Positions 1-64,000 of a stretch of DNA of 64,000 nucleotides are shown here, piece after piece. Position 1 is the first letter of the stretch. Every line of letters starts with the position of its first letter. The notes beneath the pieces are model-generated. The model saw nothing but the letters and a program-made list of their open reading frames with translations, searched no databases and had not been told where the DNA came from. The DNA lies in assembly GCF_900638585.1 (NCBI RefSeq), contig NZ_LR134523.1:460001-524000 (forward strand), in the 5' to 3' direction. Source of the stretch: Aedoeadaptatus ivorii. Its GTDB lineage: Bacteria > Bacillota > Clostridia > Tissierellales > Peptoniphilaceae. The position numbers and the translations under genes were made by a program.

Positions 1-461
1 GCGGGAATATGGATTCCAACAAAATAAAAAAAGGCGCCCGGGTCTATTTGCCGGTGCGCGTGAAGGGCGGTCTGCTCGCGGTGGGCGACCTGCACGCCAC
101 GATGGGAGATGGCGAGCTTTCGGGTGCGGGTCTGGAGATCGGCGGCGAAGTCGTATTGCGCGTGCGCGTCTTAAAGGATTTTCGCCTGGACTGGCCCCTT
201 ACCGAGCTGAAAGATCGCTATTATGTGAATGTCACCGGCAAAGCCTATGACGATGCCCTATGGGAAGGCTGCCATGAAGTGGCGCGTCTGATCCGGGACG
301 CCTACGGCTGGGATGCGACCGATATTTTGATGTATCTTTCGATGCAGGGGTCGGTAGAGGTGAACCAAGGGGTAAAACCGATACATGGCGAGATGTTTAA
401 TCTGCGGATCGGGATTCCCAAGGTCGATGCCAAGCCGCCCATTGTTCCCGAAATCTCGTAA
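1..461 (+). CDS. Acetamidase/formamidase family protein, C-terminal part (5' end outside window)
   Basis: The reading frame is open to the left edge, so the gene starts upstream; the Met codon at 9 is internal, because G-N-M-D matches the conserved interior of the family. The visible 152 residues contain VGDLHATMGDGELSGAGLEI, the signature glycine/histidine-rich stretch of the FmdA/AmdA family, which hydrolyses formamide or acetamide to ammonia and the acid in the cytoplasm. Clostridial members are often short and their real substrate is unproven. A strong hairpin terminator follows the stop. Substrate assignment is inference; family assignment is firm. Confidence 0.85.
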   Translation, partial: GNMDSNKIKKGARVYLPVRVKGGLLAVGDLHATMGDGELSGAGLEIGGEVVLRVRVLKDFRLDWPLTELKDRYYVNVTGKAYDDALWEGCHEVARLIRDAYGWDATDILMYLSMQGSVEVNQGVKPIHGEMFNLRIGIPKVDAKPPIVPEIS

Positions 462-484
462 AGTCTGTGCACGCAAAGCAAAAG

Positions 485-510
485 AAGCACCCGATTCGGG
501 TGCTTTTTCT
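485..510 (+). terminator. Rho-independent terminator, probably bidirectional
   Basis: An 8-bp stem AAGCACCC/GGGTGCTT with loop GATTC is followed by TTTCT. It ends the amidase gene and, read on the other strand with the A-rich left flank, can also end the convergent minus-strand gene at 523. Confidence 0.85.
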
Positions 511-522
511 GATGGGTGAGGT

Positions 523-1329
523 CTACGCGCAGTCCCTGAGATATGCGAGCAATTCGGCCATCACGTCGTAGTATATTTCGTCGTCTATGCCGAAGACCAC
601 GAAACCGGGCGGGGTGGGTACGGCGGAAGAGATTGAAAAGTCGCCCCGGAGGACGAGTGCCTTTTTCTCGGCGTCGTAGGGCATATAGCGAACGTCCGCC
701 TCGAAGAGAAAGCGGCCGTCTTCTTCCCAGTACAGGATGTCGTCGCGCTGATAATAGCGGTCTCTGCCGCCGGGGGTTCTTCCCCGTATCTGAAAGGGAG
801 AGAGGGAGAATGCGGTCAATTGCACCCCTTGCCGTGTCGTGCGTTTGCGGAGTGCGGTATAATAGGAGTATATGGCTTTCATGGCGAGGAGATTGTGCCG
901 AATCTGGTCATAGAGGGCGGCGGGATCGGCAATACGGAAGCGCTCGACAAAGGCATCGCCCACGGCGACCGCCTTCGAAAACCCCGCCTTTTCGGCGAGA
1001 TGCGCCATGGTATACGAAGACTCGGGTGCAAGCCCGGTGATGGCTTTGAGCATGGGATATAGGTCTAAAGCCGACCGCAAGCGGTCCCGTGCGGTAGAAG
1101 AAAAGAGGGGCGCGGCCTTTTTGATTTCGTAGTCGGCGTGATAGACGTAGAGATCTTCCGTTTTCGGGAGATTTGTAAGGATGCGGTCGAGGGGCGCGAT
1201 CCAATCCTTTGCGGGATCCACCTCGATGCCGATGTTTTCGCTGCCTTCTTTGGGCAGATAGCCATACGCCACGGGGCGGCCGCCCCGCCCGTAGCGGGAA
1301 CAATAGATCTGTAGGAAATGATTTGACAT
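523..1329 (-). CDS. Protein with RNase H-like / DUF2779-like features, function unknown
   Basis: A 268-residue cytoplasmic protein. I chose the ATG at 1329 (M-S-N-H-F) because AGGAGG lies five bases upstream on the minus strand; a longer frame to 1407 would run into the divergent gene. The middle contains VYHADYEIKKA, then DLYPML, then SYTMAHLAEKAGF. This spacing resembles the DUF2779/YprB branch of DnaQ-like RNase H folds, where an acidic residue, a later DL and a GSxSLK-type turn form the nuclease core. Not every expected acidic residue can be identified by eye, so this is a suggestion only. It is divergent from the cysteine desulfurase gene with 47 bp between starts. Confidence 0.6.
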   Translation of the reverse strand: MSNHFLQIYCSRYGRGGRPVAYGYLPKEGSENIGIEVDPAKDWIAPLDRILTNLPKTEDLYVYHADYEIKKAAPLFSSTARDRLRSALDLYPMLKAITGLAPESSYTMAHLAEKAGFSKAVAVGDAFVERFRIADPAALYDQIRHNLLAMKAIYSYYTALRKRTTRQGVQLTAFSLSPFQIRGRTPGGRDRYYQRDDILYWEEDGRFLFEADVRYMPYDAEKKALVLRGDFSISSAVPTPPGFVVFGIDDEIYYDVMAELLAYLRDCA

Positions 1330-1347
1330 AGATGCCTCCTGGGGGTT

Positions 1348-1358
1348 AGTATACCACA
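1348..1358 (-). promoter_or_regulatory. Extended -10 promoter element for the 523-1329 gene
   Basis: On the minus strand TGTGGTATACT is an extended -10 box lying seven bases before the AGGAGG of the gene. No good -35 is seen at 17 bp. The same compact layout recurs elsewhere in the window. Confidence 0.5.
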
Positions 1359-1376
1359 GGAAAAGGAGGGCAAGAG

Positions 1377-2504
1377 ATGATATATTTAGACAATTGTGCC
1401 ACCACAAAGCCGAAGGATTCGGTGGTTCGCGCCGTAAGTCGGGCGCTGGCGGAAGATTTTTCGAACCCGTCGAGCCTGCATAGCTTCGGCTTTCGGGTCG
1501 ATCGCGAAAAAGAGGCGATCCGCAAACAGATATGCGCCTATTTCGGCTGCCGAGAGGGAAAGCTCTATTTTACCTCGGGGGGCACGGAGTCCAATAATAC
1601 GGCCCTCGACGCCTATGTATCCGGCGCTTCCTTAGGCGATAAGAATGTGGTGACCACCAATATCGAACACCCCTCCGTTTTGAATGTCCTGCGGAATAAG
1701 GAGATCGAGCTCCGGGAGGTGGCGGTGGATGCGAGCGGCCATATTCCCTTTGAAGTGCTCGATCGCGCGATCGACGAGAACACGATCGCCCTCAGCCTCT
1801 TTCACGTCAACAACGAATTGGGTTCAATCAATCCCGTCGAGGAATGGGTGCCAAGGCTAAAGGCCGCCCATCCCGCCTTAAAGGTGCATATCGACGGTGT
1901 GCAGGCGGTCGGCAAGCTGGCGATCGATTTCGACGCCATCGGCTGCGACAGCTATTCCTTTAGCGGCCATAAATTCCACGGACCCAAGGGGATCGGCGGC
2001 ATACTGCTGCGGCGCGATATTGCCCCTCTGATCCGCGGCGGCGGGCAGGAAATGGGGTTTCGAAGCGGCACCGAAAACATTCCGGGCATTTACGGTTTGG
2101 GCGCCGCCTTTCGCGCCTTAGAAGAAGAGGGCATCCGAAAGGAGGAGGCGGAGGCGCGCGTGCGATTGCTCCGCTCGCTTTTGGAAGAAATCCCCGAGAT
2201 CCGGATCAACACCACCGAACCGGCGAGCCCGTATATATTAAATGTCAGCATTCCCGATACCCGGGGCGAGGTACTGCTGCATATTTTGGAGGGACGCGAG
2301 ATCTATATCTCCACCTCCTCCGCCTGCTCCAGCCACAGAACGGGGAAGAATCCCGTATTGACGGCGCTGGGCCTTACGGACCGGGAGGCGGAAGGCACCA
2401 TACGAATCTGTATGAGCCGAGAGACCACAGAAGAAGAATTGCGGATCTTTGCGGCGGCACTCGCGGAGGCCGTAGACGAAGTTCGTTCGATAGTCAGGAG
2501 ATAA
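1377..2504 (+). CDS. Cysteine desulfurase, NifS/IscS family
   Basis: A 375-residue pyridoxal-phosphate enzyme that takes sulfur from L-cysteine as an enzyme-bound persulfide. The start has AAGGAGG eight bases upstream. Visible landmarks are LDNCATT at the N-terminus, the GGTESNN cofactor loop (about 68-74), His98, the Schiff-base lysine K199 in SGHKFHGPKG, and the catalytic Cys317 in STSSACSSH. The gene is one base before thiI, an arrangement known from Firmicutes (NifZ-ThiI in Bacillus), which argues that its main job is supplying sulfur for 4-thiouridine in tRNA rather than general Fe-S assembly. No IscU-like scaffold is adjacent. Confidence 0.93.
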   Translation: MIYLDNCATTKPKDSVVRAVSRALAEDFSNPSSLHSFGFRVDREKEAIRKQICAYFGCREGKLYFTSGGTESNNTALDAYVSGASLGDKNVVTTNIEHPSVLNVLRNKEIELREVAVDASGHIPFEVLDRAIDENTIALSLFHVNNELGSINPVEEWVPRLKAAHPALKVHIDGVQAVGKLAIDFDAIGCDSYSFSGHKFHGPKGIGGILLRRDIAPLIRGGGQEMGFRSGTENIPGIYGLGAAFRALEEEGIRKEEAEARVRLLRSLLEEIPEIRINTTEPASPYILNVSIPDTRGEVLLHILEGREIYISTSSACSSHRTGKNPVLTALGLTDREAEGTIRICMSRETTEEELRIFAAALAEAVDEVRSIVRR

Positions 2505-2505
2505 G

Positions 2506-3693
2506 ATGAAACGCATATTAAGTTTGAGTTTGGGTGAGGTGGTCCTGAAGGGGGCCAATCGGCGGTTTTTTATCCGCAGAATCGTACAGAATATCGAGAG
2601 CGTCCTGGAGGATATTGGGTATATTTCCATTATCCCCGAAATGGGGAAGATTCAGGTAGAGATCGATCCCGCAAGGGAAGAAGAGAGCATAGAGCGCCTG
2701 CGCCACGTCTTCGGCATCGTATATATCTCGCCTTCGGTGGCCTTCGATGCGGATTGGGAGCGCTTAAAGGCGGAGTCCGTTCGCTATGTAGAAGCGGTGC
2801 TCGAGGCGCATCCGGAGATGCAGACCTTTAAGGTTGTCACCAAGCGCAGCGACAAGTCCTTTCCCCTGAACTCCCAGGAGATCAATCGGGAACTGGGCGC
2901 CATTATATTGGATGCCTTCGAGGAGAAGCTCTCTGTCGACGTACACGCGCCGGATCTGATGCTCTATGTCGACGTCAAAAAGGAGATGTATCTCTACCAC
3001 GAAAAGATCTCGACCTACGGTGGTCTGCCGTTGGGAAGCAACGGAAAGGGGCTCTTGCTCCTAAGCGGCGGCATCGATTCGCCGGTGGCGGGCTTTTTGA
3101 TGGCGAAGCGCGGGGTACAGATGGACGCGCTCCACTTCCATTCCTATCCCTTTACCTCGCCGCAAGCGGAGGATAAGGTGATGCGCCTGGCAAAGATCCT
3201 CACCCGTTATACCACCAAAATGAACGTATACAGCGTAAACCTGTTGCCCATTCAAAAAGAGATCAACAAAAATTGTCCGCCGGAGCAGATGACGGTCCTT
3301 TCCCGCCGCTTTATGATGCGGATCGCCAATCGATTGGCCGAAAAACACGGCTATCTTTCCCTGACGACGGGCGAAAACCTGGGACAGGTGGCGAGCCAAA
3401 CCATCCACGGCCTGGACGTCACCGACGATGTGGCAAAGCCTGTGGTATTTCGGCCGCTGATCGGCATGGATAAGGTAGATATTATTCGCTGGGCAGAGCG
3501 GATCGGCACCTACGAAACATCGATCGAACCCTTTGAGGACTGTTGTACGGTATTTCTGCCCAAGCACCCTTCCCTCCGGCCCATGGTAGAAGAAATGGAA
3601 GCATCCGAAGCACTCCTTTCCATAGAAGAGATGCTGGATGCGTCGATGGAGACACTAAAAATCACCCGAATTCGAGCAAAGGAGAAGCTATGA
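2506..3693 (+). CDS. thiI: tRNA 4-thiouridine synthase ThiI (rhodanese-less form)
   Basis: A 395-residue protein with an N-terminal ferredoxin-like region, a THUMP RNA-binding domain (about 60-165), and an AANH/PP-loop ATP pyrophosphatase domain whose SGGIDSP loop is at 187-193. It adenylates U8 of tRNA for sulfur insertion. The C-terminal rhodanese domain of E. coli ThiI is absent, as usual in Firmicutes, so persulfide is expected to come directly from the adjacent cysteine desulfurase, whose stop lies one base upstream. The FEDCCTVFLPKHP stretch near the C-terminus is typical of this family. Confidence 0.95.
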   Translation: MKRILSLSLGEVVLKGANRRFFIRRIVQNIESVLEDIGYISIIPEMGKIQVEIDPAREEESIERLRHVFGIVYISPSVAFDADWERLKAESVRYVEAVLEAHPEMQTFKVVTKRSDKSFPLNSQEINRELGAIILDAFEEKLSVDVHAPDLMLYVDVKKEMYLYHEKISTYGGLPLGSNGKGLLLLSGGIDSPVAGFLMAKRGVQMDALHFHSYPFTSPQAEDKVMRLAKILTRYTTKMNVYSVNLLPIQKEINKNCPPEQMTVLSRRFMMRIANRLAEKHGYLSLTTGENLGQVASQTIHGLDVTDDVAKPVVFRPLIGMDKVDIIRWAERIGTYETSIEPFEDCCTVFLPKHPSLRPMVEEMEASEALLSIEEMLDASMETLKITRIRAKEKL

Positions 3694-4241
3694 AAAAATG
3701 GATACCCGTGGCGGTCATACTCGTCTTGATCGCCGTACTGTTCGGCTCAACCTACAATAAATTCCAGGTCATGGACGAGAACGTAGACCAGGCGTGGGCA
3801 CAGGTGGAAAACACCATGCAGCGCCGGGCGGATCTGATCCCCAATCTCGTAGAGACCGTAAAGGGATACGCAAAACACGAAGAAGACGTATTTACCAAGG
3901 TAACCGAGGCGAGAAGCGCCGTTCAGCGCGCCGAGACGCCCAAGGAATATGCGGCGGCCGATGCACAAATGAACGAAGCCATCCGCAACATCAATGTGGT
4001 GGCCGAGGCCTATCCGGAATTAAAGGCGAACGAAGGATTTCAGAACCTGCAGGCGGAATTGGCGGGTACGGAAAATCGGATCGCGGTGGAACGCAAGCGC
4101 TATAACGAAAGCGTGGGCGATTACAACCGCGCCGTAAAGCGATTCCCCACCAATCTCGTGGCGGGCATCTTGGGATTTCACGAGCGGGAGTACTTCCAAC
4201 TGGCGGCGGGTGCCGATCAGGTACCGCAAGTGAAATTTTAG
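3690..4241 (+). CDS. lemA: LemA family membrane protein
   Basis: A 183-residue protein with one N-terminal membrane helix (about 4-20) followed by the alpha-helical LemA domain. Family landmarks are YNKFQVMDENVDQAWAQVEN, RRADLIPNLVETVKGYA and a C-terminal NRAVKRFPTNLVAGILGF. The ATG overlaps the thiI stop (ATGA), with GGAG upstream, so translation is coupled to thiI. The pair LemA plus TPM-domain protein, nine bases apart here, is widely conserved; the two are thought to act together at the cell envelope, but the biochemical role is not known. Confidence 0.93.
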   Translation: MKKWIPVAVILVLIAVLFGSTYNKFQVMDENVDQAWAQVENTMQRRADLIPNLVETVKGYAKHEEDVFTKVTEARSAVQRAETPKEYAAADAQMNEAIRNINVVAEAYPELKANEGFQNLQAELAGTENRIAVERKRYNESVGDYNRAVKRFPTNLVAGILGFHEREYFQLAAGADQVPQVKF

Positions 4242-4250
4242 GAAAAGCCT

Positions 4251-5036
4251 ATGAAAAAGCGCGTTTGGCTCTTCCTCTTACTCCTATTGCTCCCGCTTCC
4301 GATTTTTGCAGCGGGGAAGGATTTGCCGCAGCCGACGCGGGAATTTTACGTCTATGACGAAGCGGATGTCCTAAGCGATGCGGCGAAGGGAAAAATCGTC
4401 TCTACGAACGAATCGCTCGCCCGACAGACCGGCGCGCAGGTCGTCGTCTGCGTATTGGACCGCCTGCCCGACGGGGCGCCCATAGAAGACGTCGCCGTGG
4501 AACTTTTCGATGCGTGGAATATCGGATCGAAAGAGAAAGACAACGGCGTGCTCCTATTGGTGGCGATGGGGGACAAGAAGTTTCGCATCGAGACCGGTTA
4601 CGGTCTGGAAGGCGCCTTGCCGGATATGAAGGCGAAAGCCATCCTAAACGATCTGACACCGTATTTTAAGGAAGGCAGATACGAAGACGGCATTCTAACC
4701 GGCTTTGGAGAGATTCTAGCGGTGATCGAGGAAGAGTATAATATTCAAATCGACGGCAGCGAAGAAGTCACCGCAACCGTCGAGCCCGTCGAGGAGGACG
4801 AGGTGGTGGACACCATCCTTCGCTGGGTGATCATTTTGATCGTCTTGTCCATCTTCCTTCGCGGTGGCGGCTCTTCCGGCGGTGGTCGCGGCAGACGACG
4901 GCGCTATCGCGGTCCCGTTTTCTTCCCCGGCGGTTACGGCGGATTTGGCGGCGGCTTCGGCGGCGGCTATGGCGGCGGAGGAAACTTCGGCGGCGGCGGT
5001 TCTTCCGGCGGCGGCGGCGCCAGCGGCGGCTGGTAA
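4251..5036 (+). CDS. TPM-domain (YgcG-like) secreted/membrane protein
   Basis: A 261-residue protein: a signal peptide (about 1-20, MKKRVWLFLLLLLLPLPIFA), an extracytoplasmic TPM domain (about 30-170, with FYVYDEADVLS, ETGYGLEGALPD and a C-terminal GFGEILAVI), a membrane helix near 187-203, and a glycine-rich tail. The tail is almost entirely Gly with Ser, Phe and Tyr. TPM domains have been linked to phosphatase or envelope-repair roles, but none is proven here. It directly follows lemA and is closed by a terminator. Confidence 0.9.
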   Translation: MKKRVWLFLLLLLLPLPIFAAGKDLPQPTREFYVYDEADVLSDAAKGKIVSTNESLARQTGAQVVVCVLDRLPDGAPIEDVAVELFDAWNIGSKEKDNGVLLLVAMGDKKFRIETGYGLEGALPDMKAKAILNDLTPYFKEGRYEDGILTGFGEILAVIEEEYNIQIDGSEEVTATVEPVEEDEVVDTILRWVIILIVLSIFLRGGGSSGGGRGRRRRYRGPVFFPGGYGGFGGGFGGGYGGGGNFGGGGSSGGGGASGGW

Positions 5037-5037
5037 G

Positions 5038-5063
5038 AAAGCATCCTGCGGGATGCTTTTTTT
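5038..5063 (+). terminator. Rho-independent terminator after lemA-TPM operon
   Basis: A stem of GCATCC and GGATGC around a TGCG loop, extended by flanking A/T pairs, is followed by seven T residues. It starts two bases after the TPM-gene stop codon. Confidence 0.88.
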
Positions 5064-5136
5064 ACGCCTTGTAAATTTTATGGCAAAGATGTAAAGAATT
5101 TGTCATGAAAAATTTGAGATCTATTCTCTTTATTCC

Positions 5137-5165
5137 TTGCCCCACCGAACGCCATCTTATAGAAT
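5137..5165 (+). promoter_or_regulatory. Promoter of the ArsR-family gene
   Basis: TTGCCC and TAGAAT are separated by exactly 17 bases. The implied leader to the start at 5252 is about 80 nt. Within the leader I see no riboswitch and no clear inverted repeat that would serve as an ArsR autoregulatory operator. Confidence 0.6.
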
Positions 5166-5251
5166 AGAATCACGATAACGACGCGCACGATTCGCACTGC
5201 CGCGCGAAAGAAAGCGGTCGGCGAACGGCAAAGAAAAGGACGGGATGCGAA

Positions 5252-5599
5252 ATGCGGGAGAAGAAACAACAGGACATGGTCGAAATTTGTAAAGCCTTAG
5301 GCGATTTGAACCGATTAAAGATCATGCAATACTTAATCGACGGCGAGGCTTGTGCCTGTGACATACTGCCGGATTTGGACATCACTCAGCCCACCTTATC
5401 CCACCATATGAAAATCCTTTCGCGTGCGGGGCTGATCGATGACCGCAAGGAAGGAAAATGGCATTTCTATACGATCAATGCCGAGGTGATTCGCGAGTTT
5501 CAGCAATTTCTCGCCCAGGTCGCCCGTTCCAAAGTCGGGCATCGGAAATCGAGTCGATGTTTGGGACTCTGTTGTGGCGGCGCGTGGAAGGCGGAATAG
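5252..5599 (+). CDS. ArsR/SmtB-family transcriptional regulator
   Basis: A 115-residue winged-helix repressor. The HTH covers about 15-75: LGDLNRLKIMQYL, then EACACDILPDLDITQPTLSHHMKIL as a close relative of the ELCVCDL metal-site/recognition-helix region, then the wing (DDRKEGKWHFYTI). The two cysteines of EACACD plus the Cys-rich C-terminus (CLGLCC) could bind metal or metalloid, but the exact ligand set cannot be fixed by eye. AAAGGA lies eleven bases before the ATG. It stands alone with its own promoter and terminator; the nearest plausible target in the window is the metal P-type ATPase at 25395, which has an ArsR-like operator. Confidence 0.88.
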   Translation: MREKKQQDMVEICKALGDLNRLKIMQYLIDGEACACDILPDLDITQPTLSHHMKILSRAGLIDDRKEGKWHFYTINAEVIREFQQFLAQVARSKVGHRKSSRCLGLCCGGAWKAE

Positions 5600-5613
5600 A
5601 TATATACCGAAAG

Positions 5614-5640
5614 AAAAGAACGGCCCGATCCGTTCTTTTT
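5614..5640 (+). terminator. Rho-independent terminator after the arsR-type gene
   Basis: A ten-bp stem AAAAGAACGG/CCGTTCTTTT with loop CCCGAT ends in a T tract. Confidence 0.85.
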
Positions 5641-5683
5641 GGTTGCAAAGACTTCGTAAATAGGCGAGAAATCGCGGATTTCG

Positions 5684-5712
5684 TTTCGGGAATCAGAAAA
5701 ATTTGGTAAACT
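5684..5712 (+). promoter_or_regulatory. Possible promoter of the apbE operon
   Basis: An extended -10 (TGGTAAACT, box at 5707-5712) has a weak -35-like TTTCGG 17 bases upstream. It precedes the apbE start by about 40 bases. Confidence 0.4.
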
Positions 5713-5754
5713 GAGTAGGTATATACAACTATGGGAAAGAAAGACGGAGATGGA

Positions 5755-6858
5755 ATGAGAAAAAAATGGACCGCTCTGCTCCTCGCCCTCGCCATGCTGA
5801 TGACGGCATGCGGCGGCATAAAGCGGACGCCGGAGCGCTACGAGATTACTTTTTACGACACCTTCGACACGCTGGTTACCGCCATCGTCTATGCGGACAG
5901 CAAGGCCGAAGGCGACAAATATACCGAATTGCTCCATAAGAGATTTCAGGCGCTGCATAGAATCTATGACGGCTTTAATCGCTACGAAAATGTCAGCAAT
6001 CTAAAGGCGTTAAACGATGCGGCGGGAAAGGGAAAATTCAGCGTAGAACCTGAGCTGATGGATCTCTTGTCGCTGTCGATCGAACGCTATAAAGAATACG
6101 GCGAGACCAATATCGCATTCGGCGCCGTAACGGATATTTGGAAGACGTATCGCGATCGTTATACGACGGAAAAAGGCCACGACCACGATCGAGAAAAGAA
6201 CGCCGAATTGCCGCCTATGGACGCGCTACGACAGGCGGCCGCGCATACCAATATCGACGATATCGTGCTCTATCCCGAGGAGAACGCGGTGGAGATCAAG
6301 GACCCCGATCTCTCGATCGATTTGGGCGCCGTCGCCAAGGGCTATGCCACCGAAGTTGCCTGCCGAGAACTGGAAGAAGCAGGCTGTAAGGCGGCGCTGG
6401 TGAGTGCCGGCGGCAATGTAAAGCTGATCGGATCGGCGCCGGAGCCGAATCGCACCGCCTTCGGCATCGGCCTGCAGGACCCCGATGCAATCACCGAGAA
6501 GCGGCCGACGGCCCAAAATATGAAAGACGTCGTCTATGCCAATAATACCTCGGTGGTCACCAGTGGTGACTATCAGCGCTACTATACGGTGGACGGCAAG
6601 AATTACCACCACCTGATCGATCCGGACACGCTGATGCCGGCGGATCACTTCCGCGCGGTTTCGGTCATTTCCGAAGACAGCGGACTGGCGGATTTTTTGT
6701 CCACGACGGTGTTTTGTATGCCCTATGAAGAAGGCAGAAAGCTGGTGGATTCCCTAGACGGCGTCGAAGCCTATTGGATCTTAAAAGACGGCAGCATCGA
6801 ATTTACCGAAAGCCTTCGAGACAAGTTGAAGAGCGAGGGGGCGAGCAATGCGAAATAA
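5755..6858 (+). CDS. apbE: FAD:protein FMN transferase ApbE, lipoprotein
   Basis: A 367-residue lipoprotein. The start at 5755 (M-R-K-K-W) is preferred over 5731 because GGAG lies five bases upstream and the signal peptide begins there, with lipobox LMTAC. The ApbE domain follows: FYDTFDTLV, the DLGAVAKGYA Mg/FAD site, ALVSAGGNVKLIGS and TSGDYQRYY...HHLIDP. ApbE attaches FMN covalently to threonine of flavoproteins such as RnfD/RnfG or NqrC on the outer face of the membrane. No Rnf gene is in the window. Its stop overlaps the next gene by 11 bases. Confidence 0.94.
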   Translation: MRKKWTALLLALAMLMTACGGIKRTPERYEITFYDTFDTLVTAIVYADSKAEGDKYTELLHKRFQALHRIYDGFNRYENVSNLKALNDAAGKGKFSVEPELMDLLSLSIERYKEYGETNIAFGAVTDIWKTYRDRYTTEKGHDHDREKNAELPPMDALRQAAAHTNIDDIVLYPEENAVEIKDPDLSIDLGAVAKGYATEVACRELEEAGCKAALVSAGGNVKLIGSAPEPNRTAFGIGLQDPDAITEKRPTAQNMKDVVYANNTSVVTSGDYQRYYTVDGKNYHHLIDPDTLMPADHFRAVSVISEDSGLADFLSTTVFCMPYEEGRKLVDSLDGVEAYWILKDGSIEFTESLRDKLKSEGASNAK

Positions 6859-7348
6859 CGCCGTACTTTTTATCGTCGTGCACGCGCTGAATATCTTGAT
6901 GGTATCCGCATTTTTAATATTGCTCCATTTTGCGCCGCCCTTGGAGCGATTGTTTTATGGCAGTATGGTCTTTCGCCTGGCCATCGCCCTATTGCTCTTT
7001 GCGCCCTATGTGGCGGCGGGAAAGTTTTTTTCCAAAAGCCCCGTCACCGACACAATCGCCCTGTGGATCGTTCCGGCGATCCTCTGGGCGCTTCTGTTGG
7101 GGATCGCGTATTTTGGCGGGGGCGGGGAGACCTTTTTGCGCGGGCCCTTTCGTTCGCTATGGCGCCTGCCGGCGGATACGCTGATGCTGCCGCAGATCGC
7201 GGCGATTCGCCTGTTGCGCCTTGTGCCTAAGCCCGCGGTATATGCCGCATTTTGCGTCTTGCCCCAGACCGCAGCGCTATTTGTCGCAGCGGTGGATGAC
7301 TTGCGGTATCAGCGGCGCAAAAGACAGAGAATTCGAGAAAAATACTAG
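6848..7348 (+). CDS. Hypothetical multi-pass membrane protein
   Basis: A 166-residue hydrophobic protein of unknown family. By eye it has about three to four membrane helices (roughly 5-27, 38-58, 70-90, 133-151) and ends in a very basic cytoplasmic tail (RYQRRKRQRIREKY). The start overlaps apbE by 11 bases, so it is translated with apbE. It sits between ApbE and the phospholipid enzyme PgpA. No conserved catalytic motif is visible, and I do not assign a function. Confidence 0.75.
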   Translation: MRNNAVLFIVVHALNILMVSAFLILLHFAPPLERLFYGSMVFRLAIALLLFAPYVAAGKFFSKSPVTDTIALWIVPAILWALLLGIAYFGGGGETFLRGPFRSLWRLPADTLMLPQIAAIRLLRLVPKPAVYAAFCVLPQTAALFVAAVDDLRYQRRKRQRIREKY

Positions 7349-7361
7349 AATAGAGGAAAGC

Positions 7362-7877
7362 ATGTATAAATACGATATGGAAGAATTGTATCGCCTGGCG
7401 TTGGATGCCCTCGCCGAAAAAGGCGTGCGGGTGCAGGACATCGCCGAGATTGTTTATGAGTTGCAAAAAGACTATGTGCCCATTACAATAGAACTATGTG
7501 AAGAAAATGTTTTGGCGGTTTTGCGGAAGCGGGAGACGATCCACGCCGTATTGACGGCACTTGCCATCGACAAGGCGGTGGATCAAAAACTGTTCGACGA
7601 GCCGATTCGGACCATCATCGCCGAGGACGAAGGCCTCTACGGCATCGACGAAGTGATGAGTCTTTCGATCGTCAATGTCTACGGTTCTATCGGACTGACG
7701 AACTTCGGCTATTTGGACAAGAAGAAGATCGGCATTATCGACAAACTCGACAAGATGAAGGGCAAGGAAGTTACCACGTTCTCCGACGATATGGTGGCGG
7801 CCATCGCCGCGGCGGCGGCCGCTCGATTGGCGCACAGCAATCGCAACACAGAGGAGGCGGAAAATGCGCATGAATAA
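7362..7877 (+). CDS. pgpA: Phosphatidylglycerophosphatase A family protein (YutG-like)
   Basis: A 171-residue protein. The start at 7362 (M-Y-K-Y-D) has GAGG six bases upstream; a longer frame from 7221 overlaps the previous gene and lacks a site. Residues such as VQDIAEIVYELQ, EDEGLYGIDEVMSLSIVNVYGSIGLTNFGYLDK and FSDDMVAAIAAAAAAR are close to the Firmicute YutG/PgpA family, which dephosphorylates phosphatidylglycerophosphate to phosphatidylglycerol. The Firmicute branch is more soluble than E. coli PgpA. It overlaps the next gene by 14 bases. Confidence 0.88.
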   Translation: MYKYDMEELYRLALDALAEKGVRVQDIAEIVYELQKDYVPITIELCEENVLAVLRKRETIHAVLTALAIDKAVDQKLFDEPIRTIIAEDEGLYGIDEVMSLSIVNVYGSIGLTNFGYLDKKKIGIIDKLDKMKGKEVTTFSDDMVAAIAAAAAARLAHSNRNTEEAENAHE

Positions 7878-8361
7878 ACGAACACAGTGGATTGCGACGA
7901 CGGCAGTACTGGCCGCCGTCTATTACGGTCTGACGGTGGTATTGGCGCCGGTGTCCTACGGGCCCATTCAGTTCCGTGTGGCGGAAGTAATGAATCTCTT
8001 GGCATTTTATAATCCCGCCTTCGCGCCGGGCATCGTACTCGGCGTTCTACTGTCGAACATCACATCCCCCTTGGGTATATACGATATCTTTTTCGGTACC
8101 TTTCATACGGCCATCAGCCTGTATGTGATGGGAAAGATCCATCGGAAGTGGGTGGCGAGTTTGATGCCGGCCCTATTCTCTTGGATTATCGGTTTTGAGT
8201 TGTATCTGGTTTACGGCGGCGGAATCGCCGGTTTTCTCGGCATGAGCGCTTCTGTGGCGGCAAGTGAGCTGATTATCTGTACCCTGATCAGTCTGCCGGT
8301 CTACGAAGTCCTCGAGAGAAATCCGGGTTTTCGATCCATTGTAAGTAAGAACCCTCAGTAA
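7864..8361 (+). CDS. queT: QueT-family transporter (ECF S component)
   Basis: A 165-residue membrane protein with about five to six helices. ALAPVSYGPIQFRVAE-type residues near the N-terminus and LLSNITSPLGIYDIFFGTFHT are typical of the QueT family, substrate-binding S components of energy-coupling factor transporters thought to import queuosine precursors. It would need a shared EcfA-EcfT module encoded elsewhere. The start overlaps pgpA by 14 bases. No preQ1 riboswitch is seen, and none is expected inside an operon. Confidence 0.85.
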   Translation: MRMNKRTQWIATTAVLAAVYYGLTVVLAPVSYGPIQFRVAEVMNLLAFYNPAFAPGIVLGVLLSNITSPLGIYDIFFGTFHTAISLYVMGKIHRKWVASLMPALFSWIIGFELYLVYGGGIAGFLGMSASVAASELIICTLISLPVYEVLERNPGFRSIVSKNPQ

Positions 8362-8390
8362 GAGTCCGTTGCAATACAGAAGGAGTGTAT

Positions 8391-8648
8391 ATGAAAGTCA
8401 ATGTTTGCGTAGGTGCTCGTTGCACCATGATGGGATCCAGCAATATGCTCGATGCGCTGGAAAACCTTCAAAAGCGGTATTTTGAAGAGGGAGAACTGGA
8501 AATCACCCATACCAACTGCTTGAATGTATGTAAGGAGCAAGGTACGGAGAATACGCCGGTGGTCGAAATCGACGGCGAACGCATCACCTCCGCCGCGCCC
8601 CAAGAAGTTTGTGAACGCATTTTAAAGCTTGCGGGAAAGATTGACTAA
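8391..8648 (+). CDS. Thioredoxin-like [2Fe-2S] ferredoxin-domain protein (NuoE/HydA-subunit-like)
   Basis: An 85-residue protein consisting of just the thioredoxin-like ferredoxin fold found at the C-terminus of NuoE. Four cysteines, C6-x4-C11 and C43-x3-C47, are placed to hold one [2Fe-2S] cluster. The start at 8391 has AAGGAG five bases upstream. The [FeFe] hydrogenase large subunit begins 12 bases after its stop, so it is probably an electron-transfer partner of that enzyme. The NuoF-like flavoprotein that would complete an NADH-linked hydrogenase is not adjacent, so the partner feeding electrons is unknown. Confidence 0.85.
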   Translation: MKVNVCVGARCTMMGSSNMLDALENLQKRYFEEGELEITHTNCLNVCKEQGTENTPVVEIDGERITSAAPQEVCERILKLAGKID

Positions 8649-8660
8649 TAGGAGGGAAAT

Positions 8661-10172
8661 GTGAAAGAGAGTTATGTAAGTGTCATGAGTCTGCGCCGCC
8701 GCGTCTTTGCCGAGGTGGCCAGAATGGCTTTTACGGACAGACCCATCGAAGAGCTGGAAACTGCTGGATATCGGCTTTTTCCCGGTCAACCGGAAAACGA
8801 TCGCCAGGACATATTCCGTCAACGCGCCATCGCCGAAGAGATGATTCGGCTGGCCATGGGCATGGGGTTGAGAGATTACGGCGAATACATACCCGTCACC
8901 GACGGATTCGACAAGGTGGACGTAGACACCTCGATCTTCGAGACGCCCTTGGTCGATGTGATCAAATTCGCCTGTGAAGCCTGCCCCACCCGTGCCTTTG
9001 TGGTCACCGACAACTGCCGCAGATGTATGGCGCATCCCTGTACCAATGTCTGCCCGGTCAATGCCGTCAGCATCGGCAAGCACGGCGCGATTATCGACAA
9101 AGAAAAATGCGTCCGCTGCGGCCGCTGCAAAAACGCCTGCCCCTATAACGCCATCGTCGAATACGACCGCCCCTGTGCCTCGGTATGCGGGGTGGACGCC
9201 ATCGAAAGCGACGAATTGGACCGCGCCATTATCAACCACGACAAATGCGTCGGCTGCGGTCGCTGCGTGACCGAATGCCCCTGGGGCGCCATTGGCGATA
9301 AGACCATGATCTATCAGCTCGCCAAGGCATTAAAGAGCAAAAAACGCATCTACGCCATCCCCGCGCCGAGCTATATCGGCCAGTTCGGCGAATCCACCAC
9401 CCCCGCACAAGTTCGCGCGGCCATGAAACAATTGGGATTCGAGGATATGGTAGAGGTCGGATTGGGAGCGGATTACACCACCCTGCACGAAGCCAAGGAA
9501 TATCTGGAGCGCGTGCCCGAAAAGATTCCCTTTATGGGGACCAGCTGCTGCCACTCCTGGACGCTTTTGATCGACTACCGCTTCCCGGAACTCAAGGACT
9601 ATGTATCCGACTCCGGCTCGCCCATGCGCTATACCGCAGAACACATTAAGAAGGACGATCCCGAGGCCATGGTCTGCTTCGTCGGTCCCTGTACCTCCAA
9701 AAAGGTAGAGGCCGTCTCCGGCGATGTAAAGGAATATGTCGACTTCGTCATCACCTTTGAAGAGCTGATGGGCATGTTTGTCGCCATGGATATCGAGCCC
9801 GCTGAAATGGAAGTCACCGCCGAAGAAGAAGAGTCCTCTTCCTCCGCGCGGGGTTATGCCATCGCCGGCGGCGTCGCCGCAGCGGTCAAGGAAGTGGCGG
9901 AAAAGATCGATCCGGATCGCGACATTCAAATCGAAGGCGCCAATTCCCTGAAAGAGTGCATCAAGATGCTACAAATGGCAAAAGCCGGCCGAAAAGAGGG
10001 CCACCTGCTGGAAGGTATGGCCTGCGAAGGCGGATGTATCGCCGGTATGGGCACCATTGCCGCCACCAACCGCGTGCGCAAGTCCGTACAAAGCTATATG
10101 AAAGAGTCTGAATACAAGACGCCCTTGGAAAACAAGCTCGTCGACGACAGCCTCAAGGACTTTAGCAAATAA
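8661..10172 (+). CDS. [FeFe] hydrogenase catalytic subunit, short group-B-like form
   Basis: A 503-residue enzyme with GTG start and GGAGG five bases upstream. It interconverts protons and H2. The N-terminal half has ferredoxin-type cysteines: C119/C122/C127/C131, C150/C153/C156/C160 and C196/C199/C202/C206, with an extra C172/C176 pair. The H-cluster motifs follow: L1 TSCCHSW (294-300), L2 GPCTSKKVEA (342-351) and L3 EGMACEGGCIAG (451-462). TSCCxxW instead of TSCMPxW is characteristic of group B enzymes. A Ser/Glu-rich insert lies near 385-396. Maturation proteins are at 57.4-61.0 kb. A strong terminator follows. Confidence 0.93.
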   Translation: MKESYVSVMSLRRRVFAEVARMAFTDRPIEELETAGYRLFPGQPENDRQDIFRQRAIAEEMIRLAMGMGLRDYGEYIPVTDGFDKVDVDTSIFETPLVDVIKFACEACPTRAFVVTDNCRRCMAHPCTNVCPVNAVSIGKHGAIIDKEKCVRCGRCKNACPYNAIVEYDRPCASVCGVDAIESDELDRAIINHDKCVGCGRCVTECPWGAIGDKTMIYQLAKALKSKKRIYAIPAPSYIGQFGESTTPAQVRAAMKQLGFEDMVEVGLGADYTTLHEAKEYLERVPEKIPFMGTSCCHSWTLLIDYRFPELKDYVSDSGSPMRYTAEHIKKDDPEAMVCFVGPCTSKKVEAVSGDVKEYVDFVITFEELMGMFVAMDIEPAEMEVTAEEEESSSSARGYAIAGGVAAAVKEVAEKIDPDRDIQIEGANSLKECIKMLQMAKAGRKEGHLLEGMACEGGCIAGMGTIAATNRVRKSVQSYMKESEYKTPLENKLVDDSLKDFSK

Positions 10173-10185
10173 AGCGAAAACATCC

Positions 10186-10228
10186 AAAAATGAGTAAGTA
10201 CGAAATTCCGTACTTACTCATTTTTTTT
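10186..10228 (+). terminator. Strong bidirectional terminator between hydrogenase gene and HEPN/nuclease gene
   Basis: A perfect 17-bp stem (AAAAATGAGTAAGTACG and its complement) with a six-base loop is flanked by A5 and T8 runs, so it works from both sides. The TGA stop of the minus-strand gene lies inside the stem. Confidence 0.93.
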
Positions 10229-11192
10229 GGGAGCGCGCCTCGCCGTTGCCCTTCGCCATCTCGCGGCGGATGCGGCCGAGTACGTCGTCTTTTGCCATCA
10301 AAGATTTCAGATTGTCCCGGTCCAAGAGAAAGATCTTTTCTCGGCGCAGCGTCGCCTTTGCTCGCGAGTCCAAGACGGCGGAGTCCATCAAGAGCACCTT
10401 CTCTTCTTTTACCGAGACGGGGAAGTGGGAGAGAATGCCTTCTAAATGTTCGGGACCGGCGATCCCCTCGAAGTCGATCTTTTTAATCTCGACGGCATAC
10501 ACCACGCCGTCTTTTTGCATGGAAAAATCGAAGGGGAGCGCGGGATTTTTGACGTCGGTCTCGAGGATTTCGTATCCGCATTTTGCAAACGCTACCTGGG
10601 CGAGCTTTTCGTGGGTGAGCTCCTGCTCCAAGAGCGCGAGCGTCTGTACCAAGTGGAGCGGATCGAGTTTGATAATGGCGGTACAGCCATAGGTTTCATT
10701 TTCTTTGGGGATGTGGCGCACGTCGAAGGCCATAATGCGATCGTCGATCACCGTAAAAAAACCGTGGGCGATGGCGTTTCGCATATGCCGGACCAACGCC
10801 GAGGTCTTGGTCTCGTTGTCGCCGGTGGTGAGGATGATCTTTTGGCAATTGGTGCAGATCTTTTCCATATAGTAGTCGACGATGTCGTCGTCGATGTATT
10901 CCAGCACCAGCACGTCTTCCTTTCTGAGATGCAGGGTATCGACAATCATGCTGAAGCTAAAGTCTTCGTAGAGCTTTTCTTCGATCAGAATATTCGATGC
11001 CGATTGAAACGAATTGATATTCGGCACATACCACAACAGATACTCCAGCGCCTCGGTGATCTCCGGGGCGAGGGGCAAGGGCCGGGGCCGATGTAAAAGA
11101 GAGTAGGGGCGGGCGTTGTCCGCGTCGCAGTCGTATTGAAATGTACGAAAAGACGGCAAGTGGCCGTTTCGTTTGCCTTTGGTTCGATTCAT
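10218..11192 (-). CDS. HEPN-like plus PD-(D/E)xK nuclease-like protein, possible defence or RNA/DNA nuclease
   Basis: A 324-residue protein I cannot match to a named family. The middle has R138-N-A-I-A-H143, an Rx4H motif embedded in LVRHMRNAIAHGFF, as in HEPN ribonucleases. The C-terminal third has D222 followed by 12 residues and E235-I-K237 (FDFSMQKDGVVYAVEIKK), the D-x12-ExK layout of Mrr-like PD-(D/E)xK nucleases, then predicted alternating strands and helices (KVLLMDSAVLD, KIFLLDRDNLKSLM). A CTNC pair is at 113-116. The N-terminus is basic. It is a single gene with its own promoter, divergent from rplM. Nuclease activity is inference. Confidence 0.65.
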   Translation of the reverse strand: MNRTKGKRNGHLPSFRTFQYDCDADNARPYSLLHRPRPLPLAPEITEALEYLLWYVPNINSFQSASNILIEEKLYEDFSFSMIVDTLHLRKEDVLVLEYIDDDIVDYYMEKICTNCQKIILTTGDNETKTSALVRHMRNAIAHGFFTVIDDRIMAFDVRHIPKENETYGCTAIIKLDPLHLVQTLALLEQELTHEKLAQVAFAKCGYEILETDVKNPALPFDFSMQKDGVVYAVEIKKIDFEGIAGPEHLEGILSHFPVSVKEEKVLLMDSAVLDSRAKATLRREKIFLLDRDNLKSLMAKDDVLGRIRREMAKGNGEARSQKK

Positions 11193-11223
11193 GATGCACT
11201 CGCTTTCTATGGTCTATATAGCC

Positions 11224-11253
11224 TTTATACCGAAACGCGGACGAATCTAACAA
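11224..11253 (-). promoter_or_regulatory. Promoter of the HEPN/nuclease-like gene
   Basis: On the minus strand TTGTTA and TATAAA are 18 bases apart, giving a leader of about 25 nt to the ATG at 11192. Confidence 0.55.
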
Positions 11254-11288
11254 AAGGGCGTAGAATTGCGGTTTTATGCGGATTTTTC

Positions 11289-11317
11289 TTGACAAGGACC
11301 CAAAATTCAGCTACAAT
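11289..11317 (+). promoter_or_regulatory. Promoter of rplM-rpsI
   Basis: A consensus -35 TTGACA and -10 TACAAT are separated by 17 bases, about 70 bases before the rplM start. The leader of roughly 60 nt may carry an L13 autoregulatory structure, but I could not recognise one. Confidence 0.85.
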
Positions 11318-11386
11318 AATTGCTAGTGTTTTAAAGCCCCGGAAACTTTTGAACATTCGTCTCTTTGATATAGCAGGAGGTCATCC

Positions 11387-11815
11387 ATGAAGACAACTAT
11401 GGCGAAAGCCAATGAAGTAGATAGAAAATGGTACGTCATCGACGCCGAAGGCAAGGTCCTCGGTCGTCTGGCAACCGAAATCGCTAACATCCTTCGCGGC
11501 AAGAACAAGCCCATCTATACCCCGCACGTGGACACGGGAGATTTCGTAATCGTCATCAATGCGGAAAAGATTAAGATGACGGGCAACAAATGGAACGACA
11601 AGGTATACGACTACCACACCGGTTATCCGGGCGGACGTCGTGAAGTCGCTTACAGCGAAATCCGCGAAAAGCACCCCGAGCGCGTGATCGAATACGCGGT
11701 GAAGGGCATGCTTCCCAAGAGCCGCTTGGGCCGCTCCATGTTCCGCAAACTGAAGGTCTATGCGGGCAACGAGCATCCCCACGCAGCACAACAGCCGGAA
11801 GCATACGAAGTATAA
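11387..11815 (+). CDS. rplM: 50S ribosomal protein L13
   Basis: A 142-residue ribosomal protein with a perfect AGGAGGT before the ATG. Landmarks are [19 protein letters not shown], the [19 protein letters not shown] segment and [23 protein letters not shown]13 is an early assembly protein of the large subunit. An alternative start four codons in (M-A-K-A-N) is possible, but the ribosome binding site spacing favours 11387. It is followed 16 bases later by rpsI, the near-universal pairing. Confidence 0.97.
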
Positions 11816-11831
11816 GGGAAGGGTGATTTAG

Positions 11832-12221
11832 ATGGCAGAACAATACAGAGCAACAGGTAGAAGAAAGACGTCCGTAGCCCAAGTGCGTCTCCTTTCCGGT
11901 AGCGGAAAGTTCATCGTCAACGGTCGCGACATCCAAGATTTCTTCGGATTCGAAACCTTGCGCATCGTCGCAAAATCTCCCCTGGAGATCACCGAAACCG
12001 AAGGCAACTATGATGTCATCGTCCGCGTAAAAGGCGGCGGCTATACGGGACAAGCCGGTGCCATTCGTCAAGGCATTGCAAGAGCGTTGGTCGAAGCGGA
12101 CGGCGAATTGCGCCCCATCCTCAAAAAAGCGGGCTTCTTGACCCGTGACCCGAGAATGAAGGAACGTAAAAAATACGGCTTCAAAAAAGCGAGAAAGTCT
12201 CCCCAATTCTCCAAGCGTTAA
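11832..12221 (+). CDS. rpsI: 30S ribosomal protein S9
   Basis: A 129-residue protein with N-terminal [16 protein letters not shown] and the highly basic C-terminus ending [12 protein letters not shown], whose last residues reach the ribosomal P site. [14 protein letters not shown] and the [15 protein letters not shown] segment confirm the family. It is the second and last gene of the rplM operon and is closed by a strong terminator. Confidence 0.97.
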
Positions 12222-12227
12222 GATTAC

Positions 12228-12262
12228 AAAAAACCCGCATACATCGCGTATGCGGGTTTTGT
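12228..12262 (+). terminator. Terminator of rplM-rpsI
   Basis: A 13-bp stem, AAAACCCGCATAC with its complement around the ATCGC loop, ends in TTTT. Confidence 0.9.
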
Positions 12263-12274
12263 TATGCCGAAAAA

Positions 12275-12318
12275 CAGCGCCCCCGAAACGGTATAGAGCC
12301 GGTACGGGGGCGTTTTTT
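12275..12318 (-). terminator. Terminator of the sigma/anti-sigma operon (bidirectional)
   Basis: CGCCCCCG and CGGGGGCG form an 8-bp GC stem with an inner ACCGG/CCGGT-like pairing. On the minus strand it is followed by CTGTTTTT; on the plus strand by seven T, so it can stop both directions. Confidence 0.75.
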
Positions 12319-12338
12319 TGCTGTGCAAATCGATTTGG

Positions 12339-13202
12339 CTACTCGAGGGGCCGAAGGTCCCGGTAGATGGCGAGGAGCTCGCCCTTGTCGGCGTCTTTTG
12401 CCGTCACACCCAAGAGAATGCCGTCTCGTTCGGCGTAGAGGCTCGATCCCTGCACAATCACTCGAATGCCGTCGATGATGTGGGTTTCGATGGGTTCCTC
12501 GCCGCCGATTTCATAGCCGGCGCCGGGGATGTCGCGCCGCTGGTCGATATAGATCTCCTTGCCGTCTTTCGTCTTATAGTGAAAGGCGACGTAGTCGGTT
12601 TTTGTATCGTCTGTCGCGTATACGTCGGCATACTCATAGGGGTAGCGCTCTGATAAGACCAGGGGCGTAAAAGTCAGTCGATCGGCCACGGAAGGGATCG
12701 GTTCATAGACGCTGAAGTCGATGTCGTCGGTCTCTTCTTCTAAGACGAATGTCGCCTGGCCGGTTGCATCGTCGAACTCGATGTGTTCGATCTCTTTTCC
12801 CTCTCGGGTAAAGAGCGGTTCCATTTTATCGAGGACCGTCGCATCGGTAATTTCGCGGCCGTCCCGGTCGTAGAGCTTACCCTTTAAGGTTTCGGGCAGG
12901 GTTCTCTTCGACAGATGCGCGTTCGCCTTTTCCTCGTGGACGACGATACGGTTCGTGGGCGTTGCCACCTGCCGTATCGTCTCAACGATGCTTTCTCCGA
13001 AGCCCGTAAAGGGTAAGGTAAAGACCAAGAGCGCGGCGGCGGCCGCAATGGCGGGTGTTGTGCGGCGCCGCGCCCGGTTTCTTATGCGGCGGCGTACCGC
13101 TTCTTTGTCCCGTGCATCGGGCGCATAGAGGGTTTTTAATTGCGCGGTCCACTCTTCTTCCGCCCGAAAATTCGAAGACTGCAAATCTTTAGGATTCTTC
13201 AT
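12339..13202 (-). CDS. Putative anti-sigma / DUF4367-like membrane protein
   Basis: A 287-residue protein with a cytoplasmic N-terminus (about 1-48, rich in Arg near 37-47), one membrane helix (about 49-70) and a large outside domain. The C-terminal part (ETHIIDGIRVIVQGSSLYAERDG...AIYRDL) resembles DUF4367, a domain common in proteins encoded with ECF sigma factors. Its start overlaps the sigma gene by 14 bases, so it is the likely negative regulator or sensor for that sigma factor. No zinc-binding HxxxCxxC anti-sigma motif is visible, so the way it would hold the sigma is unknown. Confidence 0.78.
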   Translation of the reverse strand: MKNPKDLQSSNFRAEEEWTAQLKTLYAPDARDKEAVRRRIRNRARRRTTPAIAAAAALLVFTLPFTGFGESIVETIRQVATPTNRIVVHEEKANAHLSKRTLPETLKGKLYDRDGREITDATVLDKMEPLFTREGKEIEHIEFDDATGQATFVLEEETDDIDFSVYEPIPSVADRLTFTPLVLSERYPYEYADVYATDDTKTDYVAFHYKTKDGKEIYIDQRRDIPGAGYEIGGEEPIETHIIDGIRVIVQGSSLYAERDGILLGVTAKDADKGELLAIYRDLRPLE

Positions 13203-13740
13203 AATATGCCTCCATCTCGCGTTGAATTTTTTTCAAAAGTCGGTGCAGTAGGACGCCCACATGGTTCGGCGTCAGCGCCATCAACGCCGCAATGTCCGCG
13301 TTGGAAAGCTCTGCGGCGAATTTATAGCTCAGGAGCAGTTGATCCCGCTCGCTTTGGCGTCGAATGATCTTTCGCAAATGCTCGTGTTCTTCCGCTCGCT
13401 CGATCCGATCTTCCACCCGTTCCTCGGACGGGAGAATGTGGATCAGATTTTCCAGCGGCAGCCACTTTCTGCGAGCCTGTCTTCGATAGTAGTCGTATAG
13501 GGTGTTTCTCGCGATGGAAAAAATCCAAACCTCAAAGCGGCCTTTTGCCGCATCGTATGCGGAGAAATTCGTATATACTTTTTGAAAGATATCTGCGGTT
13601 ACATCCCGCACCGATTCTCTATCCGCCAAGCGGTAGGCGACGAATCGAAAGATCCGATCGAAATACGCTTCGTAGATCTCCTCGAAATTCGCCGTCTCCT
13701 CCCAAGCGGAAACGGAATCGATTCTTTCCGTTCTTTCCAA
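13189..13740 (-). CDS. ECF-type RNA polymerase sigma factor
   Basis: A 183-residue sigma factor. I place the start at the TTG at 13740, eight bases after AAGGAGG; the GTG at 13749 sits on top of that site and is unlikely. Region 2 spans FDRIFRFVAYRLADRESVRDVTAD with WIFSIARNTLYDYYRR, and region 4 spans ELSNADIAALMALTPNHVGVLLHRLLKK. It lacks region 3, as expected for group 4 sigma factors. The 3' end overlaps the anti-sigma-like gene. The stimulus cannot be read from the sequence. Confidence 0.9.
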   Translation of the reverse strand: MERTERIDSVSAWEETANFEEIYEAYFDRIFRFVAYRLADRESVRDVTADIFQKVYTNFSAYDAAKGRFEVWIFSIARNTLYDYYRRQARRKWLPLENLIHILPSEERVEDRIERAEEHEHLRKIIRRQSERDQLLLSYKFAAELSNADIAALMALTPNHVGVLLHRLLKKIQREMEAYYEES

Positions 13741-13812
13741 TAGGCTCACCTCCTTGGCGCCGTATCTTTCATAGAGTAAATACGCAGGTAGGGCTAAAAT
13801 ATTACAAAGAAA

Positions 13813-14688
13813 TCAAAAAAAGTTTCCGCGCGTATCGCAATCCCCGTATTGCACGTAATGGGAAAAGAGAATGCGGCGGTGGTCTTCGGTGGCCGTATCG
13901 CGATAGGGATAGGCTTGCAGCGCGCCTTCTTCATAGCCGACATGGGTGAGGATGCCTTGTTTTACCACAAAGTGCCGGTTTCCCGCCGGCGTCGGTTCGC
14001 AGAGGACATGTGTATCCGAAAGAAAGGCGTCGTAGAGGAAGAGATTGCGGCCGAGGCGGCTCGCCTGGCGATGCATCACCTCCAGCGTCTCGGCCCGCTC
14101 GAAGTACAGTGCCGCGACGGATTTCTTCTGGAGCGTTCGGATCGCATCGAGAAAGGCGGAAAACGCCGCTTCGTCGGAAAAGATCGCCGCAAGCCGCGCC
14201 TCGGTCTGCGCCGCCTCCGCCGCCGTAAGCCGGAGGGGCAGGGGATGATAGGCGAGGGGGCCGTCGAAGGGAAAGAGATGGCGAAGAGACAAAAAGAATT
14301 CCCGTAGAAAGGATTCTTTTTGCACCGGGCCGAATCCGCCGGGGGCGAGGCGATACAATAAGGGCGCTCTTCGATCCGGCACAAAGCGAACGGCGCGTAT
14401 CTCGCGCTTTAATATACGGTTATAGGGCGGTTGAAGGCGCTTGATCTCGCGTTCTTCGGCGAGCATGGCCTCGAGATGAGAGGGGGTGTATTCGATGCCC
14501 ACGGCGTCGATCCGCGCCACCATGTGGCGGATCTTGGGGGCGTGATGGGATCCTCCGAAATATTGGCGCACGCGATGTCTCAGTTGCTTGCTTTTTCCCA
14601 CATAGAGGAGCGCGCCGCGGTCGTACATTTTGTAAATGCCCGGCCTGGGCTCGATACGGGAAAGTTCCGATAATTGCAATAGTTCCAT
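13813..14688 (-). CDS. GIY-YIG nuclease, UvrC/Cho-like
   Basis: A 291-residue protein. The N-terminal GIY-YIG domain (about 10-95) shows PGIYKMYD and LLYVGKSKQLRHRVRQYF, with EAMLAEEREIKRLQPPYN, matching the N-terminal nuclease half of UvrC. The rest is shorter than UvrC: no RNase H-like C-terminal nuclease or (HhH)2 is visible. That makes it similar to Cho, an auxiliary excinuclease that makes the 3' incision. The stop is about 70 bases before the sigma gene, so the two could share a transcript. Whether it needs UvrAB is inference. Confidence 0.82.
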   Translation of the reverse strand: MELLQLSELSRIEPRPGIYKMYDRGALLYVGKSKQLRHRVRQYFGGSHHAPKIRHMVARIDAVGIEYTPSHLEAMLAEEREIKRLQPPYNRILKREIRAVRFVPDRRAPLLYRLAPGGFGPVQKESFLREFFLSLRHLFPFDGPLAYHPLPLRLTAAEAAQTEARLAAIFSDEAAFSAFLDAIRTLQKKSVAALYFERAETLEVMHRQASRLGRNLFLYDAFLSDTHVLCEPTPAGNRHFVVKQGILTHVGYEEGALQAYPYRDTATEDHRRILFSHYVQYGDCDTRGNFF

Positions 14689-14728
14689 ACCGTTATCCTA
14701 CGCCGATTGACAGAGATACACAAGGGGG

Positions 14729-14757
14729 TTTACAAGAAAGGGAGTCCGTGGTATATT
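14729..14757 (+). promoter_or_regulatory. Promoter of the riboflavin operon
   Basis: TTTACA and TATATT are exactly 17 bases apart, with an extended TGG before the -10. Transcription would begin about 27 bases before the FMN aptamer. Confidence 0.75.
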
Positions 14758-14789
14758 ATTAAAAGGAAAACATTTCCTAACTGCATAGA

Positions 14790-14900
14790 AGTTCTTCAGG
14801 GCGAGGCGCAATTCCTCACCGGTGGTCACAGTCCACGACTCGAAAGATTGAATCGGTGTAATTCCGATACCGACGGTATAGTCCGGATGGGAGAAGAATC
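14790..14900 (+). ncRNA. FMN riboswitch (RFN element)
   Basis: The conserved RFN blocks appear in order: TTCTTCAGGGCGAGGCGCAA, TTCCTCACCGGTGGT, CAGTCCACGA, the GGTGTAATTCCGATACCGAC block, GGTATAGTCCGGATGGGAG, and GAGAAGAA closing P1 against TTCTTC. It binds FMN and turns off ribDEBA-H. The 3' strand TCCGGATGG (14882-14890) is exactly complementary to CCATCCGGA (14935-14943) in the downstream terminator, giving a clear antiterminator alternative. Confidence 0.97.
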
Positions 14901-14936
14901 ATAGGCAATACTTGTATTGCCCTGAATTTGCGTACC

Positions 14937-14964
14937 ATCCGGAGCCCCGTGCTCCGGATTTTTT
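14937..14964 (+). terminator. FMN-responsive attenuator terminator
   Basis: ATCCGGAGC and GCTCCGGAT form a 9-bp stem with loop CCCGT and a run of T. When FMN is bound this hairpin forms and stops transcription 12 bases before ribD; without FMN its left arm pairs with 14882-14890. A smaller GGCAATAC/GTATTGCC hairpin lies between (14904-14921). Confidence 0.92.
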
Positions 14965-14976
14965 ATGGGAGGCAAT

Positions 14977-16062
14977 ATGGACGAACGTTTTATACAGAGA
15001 ACCCTGGCGCTTGCGGCGAAGGGAAGGGGACATACAAAGACCAATCCCATGGTCGGCGCGGTCCTGGTACGGGACGGGCGGATTCTCGCAGAGGGCTATC
15101 ACCGCGCCTACGGGGCGGAACACGCCGAAGTGGACTGCCTACGGCGAGCCAAGGAAGATCCCGCCGGCGCCACGCTCTATGTGAATCTGGAGCCCTGTTC
15201 GCACCACGGCAAGACGCCCCCTTGTGTCGACGCCATTGTGCGGGCAAAGATCGCCCGGGTCGTCGTGGGGATGGAGGATCCGAACCCGAAGGTGGCGGGT
15301 GGCGGCATCGCCCGGCTCCGCCAAAGCGGCGTCGAGGTAACCACGGGCGTACTGGAAGCGGAATGTGCGCATCTAAACCGCGCCTTTATTACGGGCATTA
15401 CAAAACATAGGCCCTACATACTCGCCAAGTACGCCGCCACCGTCGACGGGAGAATCGCCACCCGAAGCGGCGAGAGCCAATGGATCACCGGCGAAGCGGC
15501 CCGCAAAGACGGCCACCGGCTTCGCGGCGAAGTCGATGGAATTCTCGTGGGAACCCGCACGGCGCTCTTAGACGACCCGCGTCTTACCAACCGAAGCGGC
15601 GAAGGCAAACAGCCCGTCCGCATCGTCTTGGACCGAATGGGACGACTGGACGCGGGGGCAAAGCTCTTCGACGGCGAGATCGAAACGGTGGTCTACACCG
15701 CCCGCATGGACCGAAAAAAAGCGGATCGCCTTGCCGAGCAGGGCGTAGCGGTGGTCTTTACTGAAGAGCGCGACGGCGTACTCGATACCGCTTCGTTTCT
15801 CGAAGATCTCTACGACCGGGGCGTCGGTACCCTCTTGGTCGAAGGAGGCGGGACGCTCCACGGCAGCATGATCAAAGACGATTTCGTCGACGAATTCGTC
15901 CTCTATCTCGCCCCGACCTTACTGGGCGGCGGCAGAGAGGCCGTACGCGGCGAGGGCGTCGAGTTTTTGAAGGACCGCAGAGAATATGTCTTTACGGAAG
16001 TGGAGCGCTGCGGTTCGGACCTCAAGATACGCGGGGTGAGAGCTTGTTTACAGGAATCGTAG
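14977..16062 (+). CDS. ribD: Bifunctional diaminohydroxyphosphoribosylaminopyrimidine deaminase / 5-amino-6-(5-phosphoribosylamino)uracil reductase
   Basis: A 361-residue enzyme performing steps two and three of riboflavin synthesis. The N-terminal cytidine-deaminase-like domain (about 1-145) has the zinc motifs HAEVDCL and PCSHHGKTPPC; the C-terminal NADPH reductase domain has KYAATVDGRIAT, WITG and a LVEGGGTLHGS segment. The start at 14977 follows GGGAGG by four bases; the in-frame ATG at 14965 overlaps that site. It is the first gene after the FMN riboswitch. Confidence 0.96.
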   Translation: MDERFIQRTLALAAKGRGHTKTNPMVGAVLVRDGRILAEGYHRAYGAEHAEVDCLRRAKEDPAGATLYVNLEPCSHHGKTPPCVDAIVRAKIARVVVGMEDPNPKVAGGGIARLRQSGVEVTTGVLEAECAHLNRAFITGITKHRPYILAKYAATVDGRIATRSGESQWITGEAARKDGHRLRGEVDGILVGTRTALLDDPRLTNRSGEGKQPVRIVLDRMGRLDAGAKLFDGEIETVVYTARMDRKKADRLAEQGVAVVFTEERDGVLDTASFLEDLYDRGVGTLLVEGGGTLHGSMIKDDFVDEFVLYLAPTLLGGGREAVRGEGVEFLKDRREYVFTEVERCGSDLKIRGVRACLQES

Positions 16063-16682
16063 AAGAAGTCGGAACGGTTGCGCATATGCGCCGCCGGGGC
16101 GAGAAGATCGAGATCGAAGTCGCCTGCAAAACCGTCCTCGAAGACGTGGCGATCGGCGATTCGATCTGCACCGACGGCGTATGCCTCACCGTCACCGCCT
16201 TTTCGGAGGACCGCTTTCGGGCGGATATGATGACCGTGACGGCACAAAAATCGGGTCTGGACCGATTGGCACCAGGCGCCTCTGTAAATCTGGAGCGGGC
16301 GCTCCTTCCCACTACGCGCATGGGCGGGCATATTTTGCAGGGCCATGTGGATACGGTGGGCACCGTCGCGGGAATCTCGCCCCACGAAGGCGGCTATCTC
16401 CTCTCGGTGAAAGTCGATCGCGACTGGTTTCCCTATTTTGTCGCCCAGGGCTCGGTGGGGTTAAACGGCGTCAGCCTGACCGTCGCCCGCACCGACGCCG
16501 ATGGGTTTACGGTATCGTTGATTCCCGAGACCCTCAGAGAGACCAATCTGGGCACATTGGAGCGGGGTTCGCCGATCACGGTGGAATTCGACATCGTCGG
16601 CAAGTATATTTTAAGAGCAAAAGAATGTCATACAAAGGGCGGGGGGATCGATATGGATTTTCTTCGCAGAAACGGATTTTAG
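16044..16682 (+). CDS. ribE: Riboflavin synthase, alpha subunit
   Basis: A 212-residue enzyme that dismutates two 6,7-dimethyl-8-ribityllumazine molecules into riboflavin. It starts at a TTG (16044), supported by the invariant N-terminus M-F-T-G-I-V-E and by GGGGTGAG just upstream, and overlaps ribD by 19 bases. Two lumazine-binding repeats are visible: MFTGIVEEVGTV at the start and LQGHVDTVGTV near residue 97. Both contain the substrate-binding residues typical of the trimeric enzyme. Confidence 0.96.
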   Translation: MFTGIVEEVGTVAHMRRRGEKIEIEVACKTVLEDVAIGDSICTDGVCLTVTAFSEDRFRADMMTVTAQKSGLDRLAPGASVNLERALLPTTRMGGHILQGHVDTVGTVAGISPHEGGYLLSVKVDRDWFPYFVAQGSVGLNGVSLTVARTDADGFTVSLIPETLRETNLGTLERGSPITVEFDIVGKYILRAKECHTKGGGIDMDFLRRNGF

Positions 16683-16691
16683 GAGGATCGT

Positions 16692-17921
16692 ATGTGGAGC
16701 ACAGTTGAAGAAGCAGTCCGCGCACTGCAAGCGGGAAAGATGATTTTTGTATTGGATTCCGAGGACCGGGAAAACGAGGGGGATATGATCGTCGCCGCCG
16801 AGACCTGTACGACGGAACAGTTAAACTTTATGGCGACCCATGCCCGCGGACTGATTTGTATGCCCATGAGCAAAAAAGAGGCGGACCGTTTGAAGCTCGC
16901 CCCCATGGTCTATCAGAATACGGACAATCACGAGACCGCATTTACCGTATCCATCGACCACGTCGAGACCGGAAGCGGCATTAGCGCCGTAGAGCGCGCC
17001 ATGACCGCGAGAAAGGCGGCGGATCCCGAAGCGGCGCCCACAGATTTTCGCCGCCCGGGGCATATGTTCCCCTTAATCGCAAAGCCTGGCGGGGTGCTGG
17101 AGCGCGAAGGCCATACCGAAGGTACGGTGGATCTTTTGCGCTTGGCGGGGCTTACCGAAATCGGACTCTGCTGTGAAATTATGGAAGACGACGGCGAAAT
17201 GATGCGAAGAGACCGCATTCGGGAGATGGCGAAAGAAGCGGGCGCGCCGCTGATCCATATCGAACAGCTCAAGGAATACCGCAAGACCCACGACCCGCTG
17301 GTAGAATGCGTCGCCAAGGCGGATATGCCGACCAAACACGGCCATTTTACCGCCTACGGCTACCGCAACCGCCTAAACGGCGAGCACCACGTGGCGCTCG
17401 TTAAAGGCGAGATCTCGGAGGACGAAGAGATCTTATGCCGCGTGCACTCCGAATGCCTTACGGGCGACGCCTTCGGCTCCTTGCGCTGCGACTGCGGCGA
17501 TCAGCTCGCCAAGGCGATGGAGCGGGTTTCGGAAGAAGGCCGCGGCGTCGTGCTCTATATGCGCCAGGAAGGCCGAGGGATCGGTTTGTTGAACAAACTC
17601 AAGGCCTACGCCCTTCAGGATCAGGGGATGGACACCATTGAGGCGAATCTCGCCCTGGGCTTTCCGGAAGACGCGCGGGAATACTATATCGGCGCGCAAA
17701 TCCTTCGGGATCTCGGCGTCCGAAAGATCCGCCTGCTCACCAACAATCCCGATAAGGTCTACCACTTGAACCAATACGGCATGGAAATCGTAAAGCGCGA
17801 ACCCATCGAGATCCATTCCCAGGCGTGCGACCACTTCTATTTGGAGACCAAGGCGAAAAAGATGCACCATTACTTGGACGAATTTAACACCGGCGAGACA
17901 TCCGAGGAGGCCATGCGATGA
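16692..17921 (+). CDS. ribBA: Bifunctional 3,4-dihydroxy-2-butanone-4-phosphate synthase / GTP cyclohydrolase II
   Basis: A 409-residue two-domain enzyme. The RibB domain (about 1-205) has [24 protein letters not shown] and [11 protein letters not shown]; the RibA domain has [19 protein letters not shown] with the zinc cysteines, [14 protein letters not shown] and LTNNPDKV. It supplies both precursors of the pathway, from ribulose 5-phosphate and from GTP. AGGAGG precedes the ATG, nine bases after ribE. The end overlaps ribH by four bases (ATGA). Confidence 0.97.
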
Positions 17922-18379
17922 TTACGATTGAAGGAAAATTGACGGGACGGGGCAAAAAATTCGCCATCGTCGTCAGCCGTTTTAACGATTTTATTACCGG
18001 AAAGCTCCTCGACGGGGCGCTGGACTGCCTGATCCGCCACGAGGTCGAAGACGACGACATTACCCTGATCCGCGTGCCTGGGGCCTTTGAGATCCCCCTC
18101 GCCGCTCAACGCCTCGCAGAAAAGGGCGAATACGACGGCATCTTGTGTTTGGGCGCGGTGATCCGCGGCGCCACCACCCACTACGACTATGTCTGCAACG
18201 AAGTCTCCAAGGGCATCGCCAAGGTATCCTTAGACAGCGGTGTTCCCGTGGGCTTCGGGGTCGTCACCACCGAAAACATCGAGCAGGCCATCGAGCGGGC
18301 CGGCACTAAGAGCGGCAACAAGGGATACGATACGGCCATGAGCGTATTGGAAATGGTCGATTTGTTCGACCGCATTTGA
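17918..18379 (+). CDS. ribH: 6,7-dimethyl-8-ribityllumazine synthase
   Basis: A 153-residue protein that condenses the RibA/RibD and RibB products into lumazine and usually forms 60-subunit capsids. Landmarks are [40 protein letters not shown] and [23 protein letters not shown] in shorter pieces. The start overlaps the ribBA stop. It completes the ribDEBA-H operon, so the cell can make lumazine and riboflavin; a RibD-type phosphatase and FAD synthase must be encoded elsewhere. Confidence 0.97.
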
Positions 18380-18410
18380 TTGGCGGAATTTGAAAAATAT
18401 GTAATAATAG

Positions 18411-18443
18411 GGGAGAAAGACGAAGGTCTTTCTCCTTTTTTTT
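18411..18443 (+). terminator. Terminator of the riboflavin operon
   Basis: A ten-bp stem GGAGAAAGAC/GTCTTTCTCC closed by GAAG is followed by eight T. Confidence 0.93.
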
Positions 18444-18543
18444 GTATTTTCAGAAAGAAAAGACGAAGGATGCACGCATTTCTTCAAAATAAGATCAAGT
18501 TTGTAATCTATACATTAAGAGTGCCAAGTTTATTTAAACTCTA

Positions 18544-18552
18544 TGTTATAAT
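18544..18552 (+). promoter_or_regulatory. Extended -10 promoter of the ACT-DUF711 pair
   Basis: TGTTATAAT is an extended consensus -10; no convincing -35 is seen. GAGGAGGGG lies ten bases downstream. The remaining stretch between the terminator at 18443 and this box is A/T-rich and shows nothing else I can name. Confidence 0.55.
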
Positions 18553-18575
18553 ATTGGAAGTGAGGAGGGGTTATT

Positions 18576-18845
18576 ATGAAAGCAGTTGTCAGCGTCTTGG
18601 GACGCGATCAGATCGGCATTGTCTATCTCGTCACCGAGCAATTGCAAAAACACAAATTCAATATTTTGGACATCAGTCAAACCATTGTCGACGGCTATTT
18701 TACGATGATTCTCGTCGTGGAACACGCCGACGAAAATTTTGCCTTAGAAGAAGTCGTAGAAGAGTATCAGTCCCTCGGCGAAGAGTTGGGCTTGGATATC
18801 CGCCTGCAACACGAAGCGCTTTTCAGCAGAATGCACCGCATTTAG
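18576..18845 (+). CDS. ACT-domain protein (UPF0237 family)
   Basis: An 89-residue protein that is a single ACT domain: [21 protein letters not shown] at the start and FTMILVVE in the third strand. ACT domains bind amino acids or other small ligands to control enzymes; the best-known relative is the glycine-cleavage regulator GcvR. GAGGAGG lies upstream. It is 13 bases before the DUF711 gene, a pairing conserved across Firmicutes and archaea, so it may be the ligand-sensing partner of that enzyme. The ligand is unknown. Confidence 0.88.
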
Positions 18846-18858
18846 GGAGGGGATTTTC

Positions 18859-20214
18859 TTGGATCGTTCTTCTATTCTGGAAACCATACATATGCTCGAC
18901 CACGAGAATTTGGATATCCGCACGGCGACGATGGGCATTTCGTTGCTGGACTGCATATCCGACGACGCGGACGAGGTATCGGAAAAGGTATACGCGAAGA
19001 TTACCGCATTGGGAAAAGACCTGGTCGAGACGGCCGATGCGGTTGCCGCAAAATACGGCGTATGTGTCGTAAACAAGCGCATTTCCGTAACGCCCGCGTC
19101 TCTTTTATTGCCCGGCGGCAGCCGCGAGGACTTTGTGAAGCTCGCTAAGTCTTTGGATCGGGCCGCCATTGCCATCGGCGTCGACTTTATCGGCGGGTTT
19201 TCGGCGCTAGTGCACGGCGGTATGACCGCCGAGGAGAGAAATCTGATCGAGGCGATTCCCGAGGCCTTGTCGTCGACCGAAAAAGTCTGTGCGTCGGTGA
19301 ATGTAGGCAGCTCCAAGTCGGGGCTGAATATGGACGCGGTGCGGATTATGGGCGAAAAGATTATCGAAGCGGCGAAACTTTCTTCCGCCGACGACTCTAT
19401 CGCCTGTGCGAAGCTCGTGGTCTTTGCCAACGCCGTCGAGGACAATCCCTTTATGGCAGGGGCATTCCACGGGGTGGGTCTTTCGGATCACGTGCTCCAT
19501 GTGGGCATTTCCGGACCGGGGGTAGTGAAATCCGCCCTGGAAAACTATCGCGCGGACCGCTTCGACGAGCTCGCCCGCGTAATCAGCGAGATGGCCTTTA
19601 AGATCACCCGCATGGGCGAATTGGTGGGAAAAGAAATCGCCGAGCGCCTCGACGTGCCCTTCGGCTCCATCGACCTATCGCTTGCCCCGACGCCGGCGGT
19701 GGGCGACAGCGTCGCGCGGATCCTCGAAGAGATCGGCATCGGCCGGGTGGGCGGCCACGGCACCACGGCGGCGCTTGCGCTTTTAAACGACGCGGTAAAA
19801 AAAGGCGGCATTAACGCCTCGGCCCATGTAGGGGGCTTAAGCGGCGCGTTTATCCCGGTCTCCGAGGACGAGGGCATGATCGATGCGGCCGCAGCGGGCG
19901 CATTGGGACTCGATAAACTCGAAGCCATGACCTGCGTCTGTTCGGTGGGTCTCGATATGATCGCGATTCCCGGCGATACGCCCGCATCGACCATTGCGGC
20001 GATCCTCGCGGACGAGGCGATGATCGGCATCATCAATCACAAAACCACGGCGGTTCGCATCATTCCCGTCTGCGGAAAGGGAGTGGGCGACGGCGCCGTA
20101 TTCGGCGGCCTCCTGGGCGAGGCTCCCATCCTTCCCGTACACGAAAACGACTGTCGTCGATTTGCGGCGCGCGGCGGATTTATCCCCGCCCCGATCCACA
20201 GCTTTAAGAACTGA
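18859..20214 (+). CDS. DUF711 / UPF0210 (PFL-like family) protein
   Basis: A 451-residue cytoplasmic protein with a TTG start at 18859; GGGAGGGG is seven bases upstream and the N-terminal [20 protein letters not shown] is conserved in the family. Other family segments are [30 protein letters not shown] and [18 protein letters not shown]. The family has been structurally related to pyruvate formate-lyase-like barrels but has no demonstrated reaction, and I see no glycyl-radical RVxGY motif. It follows an ACT-domain gene in what is probably a two-gene operon. Confidence 0.88.
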
Positions 20215-20241
20215 CGTCTTTGCCGTCTGGAAAGGAAAAGA

Positions 20242-21293
20242 ATGACAGTCTCTATTCAAGAATTTATCGCTATGATCAGCGAGGACCCGGCTATTTTTAT
20301 TACCGCTTTGCTCGTCCTCGCCGTTATTTTTGTAAACGGATGGACCGATGCGCCCAACGCCATCGCCACCGCCGTATCCACGCGGTCCATCGAACCGCAA
20401 AAGGCCATTTATATGGCGACATTGTTCAATTTTCTCGGCGTATTCGTTATGACCTTTCTCAATGCGAATGTCGCCGAAACCATCTTTAATATGGTAGACT
20501 TTAACGGCAACAACAACGAGGCGGTCATCGCCCTGTGCGCCGCCTTATTCAGTATCGTCATCTGGGCGACTGCCGCCTGGTACTTCGGGATTCCCACTTC
20601 GGAATCCCACGCCCTGATCGCCGGTCTTTCCGGCTCTGCCATCGCCCTGCACGGCGGCCTTGCCGGCATCAACGGCGCAGAGTGGATCAAAAACATCTAC
20701 GGCCTGGTGCTTTCGACGGTATTGGGCTTCGGCATGGGTTATATCGTGGTCGAGGCGGTAAAGCGCATCTTCTTTTATGCCGACCGACGAAAGACCAAGC
20801 GATTTTTTAAGAACGGACAGCTGATCTCGGCGGCGGCCATGGCATTTATGCACGGAGCGCAGGACGGCCAGAAGTTTATGGGGGTATTTATGCTCGCCAT
20901 CAGCCTGGGGGCCGGCACCGGAAACGCCGGGCATTTTATCATTCCCTCCTGGCTGATGATTCTGACCTCGCTCGTCATCGGTTTCGGCACCAGCATCGGC
21001 GGACTTCGGATCATCAAATCCGTCGGGATGATATGGTCAAGCTGGAGACCTACGAAGGGTTCGCCGCCGATATGGGGGCGGCGATCAGCCTATTGTTCGC
21101 ATCGATTACCGGGATCCCCGTCTCCACCACCCACACCAAGACCACGGCGATTATGGGCGTGGGCGCCTCCAAGCGCATTCGTAATGTCAACTGGGCAGTC
21201 GTTCGGGAGATGGGGCTGGCGTGGGTGTTGACCTTTCCTGGCTGCGGGTTGATCGGCTTTATAGTAACGTATATCTTTATCAAAATTTTCTAG
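20242..21293 (+). pseudogene. PiT-family inorganic phosphate transporter, interrupted by a one-base frameshift
   Basis: A membrane transporter of the PiT/PHO-4 family. The first frame carries NGWTDAPNAIATAVSTRS, FGIPTSESHALIAGLSG and IGGLRIIKSVGM; the second frame, from 21033, carries DMVKLE-like sequence, then GFAADMGAAISLL, GIPVSTTHTKTTAIMGVGA and the last helix. Restoring one G in GGGATGATATGG (about 21025-21036) rejoins them into a full-length transporter of about 350 residues. As written, translation would read into an unrelated Pro/Arg/Trp-rich tail to 21231. It is either a recent inactivation or a sequence error. The DUF47 partner follows. Confidence 0.85.
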
Positions 21294-21302
21294 GAGCATT
21301 CC

Positions 21303-21929
21303 ATGAGAGAAAGAAAGTTCGACTATTTTCAGAAGTTTAGCGATATGACGGATCGCGCGACGGCGGCGGCCAGACTGCTCAGCGACATCTTAAACAATTA
21401 CGATCACACCAAGCTGAAAGAAAAGACCGAAGCCATGAAGCGCATCGAAAACGACGCGGACCATACCATGCACTCGATTATGAATCAGCTGGCCATCGAA
21501 TTTTTGCCGCCCATCGAGCGGGAAGACATTATCGAAGTGACCCAAAAGCTCGATACGGTGGTCGACAGCATCGAGGAGATCCTCTTGGGTCTGTATATGT
21601 ATCGGGTGCGGGAATTGATCCCCGAATGCATAGAATTCGGCGAATTAATTCTGGAGGGCACGCTGCTATTGGAAGAGCTGGTGTTGGAATTCAGCAACTT
21701 CAAGCGCTCCAATGACGTAAAGGATCGCATTATTCACATCAACTCCCTCGAGGGCAAGGGCGATGAATTGTACTTAAATTCCATGCGCGCCCTCTTCGAC
21801 TTTACCGGCACCTTCGACCCCCGCCGCATCCTGACCTGGAAGGAACTCTTGACGGTGATGGAAAACTGTATGGACAGCATAGAAGGTGCGGCGAACGAAT
21901 TCGAATCCGCCATGTTAAAAAACCAATAA
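21303..21929 (+). CDS. DUF47 family, PhoU-like phosphate transport accessory protein
   Basis: A 208-residue helical protein: DRATAAARLLSDIL, MKRIENDADHTMHSIMNQL with its acidic E/D-x-x-x-D metal-binding pattern, and PIEREDIIEVTQKLDTVVDSIEE. This is the PhoU-like family that almost always accompanies PiT transporters, which is the case here ten bases downstream. It probably regulates phosphate uptake. The gene is intact, which makes the frameshift in its partner notable. Confidence 0.92.
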   Translation: MRERKFDYFQKFSDMTDRATAAARLLSDILNNYDHTKLKEKTEAMKRIENDADHTMHSIMNQLAIEFLPPIEREDIIEVTQKLDTVVDSIEEILLGLYMYRVRELIPECIEFGELILEGTLLLEELVLEFSNFKRSNDVKDRIIHINSLEGKGDELYLNSMRALFDFTGTFDPRRILTWKELLTVMENCMDSIEGAANEFESAMLKNQ

Positions 21930-21933
21930 ATAC

Positions 21934-21968
21934 AAAAACCGGTCCCTAGCGTTTAAGACCGGTTTTTT
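21934..21968 (+). terminator. Bidirectional terminator between DUF47 and helicase genes
   Basis: AAAAACCGGTC and GACCGGTTTTTT pair across a 12-base loop. The flanking A and T tracts allow use from both strands, and the stop codon of the minus-strand helicase lies in the loop/stem. Confidence 0.85.
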
Positions 21969-23818
21969 CGTTGCCGCAATATGTCTTCTTTTGCCCAGGT
22001 AAAAAAGGGGGAGGGGCTCGCCACTTCCCGGTCGATGCGCCTGGGCCTGAGAAAATAGAGGCGATGGCGCGCCCGGGTCATGCCCACATAAAACAAGCGA
22101 CGCTCTTCTTCGAGCAGGCGCTCCACTTCGTGGGGATGTGCGTCCGATGCGGCGCGGGCGGGGATTACATCTTCGTTTAAGTCGATCAGAAATACCGCAT
22201 CGAATTCCAACCCCTTGGCGCCGTGCAGCGTGCTCAACACGATGCCCGGTTCCTTGGCACCGCCGCCCGAAAGCAGACGGTCCAGCGCCTGCAAGCGGGC
22301 CATAAAGGCGTCCGCATCGGCGCAGTTTTTGGCGATAAATTTCGCGTAGTAGAGAATGCGCATGGCGGCGGTTTTGGAGGAGCCAAAGGTATTGGCGTGG
22401 TTTTCCAAATACTTTTCGTATTCCAGATCCTTTTGAATAAATCGAAAGGCTTCGGCGAGGGGAAGGCCCGCGAGATACATAAAGTCGCGGCGTAGCGCTT
22501 GGAGGTCCCTCCGCATATAGTCGGGGAGCTTTCCTTCGAGCATGGTGTCGAAGACCGATACCGAAACGCCGCGGCGAGCGAGGTCCTCCACCATTTTCTT
22601 GGAAATATAGCCGCGGATTTTATAGTAAATATGCGAGAACGATTCGAGATCGCGAGGGTCTTGGGCAAAGCGCACGATCTCCAAGAGATCCTTTACGACG
22701 CGGTGGCGCAAAAATCGGATCTTGCCCTCGCGCATCGAAAAGGCGATATTCTTCCGCTCGAAGTATTCCGCACAGCCCACGGCGGAGATATGGTTGCGAT
22801 AGAGCATCGCCACGTCCTTGAGGTCGTGTTTTTGAATTTCGGATGCGATAAAGGCGTATTGTCGTTTGAGATCGTCGAGCTCCACATAGCGAAGCGCGAC
22901 GCCGCTTTCCCGTACGGCGTGCACGTCTTTCGAATAGCGCTTTTTATTCTGTTCGATAAAACGGGTGGAGGCGGCGATAATCGATTCCGTCGAGCGAAAA
23001 TTGCGGGACAGATAGTAGATCTTCAGATTCTGATAGCGGTCCTTCAGCGACATGAGACCTTGAAAGTCGGCGCCCCGAAAGCCGTAAATCGACTGGTCGT
23101 CGTCGGCGACGACGAAGAGGTTTTTTTCCGCTCCCAAAACGGCATCGACGATGGCGAGCTGACCGCGCGATGTATCCTGGCCTTCGTCGAGCTGTACATA
23201 GTCGTAGGATCTACGAATGGCGCGCAAGAGGCCCGGATCCTTTTGAAAAATTTCGGGGCAAAGGGCGATCATATCGTCGAAGTCGATCCAGTTGCGGCTG
23301 CGCTTGAGCGATTCGTAACCTCGGTAAAATTTTGTAAAGAGGGGACTGCGCGCCTGTTTCTGATAGGCGTCGGGGTCGAGCATTTTATTTTTGACGTATC
23401 CGATTTCTCCGATCAAGGTCTCCAGCTGCTCGTCGTTGGGGCTTCGGTGCAGATACTCTCGCCATAGATCGGCGAGGATGCGCCACTTCCCGATGTTTTG
23501 CGCGGTTTCGATCAAGGTGTAGCGAATGCCCGAGCGGCGCTCGTAATTTTTCAGCACCGAAAAGCAGAAGCTGTGGATGGTGGAAAAAGACGGCGCCGGT
23601 TCCTCATAGAAGAGCTTGCGGTAGCGGAGCTGCATATCTTTGGCGGCGGCCCTTGAAAAGGTTATCGTAAGAATGCGCACCGGATCCTCACCCGCTTCGA
23701 TCAGTCTCTTGGTGCGGCTTAGAAGCATCGTCGTCTTTCCGCTTCCGGGCACGGCGAGGACCAGGGCGGGACCTTTGTCGTGGGAGATCGCCTTTTTCTG
23801 TTCATCGGTCAGTTTCAT
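21953..23818 (-). CDS. UvrD/Rep-type superfamily 1 DNA helicase
   Basis: A 621-residue ATP-dependent 3'-5' DNA helicase. Motifs in order: Q-motif region LTDEQKKAI, Walker A VPGSGKTTM (about 24-32), motif Ia TITFSRAAA, motif II QLDEGQD, motif III VVADDDQSIYGFRGAD, motif IV SRNFRS, motif V TLHGAKGLEFDAVFLIDL and motif VI EERRLFYVGMTRAR. It is shorter than PcrA (about 700-740) and has a reduced 2B/C-terminal part, so it may be a second UvrD-like enzyme rather than PcrA itself. Motif II reads DEGQD where DEAQD/DEYQD is common. The start has GGGAGGTG upstream on the minus strand. Confidence 0.92.
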   Translation of the reverse strand: MKLTDEQKKAISHDKGPALVLAVPGSGKTTMLLSRTKRLIEAGEDPVRILTITFSRAAAKDMQLRYRKLFYEEPAPSFSTIHSFCFSVLKNYERRSGIRYTLIETAQNIGKWRILADLWREYLHRSPNDEQLETLIGEIGYVKNKMLDPDAYQKQARSPLFTKFYRGYESLKRSRNWIDFDDMIALCPEIFQKDPGLLRAIRRSYDYVQLDEGQDTSRGQLAIVDAVLGAEKNLFVVADDDQSIYGFRGADFQGLMSLKDRYQNLKIYYLSRNFRSTESIIAASTRFIEQNKKRYSKDVHAVRESGVALRYVELDDLKRQYAFIASEIQKHDLKDVAMLYRNHISAVGCAEYFERKNIAFSMREGKIRFLRHRVVKDLLEIVRFAQDPRDLESFSHIYYKIRGYISKKMVEDLARRGVSVSVFDTMLEGKLPDYMRRDLQALRRDFMYLAGLPLAEAFRFIQKDLEYEKYLENHANTFGSSKTAAMRILYYAKFIAKNCADADAFMARLQALDRLLSGGGAKEPGIVLSTLHGAKGLEFDAVFLIDLNEDVIPARAASDAHPHEVERLLEEERRLFYVGMTRARHRLYFLRPRRIDREVASPSPFFTWAKEDILRQRKNRS

Positions 23819-23834
23819 AGTTCACCTCCCGTCG

Positions 23835-23843
23835 AGTATACCA
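23835..23843 (-). promoter_or_regulatory. Extended -10 promoter of the helicase gene
   Basis: On the minus strand TGGTATACT is followed after four bases by GGGAGG and the start codon, giving an unusually short expected leader. Confidence 0.5.
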
Positions 23844-23862
23844 TTTCTTCGGGCAAATGTCC

Positions 23863-23891
23863 TTTTCAAGACTTGGGGCATGGTATATAAT
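23863..23891 (+). promoter_or_regulatory. Promoter of the PAP2-phosphatase gene
   Basis: TTTTCA and TATAAT are 17 bases apart. The box lies only 14 bases before the likely start codon. Confidence 0.5.
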
Positions 23892-23904
23892 GAACGGAGT
23901 AGGT

Positions 23905-24462
23905 ATGTACAGGATGGTGAAGATGAAAAACCCGTTTAAATCTTTTGATGAATACTTTATGGAACGCATCAATAAGGAATTAAAAAATCCCTACTGCGAT
24001 ATGTTTTTTTATTTGTATACCAATATTGCAGGTCCCAGATGTCTGGTCGCGTTTTCTCTCTTCATGCTCGCGCTCGGAAAACGTTGGATCGGGCAATCGG
24101 CCTACGAGATGGTCCTGGCATTGGTGCTGAGTACCTTGCTGGCACAAATTTTAAAACGGGCATTCAGCCGGAGTCGACCCTACTGGATTTTGAAAAACCT
24201 CAATACCTACGGGATCGACCTACGGGATTATTCTTTTCCTTCGGGACATACGACCGCGGCATTTACCGTGGCCACCACATTCTCACTGTATTTTCCGAAA
24301 CTTGCCGTACTCTTTATCGCCATGGCGATACTGGTGGCGGTTTCCAGGACGTATCTCGCGGTACACTATCCCACCGATGTCTTGGCGGGCGTGATACTCG
24401 GCATCGGCGTCGCGTATGTTGTACATATTTATGTCTACGATGCCGTAGCAAATTGGTTTTAG
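23905..24462 (+). CDS. PAP2 superfamily phosphatase (membrane)
   Basis: A 185-residue integral membrane protein with about five helices. The three phosphatase motifs are present: KRAFSRSRPY (KxxxxxxRP), FPSGHTTAAF (PSGH) and SRTYLAVHYPTD (SRxxxxxHxxxD). Such enzymes remove phosphate from lipid substrates such as undecaprenyl pyrophosphate or phosphatidic acid on the outer face of the membrane; which one applies cannot be told. I use the ATG at 23905 after GGAGT; the ATG at 23923 with AGGA eight to nine bases upstream is an equally reasonable start. Confidence 0.9.
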   Translation: MYRMVKMKNPFKSFDEYFMERINKELKNPYCDMFFYLYTNIAGPRCLVAFSLFMLALGKRWIGQSAYEMVLALVLSTLLAQILKRAFSRSRPYWILKNLNTYGIDLRDYSFPSGHTTAAFTVATTFSLYFPKLAVLFIAMAILVAVSRTYLAVHYPTDVLAGVILGIGVAYVVHIYVYDAVANWF

Positions 24463-24480
24463 CAAAAGGAGGAAGCGTAT

Positions 24481-25284
24481 ATGGTAATGACAAACTTCTT
24501 GCAAAAGAGAAAAACGGTTCGGGAATTCGGTCCTACGGATCTTTCCGCCACCGAAATGCAATGGGTACGAGATATTCTCGCCAAGGTGGAAAACGAAGAA
24601 GGCAGCGAGGACATCAGCTTCGCGCTGTTTGAAAACGGAGATACCATCGCAAACAGCCTGAAGGGCAAAGCCGGTTATGGCGGCGTGATGATTGCCGCGC
24701 CCTTCTATATCGCATTGAAGGTAAAGAGCCACGACAAAGAAGATTTGATCCGCACCGGCTACTATCTCGAAAAACTCAACACCGCACTGGTCGACCGCGG
24801 ATTCGGCACCTGCTGGATCACCGTCACCCAAGTCGACGACGATACCAAGAAAATGCTCTTCGGCGAAGGCGGAGAATTTGTCGACTACATCGTAGGATTC
24901 GGGCACGCCGAAAACCAGGAAGTATTTGCCGAAGACGGCGTAAGCCCCCGCTATAGCGTGGACGAAATCGTATTTAAGGATCACCTCGATACGCCCGTCA
25001 CTATGGAAGTATTGGAAAACTACGGCCTGTTTGAGCTGTTTACTTCCATTCGCTTTGCGCCCAGCCATGTAAACGCGCAGCCCTGGCGCTTCTTGCTCAA
25101 AGACGACGGTACGGTTACGCTGTTTATGGACAAATCCAAGGGCCAAAAGAGCTATGTGGATATCGGCGTCGTCATGTACTACTTCGAGGCGATGCTCGCG
25201 GGCACCGGCACCCACAAGCGTTGGGCACTCATAGAAGGAGCCGACATCGGCGGATTGGAACCCGTCGCAGAAATTTCCATCTGA
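24481..25284 (+). CDS. Nitroreductase family protein
   Basis: A 267-residue flavoprotein-like protein with AGGAGG eight bases before the ATG. The N-terminal FLQKRKTVREFGP segment and the FAPSHVNAQPWRFLL segment near residue 197 are the two FMN-contact regions of nitroreductases, here far apart with an unusually long middle and a circularly shifted look compared with classical NfnB. GYYLEKLNTALVDRGFGTCWI is the conserved helix. Members reduce nitro compounds or quinones with NAD(P)H; the physiological substrate is unknown. A terminator follows. Confidence 0.82.
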   Translation: MVMTNFLQKRKTVREFGPTDLSATEMQWVRDILAKVENEEGSEDISFALFENGDTIANSLKGKAGYGGVMIAAPFYIALKVKSHDKEDLIRTGYYLEKLNTALVDRGFGTCWITVTQVDDDTKKMLFGEGGEFVDYIVGFGHAENQEVFAEDGVSPRYSVDEIVFKDHLDTPVTMEVLENYGLFELFTSIRFAPSHVNAQPWRFLLKDDGTVTLFMDKSKGQKSYVDIGVVMYYFEAMLAGTGTHKRWALIEGADIGGLEPVAEISI

Positions 25285-25297
25285 TTCCGGCGAAGGA

Positions 25298-25323
25298 AAA
25301 GGCGCCTGCAGGCGCTTTTTTTA
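25298..25323 (+). terminator. Terminator after nitroreductase gene
   Basis: A GCGCC/GGCGC stem around TGCA, extended by A/G-T pairs, ends in seven T. Confidence 0.8.
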
Positions 25324-25352
25324 TTGACAAAAACCGAAAAGGAGCGTATCCT
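25324..25352 (+). promoter_or_regulatory. Promoter of the metal P-type ATPase gene
   Basis: TTGACA and TATCCT are 17 bases apart, directly after the upstream terminator. The start codon is about 43 bases downstream of the -10. Confidence 0.7.
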
Positions 25353-25376
25353 ATACATGAACAATCAATCATGTGT
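25353..25376 (+). promoter_or_regulatory. Candidate ArsR/SmtB-family operator
   Basis: ACATGA (25355-25360) and TCATGT (25369-25374) form a 6-bp inverted repeat with an 8-base spacer, and the left arm contains ATGAACA, the half-site typical of ArsR/SmtB/CadC operators. It sits right after the -10 box, a position suited to repression. Confidence 0.55.
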
Positions 25377-25394
25377 CAGCGGAGGGAGGATTCT

Positions 25395-27467
25395 TTGTAT
25401 ACGTATCGATTGGACAATTTGGGGTGCGCGAACTGCGCCGCAAAAATCGAAGAGCGCGTCGGCGCATTGCCCGGCATTGATCGCGCGCGGCTGGATTTCA
25501 CCGCAAAGCGACTCGCCGTAGAAGGTCCGGACGCTGCCGATAAAGAACAGATACAGAGAATCTGTACGGCGGTCGAATCTGACATCGTCGTCCGCGAAGA
25601 AAAAGAGATCGACGAAACGGAGAACGAAGGCGAAGACCGAGCGGCGTTTCAAAAAGAGGCGATGTGCCTTCTGGGCATACTCCTCGCCGCCGTAGCAAAC
25701 ACCCTACTGGTGTCGGGAACTTTGCAGACCGTCCTCTATGGGGCGCTGCTTGTCATAGCGGGCTTTCCGATTTTTCGCCAGGCGCTTCGGGGCATTCGCA
25801 CCGGCGAGGTATTCGACGAAAACTTTCTGATGAGTATTGCCGCCATCGGCGCCTTTTATATCGGCGAGTACACCGAGGCATTGGGCGTATTGCTCTTTTA
25901 TCGACTGGGCGAGGCGTTGCAAGATCGCGCAGTGGATCGCGCGACGGCATCGGTGGAATCTCTGTTAAAGAACGACACGACCACGGCGCATTTGATCGCC
26001 GATGAAATCATAGAGGTCGACGCCGCCACCTTGCAGCCGGGAGATACGATCCTGTTGCGTGCCGGCGATACCCTGGCGGCGGACGGAAAGATCCGCAAGG
26101 GATCGGGACATATCTCCAATCAGCATATGACCGGAGAATCCGTACCCGTCGCGGTTTCCGAAGGAGACGAGGTGCTCGCCGGTGCCATCTCATTGGACGG
26201 CGCCCTCGAGATATCGGTGCTCCGCGCGGCGGGCGAATCTACCATGGCGCGGATCGAGTCTATGGTCTCCGATGCGCGGCTCAATAAGGGCAAAACCGAA
26301 CGCTGGATCACCCGATTCTCTCGCATATATACGCCGGTGGTGGTGTGTATCGCCCTCGCGGTCGCCTTGGGCGGGTCCCTCGTCTTCGGCGATTGGAATC
26401 TGTGGATCTACCGCGCCTGTGCCTTTTTGATCATCAGCTGTCCCTGTGCCTTGGTGCTTTCGGTGCCCCTTACGATGTTTGCGGGGATCGGGCGCGCCTC
26501 CCGCGAGGGGATCTTTGTAAAGGGATCGACGGCTTTAGAGGCCATTGCCGAAGCGGATGCCGTCGCCTTCGACAAGACCGGGACGCTCACCGACGGCAAG
26601 TTTTCTCTGGCACGCATCGACGCAATTTCAGGGGATAGAGACCGCATCTTATACCTCGCCGCCACGGCGGAACAGTACTCGAATCACCCCATCGCCCGGA
26701 GCATACTCGCGAATGCAAAGGCGAAGGGAACGCCGTCGGATGTCAAGGAAGTGCCGGGAAAGGGAGTTTTATGCACCATAGAGAATGCTTCCGTCGCCGT
26801 CGGCAATGAAGCGCTTATGGCGCTTGTGGGCATCGAAGATTTGCCCCCCTCTTCCGAAGAGACCTCGGTCTTCGTCGCCGAGGACAAGGCGCTTTTGGGC
26901 AGAATCGCCTTTACCGACACCATGAAAACGGGCGTCGCCGAGGCGATCCGCCATTTGAAGCGCACCCTTACCACCTATATCTTCTCCGGCGACAAACCGG
27001 CGATCGCCGAAGCGCTGGGCCGCGAATTGGGAATCGACGAGACCCGCGGCGGGTTTCTCCCCGACGAGAAGATTCGGGCGCTGGATGCAGTGCTCGCCCG
27101 GGGAAAGAAGGTCGTCTATGTGGGAGACGGGATCAACGACGCCCCGGTGCTCGCGCGAAGCGATGCGGGCATTGCCATGGGCACCGGCGGGAGCGATATG
27201 GCGATCGAAAGTGCCGACGTGGTTATTTTGGGCGACGATATCGGCAAACTTCCCTTCCTGTTTTCCCTGGCAAATCGTGCGAAGCGGGTGAGTTACGGTA
27301 ATATCGCATTTGCCCTCGCCGTAAAGCTTTTGGTCGTCGTCTTGAGCATAGCGGGCATCGGTAACTTGTGGCTTGCGGTCTTTGCCGACGTCGGCGTTTC
27401 GCTGATCTGCGTGTTTATCGCCATGACGCTGTTGGCCTATAAACCTTCCGAAACGAGTGTGGTATAA
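25395..27467 (+). CDS. Heavy-metal-exporting P1B-type ATPase (Cd/Zn/Co/Pb type)
   Basis: A 690-residue membrane ATPase. I use the TTG at 25395, five bases after GGAGGGAGG; the in-frame ATG at 25371 has no site. The N-terminal heavy-metal domain has C11-A-N-C14. Then come membrane helices, the phosphatase loop HMTGES, the SCPCALVLSVP metal-channel motif, DKTGTLTDG with the phosphorylated Asp, and GDGINDAPVLA. The CPC motif together with a CadA/ZntA-like layout suggests export of Zn2+, Cd2+ or Pb2+. An ArsR-type operator overlaps its promoter region, pointing to metal-induced expression. Confidence 0.9.
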   Translation: MYTYRLDNLGCANCAAKIEERVGALPGIDRARLDFTAKRLAVEGPDAADKEQIQRICTAVESDIVVREEKEIDETENEGEDRAAFQKEAMCLLGILLAAVANTLLVSGTLQTVLYGALLVIAGFPIFRQALRGIRTGEVFDENFLMSIAAIGAFYIGEYTEALGVLLFYRLGEALQDRAVDRATASVESLLKNDTTTAHLIADEIIEVDAATLQPGDTILLRAGDTLAADGKIRKGSGHISNQHMTGESVPVAVSEGDEVLAGAISLDGALEISVLRAAGESTMARIESMVSDARLNKGKTERWITRFSRIYTPVVVCIALAVALGGSLVFGDWNLWIYRACAFLIISCPCALVLSVPLTMFAGIGRASREGIFVKGSTALEAIAEADAVAFDKTGTLTDGKFSLARIDAISGDRDRILYLAATAEQYSNHPIARSILANAKAKGTPSDVKEVPGKGVLCTIENASVAVGNEALMALVGIEDLPPSSEETSVFVAEDKALLGRIAFTDTMKTGVAEAIRHLKRTLTTYIFSGDKPAIAEALGRELGIDETRGGFLPDEKIRALDAVLARGKKVVYVGDGINDAPVLARSDAGIAMGTGGSDMAIESADVVILGDDIGKLPFLFSLANRAKRVSYGNIAFALAVKLLVVVLSIAGIGNLWLAVFADVGVSLICVFIAMTLLAYKPSETSVV

Positions 27468-27468
27468 T
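27460..27468 (+). promoter_or_regulatory. Extended -10 promoter of the TPR gene
   Basis: TGGTATAAT overlaps the TAA stop of the ATPase gene and lies six bases before GGGAGG, leaving a leader of only about a dozen bases. Confidence 0.5.
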
Positions 27469-27485
27469 ATTTTCGGGAGGCGTAT

Positions 27486-27488
27486 ATG
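27486..27488 (+). other. Start codon of the TPR gene, set by GGGAGG at 27475-27480
   Basis: GGGAGG is five bases before this ATG. The predicted transcription start falls at or just before this ribosome binding site. Confidence 0.5.
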
Positions 27489-28379
27489 TCCGGAAAGTGG
27501 AAGAACTATCAGATTTTGGGGAGAGATTTTCTCGAGCGAGGAGACCGCAAGCGTGCCCTGAAATCTTTAGAAAAATCGATGATTTTTGCACCCGATGACA
27601 AAGCATTGGCAGAGACCTTATTTTCCGTCGCCGACCTGTATTGGCAGGCGGGAAACGAGGATCGCGCCATTGCTTTTTTCCGTGAGATTACAAAACTCGG
27701 GGATTACCCCGGGGCGCATTACGGCATGGGGGTGCTCTATAGCGAAAAAGGCGAGATTCGCCGCGCCATTTCCTGTTTTCAAAAAGCGGTGGCGTCCTAT
27801 CCCTTTTACGAGAGTGCCTATTACGAAATGGCGCTCTTGTACGATCGATTGGGGTATAAAGACGTGGCGCTGGAGCTCTTTTACCAATGTGCGACGCTGG
27901 TGCCCGAAAACGGCATCGTCCGAAGCGACATCGCCTCGATCTACGAAGAGCGGGGCGCATACAAGAAGGCGTTGGGCTATGCCAAACGGGCGGTGGAGCT
28001 CTCGCCGACTTACGCCCGGGGCTATTACAATCTCGGCGTCATTTACCAAAAGACGGGGAGAGATAAGAAGGCGATGACGGCGTATCGCGACGCGCTGGAT
28101 TTGGACCCGGACTACGCCCCGACGTATTTGAATATGTCGGCGATCTTTCTGAAAAACGAGCGGCCGACAGACGCCGTATATATTTTGACGCGGGGGATAC
28201 GCAGAAACTTACACAGCGTCAATCTCTACTACAACCGCGCCTGTAGCTTTATGCGCCTGGGCAAGCGAACCACCGCCCTGGCCGATCTGAAGCGCGCCAT
28301 CGCCATCGACGGCGACGCGCGCATGTGGGCGTCGAGAGATGAAGATTTACAAGACATCGTCCGGGAGGTGGACAGTTGA
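27486..28379 (+). CDS. Tetratricopeptide-repeat protein
   Basis: A 297-residue soluble protein made almost entirely of 34-residue TPR units. Repeats recognised by their G/A/Y spacing include FSVADLYWQAGNEDRAIAFF, YEMALLYDRLGYKDVALELF, IASIYEERGAYKKALGYA, YNLGVIYQKTGRDKKAM and YLNMSAIFLKNERPTDAV. No signal peptide or catalytic domain is seen, so it is probably a protein-binding scaffold. Its stop overlaps the map start (TTGA), so the two are translationally coupled. Confidence 0.88.
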   Translation: MSGKWKNYQILGRDFLERGDRKRALKSLEKSMIFAPDDKALAETLFSVADLYWQAGNEDRAIAFFREITKLGDYPGAHYGMGVLYSEKGEIRRAISCFQKAVASYPFYESAYYEMALLYDRLGYKDVALELFYQCATLVPENGIVRSDIASIYEERGAYKKALGYAKRAVELSPTYARGYYNLGVIYQKTGRDKKAMTAYRDALDLDPDYAPTYLNMSAIFLKNERPTDAVYILTRGIRRNLHSVNLYYNRACSFMRLGKRTTALADLKRAIAIDGDARMWASRDEDLQDIVREVDS

Positions 28380-29128
28380 TAATCATAAAGACCGAACACG
28401 AAATCGAAAAAATGCAGAAGGCGGCGGATCTCTTGATCGCCGTACACAAGGCGCTTCGGGAAAAAATCGTACCCGGCGTCACCACCATGGAACTCGACCG
28501 CTTCGTCGAAAAATTTATCACAGATCGCGGCGGCCATCCCGAACAAAAGGGCTATCAGGGCTATCCGTATAGCATTTGCGCGTCGGTAAACGACGAAATC
28601 TGCCACGGCTTTCCCACGGACACGCCGCTTCGGGAAGGGGATTTGCTCACCGTAGATATGGTGGTCAATATCGGCGGCTATTTGGCGGATTCCGCGTGGA
28701 GCTATGCAGTGGGCGAAGTCTCGGAAGAGACGAAGAAGCTAATGGATGTCACCAAAGAATGCCTGTATCGGGGCATCGAGAAAGTACGTCCCGGCGCCCG
28801 ATTGGGAGACATCGGCAACGCCATTCAGAGCCACGCCGAGGCCAACGGGTTTTCGGTGGTACGCGATTTCGTCGGCCACGGCATCGGAAAAAATATGCAC
28901 GAAGATCCCCAAGTGCTCCACTACGGCAAGCCCGACCGCGGCCTGCGCTTGCAGGAAGGCATGGTTTTTACCATAGAGCCCATGATCAACGCGGGGGATT
29001 GGCCCATCCGCATGGACAAAAACGGTTGGACCGCGAGGACTAAAGACGGTTCTCTGTCCTGCCAGTACGAACATACCCTGGCGGTGACTCGAGACGGGGT
29101 CGTCGTCCTGACCGAACAAGGAGAATAA
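28376..29128 (+). CDS. map: Methionine aminopeptidase, type I
   Basis: A 250-residue metalloenzyme that removes N-terminal Met from new proteins. It begins at TTG (28376) with CGGGAGGTGG five bases upstream and overlaps the TPR gene stop. Landmarks: EIEKMQKAADLL, CASVNDEICHGFP, LTVDMVVNIGGYLADSA (first metal Asp), DFVGHGIGKNMHEDP (metal His), VFTIEPMIN (metal Glu) and the final E in VVLTEQGE. No N-terminal SecC zinc extension is present. Confidence 0.95.
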   Translation: MIIIKTEHEIEKMQKAADLLIAVHKALREKIVPGVTTMELDRFVEKFITDRGGHPEQKGYQGYPYSICASVNDEICHGFPTDTPLREGDLLTVDMVVNIGGYLADSAWSYAVGEVSEETKKLMDVTKECLYRGIEKVRPGARLGDIGNAIQSHAEANGFSVVRDFVGHGIGKNMHEDPQVLHYGKPDRGLRLQEGMVFTIEPMINAGDWPIRMDKNGWTARTKDGSLSCQYEHTLAVTRDGVVVLTEQGE

Positions 29129-29129
29129 T

Positions 29130-29735
29130 ATGCTCAAACAAATCGAAGCGCCCCGCGCGGGCGATCTCATGGCGCGCCTTACGACCGATAAGGGCGATAT
29201 CGAGATTCGCCTCTTTCCCGAAGCGGCCCCCAAAGCGGTGGAAAACTTTACGGAACTGATCCGAAGAGGCTATTACGATGGCGTGATCTTTCACCGCGTC
29301 ATCCCCGATTTTATGATTCAGGGGGGAGATCCCACCGGAAGCGGCCGCGGCGGCGAAAGCATTTGGGGCGATTCGTTTGAGGACGAGTTCGACCCCGCCT
29401 ATCGCAATCTGACCGGGGCGCTCAGCATGGCGAATGCCGGGCCCGATACCAACGGCAGCCAATTCTTTATCGTACACGGCCAAAAGCTGGGCGAAGACAT
29501 CCTCTCTCAAATGCGCGACGCGGGGGACGCCTACGGCTATACCCAAGACGTCATCGACGCCTACGAGAAAAAGGGCGGCGCCTTCTGGCTCGACGGCAAA
29601 CACACCGTATTCGGCCAGATCTATGCCGGCGCCGACGTGGTGGATGCCATCGCCCGCGCGCCCAGAAACTCCATGGATCGCCCCGAGGAAGACATCGCCA
29701 TTCGAAGTGCGGCGGTCTATACCTTCGAAGGATAA
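29130..29735 (+). CDS. Peptidyl-prolyl cis-trans isomerase, cyclophilin type
   Basis: A 201-residue cytoplasmic cyclophilin. The catalytic region is visible: VIFHRVIPDFMIQGGDPTG with the active-site Arg, then MANAGPDTNGSQFFIV, and KHTVFGQIYAGADVVDAI near the C-terminus. There is a 27-residue insertion between HGQKLGEDI and HTVFG relative to the smallest bacterial forms, as common in Clostridia. It follows map by one base. It accelerates proline isomerisation in folding proteins. Confidence 0.94.
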   Translation: MLKQIEAPRAGDLMARLTTDKGDIEIRLFPEAAPKAVENFTELIRRGYYDGVIFHRVIPDFMIQGGDPTGSGRGGESIWGDSFEDEFDPAYRNLTGALSMANAGPDTNGSQFFIVHGQKLGEDILSQMRDAGDAYGYTQDVIDAYEKKGGAFWLDGKHTVFGQIYAGADVVDAIARAPRNSMDRPEEDIAIRSAAVYTFEG

Positions 29736-29739
29736 TCTC

Positions 29740-29762
29740 AAAAGCGCTGCGGCGCTTTTTTT
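29740..29762 (+). terminator. Terminator after cyclophilin gene
   Basis: AAAAGCGC and GCGCTTTT pair around TGCG and end in a run of T. Confidence 0.85.
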
Positions 29763-29846
29763 GTGCGAATTTTGATCTGTCCGTAATATTTCTTCTGGCT
29801 GCGCGTATTTACCGAAGAGACGCCGAGGAGAAGAAAGGACAGATAC

Positions 29847-30785
29847 ATGGAATATACAGACCAACAGATAAAAAGAGATAGCGGCGAAAAAATGCCGCCG
29901 CGGAAAACGACGCGACTGCTTCCGGTGGCGCTCCTTCTGTTTCTGCTCATGCAAGCATGGCTGATCGTCGGATTCGGCGCATTGGACTGGCTCGACGGAT
30001 TGGGGCCCCTTCACTGCAAATATGTCTACGTGTGGGACCGGGCGGAGAAAGTGGCGATATACGATCGCAAAAGCGATGTGCGCGTCTCGCCCGCTTCCTT
30101 GACGAAGATGATAACCGTCTACACCGCCCTGGATATGGGGATCGACAAGGATGCTGTGGTGCAGGTGGACCGGGCGGTGTACGACGATATGTTTGTAAAA
30201 AACGCCAGCATGGCGGGGTTTGCCCCCGGCGAAGCCTTACACGCCCGCGATCTCCTCTACGGCGCGCTCCTCGCATCGGGCGGCGAGGCGACGGGGAGTT
30301 TGGCGAAATATATCTGCAACGACGAGAGCGCCTTCTGCGCGGAGATGAACCGTCGAATCGCCGATTTCGGGATTCGAAACACGCATTTTACCAATGTCGG
30401 CGGTTTCGACGAAGCGGGGCAATATTCCACAGCAAAGGACATGGCGATGTTCCTCGATAAGGCGCTGGTCAACGGCGACTTTCGGACGATCTTTACCAAA
30501 AAACGCTATCTTTCTTTTTCCACGGCGGATCACCCCAAGGGCGTCGCCTTCGAATCCACCGTACTCGGCAAAGACCGGCGGTGGAAGAAAGAGTGCGGCA
30601 CCCTATTGGGCGGCAAGAGCGGCACCACCATCGACGCCGGAGAATGTTGGGCGAGTTTGTGTGAAAAAGGCGGCAAGGAGTATATCGTCGTCGTCATGGG
30701 CGCGCCGTTAAAGGACGTGTCGAACAAGACCGATCGACCGCTCGAGGACACGATGAAAATTATGGCGTCCATAGACCTTAAGTAG
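29847..30785 (+). CDS. D-alanyl-D-alanine carboxypeptidase-like serine hydrolase (S11 family)
   Basis: A 312-residue envelope protein with an N-terminal membrane anchor (about 24-42) and an outside penicillin-binding fold. The nucleophile motif is S84-L-T-K87; the third motif is K257-S-G (LLGGKSGTT). The middle motif, normally SxN, reads S144-G-G146 in LLASGGEATGSLA. That Asn is a catalytic residue in most PBP5-like enzymes, so activity may differ. NVGGFDEAGQYSTAKDMA matches the conserved region after the second motif. The protein would trim peptidoglycan peptides. The start is set by AGGA eight bases upstream. Confidence 0.85.
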   Translation: MEYTDQQIKRDSGEKMPPRKTTRLLPVALLLFLLMQAWLIVGFGALDWLDGLGPLHCKYVYVWDRAEKVAIYDRKSDVRVSPASLTKMITVYTALDMGIDKDAVVQVDRAVYDDMFVKNASMAGFAPGEALHARDLLYGALLASGGEATGSLAKYICNDESAFCAEMNRRIADFGIRNTHFTNVGGFDEAGQYSTAKDMAMFLDKALVNGDFRTIFTKKRYLSFSTADHPKGVAFESTVLGKDRRWKKECGTLLGGKSGTTIDAGECWASLCEKGGKEYIVVVMGAPLKDVSNKTDRPLEDTMKIMASIDLK

Positions 30786-30802
30786 CAGAGAAAAACCGCC
30801 GA

Positions 30803-30830
30803 ATCCGCATCCCGTGGGATGCGGATTTTT
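30803..30830 (+). terminator. Terminator after the carboxypeptidase-like gene
   Basis: ATCCGCATCC pairs with GGATGCGGAT around CGTG and is followed by TTTT. Confidence 0.88.
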
Positions 30831-30872
30831 GTGTGCCAAAAAACGAATCCTCTTAAATTTCACGCCACGGCC

Positions 30873-30901
30873 TTGACAAAAGTACGGGGAAAATATATAC
30901 T
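30873..30901 (+). promoter_or_regulatory. Promoter of the zinc-uptake operon
   Basis: TTGACA and TATACT are separated by 17 bases. The leader to the first gene is about 130 nt; apart from the adjacent box I see no known structure in it. Confidence 0.78.
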
Positions 30902-30903
30902 AC

Positions 30904-30918
30904 CAATAACCATTATCA
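30904..30918 (+). promoter_or_regulatory. Candidate Fur-family (Zur/Fur) box
   Basis: CAATAAC-C-ATTATCA resembles the 7-1-7 Fur-family box TGATAATNATTATCA, matching all of the right arm and four of seven bases of the left arm. It starts three bases after the -10, where a Zn-loaded repressor would block the zinc operon. Confidence 0.5.
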
Positions 30919-31038
30919 TTACATAGATACATGGGAACGCTATTGCAATCTCGGGGAAAGCGCGAAATATGTGGCGCATTTCTCCGCCGACCATTTGTAG
31001 AGCAAATCGCCGAAGGAAAAACACGAAAGGAGAGCGGA

Positions 31039-31716
31039 ATGAAAAAGTTCGCATGGATTTTAAGTTTAGTATTGTGCATGGGCCTCTTCAGCGGCTGCGG
31101 AAACAAGGCATCAGACGACGGGGGCAATTCGAATACATCGGCGGCTGTCGAGGAAAAAGAGAAGGCACCCGCCGAGACGGCGAAACCGGAGAATGAAGAG
31201 GAAGTAGAGGCGGTATCGCTCTCGGATTGGGAATCGCTGCACCCCGAATGGAAGAGCATCACCGCTTTTTACAAGGAAAGCTATGTATCGAAAGCCGCCG
31301 ACAAGCTGGGCAAAAAAGAAGATAAAAGCGGGCCGGATCTCTTAGAAGAACACGCGGCAGGCGCCCACAGCGAAATCGCGAGCATCACATTTTCCGGCGA
31401 TACGTTGACATTGAAAGACGATGCCGACCGAGAATTGGCAAAGAGCAAATACCGCTACATAAAGACCCTCGGAAAGGGCGTCGAACACGGCGAGTTTGCC
31501 GTCTTTGAAGCGGAAGAAGAGGTGCCCGAACAATTTAAATACTTGGCATTGATGGAGCCCCACGGCGGCGAAGGAGACATCACCCACTTCCACGCGCGCT
31601 ACGCCAAGGCGATCGATGCCCCGGAATTGGAAGACGGAGATTGGTGGCCCGTGTTTGTAGATCCCGATTCCACACAAGATCAGGTCATCCACGAAATCCT
31701 GGGCGAAGAGGAATAA
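31039..31716 (+). CDS. ZinT-like zinc-binding lipoprotein
   Basis: A 225-residue lipoprotein. The start at 31039 has AGGAGAG upstream and begins a signal peptide with lipobox LFSGC (Cys20). After an acidic linker, LSDWESLHPEWKSITAFY begins a ZinT/YodA-type lipocalin-like domain, and the C-terminus has THFHARYA and WWPVFVDPD, matching the ZinT motif with metal-binding histidines. In streptococci this domain is fused to the zinc-binding protein AdcA; here it is a separate gene directly before the ZnuA-like gene. It probably scavenges Zn2+ outside the membrane. Confidence 0.78.
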   Translation: MKKFAWILSLVLCMGLFSGCGNKASDDGGNSNTSAAVEEKEKAPAETAKPENEEEVEAVSLSDWESLHPEWKSITAFYKESYVSKAADKLGKKEDKSGPDLLEEHAAGAHSEIASITFSGDTLTLKDDADRELAKSKYRYIKTLGKGVEHGEFAVFEAEEEVPEQFKYLALMEPHGGEGDITHFHARYAKAIDAPELEDGDWWPVFVDPDSTQDQVIHEILGEEE

Positions 31717-31791
31717 ATGTATACCAAACGAAACCGGCCCGAGAAGCATCTTGGGCCTTCGCCTTGTGCCGATGCAAAAAGAAAGAGGCGC

Positions 31792-33111
31792 ATGCGAAAA
31801 CCATGGCTTCTGCTGATTGTGCTAAGCGCTTTGTGCACCGGACTTTTCGGCTGTGGTCGCATACAAGAGGAAGAGACGACCGATAAGCCCGTGGTCTACG
31901 CATCGTTTTTTCCCATTTACGATTTGGTACGGCAGGTGGCGGGAGATACGGTGGAGCTGAAGTCGTTTATGCCGTCCTCTGCCGATCCGCATCTGTGGGA
32001 GCCTTCGGCAAAGGATTTGCGGGCGCTTTCCCGCGCGGATATATTGTTTATCAACGGCGCCAATATGGAGCCGTGGGAAGACAAAATACGCGAGAGTCTT
32101 CCTGACGTACGCGTGGTCAATCTAGCGGCCAAGGTCGATCTCATCTCTTATAAAGGCGCCGCCGATTTGGGAGATTTTCAGTATATGGCGAGGATGCGAG
32201 GCAAAGCAAAAGAGCGATATAAATTCGAGTTCGGTCATACCCACGAAGACGCCATGCGGGTCTGTTTTTTGAAAGGCGATAAACGAACAGACGAAGAAAA
32301 ACGGATTGAAAAGGCAAAAAAATACATGATGGATCCGGGAGAACGCGTGGCCCAAGAAGAGACCATTCCCGTCGAAGCCGGGAAGGTCTACGCCCTGGAG
32401 ATGGGGCACCAAAGCGGGAGAGTCTATTTTACTTTGCCGACAGACGGGGACTGGTATGTGATCTCGGACCGGATTTCTGAGGATATCCTGTCCTATGAAA
32501 TTCAAAAAGGCGATCAAAAGATGCCGGTAGAAGACATCGTGACCCATTCGACTTCTATGAAAGATAAGATTACCTACGACCCCCACGCATGGCTGTCGGT
32601 CCCCAATGGAAAGGCCTATCTGACGACCATACGGGACAATCTGATCGAGCTGTATCCGGAACACAAAAAAGCATACGAAAAGGCGGCCTTTCGGGCACAG
32701 GACGCCTTGGCTGCGCTCCACGCACGCTATGTGGAAAAGTTCAAAACCATAAAAAAGTCCGATCGAGAATTCGTGGTTACCCATTACGCGTGGGAATACC
32801 TCGCCCAGGACTACGGCCTCAAGCAGTTTCCCCTGCAAAATCTGGTTTCTCAGGAATCGCCGGGTCTCGAGACCATTAAGCGGGCGATTCGATATGCCCG
32901 AGAACAGAAGATTCGGACGATTTTTTACGAAGACTATATGCCGCCGAAGGTCGCAGAAATTATAACCGAAGAGGTGGACGGCGAGGCCGTGCCCCTTCGG
33001 AGCATGGAGTACGTAAAGGGCGCAGATAATGAAGCGCCGGGCGCCTACACGAGGATTATGGAAGAAAATCTCGAGGCGCTGTACCGATCGATGGAAGGAG
33101 GGCGATCGTGA
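31792..33111 (+). CDS. ZnuA/AdcA-like zinc ABC transporter substrate-binding lipoprotein with large insertion
   Basis: A 439-residue lipoprotein, counted from Met at 31792, where the signal peptide begins (lipobox LFGC, Cys21). The frame extends to an ATG at 31717 with AGAGGA upstream, which would add 25 residues before the signal. Cluster A-I binding residues are ASFFPIYDLV, SSADPHLWEPSAKD (His67), YDPHAWLSV (His265), VVTHYAWEYLAQDYGL and FYEDYMPPK. Residues about 121-260 are an insertion in the place of the usual short His-rich loop. It carries GHTHED and a beta-rich GKVYALEMGHQSGRVYF segment. GTGA overlaps the ATPase start. Confidence 0.85.
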   Translation: MRKPWLLLIVLSALCTGLFGCGRIQEEETTDKPVVYASFFPIYDLVRQVAGDTVELKSFMPSSADPHLWEPSAKDLRALSRADILFINGANMEPWEDKIRESLPDVRVVNLAAKVDLISYKGAADLGDFQYMARMRGKAKERYKFEFGHTHEDAMRVCFLKGDKRTDEEKRIEKAKKYMMDPGERVAQEETIPVEAGKVYALEMGHQSGRVYFTLPTDGDWYVISDRISEDILSYEIQKGDQKMPVEDIVTHSTSMKDKITYDPHAWLSVPNGKAYLTTIRDNLIELYPEHKKAYEKAAFRAQDALAALHARYVEKFKTIKKSDREFVVTHYAWEYLAQDYGLKQFPLQNLVSQESPGLETIKRAIRYAREQKIRTIFYEDYMPPKVAEIITEEVDGEAVPLRSMEYVKGADNEAPGAYTRIMEENLEALYRSMEGGRS

Positions 33112-33779
33112 GCCTAATCGAAATGCAAGGTGTGTCTTTCGCCTATGCCGACGAAGACATTATCAAAGACGCCGATTTTCGGGCAAAAAGCGGAGAGATT
33201 GTCGCGATATGCGGCGAAAACGGATCCGGAAAGAGCACATTTCTCAAACTCCTCCTGGGAGAGCTGCGTCCCCGAAAGGGGCGCGTCTGTATCGAGGGCA
33301 TAGAAAGTGCAAAGATCCGCGACTTTCGCAATATCGGCTATGTGCCCCAAGTACAGAACTTTAACGACATCGGATTTCCCGTCAGCGTGCGGGAGCTGGT
33401 CGCTCTGAATTTGTATCACAGTTTCGGGTGGTTAAAGACGATCAAACGAGAACAATATGTGCGAGCGGAGGAGACATTGCAAGAACTCGGGATGGCGCGC
33501 TATCGGCACACGCCGTTTTCTGCCCTTTCGGGCGGTTTTAAGCAGCGCGCGATGATTGCCCGCGCTTTGATTAACGACCCGTCGGTGTTGATTCTCGACG
33601 AGCCGACGGCGGGGGTGGACAAGGAGAGCAAGGAAAGTTTTCTCGAATTGATAAATACCATGGGCCGCACAAAGCAGAAGACGGTCTTGATCGTCACCCA
33701 CGAAATGGAATTGATCAAAAGAGCGCTGCGCCCCGACATCATCTATGCGATGGAAGAAGGGAGACTCGTGCGATGCTAG
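33108..33779 (+). CDS. znuC: Zinc/metal ABC transporter ATPase (ZnuC-like)
   Basis: A 223-residue ATPase with GTG start overlapping the previous stop and GGAGGG upstream. Walker A GENGSGKST (about 35-43), the Q-loop YVPQVQNFND, signature SALSGGFKQR (LSGGxxQR), Walker B VLILDEPTAG and switch His in VTHEME are all present. It powers Zn2+ uptake with the adjacent permease. Its stop overlaps the permease start by seven bases. Confidence 0.9.
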   Translation: MSLIEMQGVSFAYADEDIIKDADFRAKSGEIVAICGENGSGKSTFLKLLLGELRPRKGRVCIEGIESAKIRDFRNIGYVPQVQNFNDIGFPVSVRELVALNLYHSFGWLKTIKREQYVRAEETLQELGMARYRHTPFSALSGGFKQRAMIARALINDPSVLILDEPTAGVDKESKESFLELINTMGRTKQKTVLIVTHEMELIKRALRPDIIYAMEEGRLVRC

Positions 33780-34615
33780 AATTTCAATTTATGCGCCACG
33801 CCTTACTGGCGGGATGTATGCTGTCGATTATGATCCCCATGATCGGCGTCGTCATGGTCAGTAGAAAGACCAGCATGATCGGCGATTCCCTGTCTCACAC
33901 CTCCCTCGCGGGAGTGGCGCTGGGCTTGATCTCGGGCATCAGTCCGGTGCTCGGGGCCATATGCGTTTGTCTCCTATCTGCCTTTGCCATCGAGTATATT
34001 CGACACCGCCTGCCCGCCCACGGCGATATGGCGACGGCGGTGATTACGAGTATCGGACTTGGGGCCGCCGCGATTCTATCGCGGTTTGCGCCGGGCGGCA
34101 ACAATTTCGACAGCTACCTCTTCGGCAGCATCGCTTCTGTCACGGCGGGAGATGTGTTGCAGGTGGCGGTGGTCTTTGCGGTTACGGTATTTTTCAGCAT
34201 CGTCCTATACGGCGGCTTGGTAAATATCGCGATCGACGAGAATCTGGCGCGTTTGGCGGGCGTACACGTGCCCGTTGTAAACGGCATGCTTACGGCATTG
34301 AGTGCGATCGTCATCGCCTTAAGTTGTAAAATCGTCGGCGCTTTGATGATCTCCTCGATCCTGATCTTGCCGGTGGCGACGGCGCTGATCGTCGGGAAAA
34401 GCTATCGACAGGTGTATCGCAATTCTGTGTTGTTGGGCGTATTTTATACCATGAGCGGGATTCTCTTTTCCTATTATTTCGACGTCCCCACCGGCGGAGT
34501 GATCGTGGTGCTTGCGGTGGCAGGGATGCTCCTCGTGGCCGCCGGAAAAAAGTGGCGCTCGCGGGGATCCGCCCGGGAAGAAAAAGAAAACCATATACGA
34601 CGCATATCCCTATAA
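33773..34615 (+). CDS. znuB: Zinc/metal ABC transporter permease (ZnuB-like)
   Basis: A 280-residue integral membrane protein with about eight to nine helices of the ABC-3 family. RKTSMIGDSLSHTSLAGVALG near the N-terminus is the family signature, and CKIVGALMISSILILPVATAL is the conserved later helix. It is the last gene of the zinT-znuA-znuC-znuB set and is followed immediately by a strong terminator. The short C-terminal tail is very basic. Confidence 0.92.
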   Translation: MLEFQFMRHALLAGCMLSIMIPMIGVVMVSRKTSMIGDSLSHTSLAGVALGLISGISPVLGAICVCLLSAFAIEYIRHRLPAHGDMATAVITSIGLGAAAILSRFAPGGNNFDSYLFGSIASVTAGDVLQVAVVFAVTVFFSIVLYGGLVNIAIDENLARLAGVHVPVVNGMLTALSAIVIALSCKIVGALMISSILILPVATALIVGKSYRQVYRNSVLLGVFYTMSGILFSYYFDVPTGGVIVVLAVAGMLLVAAGKKWRSRGSAREEKENHIRRISL

Positions 34616-34666
34616 CCAAAAAGACGGCGGCAAGTGAGACAATCCAACTTGCCGCCGTCTTTTTGG
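34616..34666 (+). terminator. Strong bidirectional terminator between zinc operon and EamA gene
   Basis: A 20-bp perfect stem, CCAAAAAGACGGCGGCAAGT and its complement, encloses an 11-base loop; T5 and A5 tracts lie inside the stem ends, so it serves both convergent operons. Confidence 0.92.
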
Positions 34667-34686
34667 TTTCCAAGGGCGAAATGTAT

Positions 34687-35565
34687 TTACGATGCCGCGC
34701 GATTGCGCGGTTTTCGATTTTCCATCCAAATGGGGAGAAACAGACCGAGGAGTATGCAGACGATGCCCACGATTTTATATGGCGTGAGTACTTCGCCCAA
34801 GAGGGTGATGCCCATAATCGTCGCACACAGGGGGTTAAAGGCACAGAACATCCCCGCCCTTTGGGTCGAGACGTATTTTTGCGCCACGGGCTGTAAGGTA
34901 AAGCCGAAGCCCGTGCATACCACGGCCAAAACGACAATCACCCACCATTCCACCCCGGTGCGGGGCAGATGGGGCGTCTCGAAGAGGAAGGTCGCCGCGG
35001 TCGAGTAGACAAAGATCCAAAAGACCTGCAAAAATCCCAGCTGGAAGGTGTCGTCGGTGGCGGCATATTTTGCCGTCATAATAATGACCGCGGCATAGCA
35101 CAAGGCGGAGCAGAGGGCATAGATCTCGCCGATGGAAAGATTTATCCCGCCGTCACGGCCGGTCAGAAAGGCGACCCCCACCAGCGTAATGGCGACGCCC
35201 ACCAAGGACCAGCGATCCGGAAAGGTGCGCGACAGCACCGCGAGAATCAAGGGCACAAGGACGATGGAGGTGTTTTCTAAAAACGCCACCGTCGACGCCT
35301 CCGCAGAGAGCAGCCCCTTAAACTCGAAGGCCATCACGCCGAAGAACAGAATGCCGAGTACGAAGCCGTGGCGAAAAGTGCTGCGCGTCATGGGAAAGAG
35401 CTGCTTAAAAAAGAAGATCGCCAAGAGCGCCGTCGCCAGGAAAAATCGGGTCGAGAGGAGATTAAAGGTTTCCATACTCTCCATACCGAGCTTAATAAAG
35501 TAATAGCTGCTCGCTCGGGCGATGATCACCGCGGCGAGGAGGATCGATGCGTTTCGTTCTTTCAT
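34687..35565 (-). CDS. EamA-family (DMT superfamily) transporter
   Basis: A 292-residue membrane protein with ten predicted helices in two EamA repeats, each about 135 residues. STRFFLATALLAIFFFK and TVAFLENTSIVLVPLI in the first, and FNPLCATIMGITLLGEVLTPYKIVGI in the second, are typical. Members export amino acids, nucleobases or other metabolites; the substrate is unknown. It starts nine bases after the ABC exporter permease stop and so probably belongs to the same minus-strand operon. Confidence 0.88.
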   Translation of the reverse strand: MKERNASILLAAVIIARASSYYFIKLGMESMETFNLLSTRFFLATALLAIFFFKQLFPMTRSTFRHGFVLGILFFGVMAFEFKGLLSAEASTVAFLENTSIVLVPLILAVLSRTFPDRWSLVGVAITLVGVAFLTGRDGGINLSIGEIYALCSALCYAAVIIMTAKYAATDDTFQLGFLQVFWIFVYSTAATFLFETPHLPRTGVEWWVIVVLAVVCTGFGFTLQPVAQKYVSTQRAGMFCAFNPLCATIMGITLLGEVLTPYKIVGIVCILLGLFLPIWMENRKPRNRAAS

Positions 35566-35574
35566 CGGTGCCTC

Positions 35575-37173
35575 CTATTGTTCGTAGATGCGGATATCCC
35601 GCAGCAAGAGAAAGGGAATGACATCGGCGAGGACGAGGATCGCGGTCAAAATGCCGGCATAGAGCAGGGGAAAGGCGCCCATAATCTCGACGCCCAAAAA
35701 GATCATCACAAAGGTCACAAAGAGGGAGCCGAAGAACGAGAAGAAACTCTGCTTGGAGTTTTTGGCGAGTTCCTGGGGGTTCTCCCAATTGTAATTCGCG
35801 AACTTCCAGTCGAAGAACAGGCCGAAGCCGTTGGAGAGGCAGGCATAGGCCAAGGGCGCGAGGAGCAAAAAGGGCCAGTAGGCGGCCGCGGGCTGAAGCG
35901 CGATGATTACCAGGACGATGCTCAACAGCAAAGAGGGGAGGGAGAGCACGAGTCCCGCCGCGAGTTTTGTCAAAAAGATCTCTCGCCCCGAGAGGGGGAG
36001 GGCGTAGGTGTTATAGGCATTCTTGCCTTCCAGGGAAAAGAAGAAGGTCGATATATTCATCATGCCGCCGAAGCCCATCGCCGCAAGGAAGATAAAGGCG
36101 TCTCTGGGGAGAAGGGATTGCGATTCGATAAAATAGAGGAAGGCCTCTCTGAGTGAGGGCACGAAGAGGAGGAGCGAGAGGATGATGGGCACCAATATGC
36201 CGAAGAAGGTATTCATGGCGACCGCTGTATTGCTCCAGTAGAGAGAGATTTCCTTTCGCAAGAGGGCGGATCGTTTCGAGCGAGGGGAAAAGGCGTCTTC
36301 GCCGATGACTTTTGTCGCGCCCTTTTTCTCCAATCGCTCGGCGATTTCGAAGAAGTGTTTTCCCATATAGGTCAGGAACAGATAAAAGATCCCGATCGCG
36401 AGCAGCGCATAGGGAATAAACACCCATATATGGGCCGACAACATATAAGAAAACAGGTGGAAGGGACCGGGCAGATTGTTGTAGAAGGCGGAAAATTCCG
36501 CGATATGGCGAAATTCCTGGGCGATCTCGTAGTAATAGAGGATCATAAAGGTGGCGAAGATGGCCACGGCGATCAGGGATTTCACAAACTTCGGCATTTC
36601 GCGGCCCGACGAAATGCGGGAAAACGCGATGCGAAGAAATCCGCCGACGGCTTCTCCGAGGATCGTGGTTAAGAGAAACGACAAGAGCAACAGGAACACT
36701 TTGAAGAGAGATTCGGTGGCGAGATAGCATAGGACCAGGGACCCCACCGAAAAGGCGAGGATCATGGGGACTTCCGTCATCCAGGAACCGCTAAATTTCG
36801 CGAGAATAAAGCTCTCTTTGGGGATGGGAAGCGCCCAGAGGGTGTTCTCATCAAAGGAATGGAAGAAGAGGTCCCGAAACTGGAAGAAGGTCCCGAGCGC
36901 CATTAACACAAACAAGAGCAAGAGGACCAGATCCACGACCGAAAGCATTTCTGCGGCACTGAGGATCTCGGAAAACGGCAGATCCTTTTGCGCATCGGAA
37001 AGCGTCGCCGTACGTCCCGCCACGATGAACATGGGGAAGAATCCGCCCAAAAACAGCATGCCCCAAAGGGAAAAGAGATAGATAAAGATGCCGAAGATTT
37101 TACTCTTGCCCGCCTGAAATTTGGAAAATATGCGCTTGCGTTCCAGACGCGATAGGATTTTAAGCAATTCCAT
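35575..37173 (-). CDS. Putative ABC exporter permease (ABC-2 type)
   Basis: A 532-residue membrane protein with about twelve helices in two halves separated by a cytoplasmic loop (EKKGATKVIGEDAFSPRSKRSALLRKE). That loop motif, RSALLRKEISLYW, is common in large two-half ABC-2 exporters of Firmicutes. No ATP-binding site is present. The start overlaps the ATPase gene by 14 bases, so the two form one transporter. The exported substrate is unknown; antimicrobial-peptide or lipid export are the usual possibilities. Confidence 0.82.
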   Translation of the reverse strand: MELLKILSRLERKRIFSKFQAGKSKIFGIFIYLFSLWGMLFLGGFFPMFIVAGRTATLSDAQKDLPFSEILSAAEMLSVVDLVLLLLFVLMALGTFFQFRDLFFHSFDENTLWALPIPKESFILAKFSGSWMTEVPMILAFSVGSLVLCYLATESLFKVFLLLLSFLLTTILGEAVGGFLRIAFSRISSGREMPKFVKSLIAVAIFATFMILYYYEIAQEFRHIAEFSAFYNNLPGPFHLFSYMLSAHIWVFIPYALLAIGIFYLFLTYMGKHFFEIAERLEKKGATKVIGEDAFSPRSKRSALLRKEISLYWSNTAVAMNTFFGILVPIILSLLLFVPSLREAFLYFIESQSLLPRDAFIFLAAMGFGGMMNISTFFFSLEGKNAYNTYALPLSGREIFLTKLAAGLVLSLPSLLLSIVLVIIALQPAAAYWPFLLLAPLAYACLSNGFGLFFDWKFANYNWENPQELAKNSKQSFFSFFGSLFVTFVMIFLGVEIMGAFPLLYAGILTAILVLADVIPFLLLRDIRIYEQ

Positions 37174-37882
37174 CGGCCTGCATCCTTTCTACAAAGAGGT
37201 CTTCTAGGCTGCCCTTGGCGAGGATTTCTTCGGTGGGGCCGAAATAGATCAGATGCCCGTCTTTGATGATGGCGACTTTGTTGCAGAGTTTTTCCGCCAC
37301 CTCAAGTACGTGGGTGGAAAAGAGTATGGTGGTATCTTTTTCTTGCGCCATCTTCTTAAAATTCTCCCGCACCGAACGGGTGGCGAGGGGGTCGAGCCCC
37401 ACAAAGGGTTCGTCGAGTACGATGAGGCGCGGATCGTGGATCAATGCGCCGATCAACGCGAGCTTCTGTTGCATGCCGTGGCTGTAATTGCTGATGGCTT
37501 CGCCCAAGCGGTCGTGGATGGAAAATTCCGCGGCATAGCGTTCGATCCGCTCTTTCCGCGTCTCGAAATCCAGTTGGAAGATGTCGGCGATAAAATTCAA
37601 ATAGTCGATCCCCCGCATAAAGGAATAGAGTTCGGGATTGTCCGGCACATAGCTGATCAGCGCTTTTGCCGCCACCGGATCGGTTTCGATGTCGTGCCCG
37701 CCGATGGCAATCGTCCCCGCATCGAAGGGGATCAGCCCCAAAGCGGATTTGATCGTGGTGGTCTTACCGGCGCCGTTTGCCCCGATAAACGCACAGATGT
37801 CGCCCGGCTCCAGGGAAAAGTTGATGTCGTACAGCACCTGTTTGTTCCCGTAGAATTTTGAGAGATTTTGAATGTTTAGCAT
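37160..37882 (-). CDS. ABC exporter ATPase
   Basis: A 240-residue ATPase. Walker A GANGAGKTT (about 34-42), Q-loop YVPDNPELY, signature NYSHGMQQK (SHGMxQK variant of the LSGGQ loop), Walker B LIVLDEPFVGLDP and switch ILFSTHVLEVAE are visible. The SHGMQQK signature is characteristic of ATPases paired with ABC-2 exporters. It is the first gene of the minus-strand operon and is preceded by repeated ATAACAG elements. GAGGAGG lies just upstream of the ATG. Confidence 0.92.
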   Translation of the reverse strand: MLNIQNLSKFYGNKQVLYDINFSLEPGDICAFIGANGAGKTTTIKSALGLIPFDAGTIAIGGHDIETDPVAAKALISYVPDNPELYSFMRGIDYLNFIADIFQLDFETRKERIERYAAEFSIHDRLGEAISNYSHGMQQKLALIGALIHDPRLIVLDEPFVGLDPLATRSVRENFKKMAQEKDTTILFSTHVLEVAEKLCNKVAIIKDGHLIYFGPTEEILAKGSLEDLFVERMQADGIA

Positions 37883-37920
37883 AGGACCTCCTCTTATATT
37901 TATACTCTTACCTTAACAAT

Positions 37921-37955
37921 ATAACATAACAGTATAACAGGATCATAACAGGATC
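37921..37955 (-). repeat. Direct repeats of ATAACAG upstream of the ABC exporter
   Basis: ATAACA at 37921 and ATAACAG at 37926, 37934 and 37945, the last two each followed by GATC, lie 40-75 bases upstream of the ATPase start. On the minus strand they read CTGTTAT. The spacing of 5, 8 and 11 bases suggests a regulator-binding cluster; no matching regulator is encoded next to it. Confidence 0.5.
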
Positions 37956-38018
37956 GGAAAATGGAAATCTATATCGTAAGAAGGGAGATGGGATTATTAA
38001 AATTCGAAGCGAGGAGTG

Positions 38019-38027
38019 TGGTATAAT
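38019..38027 (+). promoter_or_regulatory. Extended -10 promoter of tdk-psuK-psuG
   Basis: TGGTATAAT, a perfect extended -10, lies eight bases before GAGGAGG of tdk; no -35 is visible. Confidence 0.6.
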
Positions 38028-38047
38028 TTTTCCCCGAGGAGGAAACA

Positions 38048-38626
38048 ATGCATCAGTATAGAGGAAGATTGATCCTACACACCGGAAGTATGTTTTCCGG
38101 CAAGACTTCGAGTTTGGAAAAGGAGATTAAGCGATTTCGCATCGCCGGCTATGAGACCGTGGTCTTAAAGCCTACGATGGATACCCGATTTATTCGATCG
38201 GCGATTACCAGTCACGACGACACCTCCACCGAGGCATTGGTGGTAGAGGATATCGACGGGGTGGTAGAGGCGGTCTACGATCGCCAGGCGGATGTAGTGG
38301 CGATCGATGAGATCCAGTTCTTGGGCGGCGATACGGCGGAGATTCTCGCCGCCTTCGACCGGTTGCTGGACGAGGGCAAGACCATCGTCTGTGCGGGGCT
38401 CGATATGGACTACGAGGGGCGCCCCTTTGAGATCGTAAAAGAATTGATGGCGGTCTGCGATTATGTGGAAAAGCACCACGCCGTCTGCGCCCACTGCGGC
38501 GCCGATGCGTGGATTTCGCACCGCACCAGCAAAGAGTCGGGTCGCGTGGTGATCGGCGCCACCGAAAAATACGAACCCCTGTGCCGGCCCTGTTATAAGC
38601 GACTCAAGAATCGAGGAGAGCGGTGA
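38048..38626 (+). CDS. tdk: Thymidine kinase
   Basis: A 192-residue type II thymidine kinase. The P-loop is TGSMFSGKTS (about 12-21), followed by KPTMDTRF, AIDEIQFL with the lid-side acidic residues, the zinc-binding CAHCG...CRPCYKR cysteines, and CAGLDMDYEGRPF. It phosphorylates thymidine to dTMP for salvage. GAGGAGG precedes the ATG. The stop overlaps the psuK GTG start, so the three genes tdk-psuK-psuG form a pyrimidine-nucleoside salvage operon. Confidence 0.96.
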   Translation: MHQYRGRLILHTGSMFSGKTSSLEKEIKRFRIAGYETVVLKPTMDTRFIRSAITSHDDTSTEALVVEDIDGVVEAVYDRQADVVAIDEIQFLGGDTAEILAAFDRLLDEGKTIVCAGLDMDYEGRPFEIVKELMAVCDYVEKHHAVCAHCGADAWISHRTSKESGRVVIGATEKYEPLCRPCYKRLKNRGER

Positions 38627-39546
38627 GCGCGCCCTATGCGTTCGTATTCGGCGGCTGCAATCTGGACATCAGCGGCCGATCCGCCGAGCCCCTCGCCGAA
38701 GGCGATTCCAATCCCGGGCGGGTACAGATCGGGCCCGGCGGCGTGGGGCGAAATATCGCCTCGAATATGGCCGCCATGGGCGTAGAGGTCAAGCTGATGA
38801 CCGCGCTCGGAGACGACGCCGCAAAAGAGATGATCTTAAGTTCTCTGCCTCCGAATGTGGACGCAAAAGGCGCCTATATCGCCCCCGGGGAACGGACCGG
38901 CACCTATCTCGTCTTGTTGGACGAGGAGGGCGAAATGGTCTATGCCGTAAACGACATGGCGGTTCTTCGCCATCTTACGCCCGATCGGATCTTAGAGAGG
39001 CGCAGCGAGGCGGAAGGCGCCCGGGCGGTGGTACTCGACGGCAACCTGCCCCGAGAAAGCATCGAGACGATCCTTTCCTGGGAGATTTTTGCCGTCGTCG
39101 ACGGGGTGAGTGCGATCAAGGTAAAAAAGTTTCGCGACGTGCTGGATCGCATCGACATCCTCAAGTGCAATGTAGCGGAGGCGCGGGCCCTCGCCGGAAC
39201 GACAGAGGATGCGGATATTTTCGACTGCGGCCACAGATTGGTCGAACGCGGCGTTACCTATGCCGTAATTACCGCGGGGGCGGCGGGGGCGTATCTCTTT
39301 TCGAAAGAAAAGCCCCTTCACTTTTCGTCCAATCCCATGAAAATACGGGGTGCCACCGGGGCGGGCGATGCCTTTTGCGCGGGGCTAGCGGCGGGTCTGA
39401 TTGCCGGAGACGACATCGTGCAGGCCGCGCGGGGCGCCGTCGCCTGTGCCCGCATGGTGCTTATGCGTGACGAAAGCGAACTGATCGACTTCCGCCGAGA
39501 CGCGTGGGAGCGAGAAAAAGAGGAGGTTTATTATGAAACAATTTGA
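38623..39546 (+). CDS. psuK: Pseudouridine kinase, PfkB family
   Basis: A 307-residue ribokinase-family enzyme beginning at GTG, overlapping tdk by four bases. N-terminal GGCNLDISGRS and GPGGVGRNIASNMAAMG form the sugar site; GATGAGDAFCAGLAAGL near the C-terminus holds the catalytic Asp and anion hole. On its own it is only a PfkB kinase; the overlapping psuG downstream identifies it as the kinase making pseudouridine 5'-phosphate. The 14-base overlap with psuG supports coupled translation. Confidence 0.9.
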   Translation: MSAPYAFVFGGCNLDISGRSAEPLAEGDSNPGRVQIGPGGVGRNIASNMAAMGVEVKLMTALGDDAAKEMILSSLPPNVDAKGAYIAPGERTGTYLVLLDEEGEMVYAVNDMAVLRHLTPDRILERRSEAEGARAVVLDGNLPRESIETILSWEIFAVVDGVSAIKVKKFRDVLDRIDILKCNVAEARALAGTTEDADIFDCGHRLVERGVTYAVITAGAAGAYLFSKEKPLHFSSNPMKIRGATGAGDAFCAGLAAGLIAGDDIVQAARGAVACARMVLMRDESELIDFRRDAWEREKEEVYYETI

Positions 39547-40462
39547 TCTGAAGGCATATATGGACATCGCGCCGGAAGTGGCGCGGGCCCTCGAGGAAGA
39601 CAAGCCGGTCGTGGCGCTGGAATCGACCATTATTTCGCACGGGATGCCCTATCCCCAAAATCTCGAGACGGCAAAGCGCTGTGAAGAGATTTTGCGCGAG
39701 GCAGGGGTCACCCCCGCCACCACCGCGATCATCGGCGGGCGCATCAAGGTCGGCCTCAGTGAAGAAGAGCTGGCGTTTATGGCGACGGCAAAGGATGTCG
39801 TCAAGAGCTCTACCCGCGACTATGCCCATATCGTCGCTGCAAAGGCAAACGGCGCCACCACTGTCGCCACCTCGATCCTTACGGCGAAACTCGCGGGCAT
39901 TCCGATCCTCGTCACCGGCGGCATCGGCGGCGTGCACAGGGGCGGAGCGGATTCCATGGACATCTCCCGAGATCTGGAAGAGATCGCGGACACCGACATC
40001 GCCGTGGTCTGCGCCGGCTGTAAGTCGATCCTCGACATCGGCCTCACCCTCGAATATTTAGAAACCAAGGGCGTGCCCGTCGTCGGCTATCAGACCGAAG
40101 CCATGCCCGCCTTTTACACGAGAGAGAGCGGACATGCGGTAGACTTCCGCTACGACAGCGCCGAGGAAATCGCCGCGCTGATGCACACCCAGTGGGGACT
40201 CGGCCTTTCCGGCGGCATTCTGGTGGCCAATCCCATTCCCGAGGCCGATGCTATGGATGCGGATCGGATCGAAGAGGCGATTCAAACCGCCGTCGCCGAT
40301 GCCGAAGATGCGGGCATCCACGGTAAACAGATTACGCCGTTTTTGCTGTCTCGGGTATTGGAAGCCACCGAAGGGGACAGTCTCGCGTCCAATATCGCGC
40401 TGGTATACAACAATACCCGCCTGGGCGCCGCCATCGCCAAGGCATATGCCGCGCAGGCATAA
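39533..40462 (+). CDS. psuG: Pseudouridine-5'-phosphate glycosidase
   Basis: A 309-residue enzyme that splits pseudouridine 5'-phosphate into uracil and ribose 5-phosphate. The family is recognised from VVALESTIISHGMPYPQN, AIIGGRIKVGLSEEEL, the catalytic Lys in KDVVKSSTRDY, VTGGIGGVHRGGADSMDIS with metal-binding residues, and VCAGCKSILDIGLTLEYLET. It ends the operon, and a terminator follows. Together with PsuK it lets the cell recycle a modified RNA nucleoside. Confidence 0.96.
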   Translation: MKQFDLKAYMDIAPEVARALEEDKPVVALESTIISHGMPYPQNLETAKRCEEILREAGVTPATTAIIGGRIKVGLSEEELAFMATAKDVVKSSTRDYAHIVAAKANGATTVATSILTAKLAGIPILVTGGIGGVHRGGADSMDISRDLEEIADTDIAVVCAGCKSILDIGLTLEYLETKGVPVVGYQTEAMPAFYTRESGHAVDFRYDSAEEIAALMHTQWGLGLSGGILVANPIPEADAMDADRIEEAIQTAVADAEDAGIHGKQITPFLLSRVLEATEGDSLASNIALVYNNTRLGAAIAKAYAAQA

Positions 40463-40498
40463 ACGACTTCGTTGTCAGAGAATTTATATCGATTTTAT

Positions 40499-40527
40499 AA
40501 AGAGGACATTGCCGTCCTCTTTTTTTG
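40499..40527 (+). terminator. Terminator of tdk-psuK-psuG
   Basis: AAAGAGGAC pairs with GTCCTCTTT around ATTGCC and ends in seven or more T. Confidence 0.9.
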
Positions 40528-40563
40528 TTTCCGTTAAATTCCCGCAAAGTCTTCGAATTGCCG

Positions 40564-40592
40564 TTGACCCGGGGGGGTTGGTTTCGTATAAT
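40564..40592 (+). promoter_or_regulatory. Promoter of the polyamine-uptake operon
   Basis: TTGACC and TATAAT with a 17-base spacer, 47 bases before the regulator start codon. Confidence 0.82.
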
Positions 40593-40602
40593 GGTATCCG
40601 TT

Positions 40603-40630
40603 GTTTAGTAAATTAACCTTAAAGTTTAGT
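40603..40630 (+). promoter_or_regulatory. Candidate operator: GTTTAGT direct repeat
   Basis: GTTTAGT occurs at 40603-40609 and again at 40624-40630, 21 bases apart (two helical turns), flanking TTAACCTTAA, between the -10 and the start of the regulator gene. It is a natural binding site for the HTH protein encoded right after it. Confidence 0.5.
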
Positions 40631-40638
40631 GGTGATCC

Positions 40639-41178
40639 ATGAAATTCGGAAAGAAAATACGCAATTTGCGGCTAAAACAGAATCTGACGCAGAAAGAACT
40701 GGCGGAGCGCAGCGAGCTGACAAAGGGCTTTATCTCTCAGGTGGAGCGGGACCTTACCAGCCCGTCGGTGGCGACTTTTCTCGATATTTGCGAGGCCCTC
40801 GGCATCACGCCGGAGGAGTTCTTTCGTGAAAAGGGCGAAGAAAAAGTCGTCTTTACGCCCGACGACGCCTTTGAAGCGAGAAGCGAAGAAGACGGCTATT
40901 CGATCGACTATATCGTCCCCAATGCGCAGAAAAACGCCATGGAACCGACCCTTTGGCAAATTGAGCCCGAAGGGAGAAGTCGCGTACTCTCGCCCTTCGA
41001 AGGCGAAAGCTTCGCCTATATCCTCGAGGGCAAACTCTACTTCTTTTACGGAGAGGAACGACACGAGGTCAAAAAGGGCGATACGATCTATGCGTCGGGC
41101 AATGCCGCCTGTTATTTTGTGAATCGCGGCAAGCGGATAGCGCGCATTTTGTGGGTTGCGGATCCCCCGAGTTTTTAG
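40639..41178 (+). CDS. XRE-family regulator with cupin domain, likely polyamine-responsive
   Basis: A 179-residue two-domain regulator. The HTH (about 5-60) reads IRNLRLKQNLTQKELAERSELTKGFISQVERD, and the C-terminal cupin (about 110-175) reads GESFAYILEGKLYFFYGEERHEVKKGD. This architecture matches PuuR-like regulators, which usually sit in front of polyamine genes, as here: potA begins nine bases later. It probably represses or adjusts the pot operon and itself through the GTTTAGT repeats. The cupin ligand is inferred, not seen. Confidence 0.9.
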   Translation: MKFGKKIRNLRLKQNLTQKELAERSELTKGFISQVERDLTSPSVATFLDICEALGITPEEFFREKGEEKVVFTPDDAFEARSEEDGYSIDYIVPNAQKNAMEPTLWQIEPEGRSRVLSPFEGESFAYILEGKLYFFYGEERHEVKKGDTIYASGNAACYFVNRGKRIARILWVADPPSF

Positions 41179-41187
41179 GAGGTGGAC

Positions 41188-42225
41188 ATGGAAAAAATTA
41201 TTACGCTCAAGGACATTCGAAAGACCTTTGACGAAACGGAAGTACTGAAGGGCATCGATCTGGAGATCGCAGATGGCGAGTTCGTCACCCTGTTGGGTCC
41301 CAGCGGCTGCGGAAAGACGACGACCCTTCGGATTATCGCCGGCTTTGAAACCATGGATGAAGGCACGCTGTTGTTTCGCGGGAAGGATATGACCGCCCTG
41401 AAGCCCTACGAGCGGCCGGTAAATACGGTGTTTCAAAAATACGCGCTCTTTCCCCATCTGAATGTCTTCGACAATGTCGCCTTCGGCTTAAAACTCAAGG
41501 GCACGCCCCAAAAAGAGATCGAGACGCGGGTGCGGGAAATGCTCGCCCTCGTCAATCTGCCCGGCACCGAAAGTCGAAAGATCGACTCCCTTTCCGGCGG
41601 GCAGCAGCAGCGTATCGCCATCGCCCGGGCCCTGGTCAACGACCCCGAGATCCTTCTTCTCGACGAACCGTTGGGCGCCTTGGACCTAAAGCTCAGAAAG
41701 CAGATGCAGTTTGAACTCAAGAGGATCCAAGAGCGCGTGGGCATTACCTTTATCTACGTCACCCACGACCAGGAAGAGGCACTGAGCATGAGCGATCGGG
41801 TGGTGGTCATGAAGGACGGAGAGATCCTGCAGATCGCCACGCCCATCGACATCTATAACGAGCCGCAAAACGCCTTCGTCGCGAACTTTATCGGCGAGAG
41901 CAATATTATCCCCGGCATTTTCGTAAAAGACCGCTTGATCTCTTTTTACGGGCGGGAATTCGCCTGTGTGGATACGGGCTTTCTGCCGTCGGAGCCGGTG
42001 CAGATCGTCATCCGGCCCGAGGATGTGGAGCTCTCTTATACGGACGAGGATGTGTTGAAGGGTAAGGTACTTTCTACGGTTTTTAAGGGCGTGCATTACG
42101 AAATGATTCTCGATGTGGAAGGCCAGCGATGGATGGTGCAGTCCACCCTTTCCAAGGAACCCGGCGACGAGGTGGGGATCTATATCGAACCGGACAACTT
42201 CCACGTGATGAAGGCGGAGTCCTGA
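41188..42225 (+). CDS. potA: Spermidine/putrescine ABC transporter ATPase PotA
   Basis: A 345-residue ATPase. The ATG at 41188 is five bases after AGGAGG; the GTG at 41182 overlaps that site. Walker A GPSGCGKTTT, signature SLSGGQQQR, Walker B ILLLDEPLGALD and the switch VTHDQEEAL are present, followed by a C-terminal TOBE domain (about 260-340, with RPEDVELS). NTVFQKYALFPHLNVFDNVAFGL is the PotA-type Q-loop region. It energises polyamine import with PotB and PotC. Confidence 0.95.
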   Translation: MEKIITLKDIRKTFDETEVLKGIDLEIADGEFVTLLGPSGCGKTTTLRIIAGFETMDEGTLLFRGKDMTALKPYERPVNTVFQKYALFPHLNVFDNVAFGLKLKGTPQKEIETRVREMLALVNLPGTESRKIDSLSGGQQQRIAIARALVNDPEILLLDEPLGALDLKLRKQMQFELKRIQERVGITFIYVTHDQEEALSMSDRVVVMKDGEILQIATPIDIYNEPQNAFVANFIGESNIIPGIFVKDRLISFYGREFACVDTGFLPSEPVQIVIRPEDVELSYTDEDVLKGKVLSTVFKGVHYEMILDVEGQRWMVQSTLSKEPGDEVGIYIEPDNFHVMKAES

Positions 42226-42226
42226 T

Positions 42227-43060
42227 ATGAAGCGATTCTCGATTCCCTATATTTTTTGGGCGGTATTGTTTATTCTCCTTCCCATCGCGCTGATCGTCTA
42301 TATGAGCTTTAACGGCATCAGCACCATGAATATGGGTGAATACCGCTTTTCGACGGAACAGTACGCGCGGTTTTTGCAGCCCATCTATCTCCGGATTCTG
42401 TGGCGTTCCATCGTGCTCGCGGCGGTATCGACCGTCGTCTGCCTGCTTTTGGGCTATCCCGCCGCCTATTTTATCTCCCGGCTCAAGCAAAAGGACGCCT
42501 CGATGATGATTCTGCTCTTTGTGATTCCCATGTGGATGAACTTTCTCTTGCGGACCTATGCCTGGATTACCCTATTGGGCAGAAACGGCGTCTTAAACCG
42601 CATGATGGGGCTGTTGGGTCTCGGGCCCTTCGAAATGATGTATAACGAAGGGGCGATTTTGATGGGTATGATCTATAACTTTATCCCCTTTATGGTGCTC
42701 CCCATCTATTCCGTACTGACGAAGATGGACAAGTCGCTCTTGGAGGCGGCGCAGGACTTGGGGGCTTCTCCCTGGCACGCCTTTCGCAAGGTGACGCTAC
42801 CGCTCTCTCTTTCCGGCATCTACAGCGGGATTTTGATGTGCTTTATCCCGGCGCTTTCGACCTTTGTCATTTCGGCGCTCTTGGGGGGCAATAAGTACTA
42901 TTTGGTGGGCAATATCATCGAACAGCAGTTCCGCTTTACGGGCAACTGGGCCTTCGGCTCGACGATTTCCGTGGTGCTGATGCTGATTTTGTTCACGATG
43001 CTCTTCTTTTCCCGCAAGTTCGGGATCGACGACGGAAAGGGCGTGAAACATGGGAAATAA
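42227..43060 (+). CDS. potB: Spermidine/putrescine ABC transporter permease PotB
   Basis: A 277-residue membrane protein with six helices. The ABC-permease EAA loop is visible as EAAQDLGASPWHAFRKVTLPL (residues about 172-192). RTYAWITLLGRNGVLN is typical of PotB. It starts one base after the potA stop and overlaps potC by 11 bases. It pairs with PotC to form the membrane channel. Confidence 0.95.
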   Translation: MKRFSIPYIFWAVLFILLPIALIVYMSFNGISTMNMGEYRFSTEQYARFLQPIYLRILWRSIVLAAVSTVVCLLLGYPAAYFISRLKQKDASMMILLFVIPMWMNFLLRTYAWITLLGRNGVLNRMMGLLGLGPFEMMYNEGAILMGMIYNFIPFMVLPIYSVLTKMDKSLLEAAQDLGASPWHAFRKVTLPLSLSGIYSGILMCFIPALSTFVISALLGGNKYYLVGNIIEQQFRFTGNWAFGSTISVVLMLILFTMLFFSRKFGIDDGKGVKHGK

Positions 43061-43829
43061 ACTTCGAAAACTGTATTTGGGCCTGATGCTCGCCTTTTTG
43101 TATCTGCCGATTGCGGTGTTGATCGTGTTCAGTTTTAACGACACCAAACTCCGCGGGGTGTGGGCGGGCTTTACCACCCACTGGTACACGGATCTCTTTT
43201 CCGATCCCATTATTTTAAACAGCTTTTACAATACGATCCTCGTGGCGGCGGTGGCGACGGTGGTTTCTACCGTCTTGGGTACCGTATCCGCCATCGGCAT
43301 CCGCGCTTTAAGGCGCAGACAGCAGAGCCTCGTCTTAAACGTGAACTATCTGCCGGTCTTAAACCCCGACATCGTAACGGCGGTGGCGCTGATGAGTTTG
43401 TTCGGCTTTCTCGCCTTGGAGCAGGGGCTTGTAACCATGACGCTTTCGCATATCGTCTTTTGTACGCCCTATGTGATCCTATCGGTGCTGCCCAAATTGG
43501 ACCAGCTGGATCAAAACACCGTCGAGGCGGCCTTCGATTTGGGGGCCAAGCCCATCGAGGCGCTCCGCTATGTGGTGATTCCGCAGATCAAACCCGGCAT
43601 CGCCTCCGGCGCACTGATGGCCTTTACGCTTTCGGTGGACGATTTTATCATCTCGTTTTTTACCACCGGACAAGGGGTCTCGAATCTTTCCATTGCGCTG
43701 TATTCCATGGCGAAGACGGGGATCAACCCGTCGATGAACGCCATCTCTACCATTCTCTTTGTGACGATCTTTATCCTGCTGTTGATTTTGAACAAGCGGG
43801 ATATCGATCTGATCCACTTCGAGGTGTAA
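43050..43829 (+). CDS. potC: Spermidine/putrescine ABC transporter permease PotC
   Basis: A 259-residue membrane protein with six helices. FSFNDTKLRGVWAGFTTHWY near the N-terminus is diagnostic for PotC, and the EAA loop appears as EAAFDLGAKPIEALRYVVIPQ. It overlaps potB and is one base before potD. No odd features are seen. Confidence 0.95.
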   Translation: MGNKLRKLYLGLMLAFLYLPIAVLIVFSFNDTKLRGVWAGFTTHWYTDLFSDPIILNSFYNTILVAAVATVVSTVLGTVSAIGIRALRRRQQSLVLNVNYLPVLNPDIVTAVALMSLFGFLALEQGLVTMTLSHIVFCTPYVILSVLPKLDQLDQNTVEAAFDLGAKPIEALRYVVIPQIKPGIASGALMAFTLSVDDFIISFFTTGQGVSNLSIALYSMAKTGINPSMNAISTILFVTIFILLLILNKRDIDLIHFEV

Positions 43830-43830
43830 T

Positions 43831-44871
43831 ATGAAAAAACAGTTTTGGATCCTCATTTTGATATTCGCCCTCGCCCTAACGGGTTGCGCCGATCAAAAGG
43901 ACGAGGGACAGACCGTATCGGTCTACAACTGGGGCGAGTATGTGGATATGGATACCATCGCCCAGTTCGAAGAAGAGACGGGCATCAAGGTGATCTACGA
44001 CACCTTTGCCTCCAACGAAGACCTGTACGTCAAGATCAAAAAATCCAACGAACCCTATGACGTGATCGTGCCCTCCGAGTATATGATCGAGCGCATGATT
44101 CGAGAAGATATGCTGATGCCGCTGGACTATTCTTTGATCCCGAATATCAAAAAGTTCGACAAGCGCTTTTTGGATATGGAATACGACCCGAACAACAAGT
44201 ATTCGGTGCCCTATTACTGGGGGACGCTGGGGATCGTCGTCAACGAGAAATACGTAGATGAGCAGATCGACTCGTGGAACAGCCTGTGGGATCCCAAGTA
44301 TAAAAACCAGATCATTATGTATAATTCCCAGCGCGATTCCATCGCCGTGGCGCTTAAAAAGCTGGGATATAGCATGAACAGCCGCTCCATCGACGAGCTC
44401 GAGGCGGCGGGGCAAGCGTTGATCGAGCAAAAGCCTTTGGTCTATGCCTATCTTGCCGACGAAGGTCGAGATGTGATGAGCCAGGGCGATGCCTCTCTTT
44501 CGGTGATGTATTCTGGCGATGCGCTGATGATGATGGAAGAAAATGAAGATTTAAATTATGTAATACCGAAAGAGGGTACGAATATATGGTATGATTCTTT
44601 TGTAGTTCCAAAGAATGCAAAGAATCCCGAAGCGGCGATGCGCTTTATTAATTTTATGTCCCGACCGGATATTGCGGCGAAAAACGCCGAGTTCAACGTC
44701 GGATATGCAACGCCGATCCCCGAGGCCATAGAAATGCTTCCAGACGAGATCAAAAACGATCCCGTCGCCTATCCGGATCCCGATACCCTCCCTCCCTTGG
44801 AAGTGTACCGCGATCTGGGCAGCTTTGTCGAAGAATACGACCGAATCTGGACGGAAGTGACGGCGCGGTAG
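43831..44871 (+). CDS. potD: Spermidine/putrescine-binding lipoprotein PotD
   Basis: A 346-residue lipoprotein with lipobox ALTGC (Cys19). VYNWGEYVDMDTIAQFEEET, YDTFASNEDLYVKIK, VPYYWGTLGIVVNE and AFNVGYATPIPEA-like sequence (EFNVGYATPIPEA) match PotD, whose acidic and aromatic residues clamp polyamines. The stop is followed by 40 bases without a terminator, so the oxidoreductase gene at 44912 could be on the same transcript. Confidence 0.95.
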   Translation: MKKQFWILILIFALALTGCADQKDEGQTVSVYNWGEYVDMDTIAQFEEETGIKVIYDTFASNEDLYVKIKKSNEPYDVIVPSEYMIERMIREDMLMPLDYSLIPNIKKFDKRFLDMEYDPNNKYSVPYYWGTLGIVVNEKYVDEQIDSWNSLWDPKYKNQIIMYNSQRDSIAVALKKLGYSMNSRSIDELEAAGQALIEQKPLVYAYLADEGRDVMSQGDASLSVMYSGDALMMMEENEDLNYVIPKEGTNIWYDSFVVPKNAKNPEAAMRFINFMSRPDIAAKNAEFNVGYATPIPEAIEMLPDEIKNDPVAYPDPDTLPPLEVYRDLGSFVEEYDRIWTEVTAR

Positions 44872-44911
44872 GATCACGAAAAACCATTTATTCTGAAGGA
44901 GGATGTTAGTT

Positions 44912-46093
44912 GTGGCTTATGAGTATGTAATTGTCGGATGCGGTATCGCCGGTGTAACGGCCGCCAAGGAAATCCGAAAAAACGACGACACGGGCACCAT
45001 CTTGTTGTTGGGCGATGAGAACCGAGACGGGTATTACAGAATCAAGCTGACCGAACTCTTGGGCGAGAAGGATCCGACCTTTCCCGATCTGAACAAAGAG
45101 GGATGGGCGAAACAGTTGGGGATCGACGAATTCATCGGCGAAAAGGTCGAAAAGATCGACTTCGAATCCAAGACCCTGACCCTAAAGAGCGGAAAGACCG
45201 TTCGCGGCAACAAAATCCTTTTGGCAAACGGCAGCCATGCCAGTGCGCCCCCGTTTGAAAATAAGGACATCCCCGGCGTCTTTACCTTAAGAAGTTACGA
45301 CGACTTGCTGGGCATTCAGAAATATTTAAAAGGCAAACAGCGCGTCGGGGTCATCGGCGGCGGCCTGTTGGGCCTCGAAGCGGCGCGCAGCCTGAAGGAA
45401 TTGGGCAAAGAAGTGGCGATTATCCACCACTCCGATTACGTATTGAGCCGGCAGCTGGACCGCGAACTGGGCCTAATGCTCAACGAAGAGCTGAAGGACC
45501 AGGGGTATATGGTCTATACCGACAAAAACACCTCTCGGTTTTTAGGCGACGACCATCTGGAAGGCATCGAATTCGAGGACGGAAGCGTGCTCGATCTGGA
45601 CTTCGTGCTCCTTTCCACCGGGGTTAAGCCCAATATCCAATTGTTCGAAGGCACGGGCCTCGCAATCGACCGTGGCGTCGTCGTCGACCATAGCTTAAAG
45701 ACCAATATCGACGGCGTGTATGCCGCGGGGGATGTGGCACAGGTAGACGGCAAAGTGATGGGAATCTGGCCCGCCTCGATGTCTATGGGGAGAGTCGCCG
45801 GCGCCAATATGGCGGGCGGCGCGCTTCGCTACGACAATCCCATGCTCTTTACCCGGTTGGATATGGGGGACATTCAGATCTTCAGCGCCGGCGAGGTCGG
45901 CGAGGGCGATGTCTATTTCTACGACGACGGTGACATTCACCATCGCCTCTACGCCAAAGACGGCATGATCACCGGCGTCATCCTCTACGGCGAGACCAAA
46001 AATATGATGAAATTCAAGAAAATGGTCGAAGAAAAGGCGCCCGTCGACGAAGCCATATCGGCGGCCTATCCCTTTACCGAAAAGAAAGCATAA
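44912..46093 (+). CDS. FAD-dependent NAD(P)H oxidoreductase (rubredoxin/nitrite-reductase type)
   Basis: A 393-residue flavoprotein. I choose the GTG at 44912, nine bases after AAGGAGG; the ATG at 44903 touches that site. The FAD fold begins YVIVGCGIAGVTAAKEIR; the NAD fold is RVGVIGGGLLGLEAARSLKELG; the second FAD motif is TNIDGVYAAGDVAQ. The layout matches NADH:rubredoxin oxidoreductases and the N-terminus of NirB. In anaerobes such enzymes pass electrons to rubredoxin for O2 or superoxide reduction; no rubredoxin is adjacent. A bidirectional terminator follows. Confidence 0.88.
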   Translation: MAYEYVIVGCGIAGVTAAKEIRKNDDTGTILLLGDENRDGYYRIKLTELLGEKDPTFPDLNKEGWAKQLGIDEFIGEKVEKIDFESKTLTLKSGKTVRGNKILLANGSHASAPPFENKDIPGVFTLRSYDDLLGIQKYLKGKQRVGVIGGGLLGLEAARSLKELGKEVAIIHHSDYVLSRQLDRELGLMLNEELKDQGYMVYTDKNTSRFLGDDHLEGIEFEDGSVLDLDFVLLSTGVKPNIQLFEGTGLAIDRGVVVDHSLKTNIDGVYAAGDVAQVDGKVMGIWPASMSMGRVAGANMAGGALRYDNPMLFTRLDMGDIQIFSAGEVGEGDVYFYDDGDIHHRLYAKDGMITGVILYGETKNMMKFKKMVEEKAPVDEAISAAYPFTEKKA

Positions 46094-46128
46094 AAAATTC
46101 CCGAACCATCGAGTTCGGGAATTTTTTA
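46092..46128 (+). terminator. Bidirectional terminator
   Basis: AAATTCCCGAAC and GTTCGGGAATTT form a 12-bp stem with loop CATCGA, flanked by A and T runs. The stop of the minus-strand membrane gene lies at its right edge. Confidence 0.9.
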
Positions 46129-46587
46129 TTTGTCCGGCGCTTGCAGGGCGATCTTCAGTTGCAGACGCGTGCCGATGGCGAGATAGACGAAGACGTAAAA
46201 TAGACTGTAAAAAAATTGCCACTGTAATCCTTCGTCCTTGTATCGCCAGATCGCCAGGGGGATAAACAAAAAGGGGCAGACCGCAAAGGCGATGGCGATG
46301 ATTTTGTTTACCTTGGGCAAGACGACGGTGGGGTGCTTTTTATGTATGTTAAAGGGCTTTTTGCCGGCGTCGATGGCGTTGATCTCTTTCTTAAAAAAGG
46401 GAATGCCGACGGCGAGTACGACCATAATCACCGCAATGCGCGCCAAGGCGGCGGATTCGACGAAATTGCCGGATGCATCGTACAGGGGAAGGAAGGGATG
46501 TGCGACGGCCATAATGCCCAGGGCGAACATCCCGATATAATCCAGTTTTTTTAAGATCTGTAAGAGTTTTGTTTTTTCGATTTCCAT
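46126..46587 (-). CDS. Hypothetical membrane protein with four helices
   Basis: A 153-residue protein of unknown family. The start at 46587 (M-E-I-E-K-T-K) has GGAGG five bases upstream; the frame can be read further but without a site. Predicted membrane helices are at about 18-36, 44-64, 92-111 and 121-142, with a basic loop (DAGKKPFNIHKKHP) between the second and third. No catalytic motif is visible. It is a single gene between terminator and promoter, with no informative neighbours. Confidence 0.72.
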   Translation of the reverse strand: MEIEKTKLLQILKKLDYIGMFALGIMAVAHPFLPLYDASGNFVESAALARIAVIMVVLAVGIPFFKKEINAIDAGKKPFNIHKKHPTVVLPKVNKIIAIAFAVCPFLFIPLAIWRYKDEGLQWQFFYSLFYVFVYLAIGTRLQLKIALQAPDK

Positions 46588-46603
46588 AGTTACCTCCGAA
46601 ATC

Positions 46604-46614
46604 AGTATAGCACA
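46604..46614 (-). promoter_or_regulatory. Extended -10 promoter of the 46126-46587 gene
   Basis: On the minus strand TGTGCTATACT lies six bases before GGAGG. A TTTTCA at 18 bases upstream could serve as -35. Confidence 0.55.
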
Positions 46615-46670
46615 GGGGCGGCTTCTATGAAAAGGTTTCACCAATTTTCCATCCCACGGCGTAGACTTTA

Positions 46671-46679
46671 TGGTATGAT
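46671..46679 (+). promoter_or_regulatory. Extended -10 promoter of the 46714 gene
   Basis: TGGTATGAT precedes an AT-rich leader of about 30 bases and the AGGGGG site of the gene; no -35 is seen. Confidence 0.45.
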
Positions 46680-46713
46680 AAATTAAAATCGTGTAGAAAT
46701 TAGGGGGATGATC

Positions 46714-47742
46714 ATGCAGAAACAGATAAAAAACGGAATTATTTTTGTTGTTTTTTTAGTACTATGTTTTCTACTGACTCTAACGCCCTTCATATCGGAA
46801 GCCGCTTTGTTTCCCGTCAAAGAGACGAAAGACTTACCCTTCCACGGATTGATTTTCGAAAATCCCGCCCGGGTGGATCATTTGAAGATCGCCCGCAGAC
46901 CGGAAGGGGGACGAGACGGCCGCTATCGCTATGACGTGCGTTTTCGCTATCGGGGCGACGCTTCCAGTCTGCGCGTATTGGGCGCGCTTTCTGACAATGT
47001 GTACCTGCCGGAGGGCGTGGAACCGTCGCACAGCAAGGTGCGGCTCAAGGGCGGCTACGACAAGGTGAGTGGTGCGGTCTATGAGTCTTTAAACATTCGC
47101 GATCTGGTCGCAAAGGAGGACTTTACGCTCCAACCGGACGCCGAAATGCGCATTCCCCTGGATGAAAAGGTAGGGGATTATGCCTTCAGCGTGTCGAATC
47201 TGCCGGGGACACTGTCGCTCTCTTCGAAAAGACCGGTGGCGACCGTAGGCGTATTTATCACCAACGGCAAGGTCGACGACTTTTCCGATGTCGCAAAGGA
47301 CGACGACAAGGACGTCAAGCCCGTCACCGGTTCCAAGACCCGTTCGGGCATCTATATCAACAGCTTGGAGAGGATCTATCCCGCGGCGATGAACCGCGTC
47401 CGCTTTTGGAATACGGCTTCGAAGGTCGTGGCGGCGGTCGCCGTCATCGCCGTCGGCGCGGTGATTTTTCTCGACCGCAAAAAGCTGTATCCTGTGATTC
47501 CGTTTTCGATGCTCGCATTTGTATTTGCGCTTCCCCGGGCGATGGGAAAAGCACCAGGAAATCTCGGCGCCTTTTTGCTCCTTCCGCTTGCGGCGGGCAT
47601 CGGCTATTTGCTCTTTAAGCTGATGACGCGGCGGGAACTCAGGCTTTCGGGGCTGGATCTGCGGCAGGGATTGGGATTTTTCCTCCTCGCCTTCTGCCTT
47701 TCGGTCTTTGTCTTTGTGGTGCCCAGGGGCATTTACTTCTGA
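46714..47742 (+). CDS. Hypothetical exported/membrane protein
   Basis: A 342-residue protein of unknown family. The ATG at 46714 has AGGGGG six bases upstream; the ATG at 46708 abuts that site. An N-terminal hydrophobic segment (about 8-30) looks like a signal anchor. Residues 35-230 form a hydrophilic, beta-strand-rich outside domain, with DDDKD-type acidic stretch near 190-197. The C-terminal third has about four membrane helices. The layout of outside domain followed by a helix bundle resembles envelope stress or polymer-handling proteins, but no motif supports a function. Confidence 0.72.
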   Translation: MQKQIKNGIIFVVFLVLCFLLTLTPFISEAALFPVKETKDLPFHGLIFENPARVDHLKIARRPEGGRDGRYRYDVRFRYRGDASSLRVLGALSDNVYLPEGVEPSHSKVRLKGGYDKVSGAVYESLNIRDLVAKEDFTLQPDAEMRIPLDEKVGDYAFSVSNLPGTLSLSSKRPVATVGVFITNGKVDDFSDVAKDDDKDVKPVTGSKTRSGIYINSLERIYPAAMNRVRFWNTASKVVAAVAVIAVGAVIFLDRKKLYPVIPFSMLAFVFALPRAMGKAPGNLGAFLLLPLAAGIGYLLFKLMTRRELRLSGLDLRQGLGFFLLAFCLSVFVFVVPRGIYF

Positions 47743-47794
47743 AATCACAGGGCCCGAAGGGGGTATAGAAAAACACCCGGAAAACCTTACCGAA

Positions 47795-47823
47795 TTGTAT
47801 TTTTATCTATTCCATATTATAAT
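47795..47823 (+). promoter_or_regulatory. Promoter of the BMP lipoprotein gene
   Basis: TTGTAT and TATAAT with a 17-base spacer, about 30 bases before the ATG and its AAGGGGG site. Confidence 0.75.
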
Positions 47824-47852
47824 AAATGCAGATCAAATAAAGGGGGAACCAA

Positions 47853-48950
47853 ATGAAGAAAAAATCGCTGTTTCTGGCCATGATCATGCTCTTTACATTT
47901 GTACTGGCGGCATGCGGCGGCGCAGAGAAAGCGGCCGATAACGGCAATGAAGGTACGAATGCAAATAAGACGGAAGCCGAAGGCAAGACCGACGGCGACG
48001 TAAAGGGTATGAAGATCGGCTTTGTCACCGACGAAGGCGGCATCAACGACCAATCCTTTAACCAAGGCGTATGGGAAGGCTTGCAAAAGGCAAACGCCGA
48101 CTTCGGATTCGACGTATCCTACCAAGAATCCAAGGAGGCGGGCGACTACGCACCCAATATCGAAACCCTGTTGGATGCCGGCAACGAAGTCATCGTAGCG
48201 GCTGGCTTCAACTTGGGCGATGCGATGTTGGAAGCGGCGGAAAATAACCCCGACGTTAACTTTGTCATCGTCGACTATACCTACGAAGACGGTCCGGACA
48301 ACCTGACCGGTCTCGAATTTAAGGCGGAAGAACCTTCCTTCCTCGTCGGCTATATCGCGGGGCTTACCAGCGAAACCAACAAAGTCGGCTTTGTTGGCGG
48401 ACAAGAATCCACGTTGATTCAAACCTTTGAATACGGCTACAAAGCGGGCGTGGACCAAGCGGCCAAGGAAAAGGGCCAAGAGATCCAGTTCGTCAGCCAA
48501 TACGTCGGCAACTTCTCCGATGCGGCCAAAGGCAAGAGCATCGCGACCAATATGTATCAACAGGGCGCCGACGTGGTATTCCACGCTTCCGGCGGTGCGG
48601 GCGACGGCGTAATCGAAGCCGCCAAGGACCAAGACAAATGGGCCATCGGCGTAGACCGCGACCAAAACGACATCGCACCGGACAATGTACTCACCTCCGC
48701 TATGAAGCGCGCAGACAGCGCCGTCTATAAGGTGCTCGAAGGCCTTTCCAAGGGCGAAGACTTCCCCGGCGGCGAAAACCTCAGCTTCGGCTTGAAGGAC
48801 GGCGATACGGTCGACATCGCACCCACCAGCGACAAGAATGTAAAACCGGAAATCCTCGCCAAGATCGACGCCTTAAAGGAAAAGATCGTATCCGGCGAAA
48901 TCAAGGTGCCGAGCTCCAAGGAAGAATACGAAACATTTGAAGCAAAATAA
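47853..48950 (+). CDS. BMP-family nucleoside-binding lipoprotein
   Basis: A 365-residue lipoprotein with lipobox VLAAC (Cys21) and an acidic low-complexity linker. The BMP (PnrA-like) fold follows: MKIGFVTDEGGINDQSFNQG with the nucleoside-binding Asp, VIVAAGFNLGDAM, FLVGYIAGLTS, VFHASGGAGDGVIEAA and WAIGVDRDQND. Members bind purine or pyrimidine nucleosides for an ABC importer; the ATPase and permeases follow at 49055. Its own terminator after the stop probably sets its level above that of the membrane parts. Confidence 0.92.
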   Translation: MKKKSLFLAMIMLFTFVLAACGGAEKAADNGNEGTNANKTEAEGKTDGDVKGMKIGFVTDEGGINDQSFNQGVWEGLQKANADFGFDVSYQESKEAGDYAPNIETLLDAGNEVIVAAGFNLGDAMLEAAENNPDVNFVIVDYTYEDGPDNLTGLEFKAEEPSFLVGYIAGLTSETNKVGFVGGQESTLIQTFEYGYKAGVDQAAKEKGQEIQFVSQYVGNFSDAAKGKSIATNMYQQGADVVFHASGGAGDGVIEAAKDQDKWAIGVDRDQNDIAPDNVLTSAMKRADSAVYKVLEGLSKGEDFPGGENLSFGLKDGDTVDIAPTSDKNVKPEILAKIDALKEKIVSGEIKVPSSKEEYETFEAK

Positions 48951-48963
48951 ATTTGATCTCGCG

Positions 48964-48990
48964 GGAGAGGCGAAATGCCTCTCCTTTTTG
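48964..48990 (+). terminator. Terminator after BMP gene
   Basis: GGAGAGGC and GCCTCTCC pair around GAAAT and are followed by TTTTTG. Confidence 0.88.
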
Positions 48991-48998
48991 TTTGCGCC

Positions 48999-49027
48999 TT
49001 TAGAAAAGCGGGGGGATAGTGTATAAT
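48999..49027 (+). promoter_or_regulatory. Promoter of the nucleoside ABC ATPase/permease genes
   Basis: TTTAGA and TATAAT are 17 bases apart, directly after the terminator of the BMP gene. The ATG follows about 28 bases later. Confidence 0.6.
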
Positions 49028-49054
49028 AAAACGAGTATATTAAGGGGGATAACG

Positions 49055-50584
49055 ATGGTTGAAAGACAAAATGCGCCCGCCGTGGAGATGCGTGGAATCA
49101 CCAAGAAATTCGGTGACTTCGTGGCGAACGACACGATCGATCTCGTCGTCGAAAAAGGGGAGATCCACGCACTCTTAGGTGAAAACGGCGCGGGCAAGAG
49201 TACGCTGATGAACGTACTCTACGGTTTATATGCGCCCACGGAAGGCGCGATTCGGATCCACGGAAAGCCCGTGGATTTTCGCGGTCCCAAGGACGCCATC
49301 GAGGCGGGTTTGGGGATGGTGCACCAGCACTTTATGCTGTTCGAGCCCTTTACCGTGGTAGAAAATATTATTTTGGGAGAAGAACCCACAAAAGGCGTCG
49401 TGCTGGACAAAGAAGAAGCGCGTAGACGCGTGATGGAGCTTTCCGATCGTTACGGCCTCAAGATCGACCCGGACGATCGCATCGAAAACATTTCGGTGGG
49501 TATGCAGCAGCGGGTCGAGATCCTAAAAGCGCTTTATCGCGATGCGGACATATTGATCTTCGACGAACCCACGGCGGTACTTACGCCCCAGGAGATCGAG
49601 GAGCTGATTAAAATCCTGCGTTCCCTCGCCGAAGAAGGAAAAAGCATTATCATCATCACCCACAAATTGGGCGAGATCAAAGCGTTGGCGGAGCGTTGCA
49701 CGATCATTCGTCGGGGCAAGTGGATCGACACGGTGGATGTGGCGTCGACCTCCGAAGAAGCACTGGCAGAAAAGATGGTCGGCCGCGAGATCGCCTTTTC
49801 GGTCTATAAAAAGCCCATGCAGTTGGGCGAGGAGTTCCTCAAGGTGGAAGGCCTTCGCGTCAAGGATTTTCGCGGCGTGGAAAAACTCCGCGGCTTGAAT
49901 CTCGAAGTCCGAAAGGGCGAGATCTTCGGCATCGCGGGCGTCGACGGCAACGGCCAATCGGAGTTGTTGGAGGCGCTTACGGGTTTACGACCCATTGAGG
50001 GCGGAAAGATTTTCATCGGCGGCAAGGATATGACGCAAAAGTCACCCAAGGAGATCCGCGATGCGGGCATGAACAACATTCCCGAAGACAGAAACAAGCG
50101 GGGCCTGGTGCAGGAATTTAGCGTGGCGGAAAATATGATCCTTCACCGCTTCCACGAGATGCCCTATGCCAAGGGCGGCATCTTGCAGGATGAAGCCATC
50201 CGTACCCATGCACAAGGGCTGATGGAATCGTACGACATTCGGCCGCGGCGCAGCGATTATCTGGCGGGAGAACTTTCCGGCGGGAATCAGCAAAAGGTCA
50301 TCTTGGCGCGCGAGATCGACGACGATCCCGAAATCCTGATCGCAGCGCAGCCGACGCGGGGTCTCGACGTGGGCGCAATCGAATACATTCACAAATTCCT
50401 GGTGGAACAACGGGACCGCGGCAAGGCGGTGCTGTTGGTGAGCTTCGAATTGGAGGAAGTCATGAGTCTTTCCGATCGCATCGGAATTTTATATGAGGGA
50501 CAGATCACCAAGATCTTCCGAGACGGGGAGGCCGACGAAAAGGAATTGGGCTACTATATGGCGGGAGGTAAAGACCATGAATAA
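49055..50584 (+). CDS. Nucleoside ABC transporter ATPase (double ATP-binding cassette)
   Basis: A 509-residue protein with two ATPase cassettes. The start at 49055 has AAGGGGG seven bases upstream. The first cassette has Walker A GENGAGKST, GMVHQHFMLFEPFTVVENI, signature ISVGMQQRVEI and LIFDEPTAVLTP; the second has a degenerate Walker A GVDGNGQSE, signature LSGGNQQKV and a Walker B LIAAQPTRGLDVGA with Gln in place of the catalytic Glu region. This layout is standard for YufO/NupA-like nucleoside importers. It overlaps the first permease by eight bases. Confidence 0.94.
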   Translation: MVERQNAPAVEMRGITKKFGDFVANDTIDLVVEKGEIHALLGENGAGKSTLMNVLYGLYAPTEGAIRIHGKPVDFRGPKDAIEAGLGMVHQHFMLFEPFTVVENIILGEEPTKGVVLDKEEARRRVMELSDRYGLKIDPDDRIENISVGMQQRVEILKALYRDADILIFDEPTAVLTPQEIEELIKILRSLAEEGKSIIIITHKLGEIKALAERCTIIRRGKWIDTVDVASTSEEALAEKMVGREIAFSVYKKPMQLGEEFLKVEGLRVKDFRGVEKLRGLNLEVRKGEIFGIAGVDGNGQSELLEALTGLRPIEGGKIFIGGKDMTQKSPKEIRDAGMNNIPEDRNKRGLVQEFSVAENMILHRFHEMPYAKGGILQDEAIRTHAQGLMESYDIRPRRSDYLAGELSGGNQQKVILAREIDDDPEILIAAQPTRGLDVGAIEYIHKFLVEQRDRGKAVLLVSFELEEVMSLSDRIGILYEGQITKIFRDGEADEKELGYYMAGGKDHE

Positions 50585-51690
50585 GCGTATGCTCTACTAC
50601 ACGCTGATGTCCGTCGCCCTGGGCCTTTTGGTGGGAGCGATTATCTTGCTTGCCGTGGACGTAAACCCCATAGAAGCGTATAAGGTCATGATTTTGGGCG
50701 CCTTCGGCCGTCCCAAGTATCTGTCTTGGACCATCGTCGAGGCGGTGCCGATCATCCTTACGGGGATCGCCGTCGCCTTCGCCTTTCGCACCGGCATCTT
50801 TAATATCGGGGCGGAAGGACAGTTTATCGTCGGGAGTTTGGGCGCCATTATGGTGGGCGCGGCGGTCGAGATGCCGCCGGTGATCCACGCCGTCGTCGCC
50901 ATACTCGCAGGGGTCGCCTTCGGCGCGCTTTGGGGCGCGATTGTCGGCATCTGCAAGGCAAAGCGGGGCGTCAACGAGGTCAACTCCCTCGATTATGTTG
51001 AACTGGATCGCCTTCTACCTGAGCAACTATATGCTCACCAAGGCATTTCTCAGAAAGCCCGACAGCAACTATTCCTTCGACATTCACCCGTCGGCGGGGA
51101 TTCGCATTTTGGGCGAGTGGAAGCGCTCCGGCGCCGGGCGCGCCTTTTTGCGCGAACACGAAATCCTCAAGGACATCTTGAACCCGCCGGTTCACTGGGG
51201 CATTTTGCTCGCCATCGTCGTCGCCATTGCAGTGTGGTTTATTTTAAAGAAAACCAGCTTGGGCTACGAATTGAAGGCGGTGGGCTACAATAAATTTGCC
51301 GCGGAATATGGCGGCATCAATATCTCTAAGAACGTCATGATTTCCATGGCCGTTTCCGGCGCCATCGCCGGGCTCGCCGGCGCCGTGCAGGTGCTCGGCG
51401 TACAGGGCAATATCGGCCTGTTGGCGGCACAACAGGGCTACGGATTTAACGGCATCGCGGTCAGTTTGATCGCCGCTAATCATCCCATCGCCTGTATTCC
51501 TGCGGGCATTCTCTTTGCCGCCCTCAGTTACGGCGGCGGGAAGCTAAATTCCGCCATGAAGACGCCTTCGGAGATTATCAATATCGTCATCGGCATTATC
51601 GTGTTGTTTATCGCCATGCCGCGCTTTATGGACTGGATCCGCAACAAATTTGCCGCGAAGAAACAAGGGGGAGGGGAAACCATTGAATAA
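50577..51690 (+). pseudogene. Nucleoside ABC transporter permease, interrupted by a one-base frameshift
   Basis: A BmpC/NupB-like membrane permease. Frame one runs to GICKAKRGVNEVNS, then goes out of frame; frame two resumes at SIMLNWIAFYLSNYMLTKAFL and continues to 51690 with GYELKAVGYNKFAAEYGGI and SGAIAGLAGAVQVLG. Deleting one C of the CCC at 50987-50989 gives NEVNSSIMLNW, the expected family sequence, and a protein of about 370 residues. As written the first frame would read into unrelated sequence to 51293. All neighbours are intact. It is either a recent lesion or a base-calling error. Confidence 0.85.
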
Positions 51691-52624
51691 CACAATACTG
51701 TTAAGCATCGCCGGGGTGCTGGGCATCACCTTGCTCTACGCCGCTCCCTTGATTTATGCGGCCATGGGCGGCATCGTCAGCGAAAACACCGGCGTCGTCA
51801 ATATCGGACTCGAAGGCATGATGACCATCGGCGCCCTGGTGGGCGCAACGGTCGGATTTTATCTGGGAAACCCCTGGCTCGCCTTTATCGCCGGCGGATT
51901 GGGGGGCATGGCCATTGCGCTCCTACACGGCGTGGCGACGATCCACTTCGGCGCCGACCACGTGGTGAGCGGTACCGCCATCAACTTGCTGGGGCCGGGC
52001 CTTTCGATTTTCCTCGCCCGCCTGTTTTTCGACGGGGCGGCGATGACTCAACCCATCCCCCTCGGCAACAAGATGCCCCGGGTATTTTCCGGCGTCTTTA
52101 AGGGCGGCACCGTGGGCAATATTATCTTTAACCAATATATCACCGTATATATCGCCATCGCCTTGGTCGCCGTGGTTTACTTCGTCCTCTACAAGACCAA
52201 ATTGGGACTGCGCCTTCGGGCGGTGGGCGAACACCCGCACGCCGCCGAGACCCTGGGTGTCGATGTGTATAAGATGAAATACATCGGCGTATTGACCTCG
52301 GGATTTTTGGCGGGCCTGGGCGGTGCGAGCCTGAGTCTCGCCGTGGTGGCGAACTTCCGCGAGACCCTCATTTCGGGCCAAGGCTTTATCGCCCTTGCGG
52401 CGGTCATTTTCGGCGGCTGGAAGCCTCACACCACGCTGCTCGCGTGCCTCCTTTTCGGGGCGGCGGAAGGCCTGGTGGTCTATCTGGGTTCGACCTCCCT
52501 TTCGGTGGCGCCGGACCTCTTGAATATGCTCCCGTATGTCATCACCATGGTCGCCATGATCGCCTTCGTAGGCGAGGCACGTGGACCGTCGGCAAACGGG
52601 TTGCCCTACAAGCGAAACAAATAA
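51683..52624 (+). CDS. Nucleoside ABC transporter permease, second subunit
   Basis: A 313-residue membrane protein with about eight to ten helices. The TTG start at 51683 has GGGGGAGGGG six bases upstream and overlaps the previous stop. GGIVSENTGVVNIGLEGMM, DHVVSGTAINLL, GLRLRAVGEHPHAAETLGVDV and SGQGFIALAAVIFGGW are typical of the YufQ/NupC family. It forms the channel with the permease before it, so if that gene is truly broken, this importer would not work. Confidence 0.92.
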   Translation: MNNTILLSIAGVLGITLLYAAPLIYAAMGGIVSENTGVVNIGLEGMMTIGALVGATVGFYLGNPWLAFIAGGLGGMAIALLHGVATIHFGADHVVSGTAINLLGPGLSIFLARLFFDGAAMTQPIPLGNKMPRVFSGVFKGGTVGNIIFNQYITVYIAIALVAVVYFVLYKTKLGLRLRAVGEHPHAAETLGVDVYKMKYIGVLTSGFLAGLGGASLSLAVVANFRETLISGQGFIALAAVIFGGWKPHTTLLACLLFGAAEGLVVYLGSTSLSVAPDLLNMLPYVITMVAMIAFVGEARGPSANGLPYKRNK

Positions 52625-52630
52625 ATGGTT

Positions 52631-52668
52631 GATGTGCAGACAAATGCGTCTGCGCATCTTTTTTTTTG
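52631..52668 (+). terminator. Terminator of the nucleoside transporter operon
   Basis: GATGTGCAGAC and GTCTGCGCATC pair with one mismatch around AAATGC, and a run of nine T follows. Confidence 0.87.
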
Positions 52669-52757
52669 CTCTCCTTTGCGATATCCTAGAATAGGAATAA
52701 TTGTCGATTCAAAACGATCGGCAGCCGTCAAATACATATAAAAAGTACGGAGGAAAG

Positions 52758-53963
52758 ATGAATCGCAATCGATTGGAAAATGTTATGCTCGTCATACTGG
52801 GCACAGACATCAACGCATACGGCATCGCCCGCAGCTGTCATTCTCATTACGAAAAGACCTCTCATGCCTTCGGCTACAAGGCGCTCGTCGAGACGGCAAA
52901 CAGCCGCATTGTAACGCCGCATATCGTCGAGGGTTTTTATCGCGACGAGGTATTTACCCGCACGCTCCTCGACTTCGCCGCGGCGCATCCCGACAAGGAG
53001 AAAGTGCTCGTGCCCTGTTCGGATCTCTATGCGGAGCTGATGAGCCGCAATGCCGAAGTCTTACAAGGCGCCTATCGCTTTCGCATCGTAGAGGAGGCGC
53101 TGCGCCGAAAACTGGAAGATAAAATCGACTTTTACCATATGTGTGAAACCTACGGGCTCGAATATCCCGATACCCATGTATTGGATGCGGAATACGCGGA
53201 TTTTGATTTTGAGGGCTTGGAGTATCCCATTGCAGTAAAGCCCAATGACAGCATTGGGTATGCCATGATCGATTTTCCCCATAAAAAAAAGGCCTACACC
53301 ATACATACGCCGCAGGCGGCGCGGACGGTGATGGCACAGATCTACGGCGCCGGTTATAAGGGAGCCATGATCCTCCAGGACTTTATCCCGGGGGATCAAA
53401 GTGAAATGGCAGTGCTCAACACCTATTCCGACGGCGAGGGACGCGTGCGCATGATGTGCTACGGCAAATGCCTCTTAGACGAGGTGCTGCCCTTAAATAT
53501 CGGCAACTACAATGCCCTCGTTACCGAAGACAATCCGGAAGTCTACGACCGGTATCAAAAGTTTTTGGAGGCGATCGGCTATAAAGGCTACGGCAATTTC
53601 GATTTAAAGCGAGACCCCCGCGATGGGAGATTTAAGGTTTTCGAAATGAACCTGCGACCGGGTCGTTCCAGCTTTTATATGGAAGCCGGCGGGCTCAATT
53701 ATATCAGCTATCTCTTAAACGATGTGCTCGACGGCGGCTTAGAAGGTTGTCACCGCCATACAGCGCGAGGGCTGTGGCTCTATGTCGATCCCTATGTATT
53801 AAAAAAATACGCCTCTCCCGGAGACCGGGCGTATGCAAAAGAATTGTTAAAGGACGGCTATGCATTTACCCAGTGGTATGAGAACGATCGCTCGCCGGCG
53901 AGGCTACTTCAATACTGGCGCCGCCGCCTCTCTACCGTTAAATACTACCGTATCTACGGTTAG
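52758..53963 (+). CDS. ATP-grasp ligase, D-aspartate ligase-like (peptidoglycan cross-bridge)
   Basis: A 401-residue ATP-grasp protein; the ATG at 52758 has GGAGG upstream. N-terminal VMLVILGTDINAYGIARSCH and HAFGYKALVETANSRI, AVKPNDSIGYAMIDF (ATP-binding strand), ILQDFIPGDQSEMAVLNTYS and FEMNLRPGRSSFYMEAGG (metal-binding Glu/Asn) resemble AslFm, the Enterococcus faecium enzyme that adds D-aspartate to the lysine of the cell-wall stem peptide. The aspartate racemase encoded convergently downstream supports this. A D-glutamate or other amino-acid specificity cannot be excluded. Its 3' end overlaps the racemase by 60 bases. Confidence 0.78.
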   Translation: MNRNRLENVMLVILGTDINAYGIARSCHSHYEKTSHAFGYKALVETANSRIVTPHIVEGFYRDEVFTRTLLDFAAAHPDKEKVLVPCSDLYAELMSRNAEVLQGAYRFRIVEEALRRKLEDKIDFYHMCETYGLEYPDTHVLDAEYADFDFEGLEYPIAVKPNDSIGYAMIDFPHKKKAYTIHTPQAARTVMAQIYGAGYKGAMILQDFIPGDQSEMAVLNTYSDGEGRVRMMCYGKCLLDEVLPLNIGNYNALVTEDNPEVYDRYQKFLEAIGYKGYGNFDLKRDPRDGRFKVFEMNLRPGRSSFYMEAGGLNYISYLLNDVLDGGLEGCHRHTARGLWLYVDPYVLKKYASPGDRAYAKELLKDGYAFTQWYENDRSPARLLQYWRRRLSTVKYYRIYG

Positions 53964-54671
53964 GGGATCGGGCCTTTTGGACTTGCCCGAAAGATCGATG
54001 CTCTTTTCGGCGAGGGTCGTAAGCGAATCGACGCAGAAGCGGGGATCGACGATGCCCGCACGATATAAGATAGAAAGCTCCGTACAGCCCAATAGAATGC
54101 TGTCGGCGCCTTTTTGTCGAAAGTAGGAAACCACCTCGGCGACTGAATCGGGGCGACACTTGCCCGTCGCCTTTAAGTTGGTATAGATGATCTCCATCAC
54201 CTTTTGCTGCATTGTTTGATCGGGGAGGACATACGCGATCCCTCGACGCGACAGGGCATCTTGATACAGACCCGAGCGGAGATTGCCCGTGGTGGCCATA
54301 ATGCCTGTGGTTTCGGCGGCGCGTTCTGCCACGGCATCGGCGGCGGTCTCGATCAAATTGACAATGGGCACCGATACGGAAGCGGCGAGCGCATCGTAAA
54401 AGCAGTGGGCGCTGTTACAAAGCAATACGATGGCATCCGCCCCGGCCTTTTCCAGAATTTTTACATCGCGCAAAAGATATGGCAGGGGACTTTCCTCGCT
54501 TTCGCCCAGTATGTATGCGGTGCGATCGGGGGTCGAAGCGGTAGAGGTAATCACCATATCGGGATAGTCCTGGTCGCAGTGGGCATCGGTAAGCGAGAGG
54601 ACGATCGTCTGAAACTGCGCGGTCACCAGCGGGCCGAGGCCGCTCAGTACGCCGATGGTATGTTGGGACAT
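53904..54671 (-). CDS. Aspartate/glutamate racemase family protein
   Basis: A 255-residue cofactor-independent racemase. The start at 54671 (M-S-Q-H-T) has AAAGGA upstream on the minus strand. IGVLSGLGPLVTAQFQ starts the fold; the two catalytic cysteines are C85 in LLCNSAH and C196 in LLGCTELS. The family makes D-Asp or D-Glu from the L form. Convergent with, and overlapping, a D-aspartate ligase-like gene, which is the E. faecium-type pairing, so D-aspartate for cell-wall bridges is the best guess. Bacterial MurI normally supplies D-Glu and would be elsewhere. Confidence 0.87.
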   Translation of the reverse strand: MSQHTIGVLSGLGPLVTAQFQTIVLSLTDAHCDQDYPDMVITSTASTPDRTAYILGESEESPLPYLLRDVKILEKAGADAIVLLCNSAHCFYDALAASVSVPIVNLIETAADAVAERAAETTGIMATTGNLRSGLYQDALSRRGIAYVLPDQTMQQKVMEIIYTNLKATGKCRPDSVAEVVSYFRQKGADSILLGCTELSILYRAGIVDPRFCVDSLTTLAEKSIDLSGKSKRPDPLTVDTVVFNGREAAAPVLK

Positions 54672-54701
54672 AAGATACACTTCCTTTCATAGATATTTTT
54701 C

Positions 54702-54730
54702 ATACTATCGCAGATAGAAAGCATATGCAA
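54702..54730 (-). promoter_or_regulatory. Promoter of the racemase gene
   Basis: On the minus strand TTGCAT and TAGTAT are 17 bases apart, with about 25 bases of leader. In the remaining 54731-54954 stretch, which separates the two divergent genes, I see no strong plus-strand promoter, only a TAAAAT at 54909. Confidence 0.6.
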
Positions 54731-54954
54731 GAAGATTGGCCCTTGAAAGCCGAAAACAGCGCGATACCCGGTGGCATCGGCCGATCACGACGGCCTTGCA
54801 ATAGGCGGGAAAAAGAGAATCGCTTCGTTTTGCCGAATCTTAGAGATTATGACGCCGCCATGTTTGGAATTTTACCCGGATTGTACACGACGGGAGCGGT
54901 ATTTCAGGTAAAATAGAAGGGAACATAGGATCGTGGCGTCGAAACGAGGTTTTC

Positions 54955-55569
54955 ATGATAAAGAATTGGATTCGAAATCCCCATGTAAAAAAATCGATCA
55001 ATATAGCGAGCTGGGTGGCGACGGGTCTGTTTTTGTTGTGGATGTGGAGAGCGGGCCTTTTGACCGACGAAAACAAGATCCGCGCGGCGCTCGAGGCATC
55101 GGGTGCATTCGCCCCATTGGTCTTTATCGCGATTCAGGCGATACAGGTCGTCATCCCCATCCTGCCCGGGGCGGTGGGCTGCGTCTTCGGCGTGGTCTTC
55201 TTCGGCTCGCTAAAGGGATTCTTATACAATTACATCGGCATCTGCCTAGGCTCCATCGCGGCGTTTTACCTCTCCCGGCGCTACGGTTCGGCGTTCGCCA
55301 GACAGATGGCGGGGGGAAAGACCTTCGAAAAGTATTTGCACTATCTCGACGATACCTCGCGATTCGAGAAGGTCCTCGCCTTTCTCATCTTCTTTCCGTT
55401 TGCGCCCGACGACATCCTCTGCTATGTGGCGGGCTTAAGTCGCATTCGCTTCGAACGGTTTACGACGATAATTCTGTTGGGTAAACCCTTTGCCATCTGG
55501 TCCTACACCATGGGCATGGTTTATCTCATCAATGTGGCAACAAAGGTGGCGGGAAAGATCATACTATGA
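54955..55569 (+). CDS. VTT-domain (TVP38/DedA-like) membrane protein
   Basis: A 204-residue membrane protein with about five helices. QAIQVVIPILPGAVGCVFGVVFFG and NYIGICLGSIAAFYLSRRYG form the VTT core; FFPFAPDDILCYVAGLSRI is the conserved re-entrant loop with the acidic pair. Members move lipids (including undecaprenyl phosphate in some) across the membrane. GAGG precedes the ATG. Its stop overlaps the glycosyltransferase start, suggesting joint work on a membrane glycolipid. Confidence 0.88.
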   Translation: MIKNWIRNPHVKKSINIASWVATGLFLLWMWRAGLLTDENKIRAALEASGAFAPLVFIAIQAIQVVIPILPGAVGCVFGVVFFGSLKGFLYNYIGICLGSIAAFYLSRRYGSAFARQMAGGKTFEKYLHYLDDTSRFEKVLAFLIFFPFAPDDILCYVAGLSRIRFERFTTIILLGKPFAIWSYTMGMVYLINVATKVAGKIIL

Positions 55570-56567
55570 AAGTCTATATTTACTCGCAGTTTCAAAAGTG
55601 GATCGCAACCAGCGGCATCGGCCGGGCGGGTATTCACCAAAAGTGGTGCCTTACCCTGGCGGGCGCTCGGGTGGTAGACAATTACAAGGACGCGGACGTG
55701 GTGCATATCAACACGATTTTTCCCGGTACGCCCTTTATGGCACATCGGGCGAGAAAAGCCGGAAAGAAAGTGGTCCTCCACGCCCATTCCACCGAAGAAG
55801 ATTTCCGCAATTCCTTTAAGGGATCCAATCAAATCGCCCCCTATTTCGGCAAATGGATCCGGTACTTATACGAACAGGGAGATGTGGTCGTCACCCCTTC
55901 CGCCTACTCCAAGCGGCTCTTAGAAGAAGACGGGGTCGATAAGGATATTTACGTACTCAGCAACGGCATCGATCTCGATTTTTATACCGCCAAGGGCGAT
56001 GAGCGCAACCGGTTCCGAAAACTCTACGGCTATGGGCCCGAGGATAAGGTTATTATGTCGGTGGGCCTGTGGATCGAGCGAAAGGGGATTTTGGATTTTA
56101 TCGAATTAGCAAAGTCCATGCCCGAATACCGCTTTATCTGGTTCGGAAAGACCAGCCCGAGCCTGATCCCCGCCAAGGTCGCCCGTGCCATCGAACAGGC
56201 GCCCTCGAACCTTCGCTTTCCGGGCTACGTATCCCGCGAGGCGCTGCGCGATGCGTACTTCGGCGCGGATCTGTTCTTATTCCCTTCTTACGAAGAGACC
56301 GAAGGCATCGTCGTCCTCGAGGCATTGGCTTCGAAAATCCCCGTGCTCCTCAGAAACATCCCCGTCTACAAAGGCTGGCTCACCCAGGGCCGCGACGTAC
56401 ATATGGCGCGCTCCCACGACGAATTCGCCGAGAAGGCAAAAAAGATTTTGTCCGGTGAGATGCAGGATTTGCGAGAAAACGGGTATAAAGTTGCCCAGTC
56501 CCGTTCTTTCGAGAGCATCGGAAAACGGCTGGTGGATATTTATCAAAGCATCGACGCAAATATGTAA
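55566..56567 (+). CDS. Glycosyltransferase family 4-type enzyme (glycolipid synthesis likely)
   Basis: A 333-residue GT-B glycosyltransferase. N-terminal TSGIGRAGIHQKWCLTLAGA is the acceptor-side loop, HINTIFPGTP and LHAHSTEEDFRNSFKGS follow, and the C-terminal domain has MSVGLWIERKGILDFIELA and the donor-binding EETEGIVVLEALASKIPVLL, where E-x7-E is present. The start overlaps the VTT gene by four bases (ATGA). Similar gene pairs make diglycosyl-diacylglycerol anchors in Firmicutes; the sugar donor is not determined by sequence. Confidence 0.88.
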   Translation: MKVYIYSQFQKWIATSGIGRAGIHQKWCLTLAGARVVDNYKDADVVHINTIFPGTPFMAHRARKAGKKVVLHAHSTEEDFRNSFKGSNQIAPYFGKWIRYLYEQGDVVVTPSAYSKRLLEEDGVDKDIYVLSNGIDLDFYTAKGDERNRFRKLYGYGPEDKVIMSVGLWIERKGILDFIELAKSMPEYRFIWFGKTSPSLIPAKVARAIEQAPSNLRFPGYVSREALRDAYFGADLFLFPSYEETEGIVVLEALASKIPVLLRNIPVYKGWLTQGRDVHMARSHDEFAEKAKKILSGEMQDLRENGYKVAQSRSFESIGKRLVDIYQSIDANM

Positions 56568-56577
56568 AGGAGACACC

Positions 56578-56997
56578 ATGGAATACAAAGTGTATGGAGA
56601 CGATATCGTCCTGCGCCTGGATCCGGGCGATAAAATCGCAGAGAGCCTCTTGGTATTGGCAGAGAAAGAAAACATTCAGGCGGCATCGGTCGTGGGCCTC
56701 GGCGCCACAGACGACGTAAAGTTCGGCATCATGGACCTAAACGCCAAAGAATATACCGAAATGCATCTGAAAAAGCCCATGGAAATCACCATGTTTATGG
56801 GCAATTTGACGAGAAAAGACGGCGAGGCCTATCTCCACAGCCATATCAATCTGGGAGATGTAGAGGGCAATGTTTTCGGCGGCCACTTCCACGAGGGCGT
56901 TATCTCCGTCACCGCGGAACTCTTTATCCACACCGTCGGCGGCACCGTGGAGCGCGTGTTTGACGAAAAGAGCGGCGTCAACAAGATGGTATTTTGA
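56578..56997 (+). CDS. PCC-domain (PPC/DUF296) protein
   Basis: A 139-residue single-domain protein of the PPC/DUF296 family: VLRLDPGDKIAESLLVLAEKENIQ, ASVVGLGATDDVKFGI and HSHINLGDVEGNVFGGHFHEGVISVTAELFI in shorter pieces, including the histidine triad HxH...GGHxH that binds a metal in solved bacterial members. In plants the domain is tied to AT-hook DNA binding, but bacterial stand-alone forms are metal-binding trimers of unknown role. GGAG lies upstream of the ATG, ten bases after the glycosyltransferase. Confidence 0.88.
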   Translation: MEYKVYGDDIVLRLDPGDKIAESLLVLAEKENIQAASVVGLGATDDVKFGIMDLNAKEYTEMHLKKPMEITMFMGNLTRKDGEAYLHSHINLGDVEGNVFGGHFHEGVISVTAELFIHTVGGTVERVFDEKSGVNKMVF

Positions 56998-57012
56998 TCG
57001 ATTGAGAACGAG

Positions 57013-57036
57013 AGAGCCCGAGAGGGCTCTTTTTTG
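57013..57036 (+). terminator. Terminator after the PCC-domain gene
   Basis: AGAGCCC and GGGCTCT with loop GAGA, then five or six T. Confidence 0.85.
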
Positions 57037-57131
57037 ATGCCTGCATACGAAAACAGCCCTTTCTATGCCATCGCCGGGCGAGAAATTCTGTATTTCTTTC
57101 TTATATGTAAGTGGGAAGATAAAATCTGTGT

Positions 57132-57156
57132 TAAAATCAGATTAGTTAGCGAACTA
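57132..57156 (+). promoter_or_regulatory. Candidate promoter/operator of the hydrogenase maturation operon
   Basis: TAAAAT (57132-57137) could be a -10. Right after it TAGTT-AGCG-AACTA (57143-57156) is a perfect 5-bp inverted repeat with a 4-base spacer. It is positioned as an operator, though no regulator can be named. It is not a full Rex site. The rest of the 57037-57214 gap shows nothing else. Confidence 0.4.
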
Positions 57157-57214
57157 TCAATGTACCTTTGTTTTCGAGGTTCGTCCTTGAAGCCGAGGGA
57201 GGAGGTTTAGGAAT

Positions 57215-57469
57215 ATGGATGAAAAGTTGGGCATCATCGCCATTATCGTCGAATCCGGTTCCTCGGACTGTGTGGAGCGCATTAACGGGCTCTTGCACGA
57301 GTACCGCCACATTATCGTGGGCAGGCTCGGCATCCCCTATCCCAAGCGGGCGCTGTCTTTGATCAGCGTCGTGGTCGACGGGGAGCAGGACAAGATCAAT
57401 GCGCTTTCCGGGAAGCTCGGGATGCTCGGCGATGTCACCGTAAAGACGACGTTGGCAGGTGTGCGATGA
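57215..57469 (+). CDS. TM1266-like iron-only hydrogenase system regulator
   Basis: An 84-residue ACT-like protein with N-terminal LGIIAIIVES, central RINGLLHEYRHIIVGRLGIPYP and C-terminal ISVVVDGEQDKINALSGKLG. This is the small family called iron-only hydrogenase system regulator, nearly always found before hydE. The fold is NikR C-terminal/ACT-like; its ligand and target are unproven. GGAGGAGG lies before the ATG. It overlaps hydE by four bases. Confidence 0.9.
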   Translation: MDEKLGIIAIIVESGSSDCVERINGLLHEYRHIIVGRLGIPYPKRALSLISVVVDGEQDKINALSGKLGMLGDVTVKTTLAGVR

Positions 57470-58509
57470 TCGAAGGAATTTTAGAAAAAGCGGGAAGCGG
57501 CGCGGGCTTCGACCGACGGGAGCTGCGCTATCTCTTAGAGAACCGCGAACAGCTGGAGAAACGGGTGTTTCAGAAGGCGGAGGCAATCAGTCGGAAGCAC
57601 TTCCACGGAAAAATCTACGTGCGAGGTTTGATCGAATTTACCAATTATTGTAAAAACAATTGTTTCTACTGCGGCATCCGCAGGGACAATGCCGGTTTGG
57701 AGCGATTTCGCCTCGATGTCGGGGCGATGGAAGATGCGGTCCGTGCCGGCGCGGCGATGGGCTTTCGCACCTTTGTGCTCCAAGGGGGCGAGGATCCCTA
57801 TTTTACCGACGAGATTCTTGCCGATCGCATTGCACGGATCAAGGCGATCTGTCCCGACGCCGCCGTCACTTTGTCGGTGGGCGAGCGGAGCCGCGAATCC
57901 TATGCGCGGCTGAAGCGGGCAGGGGCGGACCGTTTTTTGCTCCGCCACGAGACCGCCGATGCCGATCACTACGGCAAATTGCATCCGTCGGAGATGGATC
58001 CGGAGAAGAGAAAGCGATGCCTGTGGGATCTCAAGGCATTAGGATACCAAGTGGGGAGCGGATTTATGGTGGGAAGCCCCTATCAGAGGATCGAGAATCT
58101 GATCGAGGACTTTATGTTCTTACAAGAACTCGAGCCCGCCATGATGGGGATCGGTCCCTATGTCCGCCACCACGCCACGCCGTTTAGGGACTTTTCCTGC
58201 GGCAGCGTGGATCTCGCGGCGTATTGTATCGCGATTTTGCGGATGCTCTTTCCCAAGGCAAATATCCCGTCTACGACGGCGATGCAGACCTTGGCAAAAG
58301 ACGGGCGCAATCGGGGCATCCGGGCGGGCGCGAATGTTTTTATGCCGAATCTGAGTCCGCGGGAAAACCGCAGGCGCTATGCGATCTACGACAATAAGGC
58401 GTCCTTTGCATTAGAAGCGGCGGAGAATTTGGAAACATTGAAGGATCAAATCGCAGCCCTGGGCTATACGATCGATATGGGCCGGGGAGATTATAAAGTG
58501 GAGGGATGA
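57466..58509 (+). CDS. hydE: [FeFe] hydrogenase H-cluster radical SAM maturase HydE
   Basis: A 347-residue radical SAM enzyme. The cluster motif is C62-K-N-N-C66-F-Y-C69, and LQGGEDPYFTDE and RHETADADHYGKLHP are HydE-type active-site regions. HydE works on a cysteine-bound iron-dicarbonyl intermediate to make the di-iron subcluster. The ATG overlaps the TM1266-like gene and the stop overlaps the hydG upstream site. It must serve the hydrogenase gene at 8661, since no structural gene is adjacent. Confidence 0.95.
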   Translation: MIEGILEKAGSGAGFDRRELRYLLENREQLEKRVFQKAEAISRKHFHGKIYVRGLIEFTNYCKNNCFYCGIRRDNAGLERFRLDVGAMEDAVRAGAAMGFRTFVLQGGEDPYFTDEILADRIARIKAICPDAAVTLSVGERSRESYARLKRAGADRFLLRHETADADHYGKLHPSEMDPEKRKRCLWDLKALGYQVGSGFMVGSPYQRIENLIEDFMFLQELEPAMMGIGPYVRHHATPFRDFSCGSVDLAAYCIAILRMLFPKANIPSTTAMQTLAKDGRNRGIRAGANVFMPNLSPRENRRRYAIYDNKASFALEAAENLETLKDQIAALGYTIDMGRGDYKVEG

Positions 58510-58511
58510 GA

Positions 58512-59927
58512 ATGTATAACAAGATGTCGCCGAAGGCGGAAGACTTTATCAATCACGAAGAGATACTCGATACCTTAGCCTATGCCGAGGCCCACGCAAA
58601 GGACCGGGCGCTTCAGGAAGAAATCCTGGAGAAGGGCAAGAAGATGGAAGGGTTGGACCACCGCGAGGCGGCGGTACTTTTAGTCTCGGAACTTCCCGAT
58701 GTGCGGGAATCGTTTCGGGAACTCGCCCGGGCGATTAAAAAGAAATACTATGGCAACCGAATTGTGCTCTTTGCGCCGCTGTACTTATCCAACTATTGCG
58801 TAAACGGCTGCGTATACTGCCCGTACCACAAGGAAAACGCACATATCGACCGGGTAAAGCTTTCGCAAGAGGAGATCGAACGAGAGGTCGTAGCGCTCCA
58901 GGATATGGGACATAAGCGCCTCGCACTGGAATTGGGCGAGGACCCGGTGAACAATCCCATCGAATACGTGTTGGAGAGCATCCGCACGATCTACGGGATC
59001 AAGCACAAAAACGGCGCCATTCGCCGGGTGAATGTCAATATCGCGGCGACCACGGTCGAAAATTATCGAAAACTCAAAGAAGCCGAAATCGGCACCTATA
59101 TTCTGTTTCAGGAAACCTACCACAAAGAAAATTATGAAAAGCTCCACCCGAAGGGACCGAAGGCGAATTGGGCCTACCACACCGAAGCGATGGACCGCGC
59201 CATGGACGGCGGCATCGACGATGTGGGTTTGGGGGTATTGTACGGCCTCAACAGCTACAAATACGACTTTATCGGCCAGTTGATGCACGCGGAGCACTTG
59301 GAAGCCTATAAGGGCGTCGGGCCCCATACGATTTCGGTGCCTCGAATCCGCCCGGCGGACGACATCGACCCCGATGCCTTTGAAAACGGCGTGCCCGATG
59401 CCATTTTCGAGGACATTATCGCCTTGATCCGCGTGGCAGTTCCCTATACGGGGATGATTATCTCCACCCGCGAGAGCATGGAGATGCGCAAAAAGGCCCT
59501 GGAACTCGGGGTATCGCAGATCAGCGGCGGCTCCAAGACCTCCGTCGGAGGTTACGACGAGGGGCGCGAAGAAGAAAACTCCGCCCAGTTTGACACCGAC
59601 GATGCCCGGCCTCTGGACGAGGTGATCGCATGGCTATTGGAGCTAGGGTATTTGCCGAGCTTTTGTACCGCCTGCTACCGCGCGGGGCGCACCGGCGAGA
59701 CCTTTATGGAAGAGGTAAAGAACTTTCAGATCGCGCAATTCTGCCAGCCCAATGCGATTATGACGCTGGAGGAGTACCTGTCGGATTATGCGACGGCATC
59801 GACCCGTGCGCTGGGCGAGCGGCGCATCGAAGAGTTTTTAGACGACGTGGAGCGCGCGGATCTGCGAGAAAAGGCGCGAGAAAATGTCGCCAAGATCCGC
59901 GCCGGCGAAAGGGATTTTCGGTTCTGA
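58512..59927 (+). CDS. hydG: [FeFe] hydrogenase H-cluster radical SAM maturase HydG
   Basis: A 471-residue radical SAM enzyme that splits tyrosine into CN- and CO ligands for the H-cluster. I use ATG 58512, six bases after GGAGGG; ATG 58506 touches that site. The radical SAM motif is C96-V-N-G-C100-V-Y-C103. The second, C-terminal cluster motif C385-T-A-C388 with C411 (Cx2Cx22C), which binds the dangler iron and produces the Fe(CO)2CN unit, is complete. GGSKTSVGGY is typical of HydG rather than ThiH. Confidence 0.96.
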   Translation: MYNKMSPKAEDFINHEEILDTLAYAEAHAKDRALQEEILEKGKKMEGLDHREAAVLLVSELPDVRESFRELARAIKKKYYGNRIVLFAPLYLSNYCVNGCVYCPYHKENAHIDRVKLSQEEIEREVVALQDMGHKRLALELGEDPVNNPIEYVLESIRTIYGIKHKNGAIRRVNVNIAATTVENYRKLKEAEIGTYILFQETYHKENYEKLHPKGPKANWAYHTEAMDRAMDGGIDDVGLGVLYGLNSYKYDFIGQLMHAEHLEAYKGVGPHTISVPRIRPADDIDPDAFENGVPDAIFEDIIALIRVAVPYTGMIISTRESMEMRKKALELGVSQISGGSKTSVGGYDEGREEENSAQFDTDDARPLDEVIAWLLELGYLPSFCTACYRAGRTGETFMEEVKNFQIAQFCQPNAIMTLEEYLSDYATASTRALGERRIEEFLDDVERADLREKARENVAKIRAGERDFRF

Positions 59928-59928
59928 T

Positions 59929-61011
59929 ATGGAGACACAAAAGGGACTGCGCCTGCATATCGGGATTTTCGGAGCGACCAACAGCGGCAAAAGCACGCTG
60001 ATGAATCTGCTGACGGGACAAAAGACCTCTATGGTATCGGATCTGCCCGGGACGACCACCGATCCGGTGTATAAGAATATGGAGATCGACGGTTTGGGGC
60101 CGGTGACGCTGATCGATACGGCGGGCTTTTCCGATGCGACCGCGCTGGGAAATGAGCGCATGCGGCGCACCGTCAAGGTGCTCGACGAGATCGATGCCGC
60201 CATTGTTTTGGGAGAGGGCGCCCCGGAGATCCGCGCGGCGCTTTTGGAAAAGAAGATCCCCGTGCTGGCCCTCAGTTGGCCGTTCGAAGCGCGCGATACG
60301 ATTCTTCAGCGCATTCGAAATCTCTTCAAAGAAAAGGAGCGCGCACCGCGCCTTTTGGAGGGCATTGCATCGCCCGGCGATCATCTGCTCCTGATTATGC
60401 CCCAGGACGAATCCGCGCCCCGAGGGCGGCTGATCTTGCCGCAGGTACAGACCCTGCGAGAGATCCTCGACACACAGCTCACCGCCACCGTCGCCACCCC
60501 TGAAACTATGGAGGCGGCGATAGAACGCATGGCGGATCCCCCGGATTGGATTGTCACCGACTCCCAGGTTTTCGCCGAGGTGTTCGCGAAAAAGCCCGAA
60601 GGCACGAAGATCACCTCCTTTTCGATCCTCTTCGCCCGGGCAAAGGGCGATATAGAGCGCATGGTGGTGGGGGCGCGGACGCTCGATTCCCTTACCGAAT
60701 CGAGCCGCATTTTGATCTCCGAAGCCTGCACCCACGCGCCCAAGGAAGAGGACATCGGACGGGTGAAGATTCCGCGGCTTCTTCGAAAAAAGATCGGCGA
60801 GAGGCTTTGCATCGATTTTTCCCGCGGCATCGATTTTCCCGAAGACGTGGCGTCCTATGATCTGATCGTCATGTGCGGCAGCTGTATGTTTCAGCGGCCC
60901 GTGGTGCAGGCGCGGATCGAGGCCGCCGTACGCGCAGGCGTACCGGTCACCAACTACGGGATTTTGATCGCCGCGCTTCGGGGCATTTTGGACGATGTGG
61001 ATTGGCGATAG
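59929..61011 (+). CDS. hydF: [FeFe] hydrogenase H-cluster maturation GTPase HydF
   Basis: A 360-residue GTPase and scaffold that delivers the di-iron subcluster to the hydrogenase. The start at 59929 is two bases after the hydG stop. GTPase motifs: GATNSGKS (15-22), DLPGTTTDP and DTAGF (63-67). The C-terminal cluster region has C267-T-H269 and the pair C316-G-S-C319. In most HydF proteins the last motif reads H-C-G-x-C; here the histidine position is Met315. The three cysteines needed for the [4Fe-4S] cluster remain. No ribosome binding site is obvious. Confidence 0.95.
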   Translation: METQKGLRLHIGIFGATNSGKSTLMNLLTGQKTSMVSDLPGTTTDPVYKNMEIDGLGPVTLIDTAGFSDATALGNERMRRTVKVLDEIDAAIVLGEGAPEIRAALLEKKIPVLALSWPFEARDTILQRIRNLFKEKERAPRLLEGIASPGDHLLLIMPQDESAPRGRLILPQVQTLREILDTQLTATVATPETMEAAIERMADPPDWIVTDSQVFAEVFAKKPEGTKITSFSILFARAKGDIERMVVGARTLDSLTESSRILISEACTHAPKEEDIGRVKIPRLLRKKIGERLCIDFSRGIDFPEDVASYDLIVMCGSCMFQRPVVQARIEAAVRAGVPVTNYGILIAALRGILDDVDWR

Positions 61012-61026
61012 CTGTATTGAATGAAA

Positions 61027-61062
61027 AGAAGGACCCGCTGCATTTGCGGCGGGTCCTTTTTG
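61027..61062 (+). terminator. Terminator of the hydrogenase maturation operon
   Basis: A 13-bp stem AAGGACCCGCTGC/GCGGCGGGTCCTT (one G-T pair) with loop ATTT, followed by T. Confidence 0.92.
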
Positions 61063-61075
61063 TGCCCTTCCGTTG

Positions 61076-61104
61076 TTGAGGGAAACGGGAAGGTTCGTTA
61101 TAAT
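61076..61104 (+). promoter_or_regulatory. Promoter of glmU-prs-pth
   Basis: TTGAGG and TATAAT with a 17-base spacer, about 32 bases before the GTG start. Confidence 0.7.
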
Positions 61105-61135
61105 AGGGTGAGAAACATACGAATGAGGTGGAAGC

Positions 61136-62509
61136 GTGAATGTATCAATTATATTAGCAGCGGGGGAAGGCACGCGCATGAAGTCGCAAGTGCCCAAAGT
61201 GCTGCACAAAGTGGCGGGCAAGGCCATTTTGAGTTATGTGGTCGACAACTGCATTTCGAATGCGATGGACAAAAACGTTGTCATCGTCGGCCACAAAAAA
61301 GAAGAAGTGATTTCCTATTTTCAGGACAAGCCACTGAAATTTATAGAACAAAAGGTGGGAGAAGGCATCCCTTACGGCACGGGCTATGCCGTAAAATGCG
61401 CCATCGACGAATTCGACGAGGACGATACGGTCTATATCCTCACGGGGGATACCCCCCTGTTTAAGCAGGAGACCATCGCGCGTTTTATGAAGTATGTGGA
61501 CTATCACGGCTTCGACGCCTGCGTGCTTACCGCCATCGTCAAAAAACCCTTCGGCTACGGCCGAATTATCCGCGGCCAGGACTCCAATATCCTGGGCATC
61601 GTAGAGGAAAAGGACGCAAGCGACAAGGAAAAGGCGATCACCGAAGTCAACACCGGGATCTTCGCCTTTAAGGGCAGTGCGCTCAAGGACAACTTGGGGG
61701 CGCTGACCAGCGACAACAGCCAACAGGAACTGTATCTGACCGATGTCATTCGCCTGCTCCGCGAACAGGGCAAGAACATCGGCGGATTTACCATCGGTTG
61801 TGAAGAGGAAATGCTGGGGATCAACTCCCGCGTACAGCTGGCGCAATGTGAAAATATTCTGCGTCGGCGCATCAACGAGCACCATATGAAAAACGGCGTT
61901 ACCTTCCTCCATCCGGAATCCACCATGGTGGACTTCGACGTGGAGATCGCCCCGGATACCATTTTGGATCCCGGCGTCCATTTGGAAGGCAAGACGAAGA
62001 TCGGCGAGGGCGTCAGAATTCGCGGCGCCTCGCGCGTATCGGACAGCGTGATCGGAGACGAGGTGGTGATCGACAATTCCGTCATCGAATCCTCCCAAGT
62101 TGCGGCGCGCGTGACCATCGGGCCTTTTGCCCATCTGCGTCCGAATAGCGTATTGGAAGAAGACGTGCACATCGGCAATTTTGTCGAGGTCAAAAAATCC
62201 CACATCGGCGTCGGCACCAAAGCGGGCCACCTCGCCTATATCGGCGACGGCGAAGTGGGAGAAGGGGTCAACATCGGCTGCGGGGTGATCTTCGCCAACT
62301 ACAACGGCAAGGAAAAATTCAAGACCGTCGTGGGCGACCATGCCTTTATCGGCTCGAACTCGAATTTGGTGGCGCCGGTAGAAGTCGGCAAGGGCGCCTA
62401 TGTCGCAGCGGGCAGTACGATTACGGAAGAAGTGGCGGACAACGCCCTGGCGGTTGCCCGAGACAGACAGAGAAACATTCCCGGCTGGGCCGAAAGAAAG
62501 GATAAATAA
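61136..62509 (+). CDS. glmU: Bifunctional N-acetylglucosamine-1-phosphate uridyltransferase / glucosamine-1-phosphate acetyltransferase
   Basis: A 457-residue enzyme making UDP-GlcNAc for peptidoglycan. It starts at GTG with GAGGTGG upstream. The N-terminal pyrophosphorylase has ILAAGEGTRMKSQVPKVLHK and LTGDTPLF; from about residue 250 the left-handed beta-helix acetyltransferase has hexapeptide repeats (EIAPDTILDPGVHLEGKT...) and the catalytic-site segment GAHLAYIGD-like HLAYIGDGEVGEGVNIGCG followed by NYNGKEKFKT. The order glmU-prs-pth is typical of Firmicutes. Confidence 0.97.
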   Translation: MNVSIILAAGEGTRMKSQVPKVLHKVAGKAILSYVVDNCISNAMDKNVVIVGHKKEEVISYFQDKPLKFIEQKVGEGIPYGTGYAVKCAIDEFDEDDTVYILTGDTPLFKQETIARFMKYVDYHGFDACVLTAIVKKPFGYGRIIRGQDSNILGIVEEKDASDKEKAITEVNTGIFAFKGSALKDNLGALTSDNSQQELYLTDVIRLLREQGKNIGGFTIGCEEEMLGINSRVQLAQCENILRRRINEHHMKNGVTFLHPESTMVDFDVEIAPDTILDPGVHLEGKTKIGEGVRIRGASRVSDSVIGDEVVIDNSVIESSQVAARVTIGPFAHLRPNSVLEEDVHIGNFVEVKKSHIGVGTKAGHLAYIGDGEVGEGVNIGCGVIFANYNGKEKFKTVVGDHAFIGSNSNLVAPVEVGKGAYVAAGSTITEEVADNALAVARDRQRNIPGWAERKDK

Positions 62510-62510
62510 T

Positions 62511-63467
62511 ATGCACAATCACGGAGATATCGTAATTTTTTCCGGAAACTCCAATCCGGAATTGGTGGACAAAATCTGCAAGCTCCTCAAGATTCCCTTG
62601 GGCGACTGCAATGTCAACCAATTCAGCGACGGAGAAATTTCCATCGACATTAAAGAATCCGTACGCGGCAAGGACGTATTCGTCATTCAGCCCACCTCGG
62701 CGTCGGTAAACGACCACTTGATGGAACTTTTGATCCTGATCGACGCACTAAAGCGCGCCAGCGCCGGCCGGATCAATGCCGTGGTGCCCTATTACGGCTA
62801 CGCCCGCCAAGACCGAAAGGTGCGCGCCCGCGAACCCATTACGGCGAAGCTCGTCGCCAATCTGATCGCCACCAGCGGCGCCAACCGCGTGGTCTGTATG
62901 GACCTGCACGCCGGACAGATTCAGGGTTACTTCGACATTCCCGTGGACCACTTGACGGCCATTCCCTACTTAGCGGATTACTTTAACGAAAATATCGACG
63001 TATCCAATGTCGTCGCCGTAAGCCCCGACCTGGGCGGCGTGACCCGCACCCGAAACTTCGCCGAAAAATTGGGCAGCGCCCCCATTGCCATCATCGAAAA
63101 GCGCAGACCCAAGGCGAATGAGAGCGAAGTTATGAACGTCATCGGTTCTATCGAAGGCAAGGACTGCATCCTGGTCGACGACATCGCCGATACCGCCGGC
63201 ACCATGTGCAAGGCGGCGGAAGCGCTGAAGAAATACGGCGCGAAGAAAATCTACGGCTGTGCGAGCCACGGCGTGCTCTCCGGCCCCGCCATCGACCGCA
63301 TCAACAACTCCGTGATGGAAAAATTCGTGATCACCGACACCATCCACCTGCCGGAAGAAAAGCGATCCGAAAAGATCGACATCGTCAGCGTGGCGCCGAT
63401 CCTCGCGAGCGCCATTCAGCGGATTAACACCGACAATTCCATCAGCAAGATTTTTGACGAAGAATAA
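62511..63467 (+). CDS. prs: Ribose-phosphate pyrophosphokinase (PRPP synthetase)
   Basis: A 318-residue enzyme making PRPP from ribose 5-phosphate and ATP. The ATG at 62511 has AAAGGA upstream; the longer frame from 62400 lies inside glmU. FSDGEISIDIKESVRGKDVF, YYGYARQDRK (catalytic flexible-loop region), DLHAGQIQGYFDIPVDHL, KRRPKANESEVMNVIG and the PRPP-binding DDIADTAGT are all present, matching class I enzymes. It ends one base into the pth start (TAATG). Confidence 0.97.
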   Translation: MHNHGDIVIFSGNSNPELVDKICKLLKIPLGDCNVNQFSDGEISIDIKESVRGKDVFVIQPTSASVNDHLMELLILIDALKRASAGRINAVVPYYGYARQDRKVRAREPITAKLVANLIATSGANRVVCMDLHAGQIQGYFDIPVDHLTAIPYLADYFNENIDVSNVVAVSPDLGGVTRTRNFAEKLGSAPIAIIEKRRPKANESEVMNVIGSIEGKDCILVDDIADTAGTMCKAAEALKKYGAKKIYGCASHGVLSGPAIDRINNSVMEKFVITDTIHLPEEKRSEKIDIVSVAPILASAIQRINTDNSISKIFDEE

Positions 63468-64000
63468 TGCTGATCGTCGGTTTGGGAAATCCCGGAGATC
63501 GCTACCGACACACCCGCCACAATGTCGGTTTTATGGCATTGGACGCCATTGCAGACCATCTGAATATCTCCGTCAATTCCATACGCTTTAAGGGGCTCTA
63601 CGGCGAGGGGCGCATACAGGGCAAAAAAGTGCGCCTGCTCAAGCCGAGCACCTATATGAACGAAAGCGGACAATCCGTCAGGGAATGTATGCACTATTTT
63701 AAGATCCCGCCGGAGGAGGTGCTGGTACTGGTCGACGACATCGACATCGAATTTGGCACCATCCGCATCCGAAAGTCCGGCAGTGCCGGCACCCACAACG
63801 GGTTAAAATCGATTATCTATCAAATACGATCCGATCAGTTCCCCCGGCTCAAGATCGCCGTCGGCAAAAAGAATCCCCATATGGATCTCGCCGACTTCGT
63901 CCTCTCCGGTTTTTCCAAAGACGAGATTCCGGTGATGGAGGAGACGGTGGAAAAGGCAAAGCGCGCGGCCATCGCCTGGACGATTGACGGCGTCGACAGC
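63467..64000 (+). CDS. pth: Peptidyl-tRNA hydrolase, 5' part (runs off the right edge)
   Basis: The first 178 codons of Pth, open to the end of the window. It recycles peptidyl-tRNAs released from ribosomes. LIVGLGNPGDRYRHTRHNVGF contains the catalytic His and Asn residues (H in TRHNVGF); KPSTYMNESG, LVDDIDIEFGTIRIR with the catalytic Asp, and SAGTHNGLKSI complete the active site. GHNGL is the usual form; here it is THNGL. The ATG overlaps the prs stop by one base. Family members are about 190-200 residues, so only a short end is missing. Confidence 0.95.
   Translation, partial: MLIVGLGNPGDRYRHTRHNVGFMALDAIADHLNISVNSIRFKGLYGEGRIQGKKVRLLKPSTYMNESGQSVRECMHYFKIPPEEVLVLVDDIDIEFGTIRIRKSGSAGTHNGLKSIIYQIRSDQFPRLKIAVGKKNPHMDLADFVLSGFSKDEIPVMEETVEKAKRAAIAWTIDGVDS

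Follow-up and report, generated by a model that had tools for sequence, protein, structure and literature searches.

The window analyzed here is a stretch of 64,000 nucleotides from Aedoeadaptatus ivorii (contig NZ_LR134523.1, positions 460,001 to 524,000). A gene on its minus strand encodes a protein in which a probable HEPN-type domain is joined to a domain predicted to have a restriction-endonuclease (REase) fold; this gene and the features around it are listed in Table 1. The first-pass annotation had singled out the open reading frame (ORF) at 10218-11192 for the motifs R138-N-A-I-A-H143 and D222-x12-E235-I-K237, and both are present in it at those residues.

Table 1. Features of the HEPN-REase locus, in window positions
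Feature	Position	Strand	Remarks
Ferredoxin-type hydrogenase-like gene (left neighbor)	8661-10172	+	ORF reading, without family scan
Inverted repeat, two 20-base arms, A and T runs	10186-10225		Probable two-way terminator
HEPN-REase fusion gene	10218..11192	-	324 aa, ATG start; ORF from 11192 to 10218
REase-fold domain, about residues 190-312	10257..10625	-	VIA-align, Mrr_cat
E235-I236-K237, PD-(D/E)xK site	10482..10490	-	E 49/58, K 40/58
D222, PD-(D/E)xK site	10527..10529	-	51 D + 7 E among 58
HEPN-type domain (probable), about residues 28-189	10626..11111	-	PF18736 similarity
Rx4H motif R138-N-A-I-A-H143	10764..10781	-	R138, N139, A142, H143 58/58
Family signature L53-W-Y-V-P-N-I-N-S-F-Q-S64	11001..11036	-	8/12 residues invariant
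rplM-rpsI (right neighbor)	11387-12221	+	ORF reading, without family scan

Judged by position only, the HEPN-REase gene forms a single-gene transcription unit. Its stop codon (10218-10220) falls within the inverted repeat at 10186-10225, which is probably a two-way terminator common to the convergent hydrogenase-like and HEPN-REase genes. The sole promoter-like match of the region, TTGACA-17-TACAAT at 11289-11317, is directed towards rplM and is within chance, with one match observed and 1.7 expected in shuffled sequence; none was found for the HEPN-REase gene in the region scanned. By ORF reading, no defense, restriction, BREX, or modification gene adjoins the gene, which bears out its earlier description as a single gene among housekeeping genes. 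We rejected an origin from a mobile element in this genome: no homolog was found in phages, plasmids (E ≤ 0.1), or viral contigs, and the GC content over the gene (0.50 to 0.54 in 1-kb windows) is within the local range (0.49 to 0.63 over 4 to 18 kb of the window). After rpsI, on the minus strand at 12339-13749, lies a fast-evolving pair of genes (41 to 49% identity within the genus) read as an ECF-type sigma factor and a DUF4179-like partner.

The two halves of the protein and their known relatives

A scan of genome contigs yielded a family set of 65 loci, 57 of which are full length and were aligned with the window protein to give 58 rows. Left out of these rows were three broken or truncated loci (L029, L037, and L071) and five loci encoding HEPN-only proteins of 168 to 189 aa (L084 and L086 to L089). 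When the window protein was shuffled 2000 times, R....H appeared in 43.9% of the shuffles, which is near chance for one sequence, and a loose D.{6,30}[DE].K appeared in 97.2%; RN..AHG appeared in none. Because occurrence in a single sequence is near chance, the motifs are significant through their conservation across the 58 full-length sequences, in all of which R138, N139, A142, H143, and G144 are identical. A second stretch, the family signature L53-S64, has L53, W54, Y55, V56, P57, I59, S61, and Q63 in 58/58 sequences and varies at N58 (41/58), N60 (25/58), F62 (7/58), and S64 (51/58). The HEPN-only proteins carry a reduced form of this signature.

HEPN proteins with an Rx4H motif are typically RNases, usually active as dimers. 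The assignment of the N-terminal half as a probable HEPN-type domain rests on sequence, since the structure searches gave no match. The HEPN model PF18736 scored 19.5 bits against the window protein (E = 8.5e-4), below the Pfam cutoff of 26.6, but it was matched at E ≤ 1 by 21 of the 22 members of alignment A1 and at E ≤ 0.1 by 62 of the 63 HEPN halves in alignment A4, with a best value of 2.3e-8. Other HEPN models matched subsets of A4 (RiboL-PSP, 20; MAE_28990, 17; HepT-like, 4). Profile comparison with hhalign joined the HEPN halves to the HEPN-only homologs (E = 5.5e-18), one of which, L084, passes the PF18736 cutoff (27.1 versus 26.6 bits). Four independent PF18736 proteins matched the family profile with a probability of 87, over only 36 columns around the motif. 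PF18736 itself is rare, being found at E ≤ 1e-5 in 1/291 class genomes, 4/398 phylum-sample genomes, and 0/14 controls; no such match was found in the window genome.

AlphaFold2 modeled residues 1 to 190 with a pLDDT of 91.5 and a pTM of 0.89 as a helical domain with inserted strands, and helix 129-142 stops just short of H143 both in this model and in the full-length one. Searches of the PDB with this half found no fold match (Foldseek best E, 1.1; 0/998 chains with Z ≥ 2), and no HEPN protein was among the PDB sequence or profile matches. Profile matches to interferon-inducible GTPases (E = 0.02 to 0.09) and to COMMD3 (0.77) were judged to be due to chance. The missing fold match and the restriction of the PF18736-protein profile match to 36 columns would be expected if this half were a HEPN-like domain with a binding function and no RNase activity, but the motif R, N, and H are present in 58/58 sequences and we consider such a domain very unlikely.

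The C-terminal half has, in the model, a restriction-endonuclease fold. AlphaFold2 modeled the full protein from the 58-row alignment with a pLDDT of 88.6 and a pTM of 0.82. VIA-align superposed residues 189 to 312 on Cdn1 (8z4i; Z = 10.1, 116 residues, root mean square deviation [rmsd] 2.8) and on AF1548 (1y88; Z = 9.8, 111 residues, rmsd 3.1), with further matches to the REase folds of Can2, XisH-type proteins, FokI, and others; 8 to 10 rows reached Z ≥ 8, and values below 8 were taken as possibly reflecting a common arrangement. D222, E235, and K237 are on strands of this fold. Foldseek found nothing in the PDB at E ≤ 0.001 for the full-length model (best, 3.8e-3) and six matches at that threshold in BFVD, four named restriction endonuclease and two unnamed. 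The Pfam model Mrr_cat (PF04471) gave 15.3 bits for the window protein, below its cutoff of 21, and matched 14 of the 22 A1 members at E ≤ 1 (best, 2.7e-9). A HEPN-type motif and an REase fold in one protein, as first proposed, are thus supported by a motif present in 58/58 sequences and a fold match at Z = 10.1; of the two folds, the REase fold was recovered (Z = 10.1 and 9.8) and the HEPN fold was not (0/998 chains with Z ≥ 2).

As the first-pass annotation had it, the full-length protein belongs to no named family in Pfam, PADLOC, NCBIfam, or PHROGs. No PADLOC family matched the window protein at E ≤ 0.01 (best, 0.025). The 58 relatives matched seven PADLOC models at that threshold, with one to six members each, including RTasHEPN (five members), CARF_PDDEXK_TM (five members), and, as the best match (3.9e-7, one member), the Mrr-like nuclease ZorD. 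We read these as matches to the two folds of the protein and not as family membership.

HEPN-REase fusions are already known in general; for this fusion family, no record was found. The available text of PMC3710099 (Anantharaman et al. 2013) reports such fusions on several independent occasions and names DUF4145-REase, EC042_2821, and HEPN-M with a Holliday-resolvase-like REase. These share the general architecture of the window protein, HEPN and REase fold in one chain, but belong to other HEPN families, some with extra domains; the sequence comparison with them consisted of Pfam scans. The pEK499_p136 family (PF18736), which is described there in operons with R-M, ART, Macro, and Pgl genes, has the Rx4H motif in common with the window family. 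The HEPN-only relative L084 is over the Pfam cutoff for pEK499_p136, whereas the window protein is under it, with a match limited to the motif region; the window family also adds an REase fusion, which the available part of PMC3710099 does not list for pEK499_p136.

On the nuclease side, residues 189 to 312 share their fold (Z = 8 to 10) and the placement of D..E.K with Mrr_cat and PD-(D/E)xK nucleases, Cdn1, Can2, and AF1548 (1y88), although the catalytic residues are altered in many relatives of the window protein. Cdn1 and Can2 are CARF-REase effectors; the window protein has no CARF model in Pfam and carries its HEPN half in the place of CARF, while five of the 58 relatives match at least part of the PADLOC CARF-PDDEXK model. 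Tha likewise combines a length of about 300 aa with an Rx4H HEPN domain (RNSIMH) in one protein and has been experimentally shown to be an anti-phage RNase; according to the accessible portions of PMC11087260, Tha differs in being phage encoded, with a C-terminal HEPN domain and no discernible N-terminal domain. No publication on the window family was found among the matches listed, in a search with subscription literature mostly outside it.

Unequal conservation of the two motifs

The two motifs of the protein have had opposite fates, and this, in a near-core gene, is a greater surprise than the motifs themselves. All 23 invariant columns of the 58 sequences fall within residues 1 to 189, and none falls within residues 190 to 324. 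The D222 column contains 51 D and 7 E; the E235 column, 49 E, 8 D, and 1 K; and the K237 column, 40 K, 14 R, 2 L, 1 H, and 1 I. The proposed conservation of five catalytic residues therefore held for R138 and H143 (58/58) and failed for D222 (51/58), E235 (49/58), and K237 (40/58). With D, E/D, and K scored as intact and anything else as altered, the REase site is intact in 32/58 sequences (DEK, 31; DDK, 1) and altered in 26/58 (DER, 14; EDK, 7; DEL, 2; DEI, 1; DEH, 1; DKK, 1). Catalysis may survive a change from K to R or an exchange of E and D.

On the family tree, the state of this site changes at least five times. The altered rows all belong to a single supported group of Anaerococcus and some Peptoniphilus sequences, in which 5 of the 31 rows are intact; with intact rows nested among altered ones, some of the site changes may be reversals. 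The D..(E/D).K pattern is intact throughout the window's clade with the Urinicoccus rows (10/10) and in four outlier rows, which sit on long branches. This distribution, together with the position of D222, E235, and K237 on strands of the REase fold, is what would be expected if the protein of the window's clade were a dual nuclease, with HEPN cutting RNA and PD-(D/E)xK cutting DNA, that acts as a one-protein abortive or restriction system. The alteration of the catalytic residues in 26/58 relatives argues against such a system, as does the fact that no modification gene that would protect self DNA was seen beside the window gene, and we regard it as improbable. The original two-nuclease proposal accordingly does not extend across the family and is possible at most in some clades, including that of the window.

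Both halves are under purifying selection. In 14 of 15 pairs, omega was 0.035 to 0.123 for the HEPN half and 0.034 to 0.140 for the REase half, with no rise in pairs with altered sites; the 15th pair was saturated. For 6 of the 14 pairs, dS was above 1 in one or both halves, and the values of those six are rough. Low omega despite altered sites suggests that the REase-fold domain has been retained for more than canonical cutting, at least in the 31-row group.

Distribution and synteny

The HEPN-REase family is real, unnamed, and largely lineage-restricted. Its loci are mainly in Aedoeadaptatus, Peptoniphilus, Anaerococcus, and Urinicoccus, with others in Bacillus badius (L062), Butyrivibrio (L082), a Clostridium metagenome-assembled genome (MAG) (L083), an uncultured Clostridia MAG (L055), and elsewhere. 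At E ≤ 1e-5, 68 of the 130 genomes of the bacterial family have a match, one of which (G048) covers only part of the REase half and contains stops, and 62 have none. The 4 matches among 398 genomes of the phylum sample are the window genome, one genome of the same family, and two partial matches. Within genera, matches were found in 31/31 genomes of the Anaerococcus group g24, which was judged to include the A. provencensis and A. vaginimassiliensis contigs, the latter with a truncated copy; in 12/14 of the Peptoniphilus group g22, in which P. grossensis has one broken copy and a second, intact one; and in 7/8 of the window's genus, in which the G002 copy is broken near its start. In another genome of this genus, G001, rplM and rpsI are present (92% and 83%), and the HEPN-REase gene is absent both from the 10 kb read there and genome-wide.

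In nine loci, as in the window, the HEPN-REase gene adjoins a member of the rplM gene cluster (c11); these are in Aedoeadaptatus, Peptoniphilus sp. KCTC 25270, and two Urinicoccus-type genomes. The Urinicoccus-type proteins are only 37 to 39% identical to the window protein, and the rplM-side site they share with it is therefore old. Loci of the P. harei group and of Anaerococcus have recurrent neighbors of their own, and several other Peptoniphilus loci have none of the rplM, P. harei-group, or Anaerococcus neighbors. In 25 of the 25 Anaerococcus loci compared, a gene of cluster c4 is first or second after the HEPN-REase gene; the one c4 gene scanned matched LMBR1 below the cutoff, and c4 is absent from this place in the window's genus. 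No neighbor cluster is common to all of the main syntenic contexts. Within the genus, the HEPN-REase protein shows 66 to 69% identity, compared with 67 to 68% for ribE, 59 to 60% for ribD, 57 to 63% for apbE, 81 to 84% for the hydrogenase-like protein, and 84 to 91% for rplM.

The gene is thus near-core and syntenic in the genus, in mostly conserved housekeeping surroundings, and its earlier description as an accessory gene has to be replaced. We also rejected a defense-island setting in the main Peptoniphilaceae groups: the neighbors are constant within groups, and the seven that were scanned (one each in L032, L042, L058, and L060 and three in L043) include no restriction gene. A Macro-domain gene was dismissed as an operon partner; it overlaps the HEPN-REase gene in L060 and is separated from it, or not its next neighbor, in the other Anaerococcus loci.

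A gene with matches in 31/31 g24, 12/14 g22, and 7/8 genomes of the window's genus, a few of them broken, at the same rplM-side site from Aedoeadaptatus to Urinicoccus, with low omega and ordinary divergence (66 to 69%, versus 59 to 60% for ribD and 81 to 84% for the hydrogenase-like protein), could encode a domesticated housekeeping or stress endoribonuclease. Its HEPN domain would cut a specific cellular RNA in tRNA or rRNA processing or turnover, the REase fold would be an RNA- or DNA-binding scaffold, and the protein would have no present role in defense. Such an enzyme fits poorly with the lack of a match in 62/130 family genomes and in G001 of the window's own genus, with the existence of broken copies, and with the restriction genes that adjoin some divergent members; we consider it a serious candidate but on balance unlikely. 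HEPN RNases are also common as toxins (HepT/MntA), and the protein could be a toxin in a toxin-antitoxin pair, with either an unlinked antitoxin or the REase-fold domain as antitoxin in cis. A pair of this kind is scarcely probable, given that the main syntenic contexts have no neighbor cluster in common.

Defense genes near divergent relatives and a model for the protein

Restriction- or defense-type genes adjoin 3 of the 8 divergent or outlier fusion loci scanned and not the other 5, a proportion with no background rate for comparison; the divergent loci L055 and L105 are outside this count. In L083, the gene immediately before the fusion encodes a Type I HsdR, and HsdS lies four genes upstream. 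In L062, the gene upstream of the fusion encodes an ATPase that matches AriA, GajA, and Old, and an AIPR/AbiU-like gene lies downstream on the opposite strand. The L106 fusion adjoins a GmrSD-type gene, and in L107 a single gene separates the fusion from a TraG-type conjugation gene. No restriction gene was found among the few neighbors scanned of L082, L102, L103, and L104.

Among the HEPN-only relatives, the L084 gene (9935-10450) is inside a BREX operon, with BrxA, BrxB, BrxC, and an Eco57I-type methylase frame upstream and a PglX-end frame and a PglZ gene downstream, and L086 is surrounded by the same gene clusters. No restriction or BREX genes were found among the scanned neighbors of L087 and L088, and L089 has gene clusters in common with L088. 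L116 adjoins genes that were read as HsdS. The available text of PMC12839542 interprets the HEPN genes of BREX loci as backup suicidal effectors; L084 resembles these auxiliary genes in its location, whereas the window gene is not beside such genes. In L108, from a genome of another family, a 133-aa REase-like gene (6132-6533), with REase matches below the Pfam cutoffs, and a PF18736 HEPN gene (6950-7501), which passes its cutoff, are separate genes about 0.4 kb apart. Proximity to restriction or BREX genes was seen for some divergent or HEPN-only relatives and not among the seven neighbors scanned in the main groups.

What we observe is a two-domain family with unequal conservation, purifying selection, synteny, and the relatives' neighbors described above; such support as a defense role has is indirect and comes from the divergent or HEPN-only relatives beside restriction or BREX genes. 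The invariance of the HEPN site and the retention of a catalytically variable REase fold suggest that HEPN is the output and that the REase fold is a sensor or targeting part with optional catalysis. We tentatively favor, at somewhat under an even chance, a solitary HEPN RNase that is controlled by a nucleic acid-binding REase-fold module, has its ancestry in defense, and has been inherited mostly vertically in Peptoniphilaceae. The N-terminal HEPN domain would probably act as an endoribonuclease that needs no metal, with the R138/H143 sites of two subunits brought together in a dimer. Binding of nucleic acid, with DNA as the likeliest target, would fall to the REase-fold domain, which in the window's clade might cut its target as well. 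Recognition by this domain would release the HEPN RNase, which would then cut cellular or phage RNA and stop growth or infection. The gene may have descended from restriction- or BREX-associated HEPN modules to become a mostly vertical chromosomal gene in Peptoniphilaceae.

In favor of this RNase controlled by an REase-fold module, we count the invariant HEPN motif, the PF18736 matches, the REase fold, altered sites with low omega, the HEPN-only homologs, the restriction and BREX neighbors of relatives, the L108 gene pair, and the precedent of Tha. Against it, we count the HEPN half without a fold match, the PF18736 similarity over 36 columns only, a near-core syntenic gene unlike a typical defense gene, the lack of phage, plasmid, or viral homologs, a K-to-R change or E/D swap that is perhaps still catalytic, and the 5/8 divergent loci with no adjoining restriction gene. 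In a more specific version, which we think unlikely, a former defense nuclease has become a fixed cellular RNase with a fully constrained HEPN site, and its REase fold, with a repeatedly changed site, is now a nucleic acid sensor that licenses the RNase. If so, one bacterial family would contain the natural steps that lead from a dual nuclease to a sensor-RNase.

Solitary near-core genes of the HEPN-REase type are missed by searches based on defense islands. The family is also a natural set of variants, with REase sites that are intact (DEK and DDK), swapped (EDK), or altered (DER, DEL, DEI, DEH, and DKK), which allows a direct test of the division of labor between RNase and restriction fold.

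Some genomes carry a second copy. Three Anaerococcus-group genomes have a second, divergent HEPN-REase gene (L103, L104, and L105), with a thioesterase-type gene closely upstream in L103 and L104. In G553, one copy (L110) is broken into two frames, and the divergent second copy, L106, by the GmrSD-type gene, is intact.
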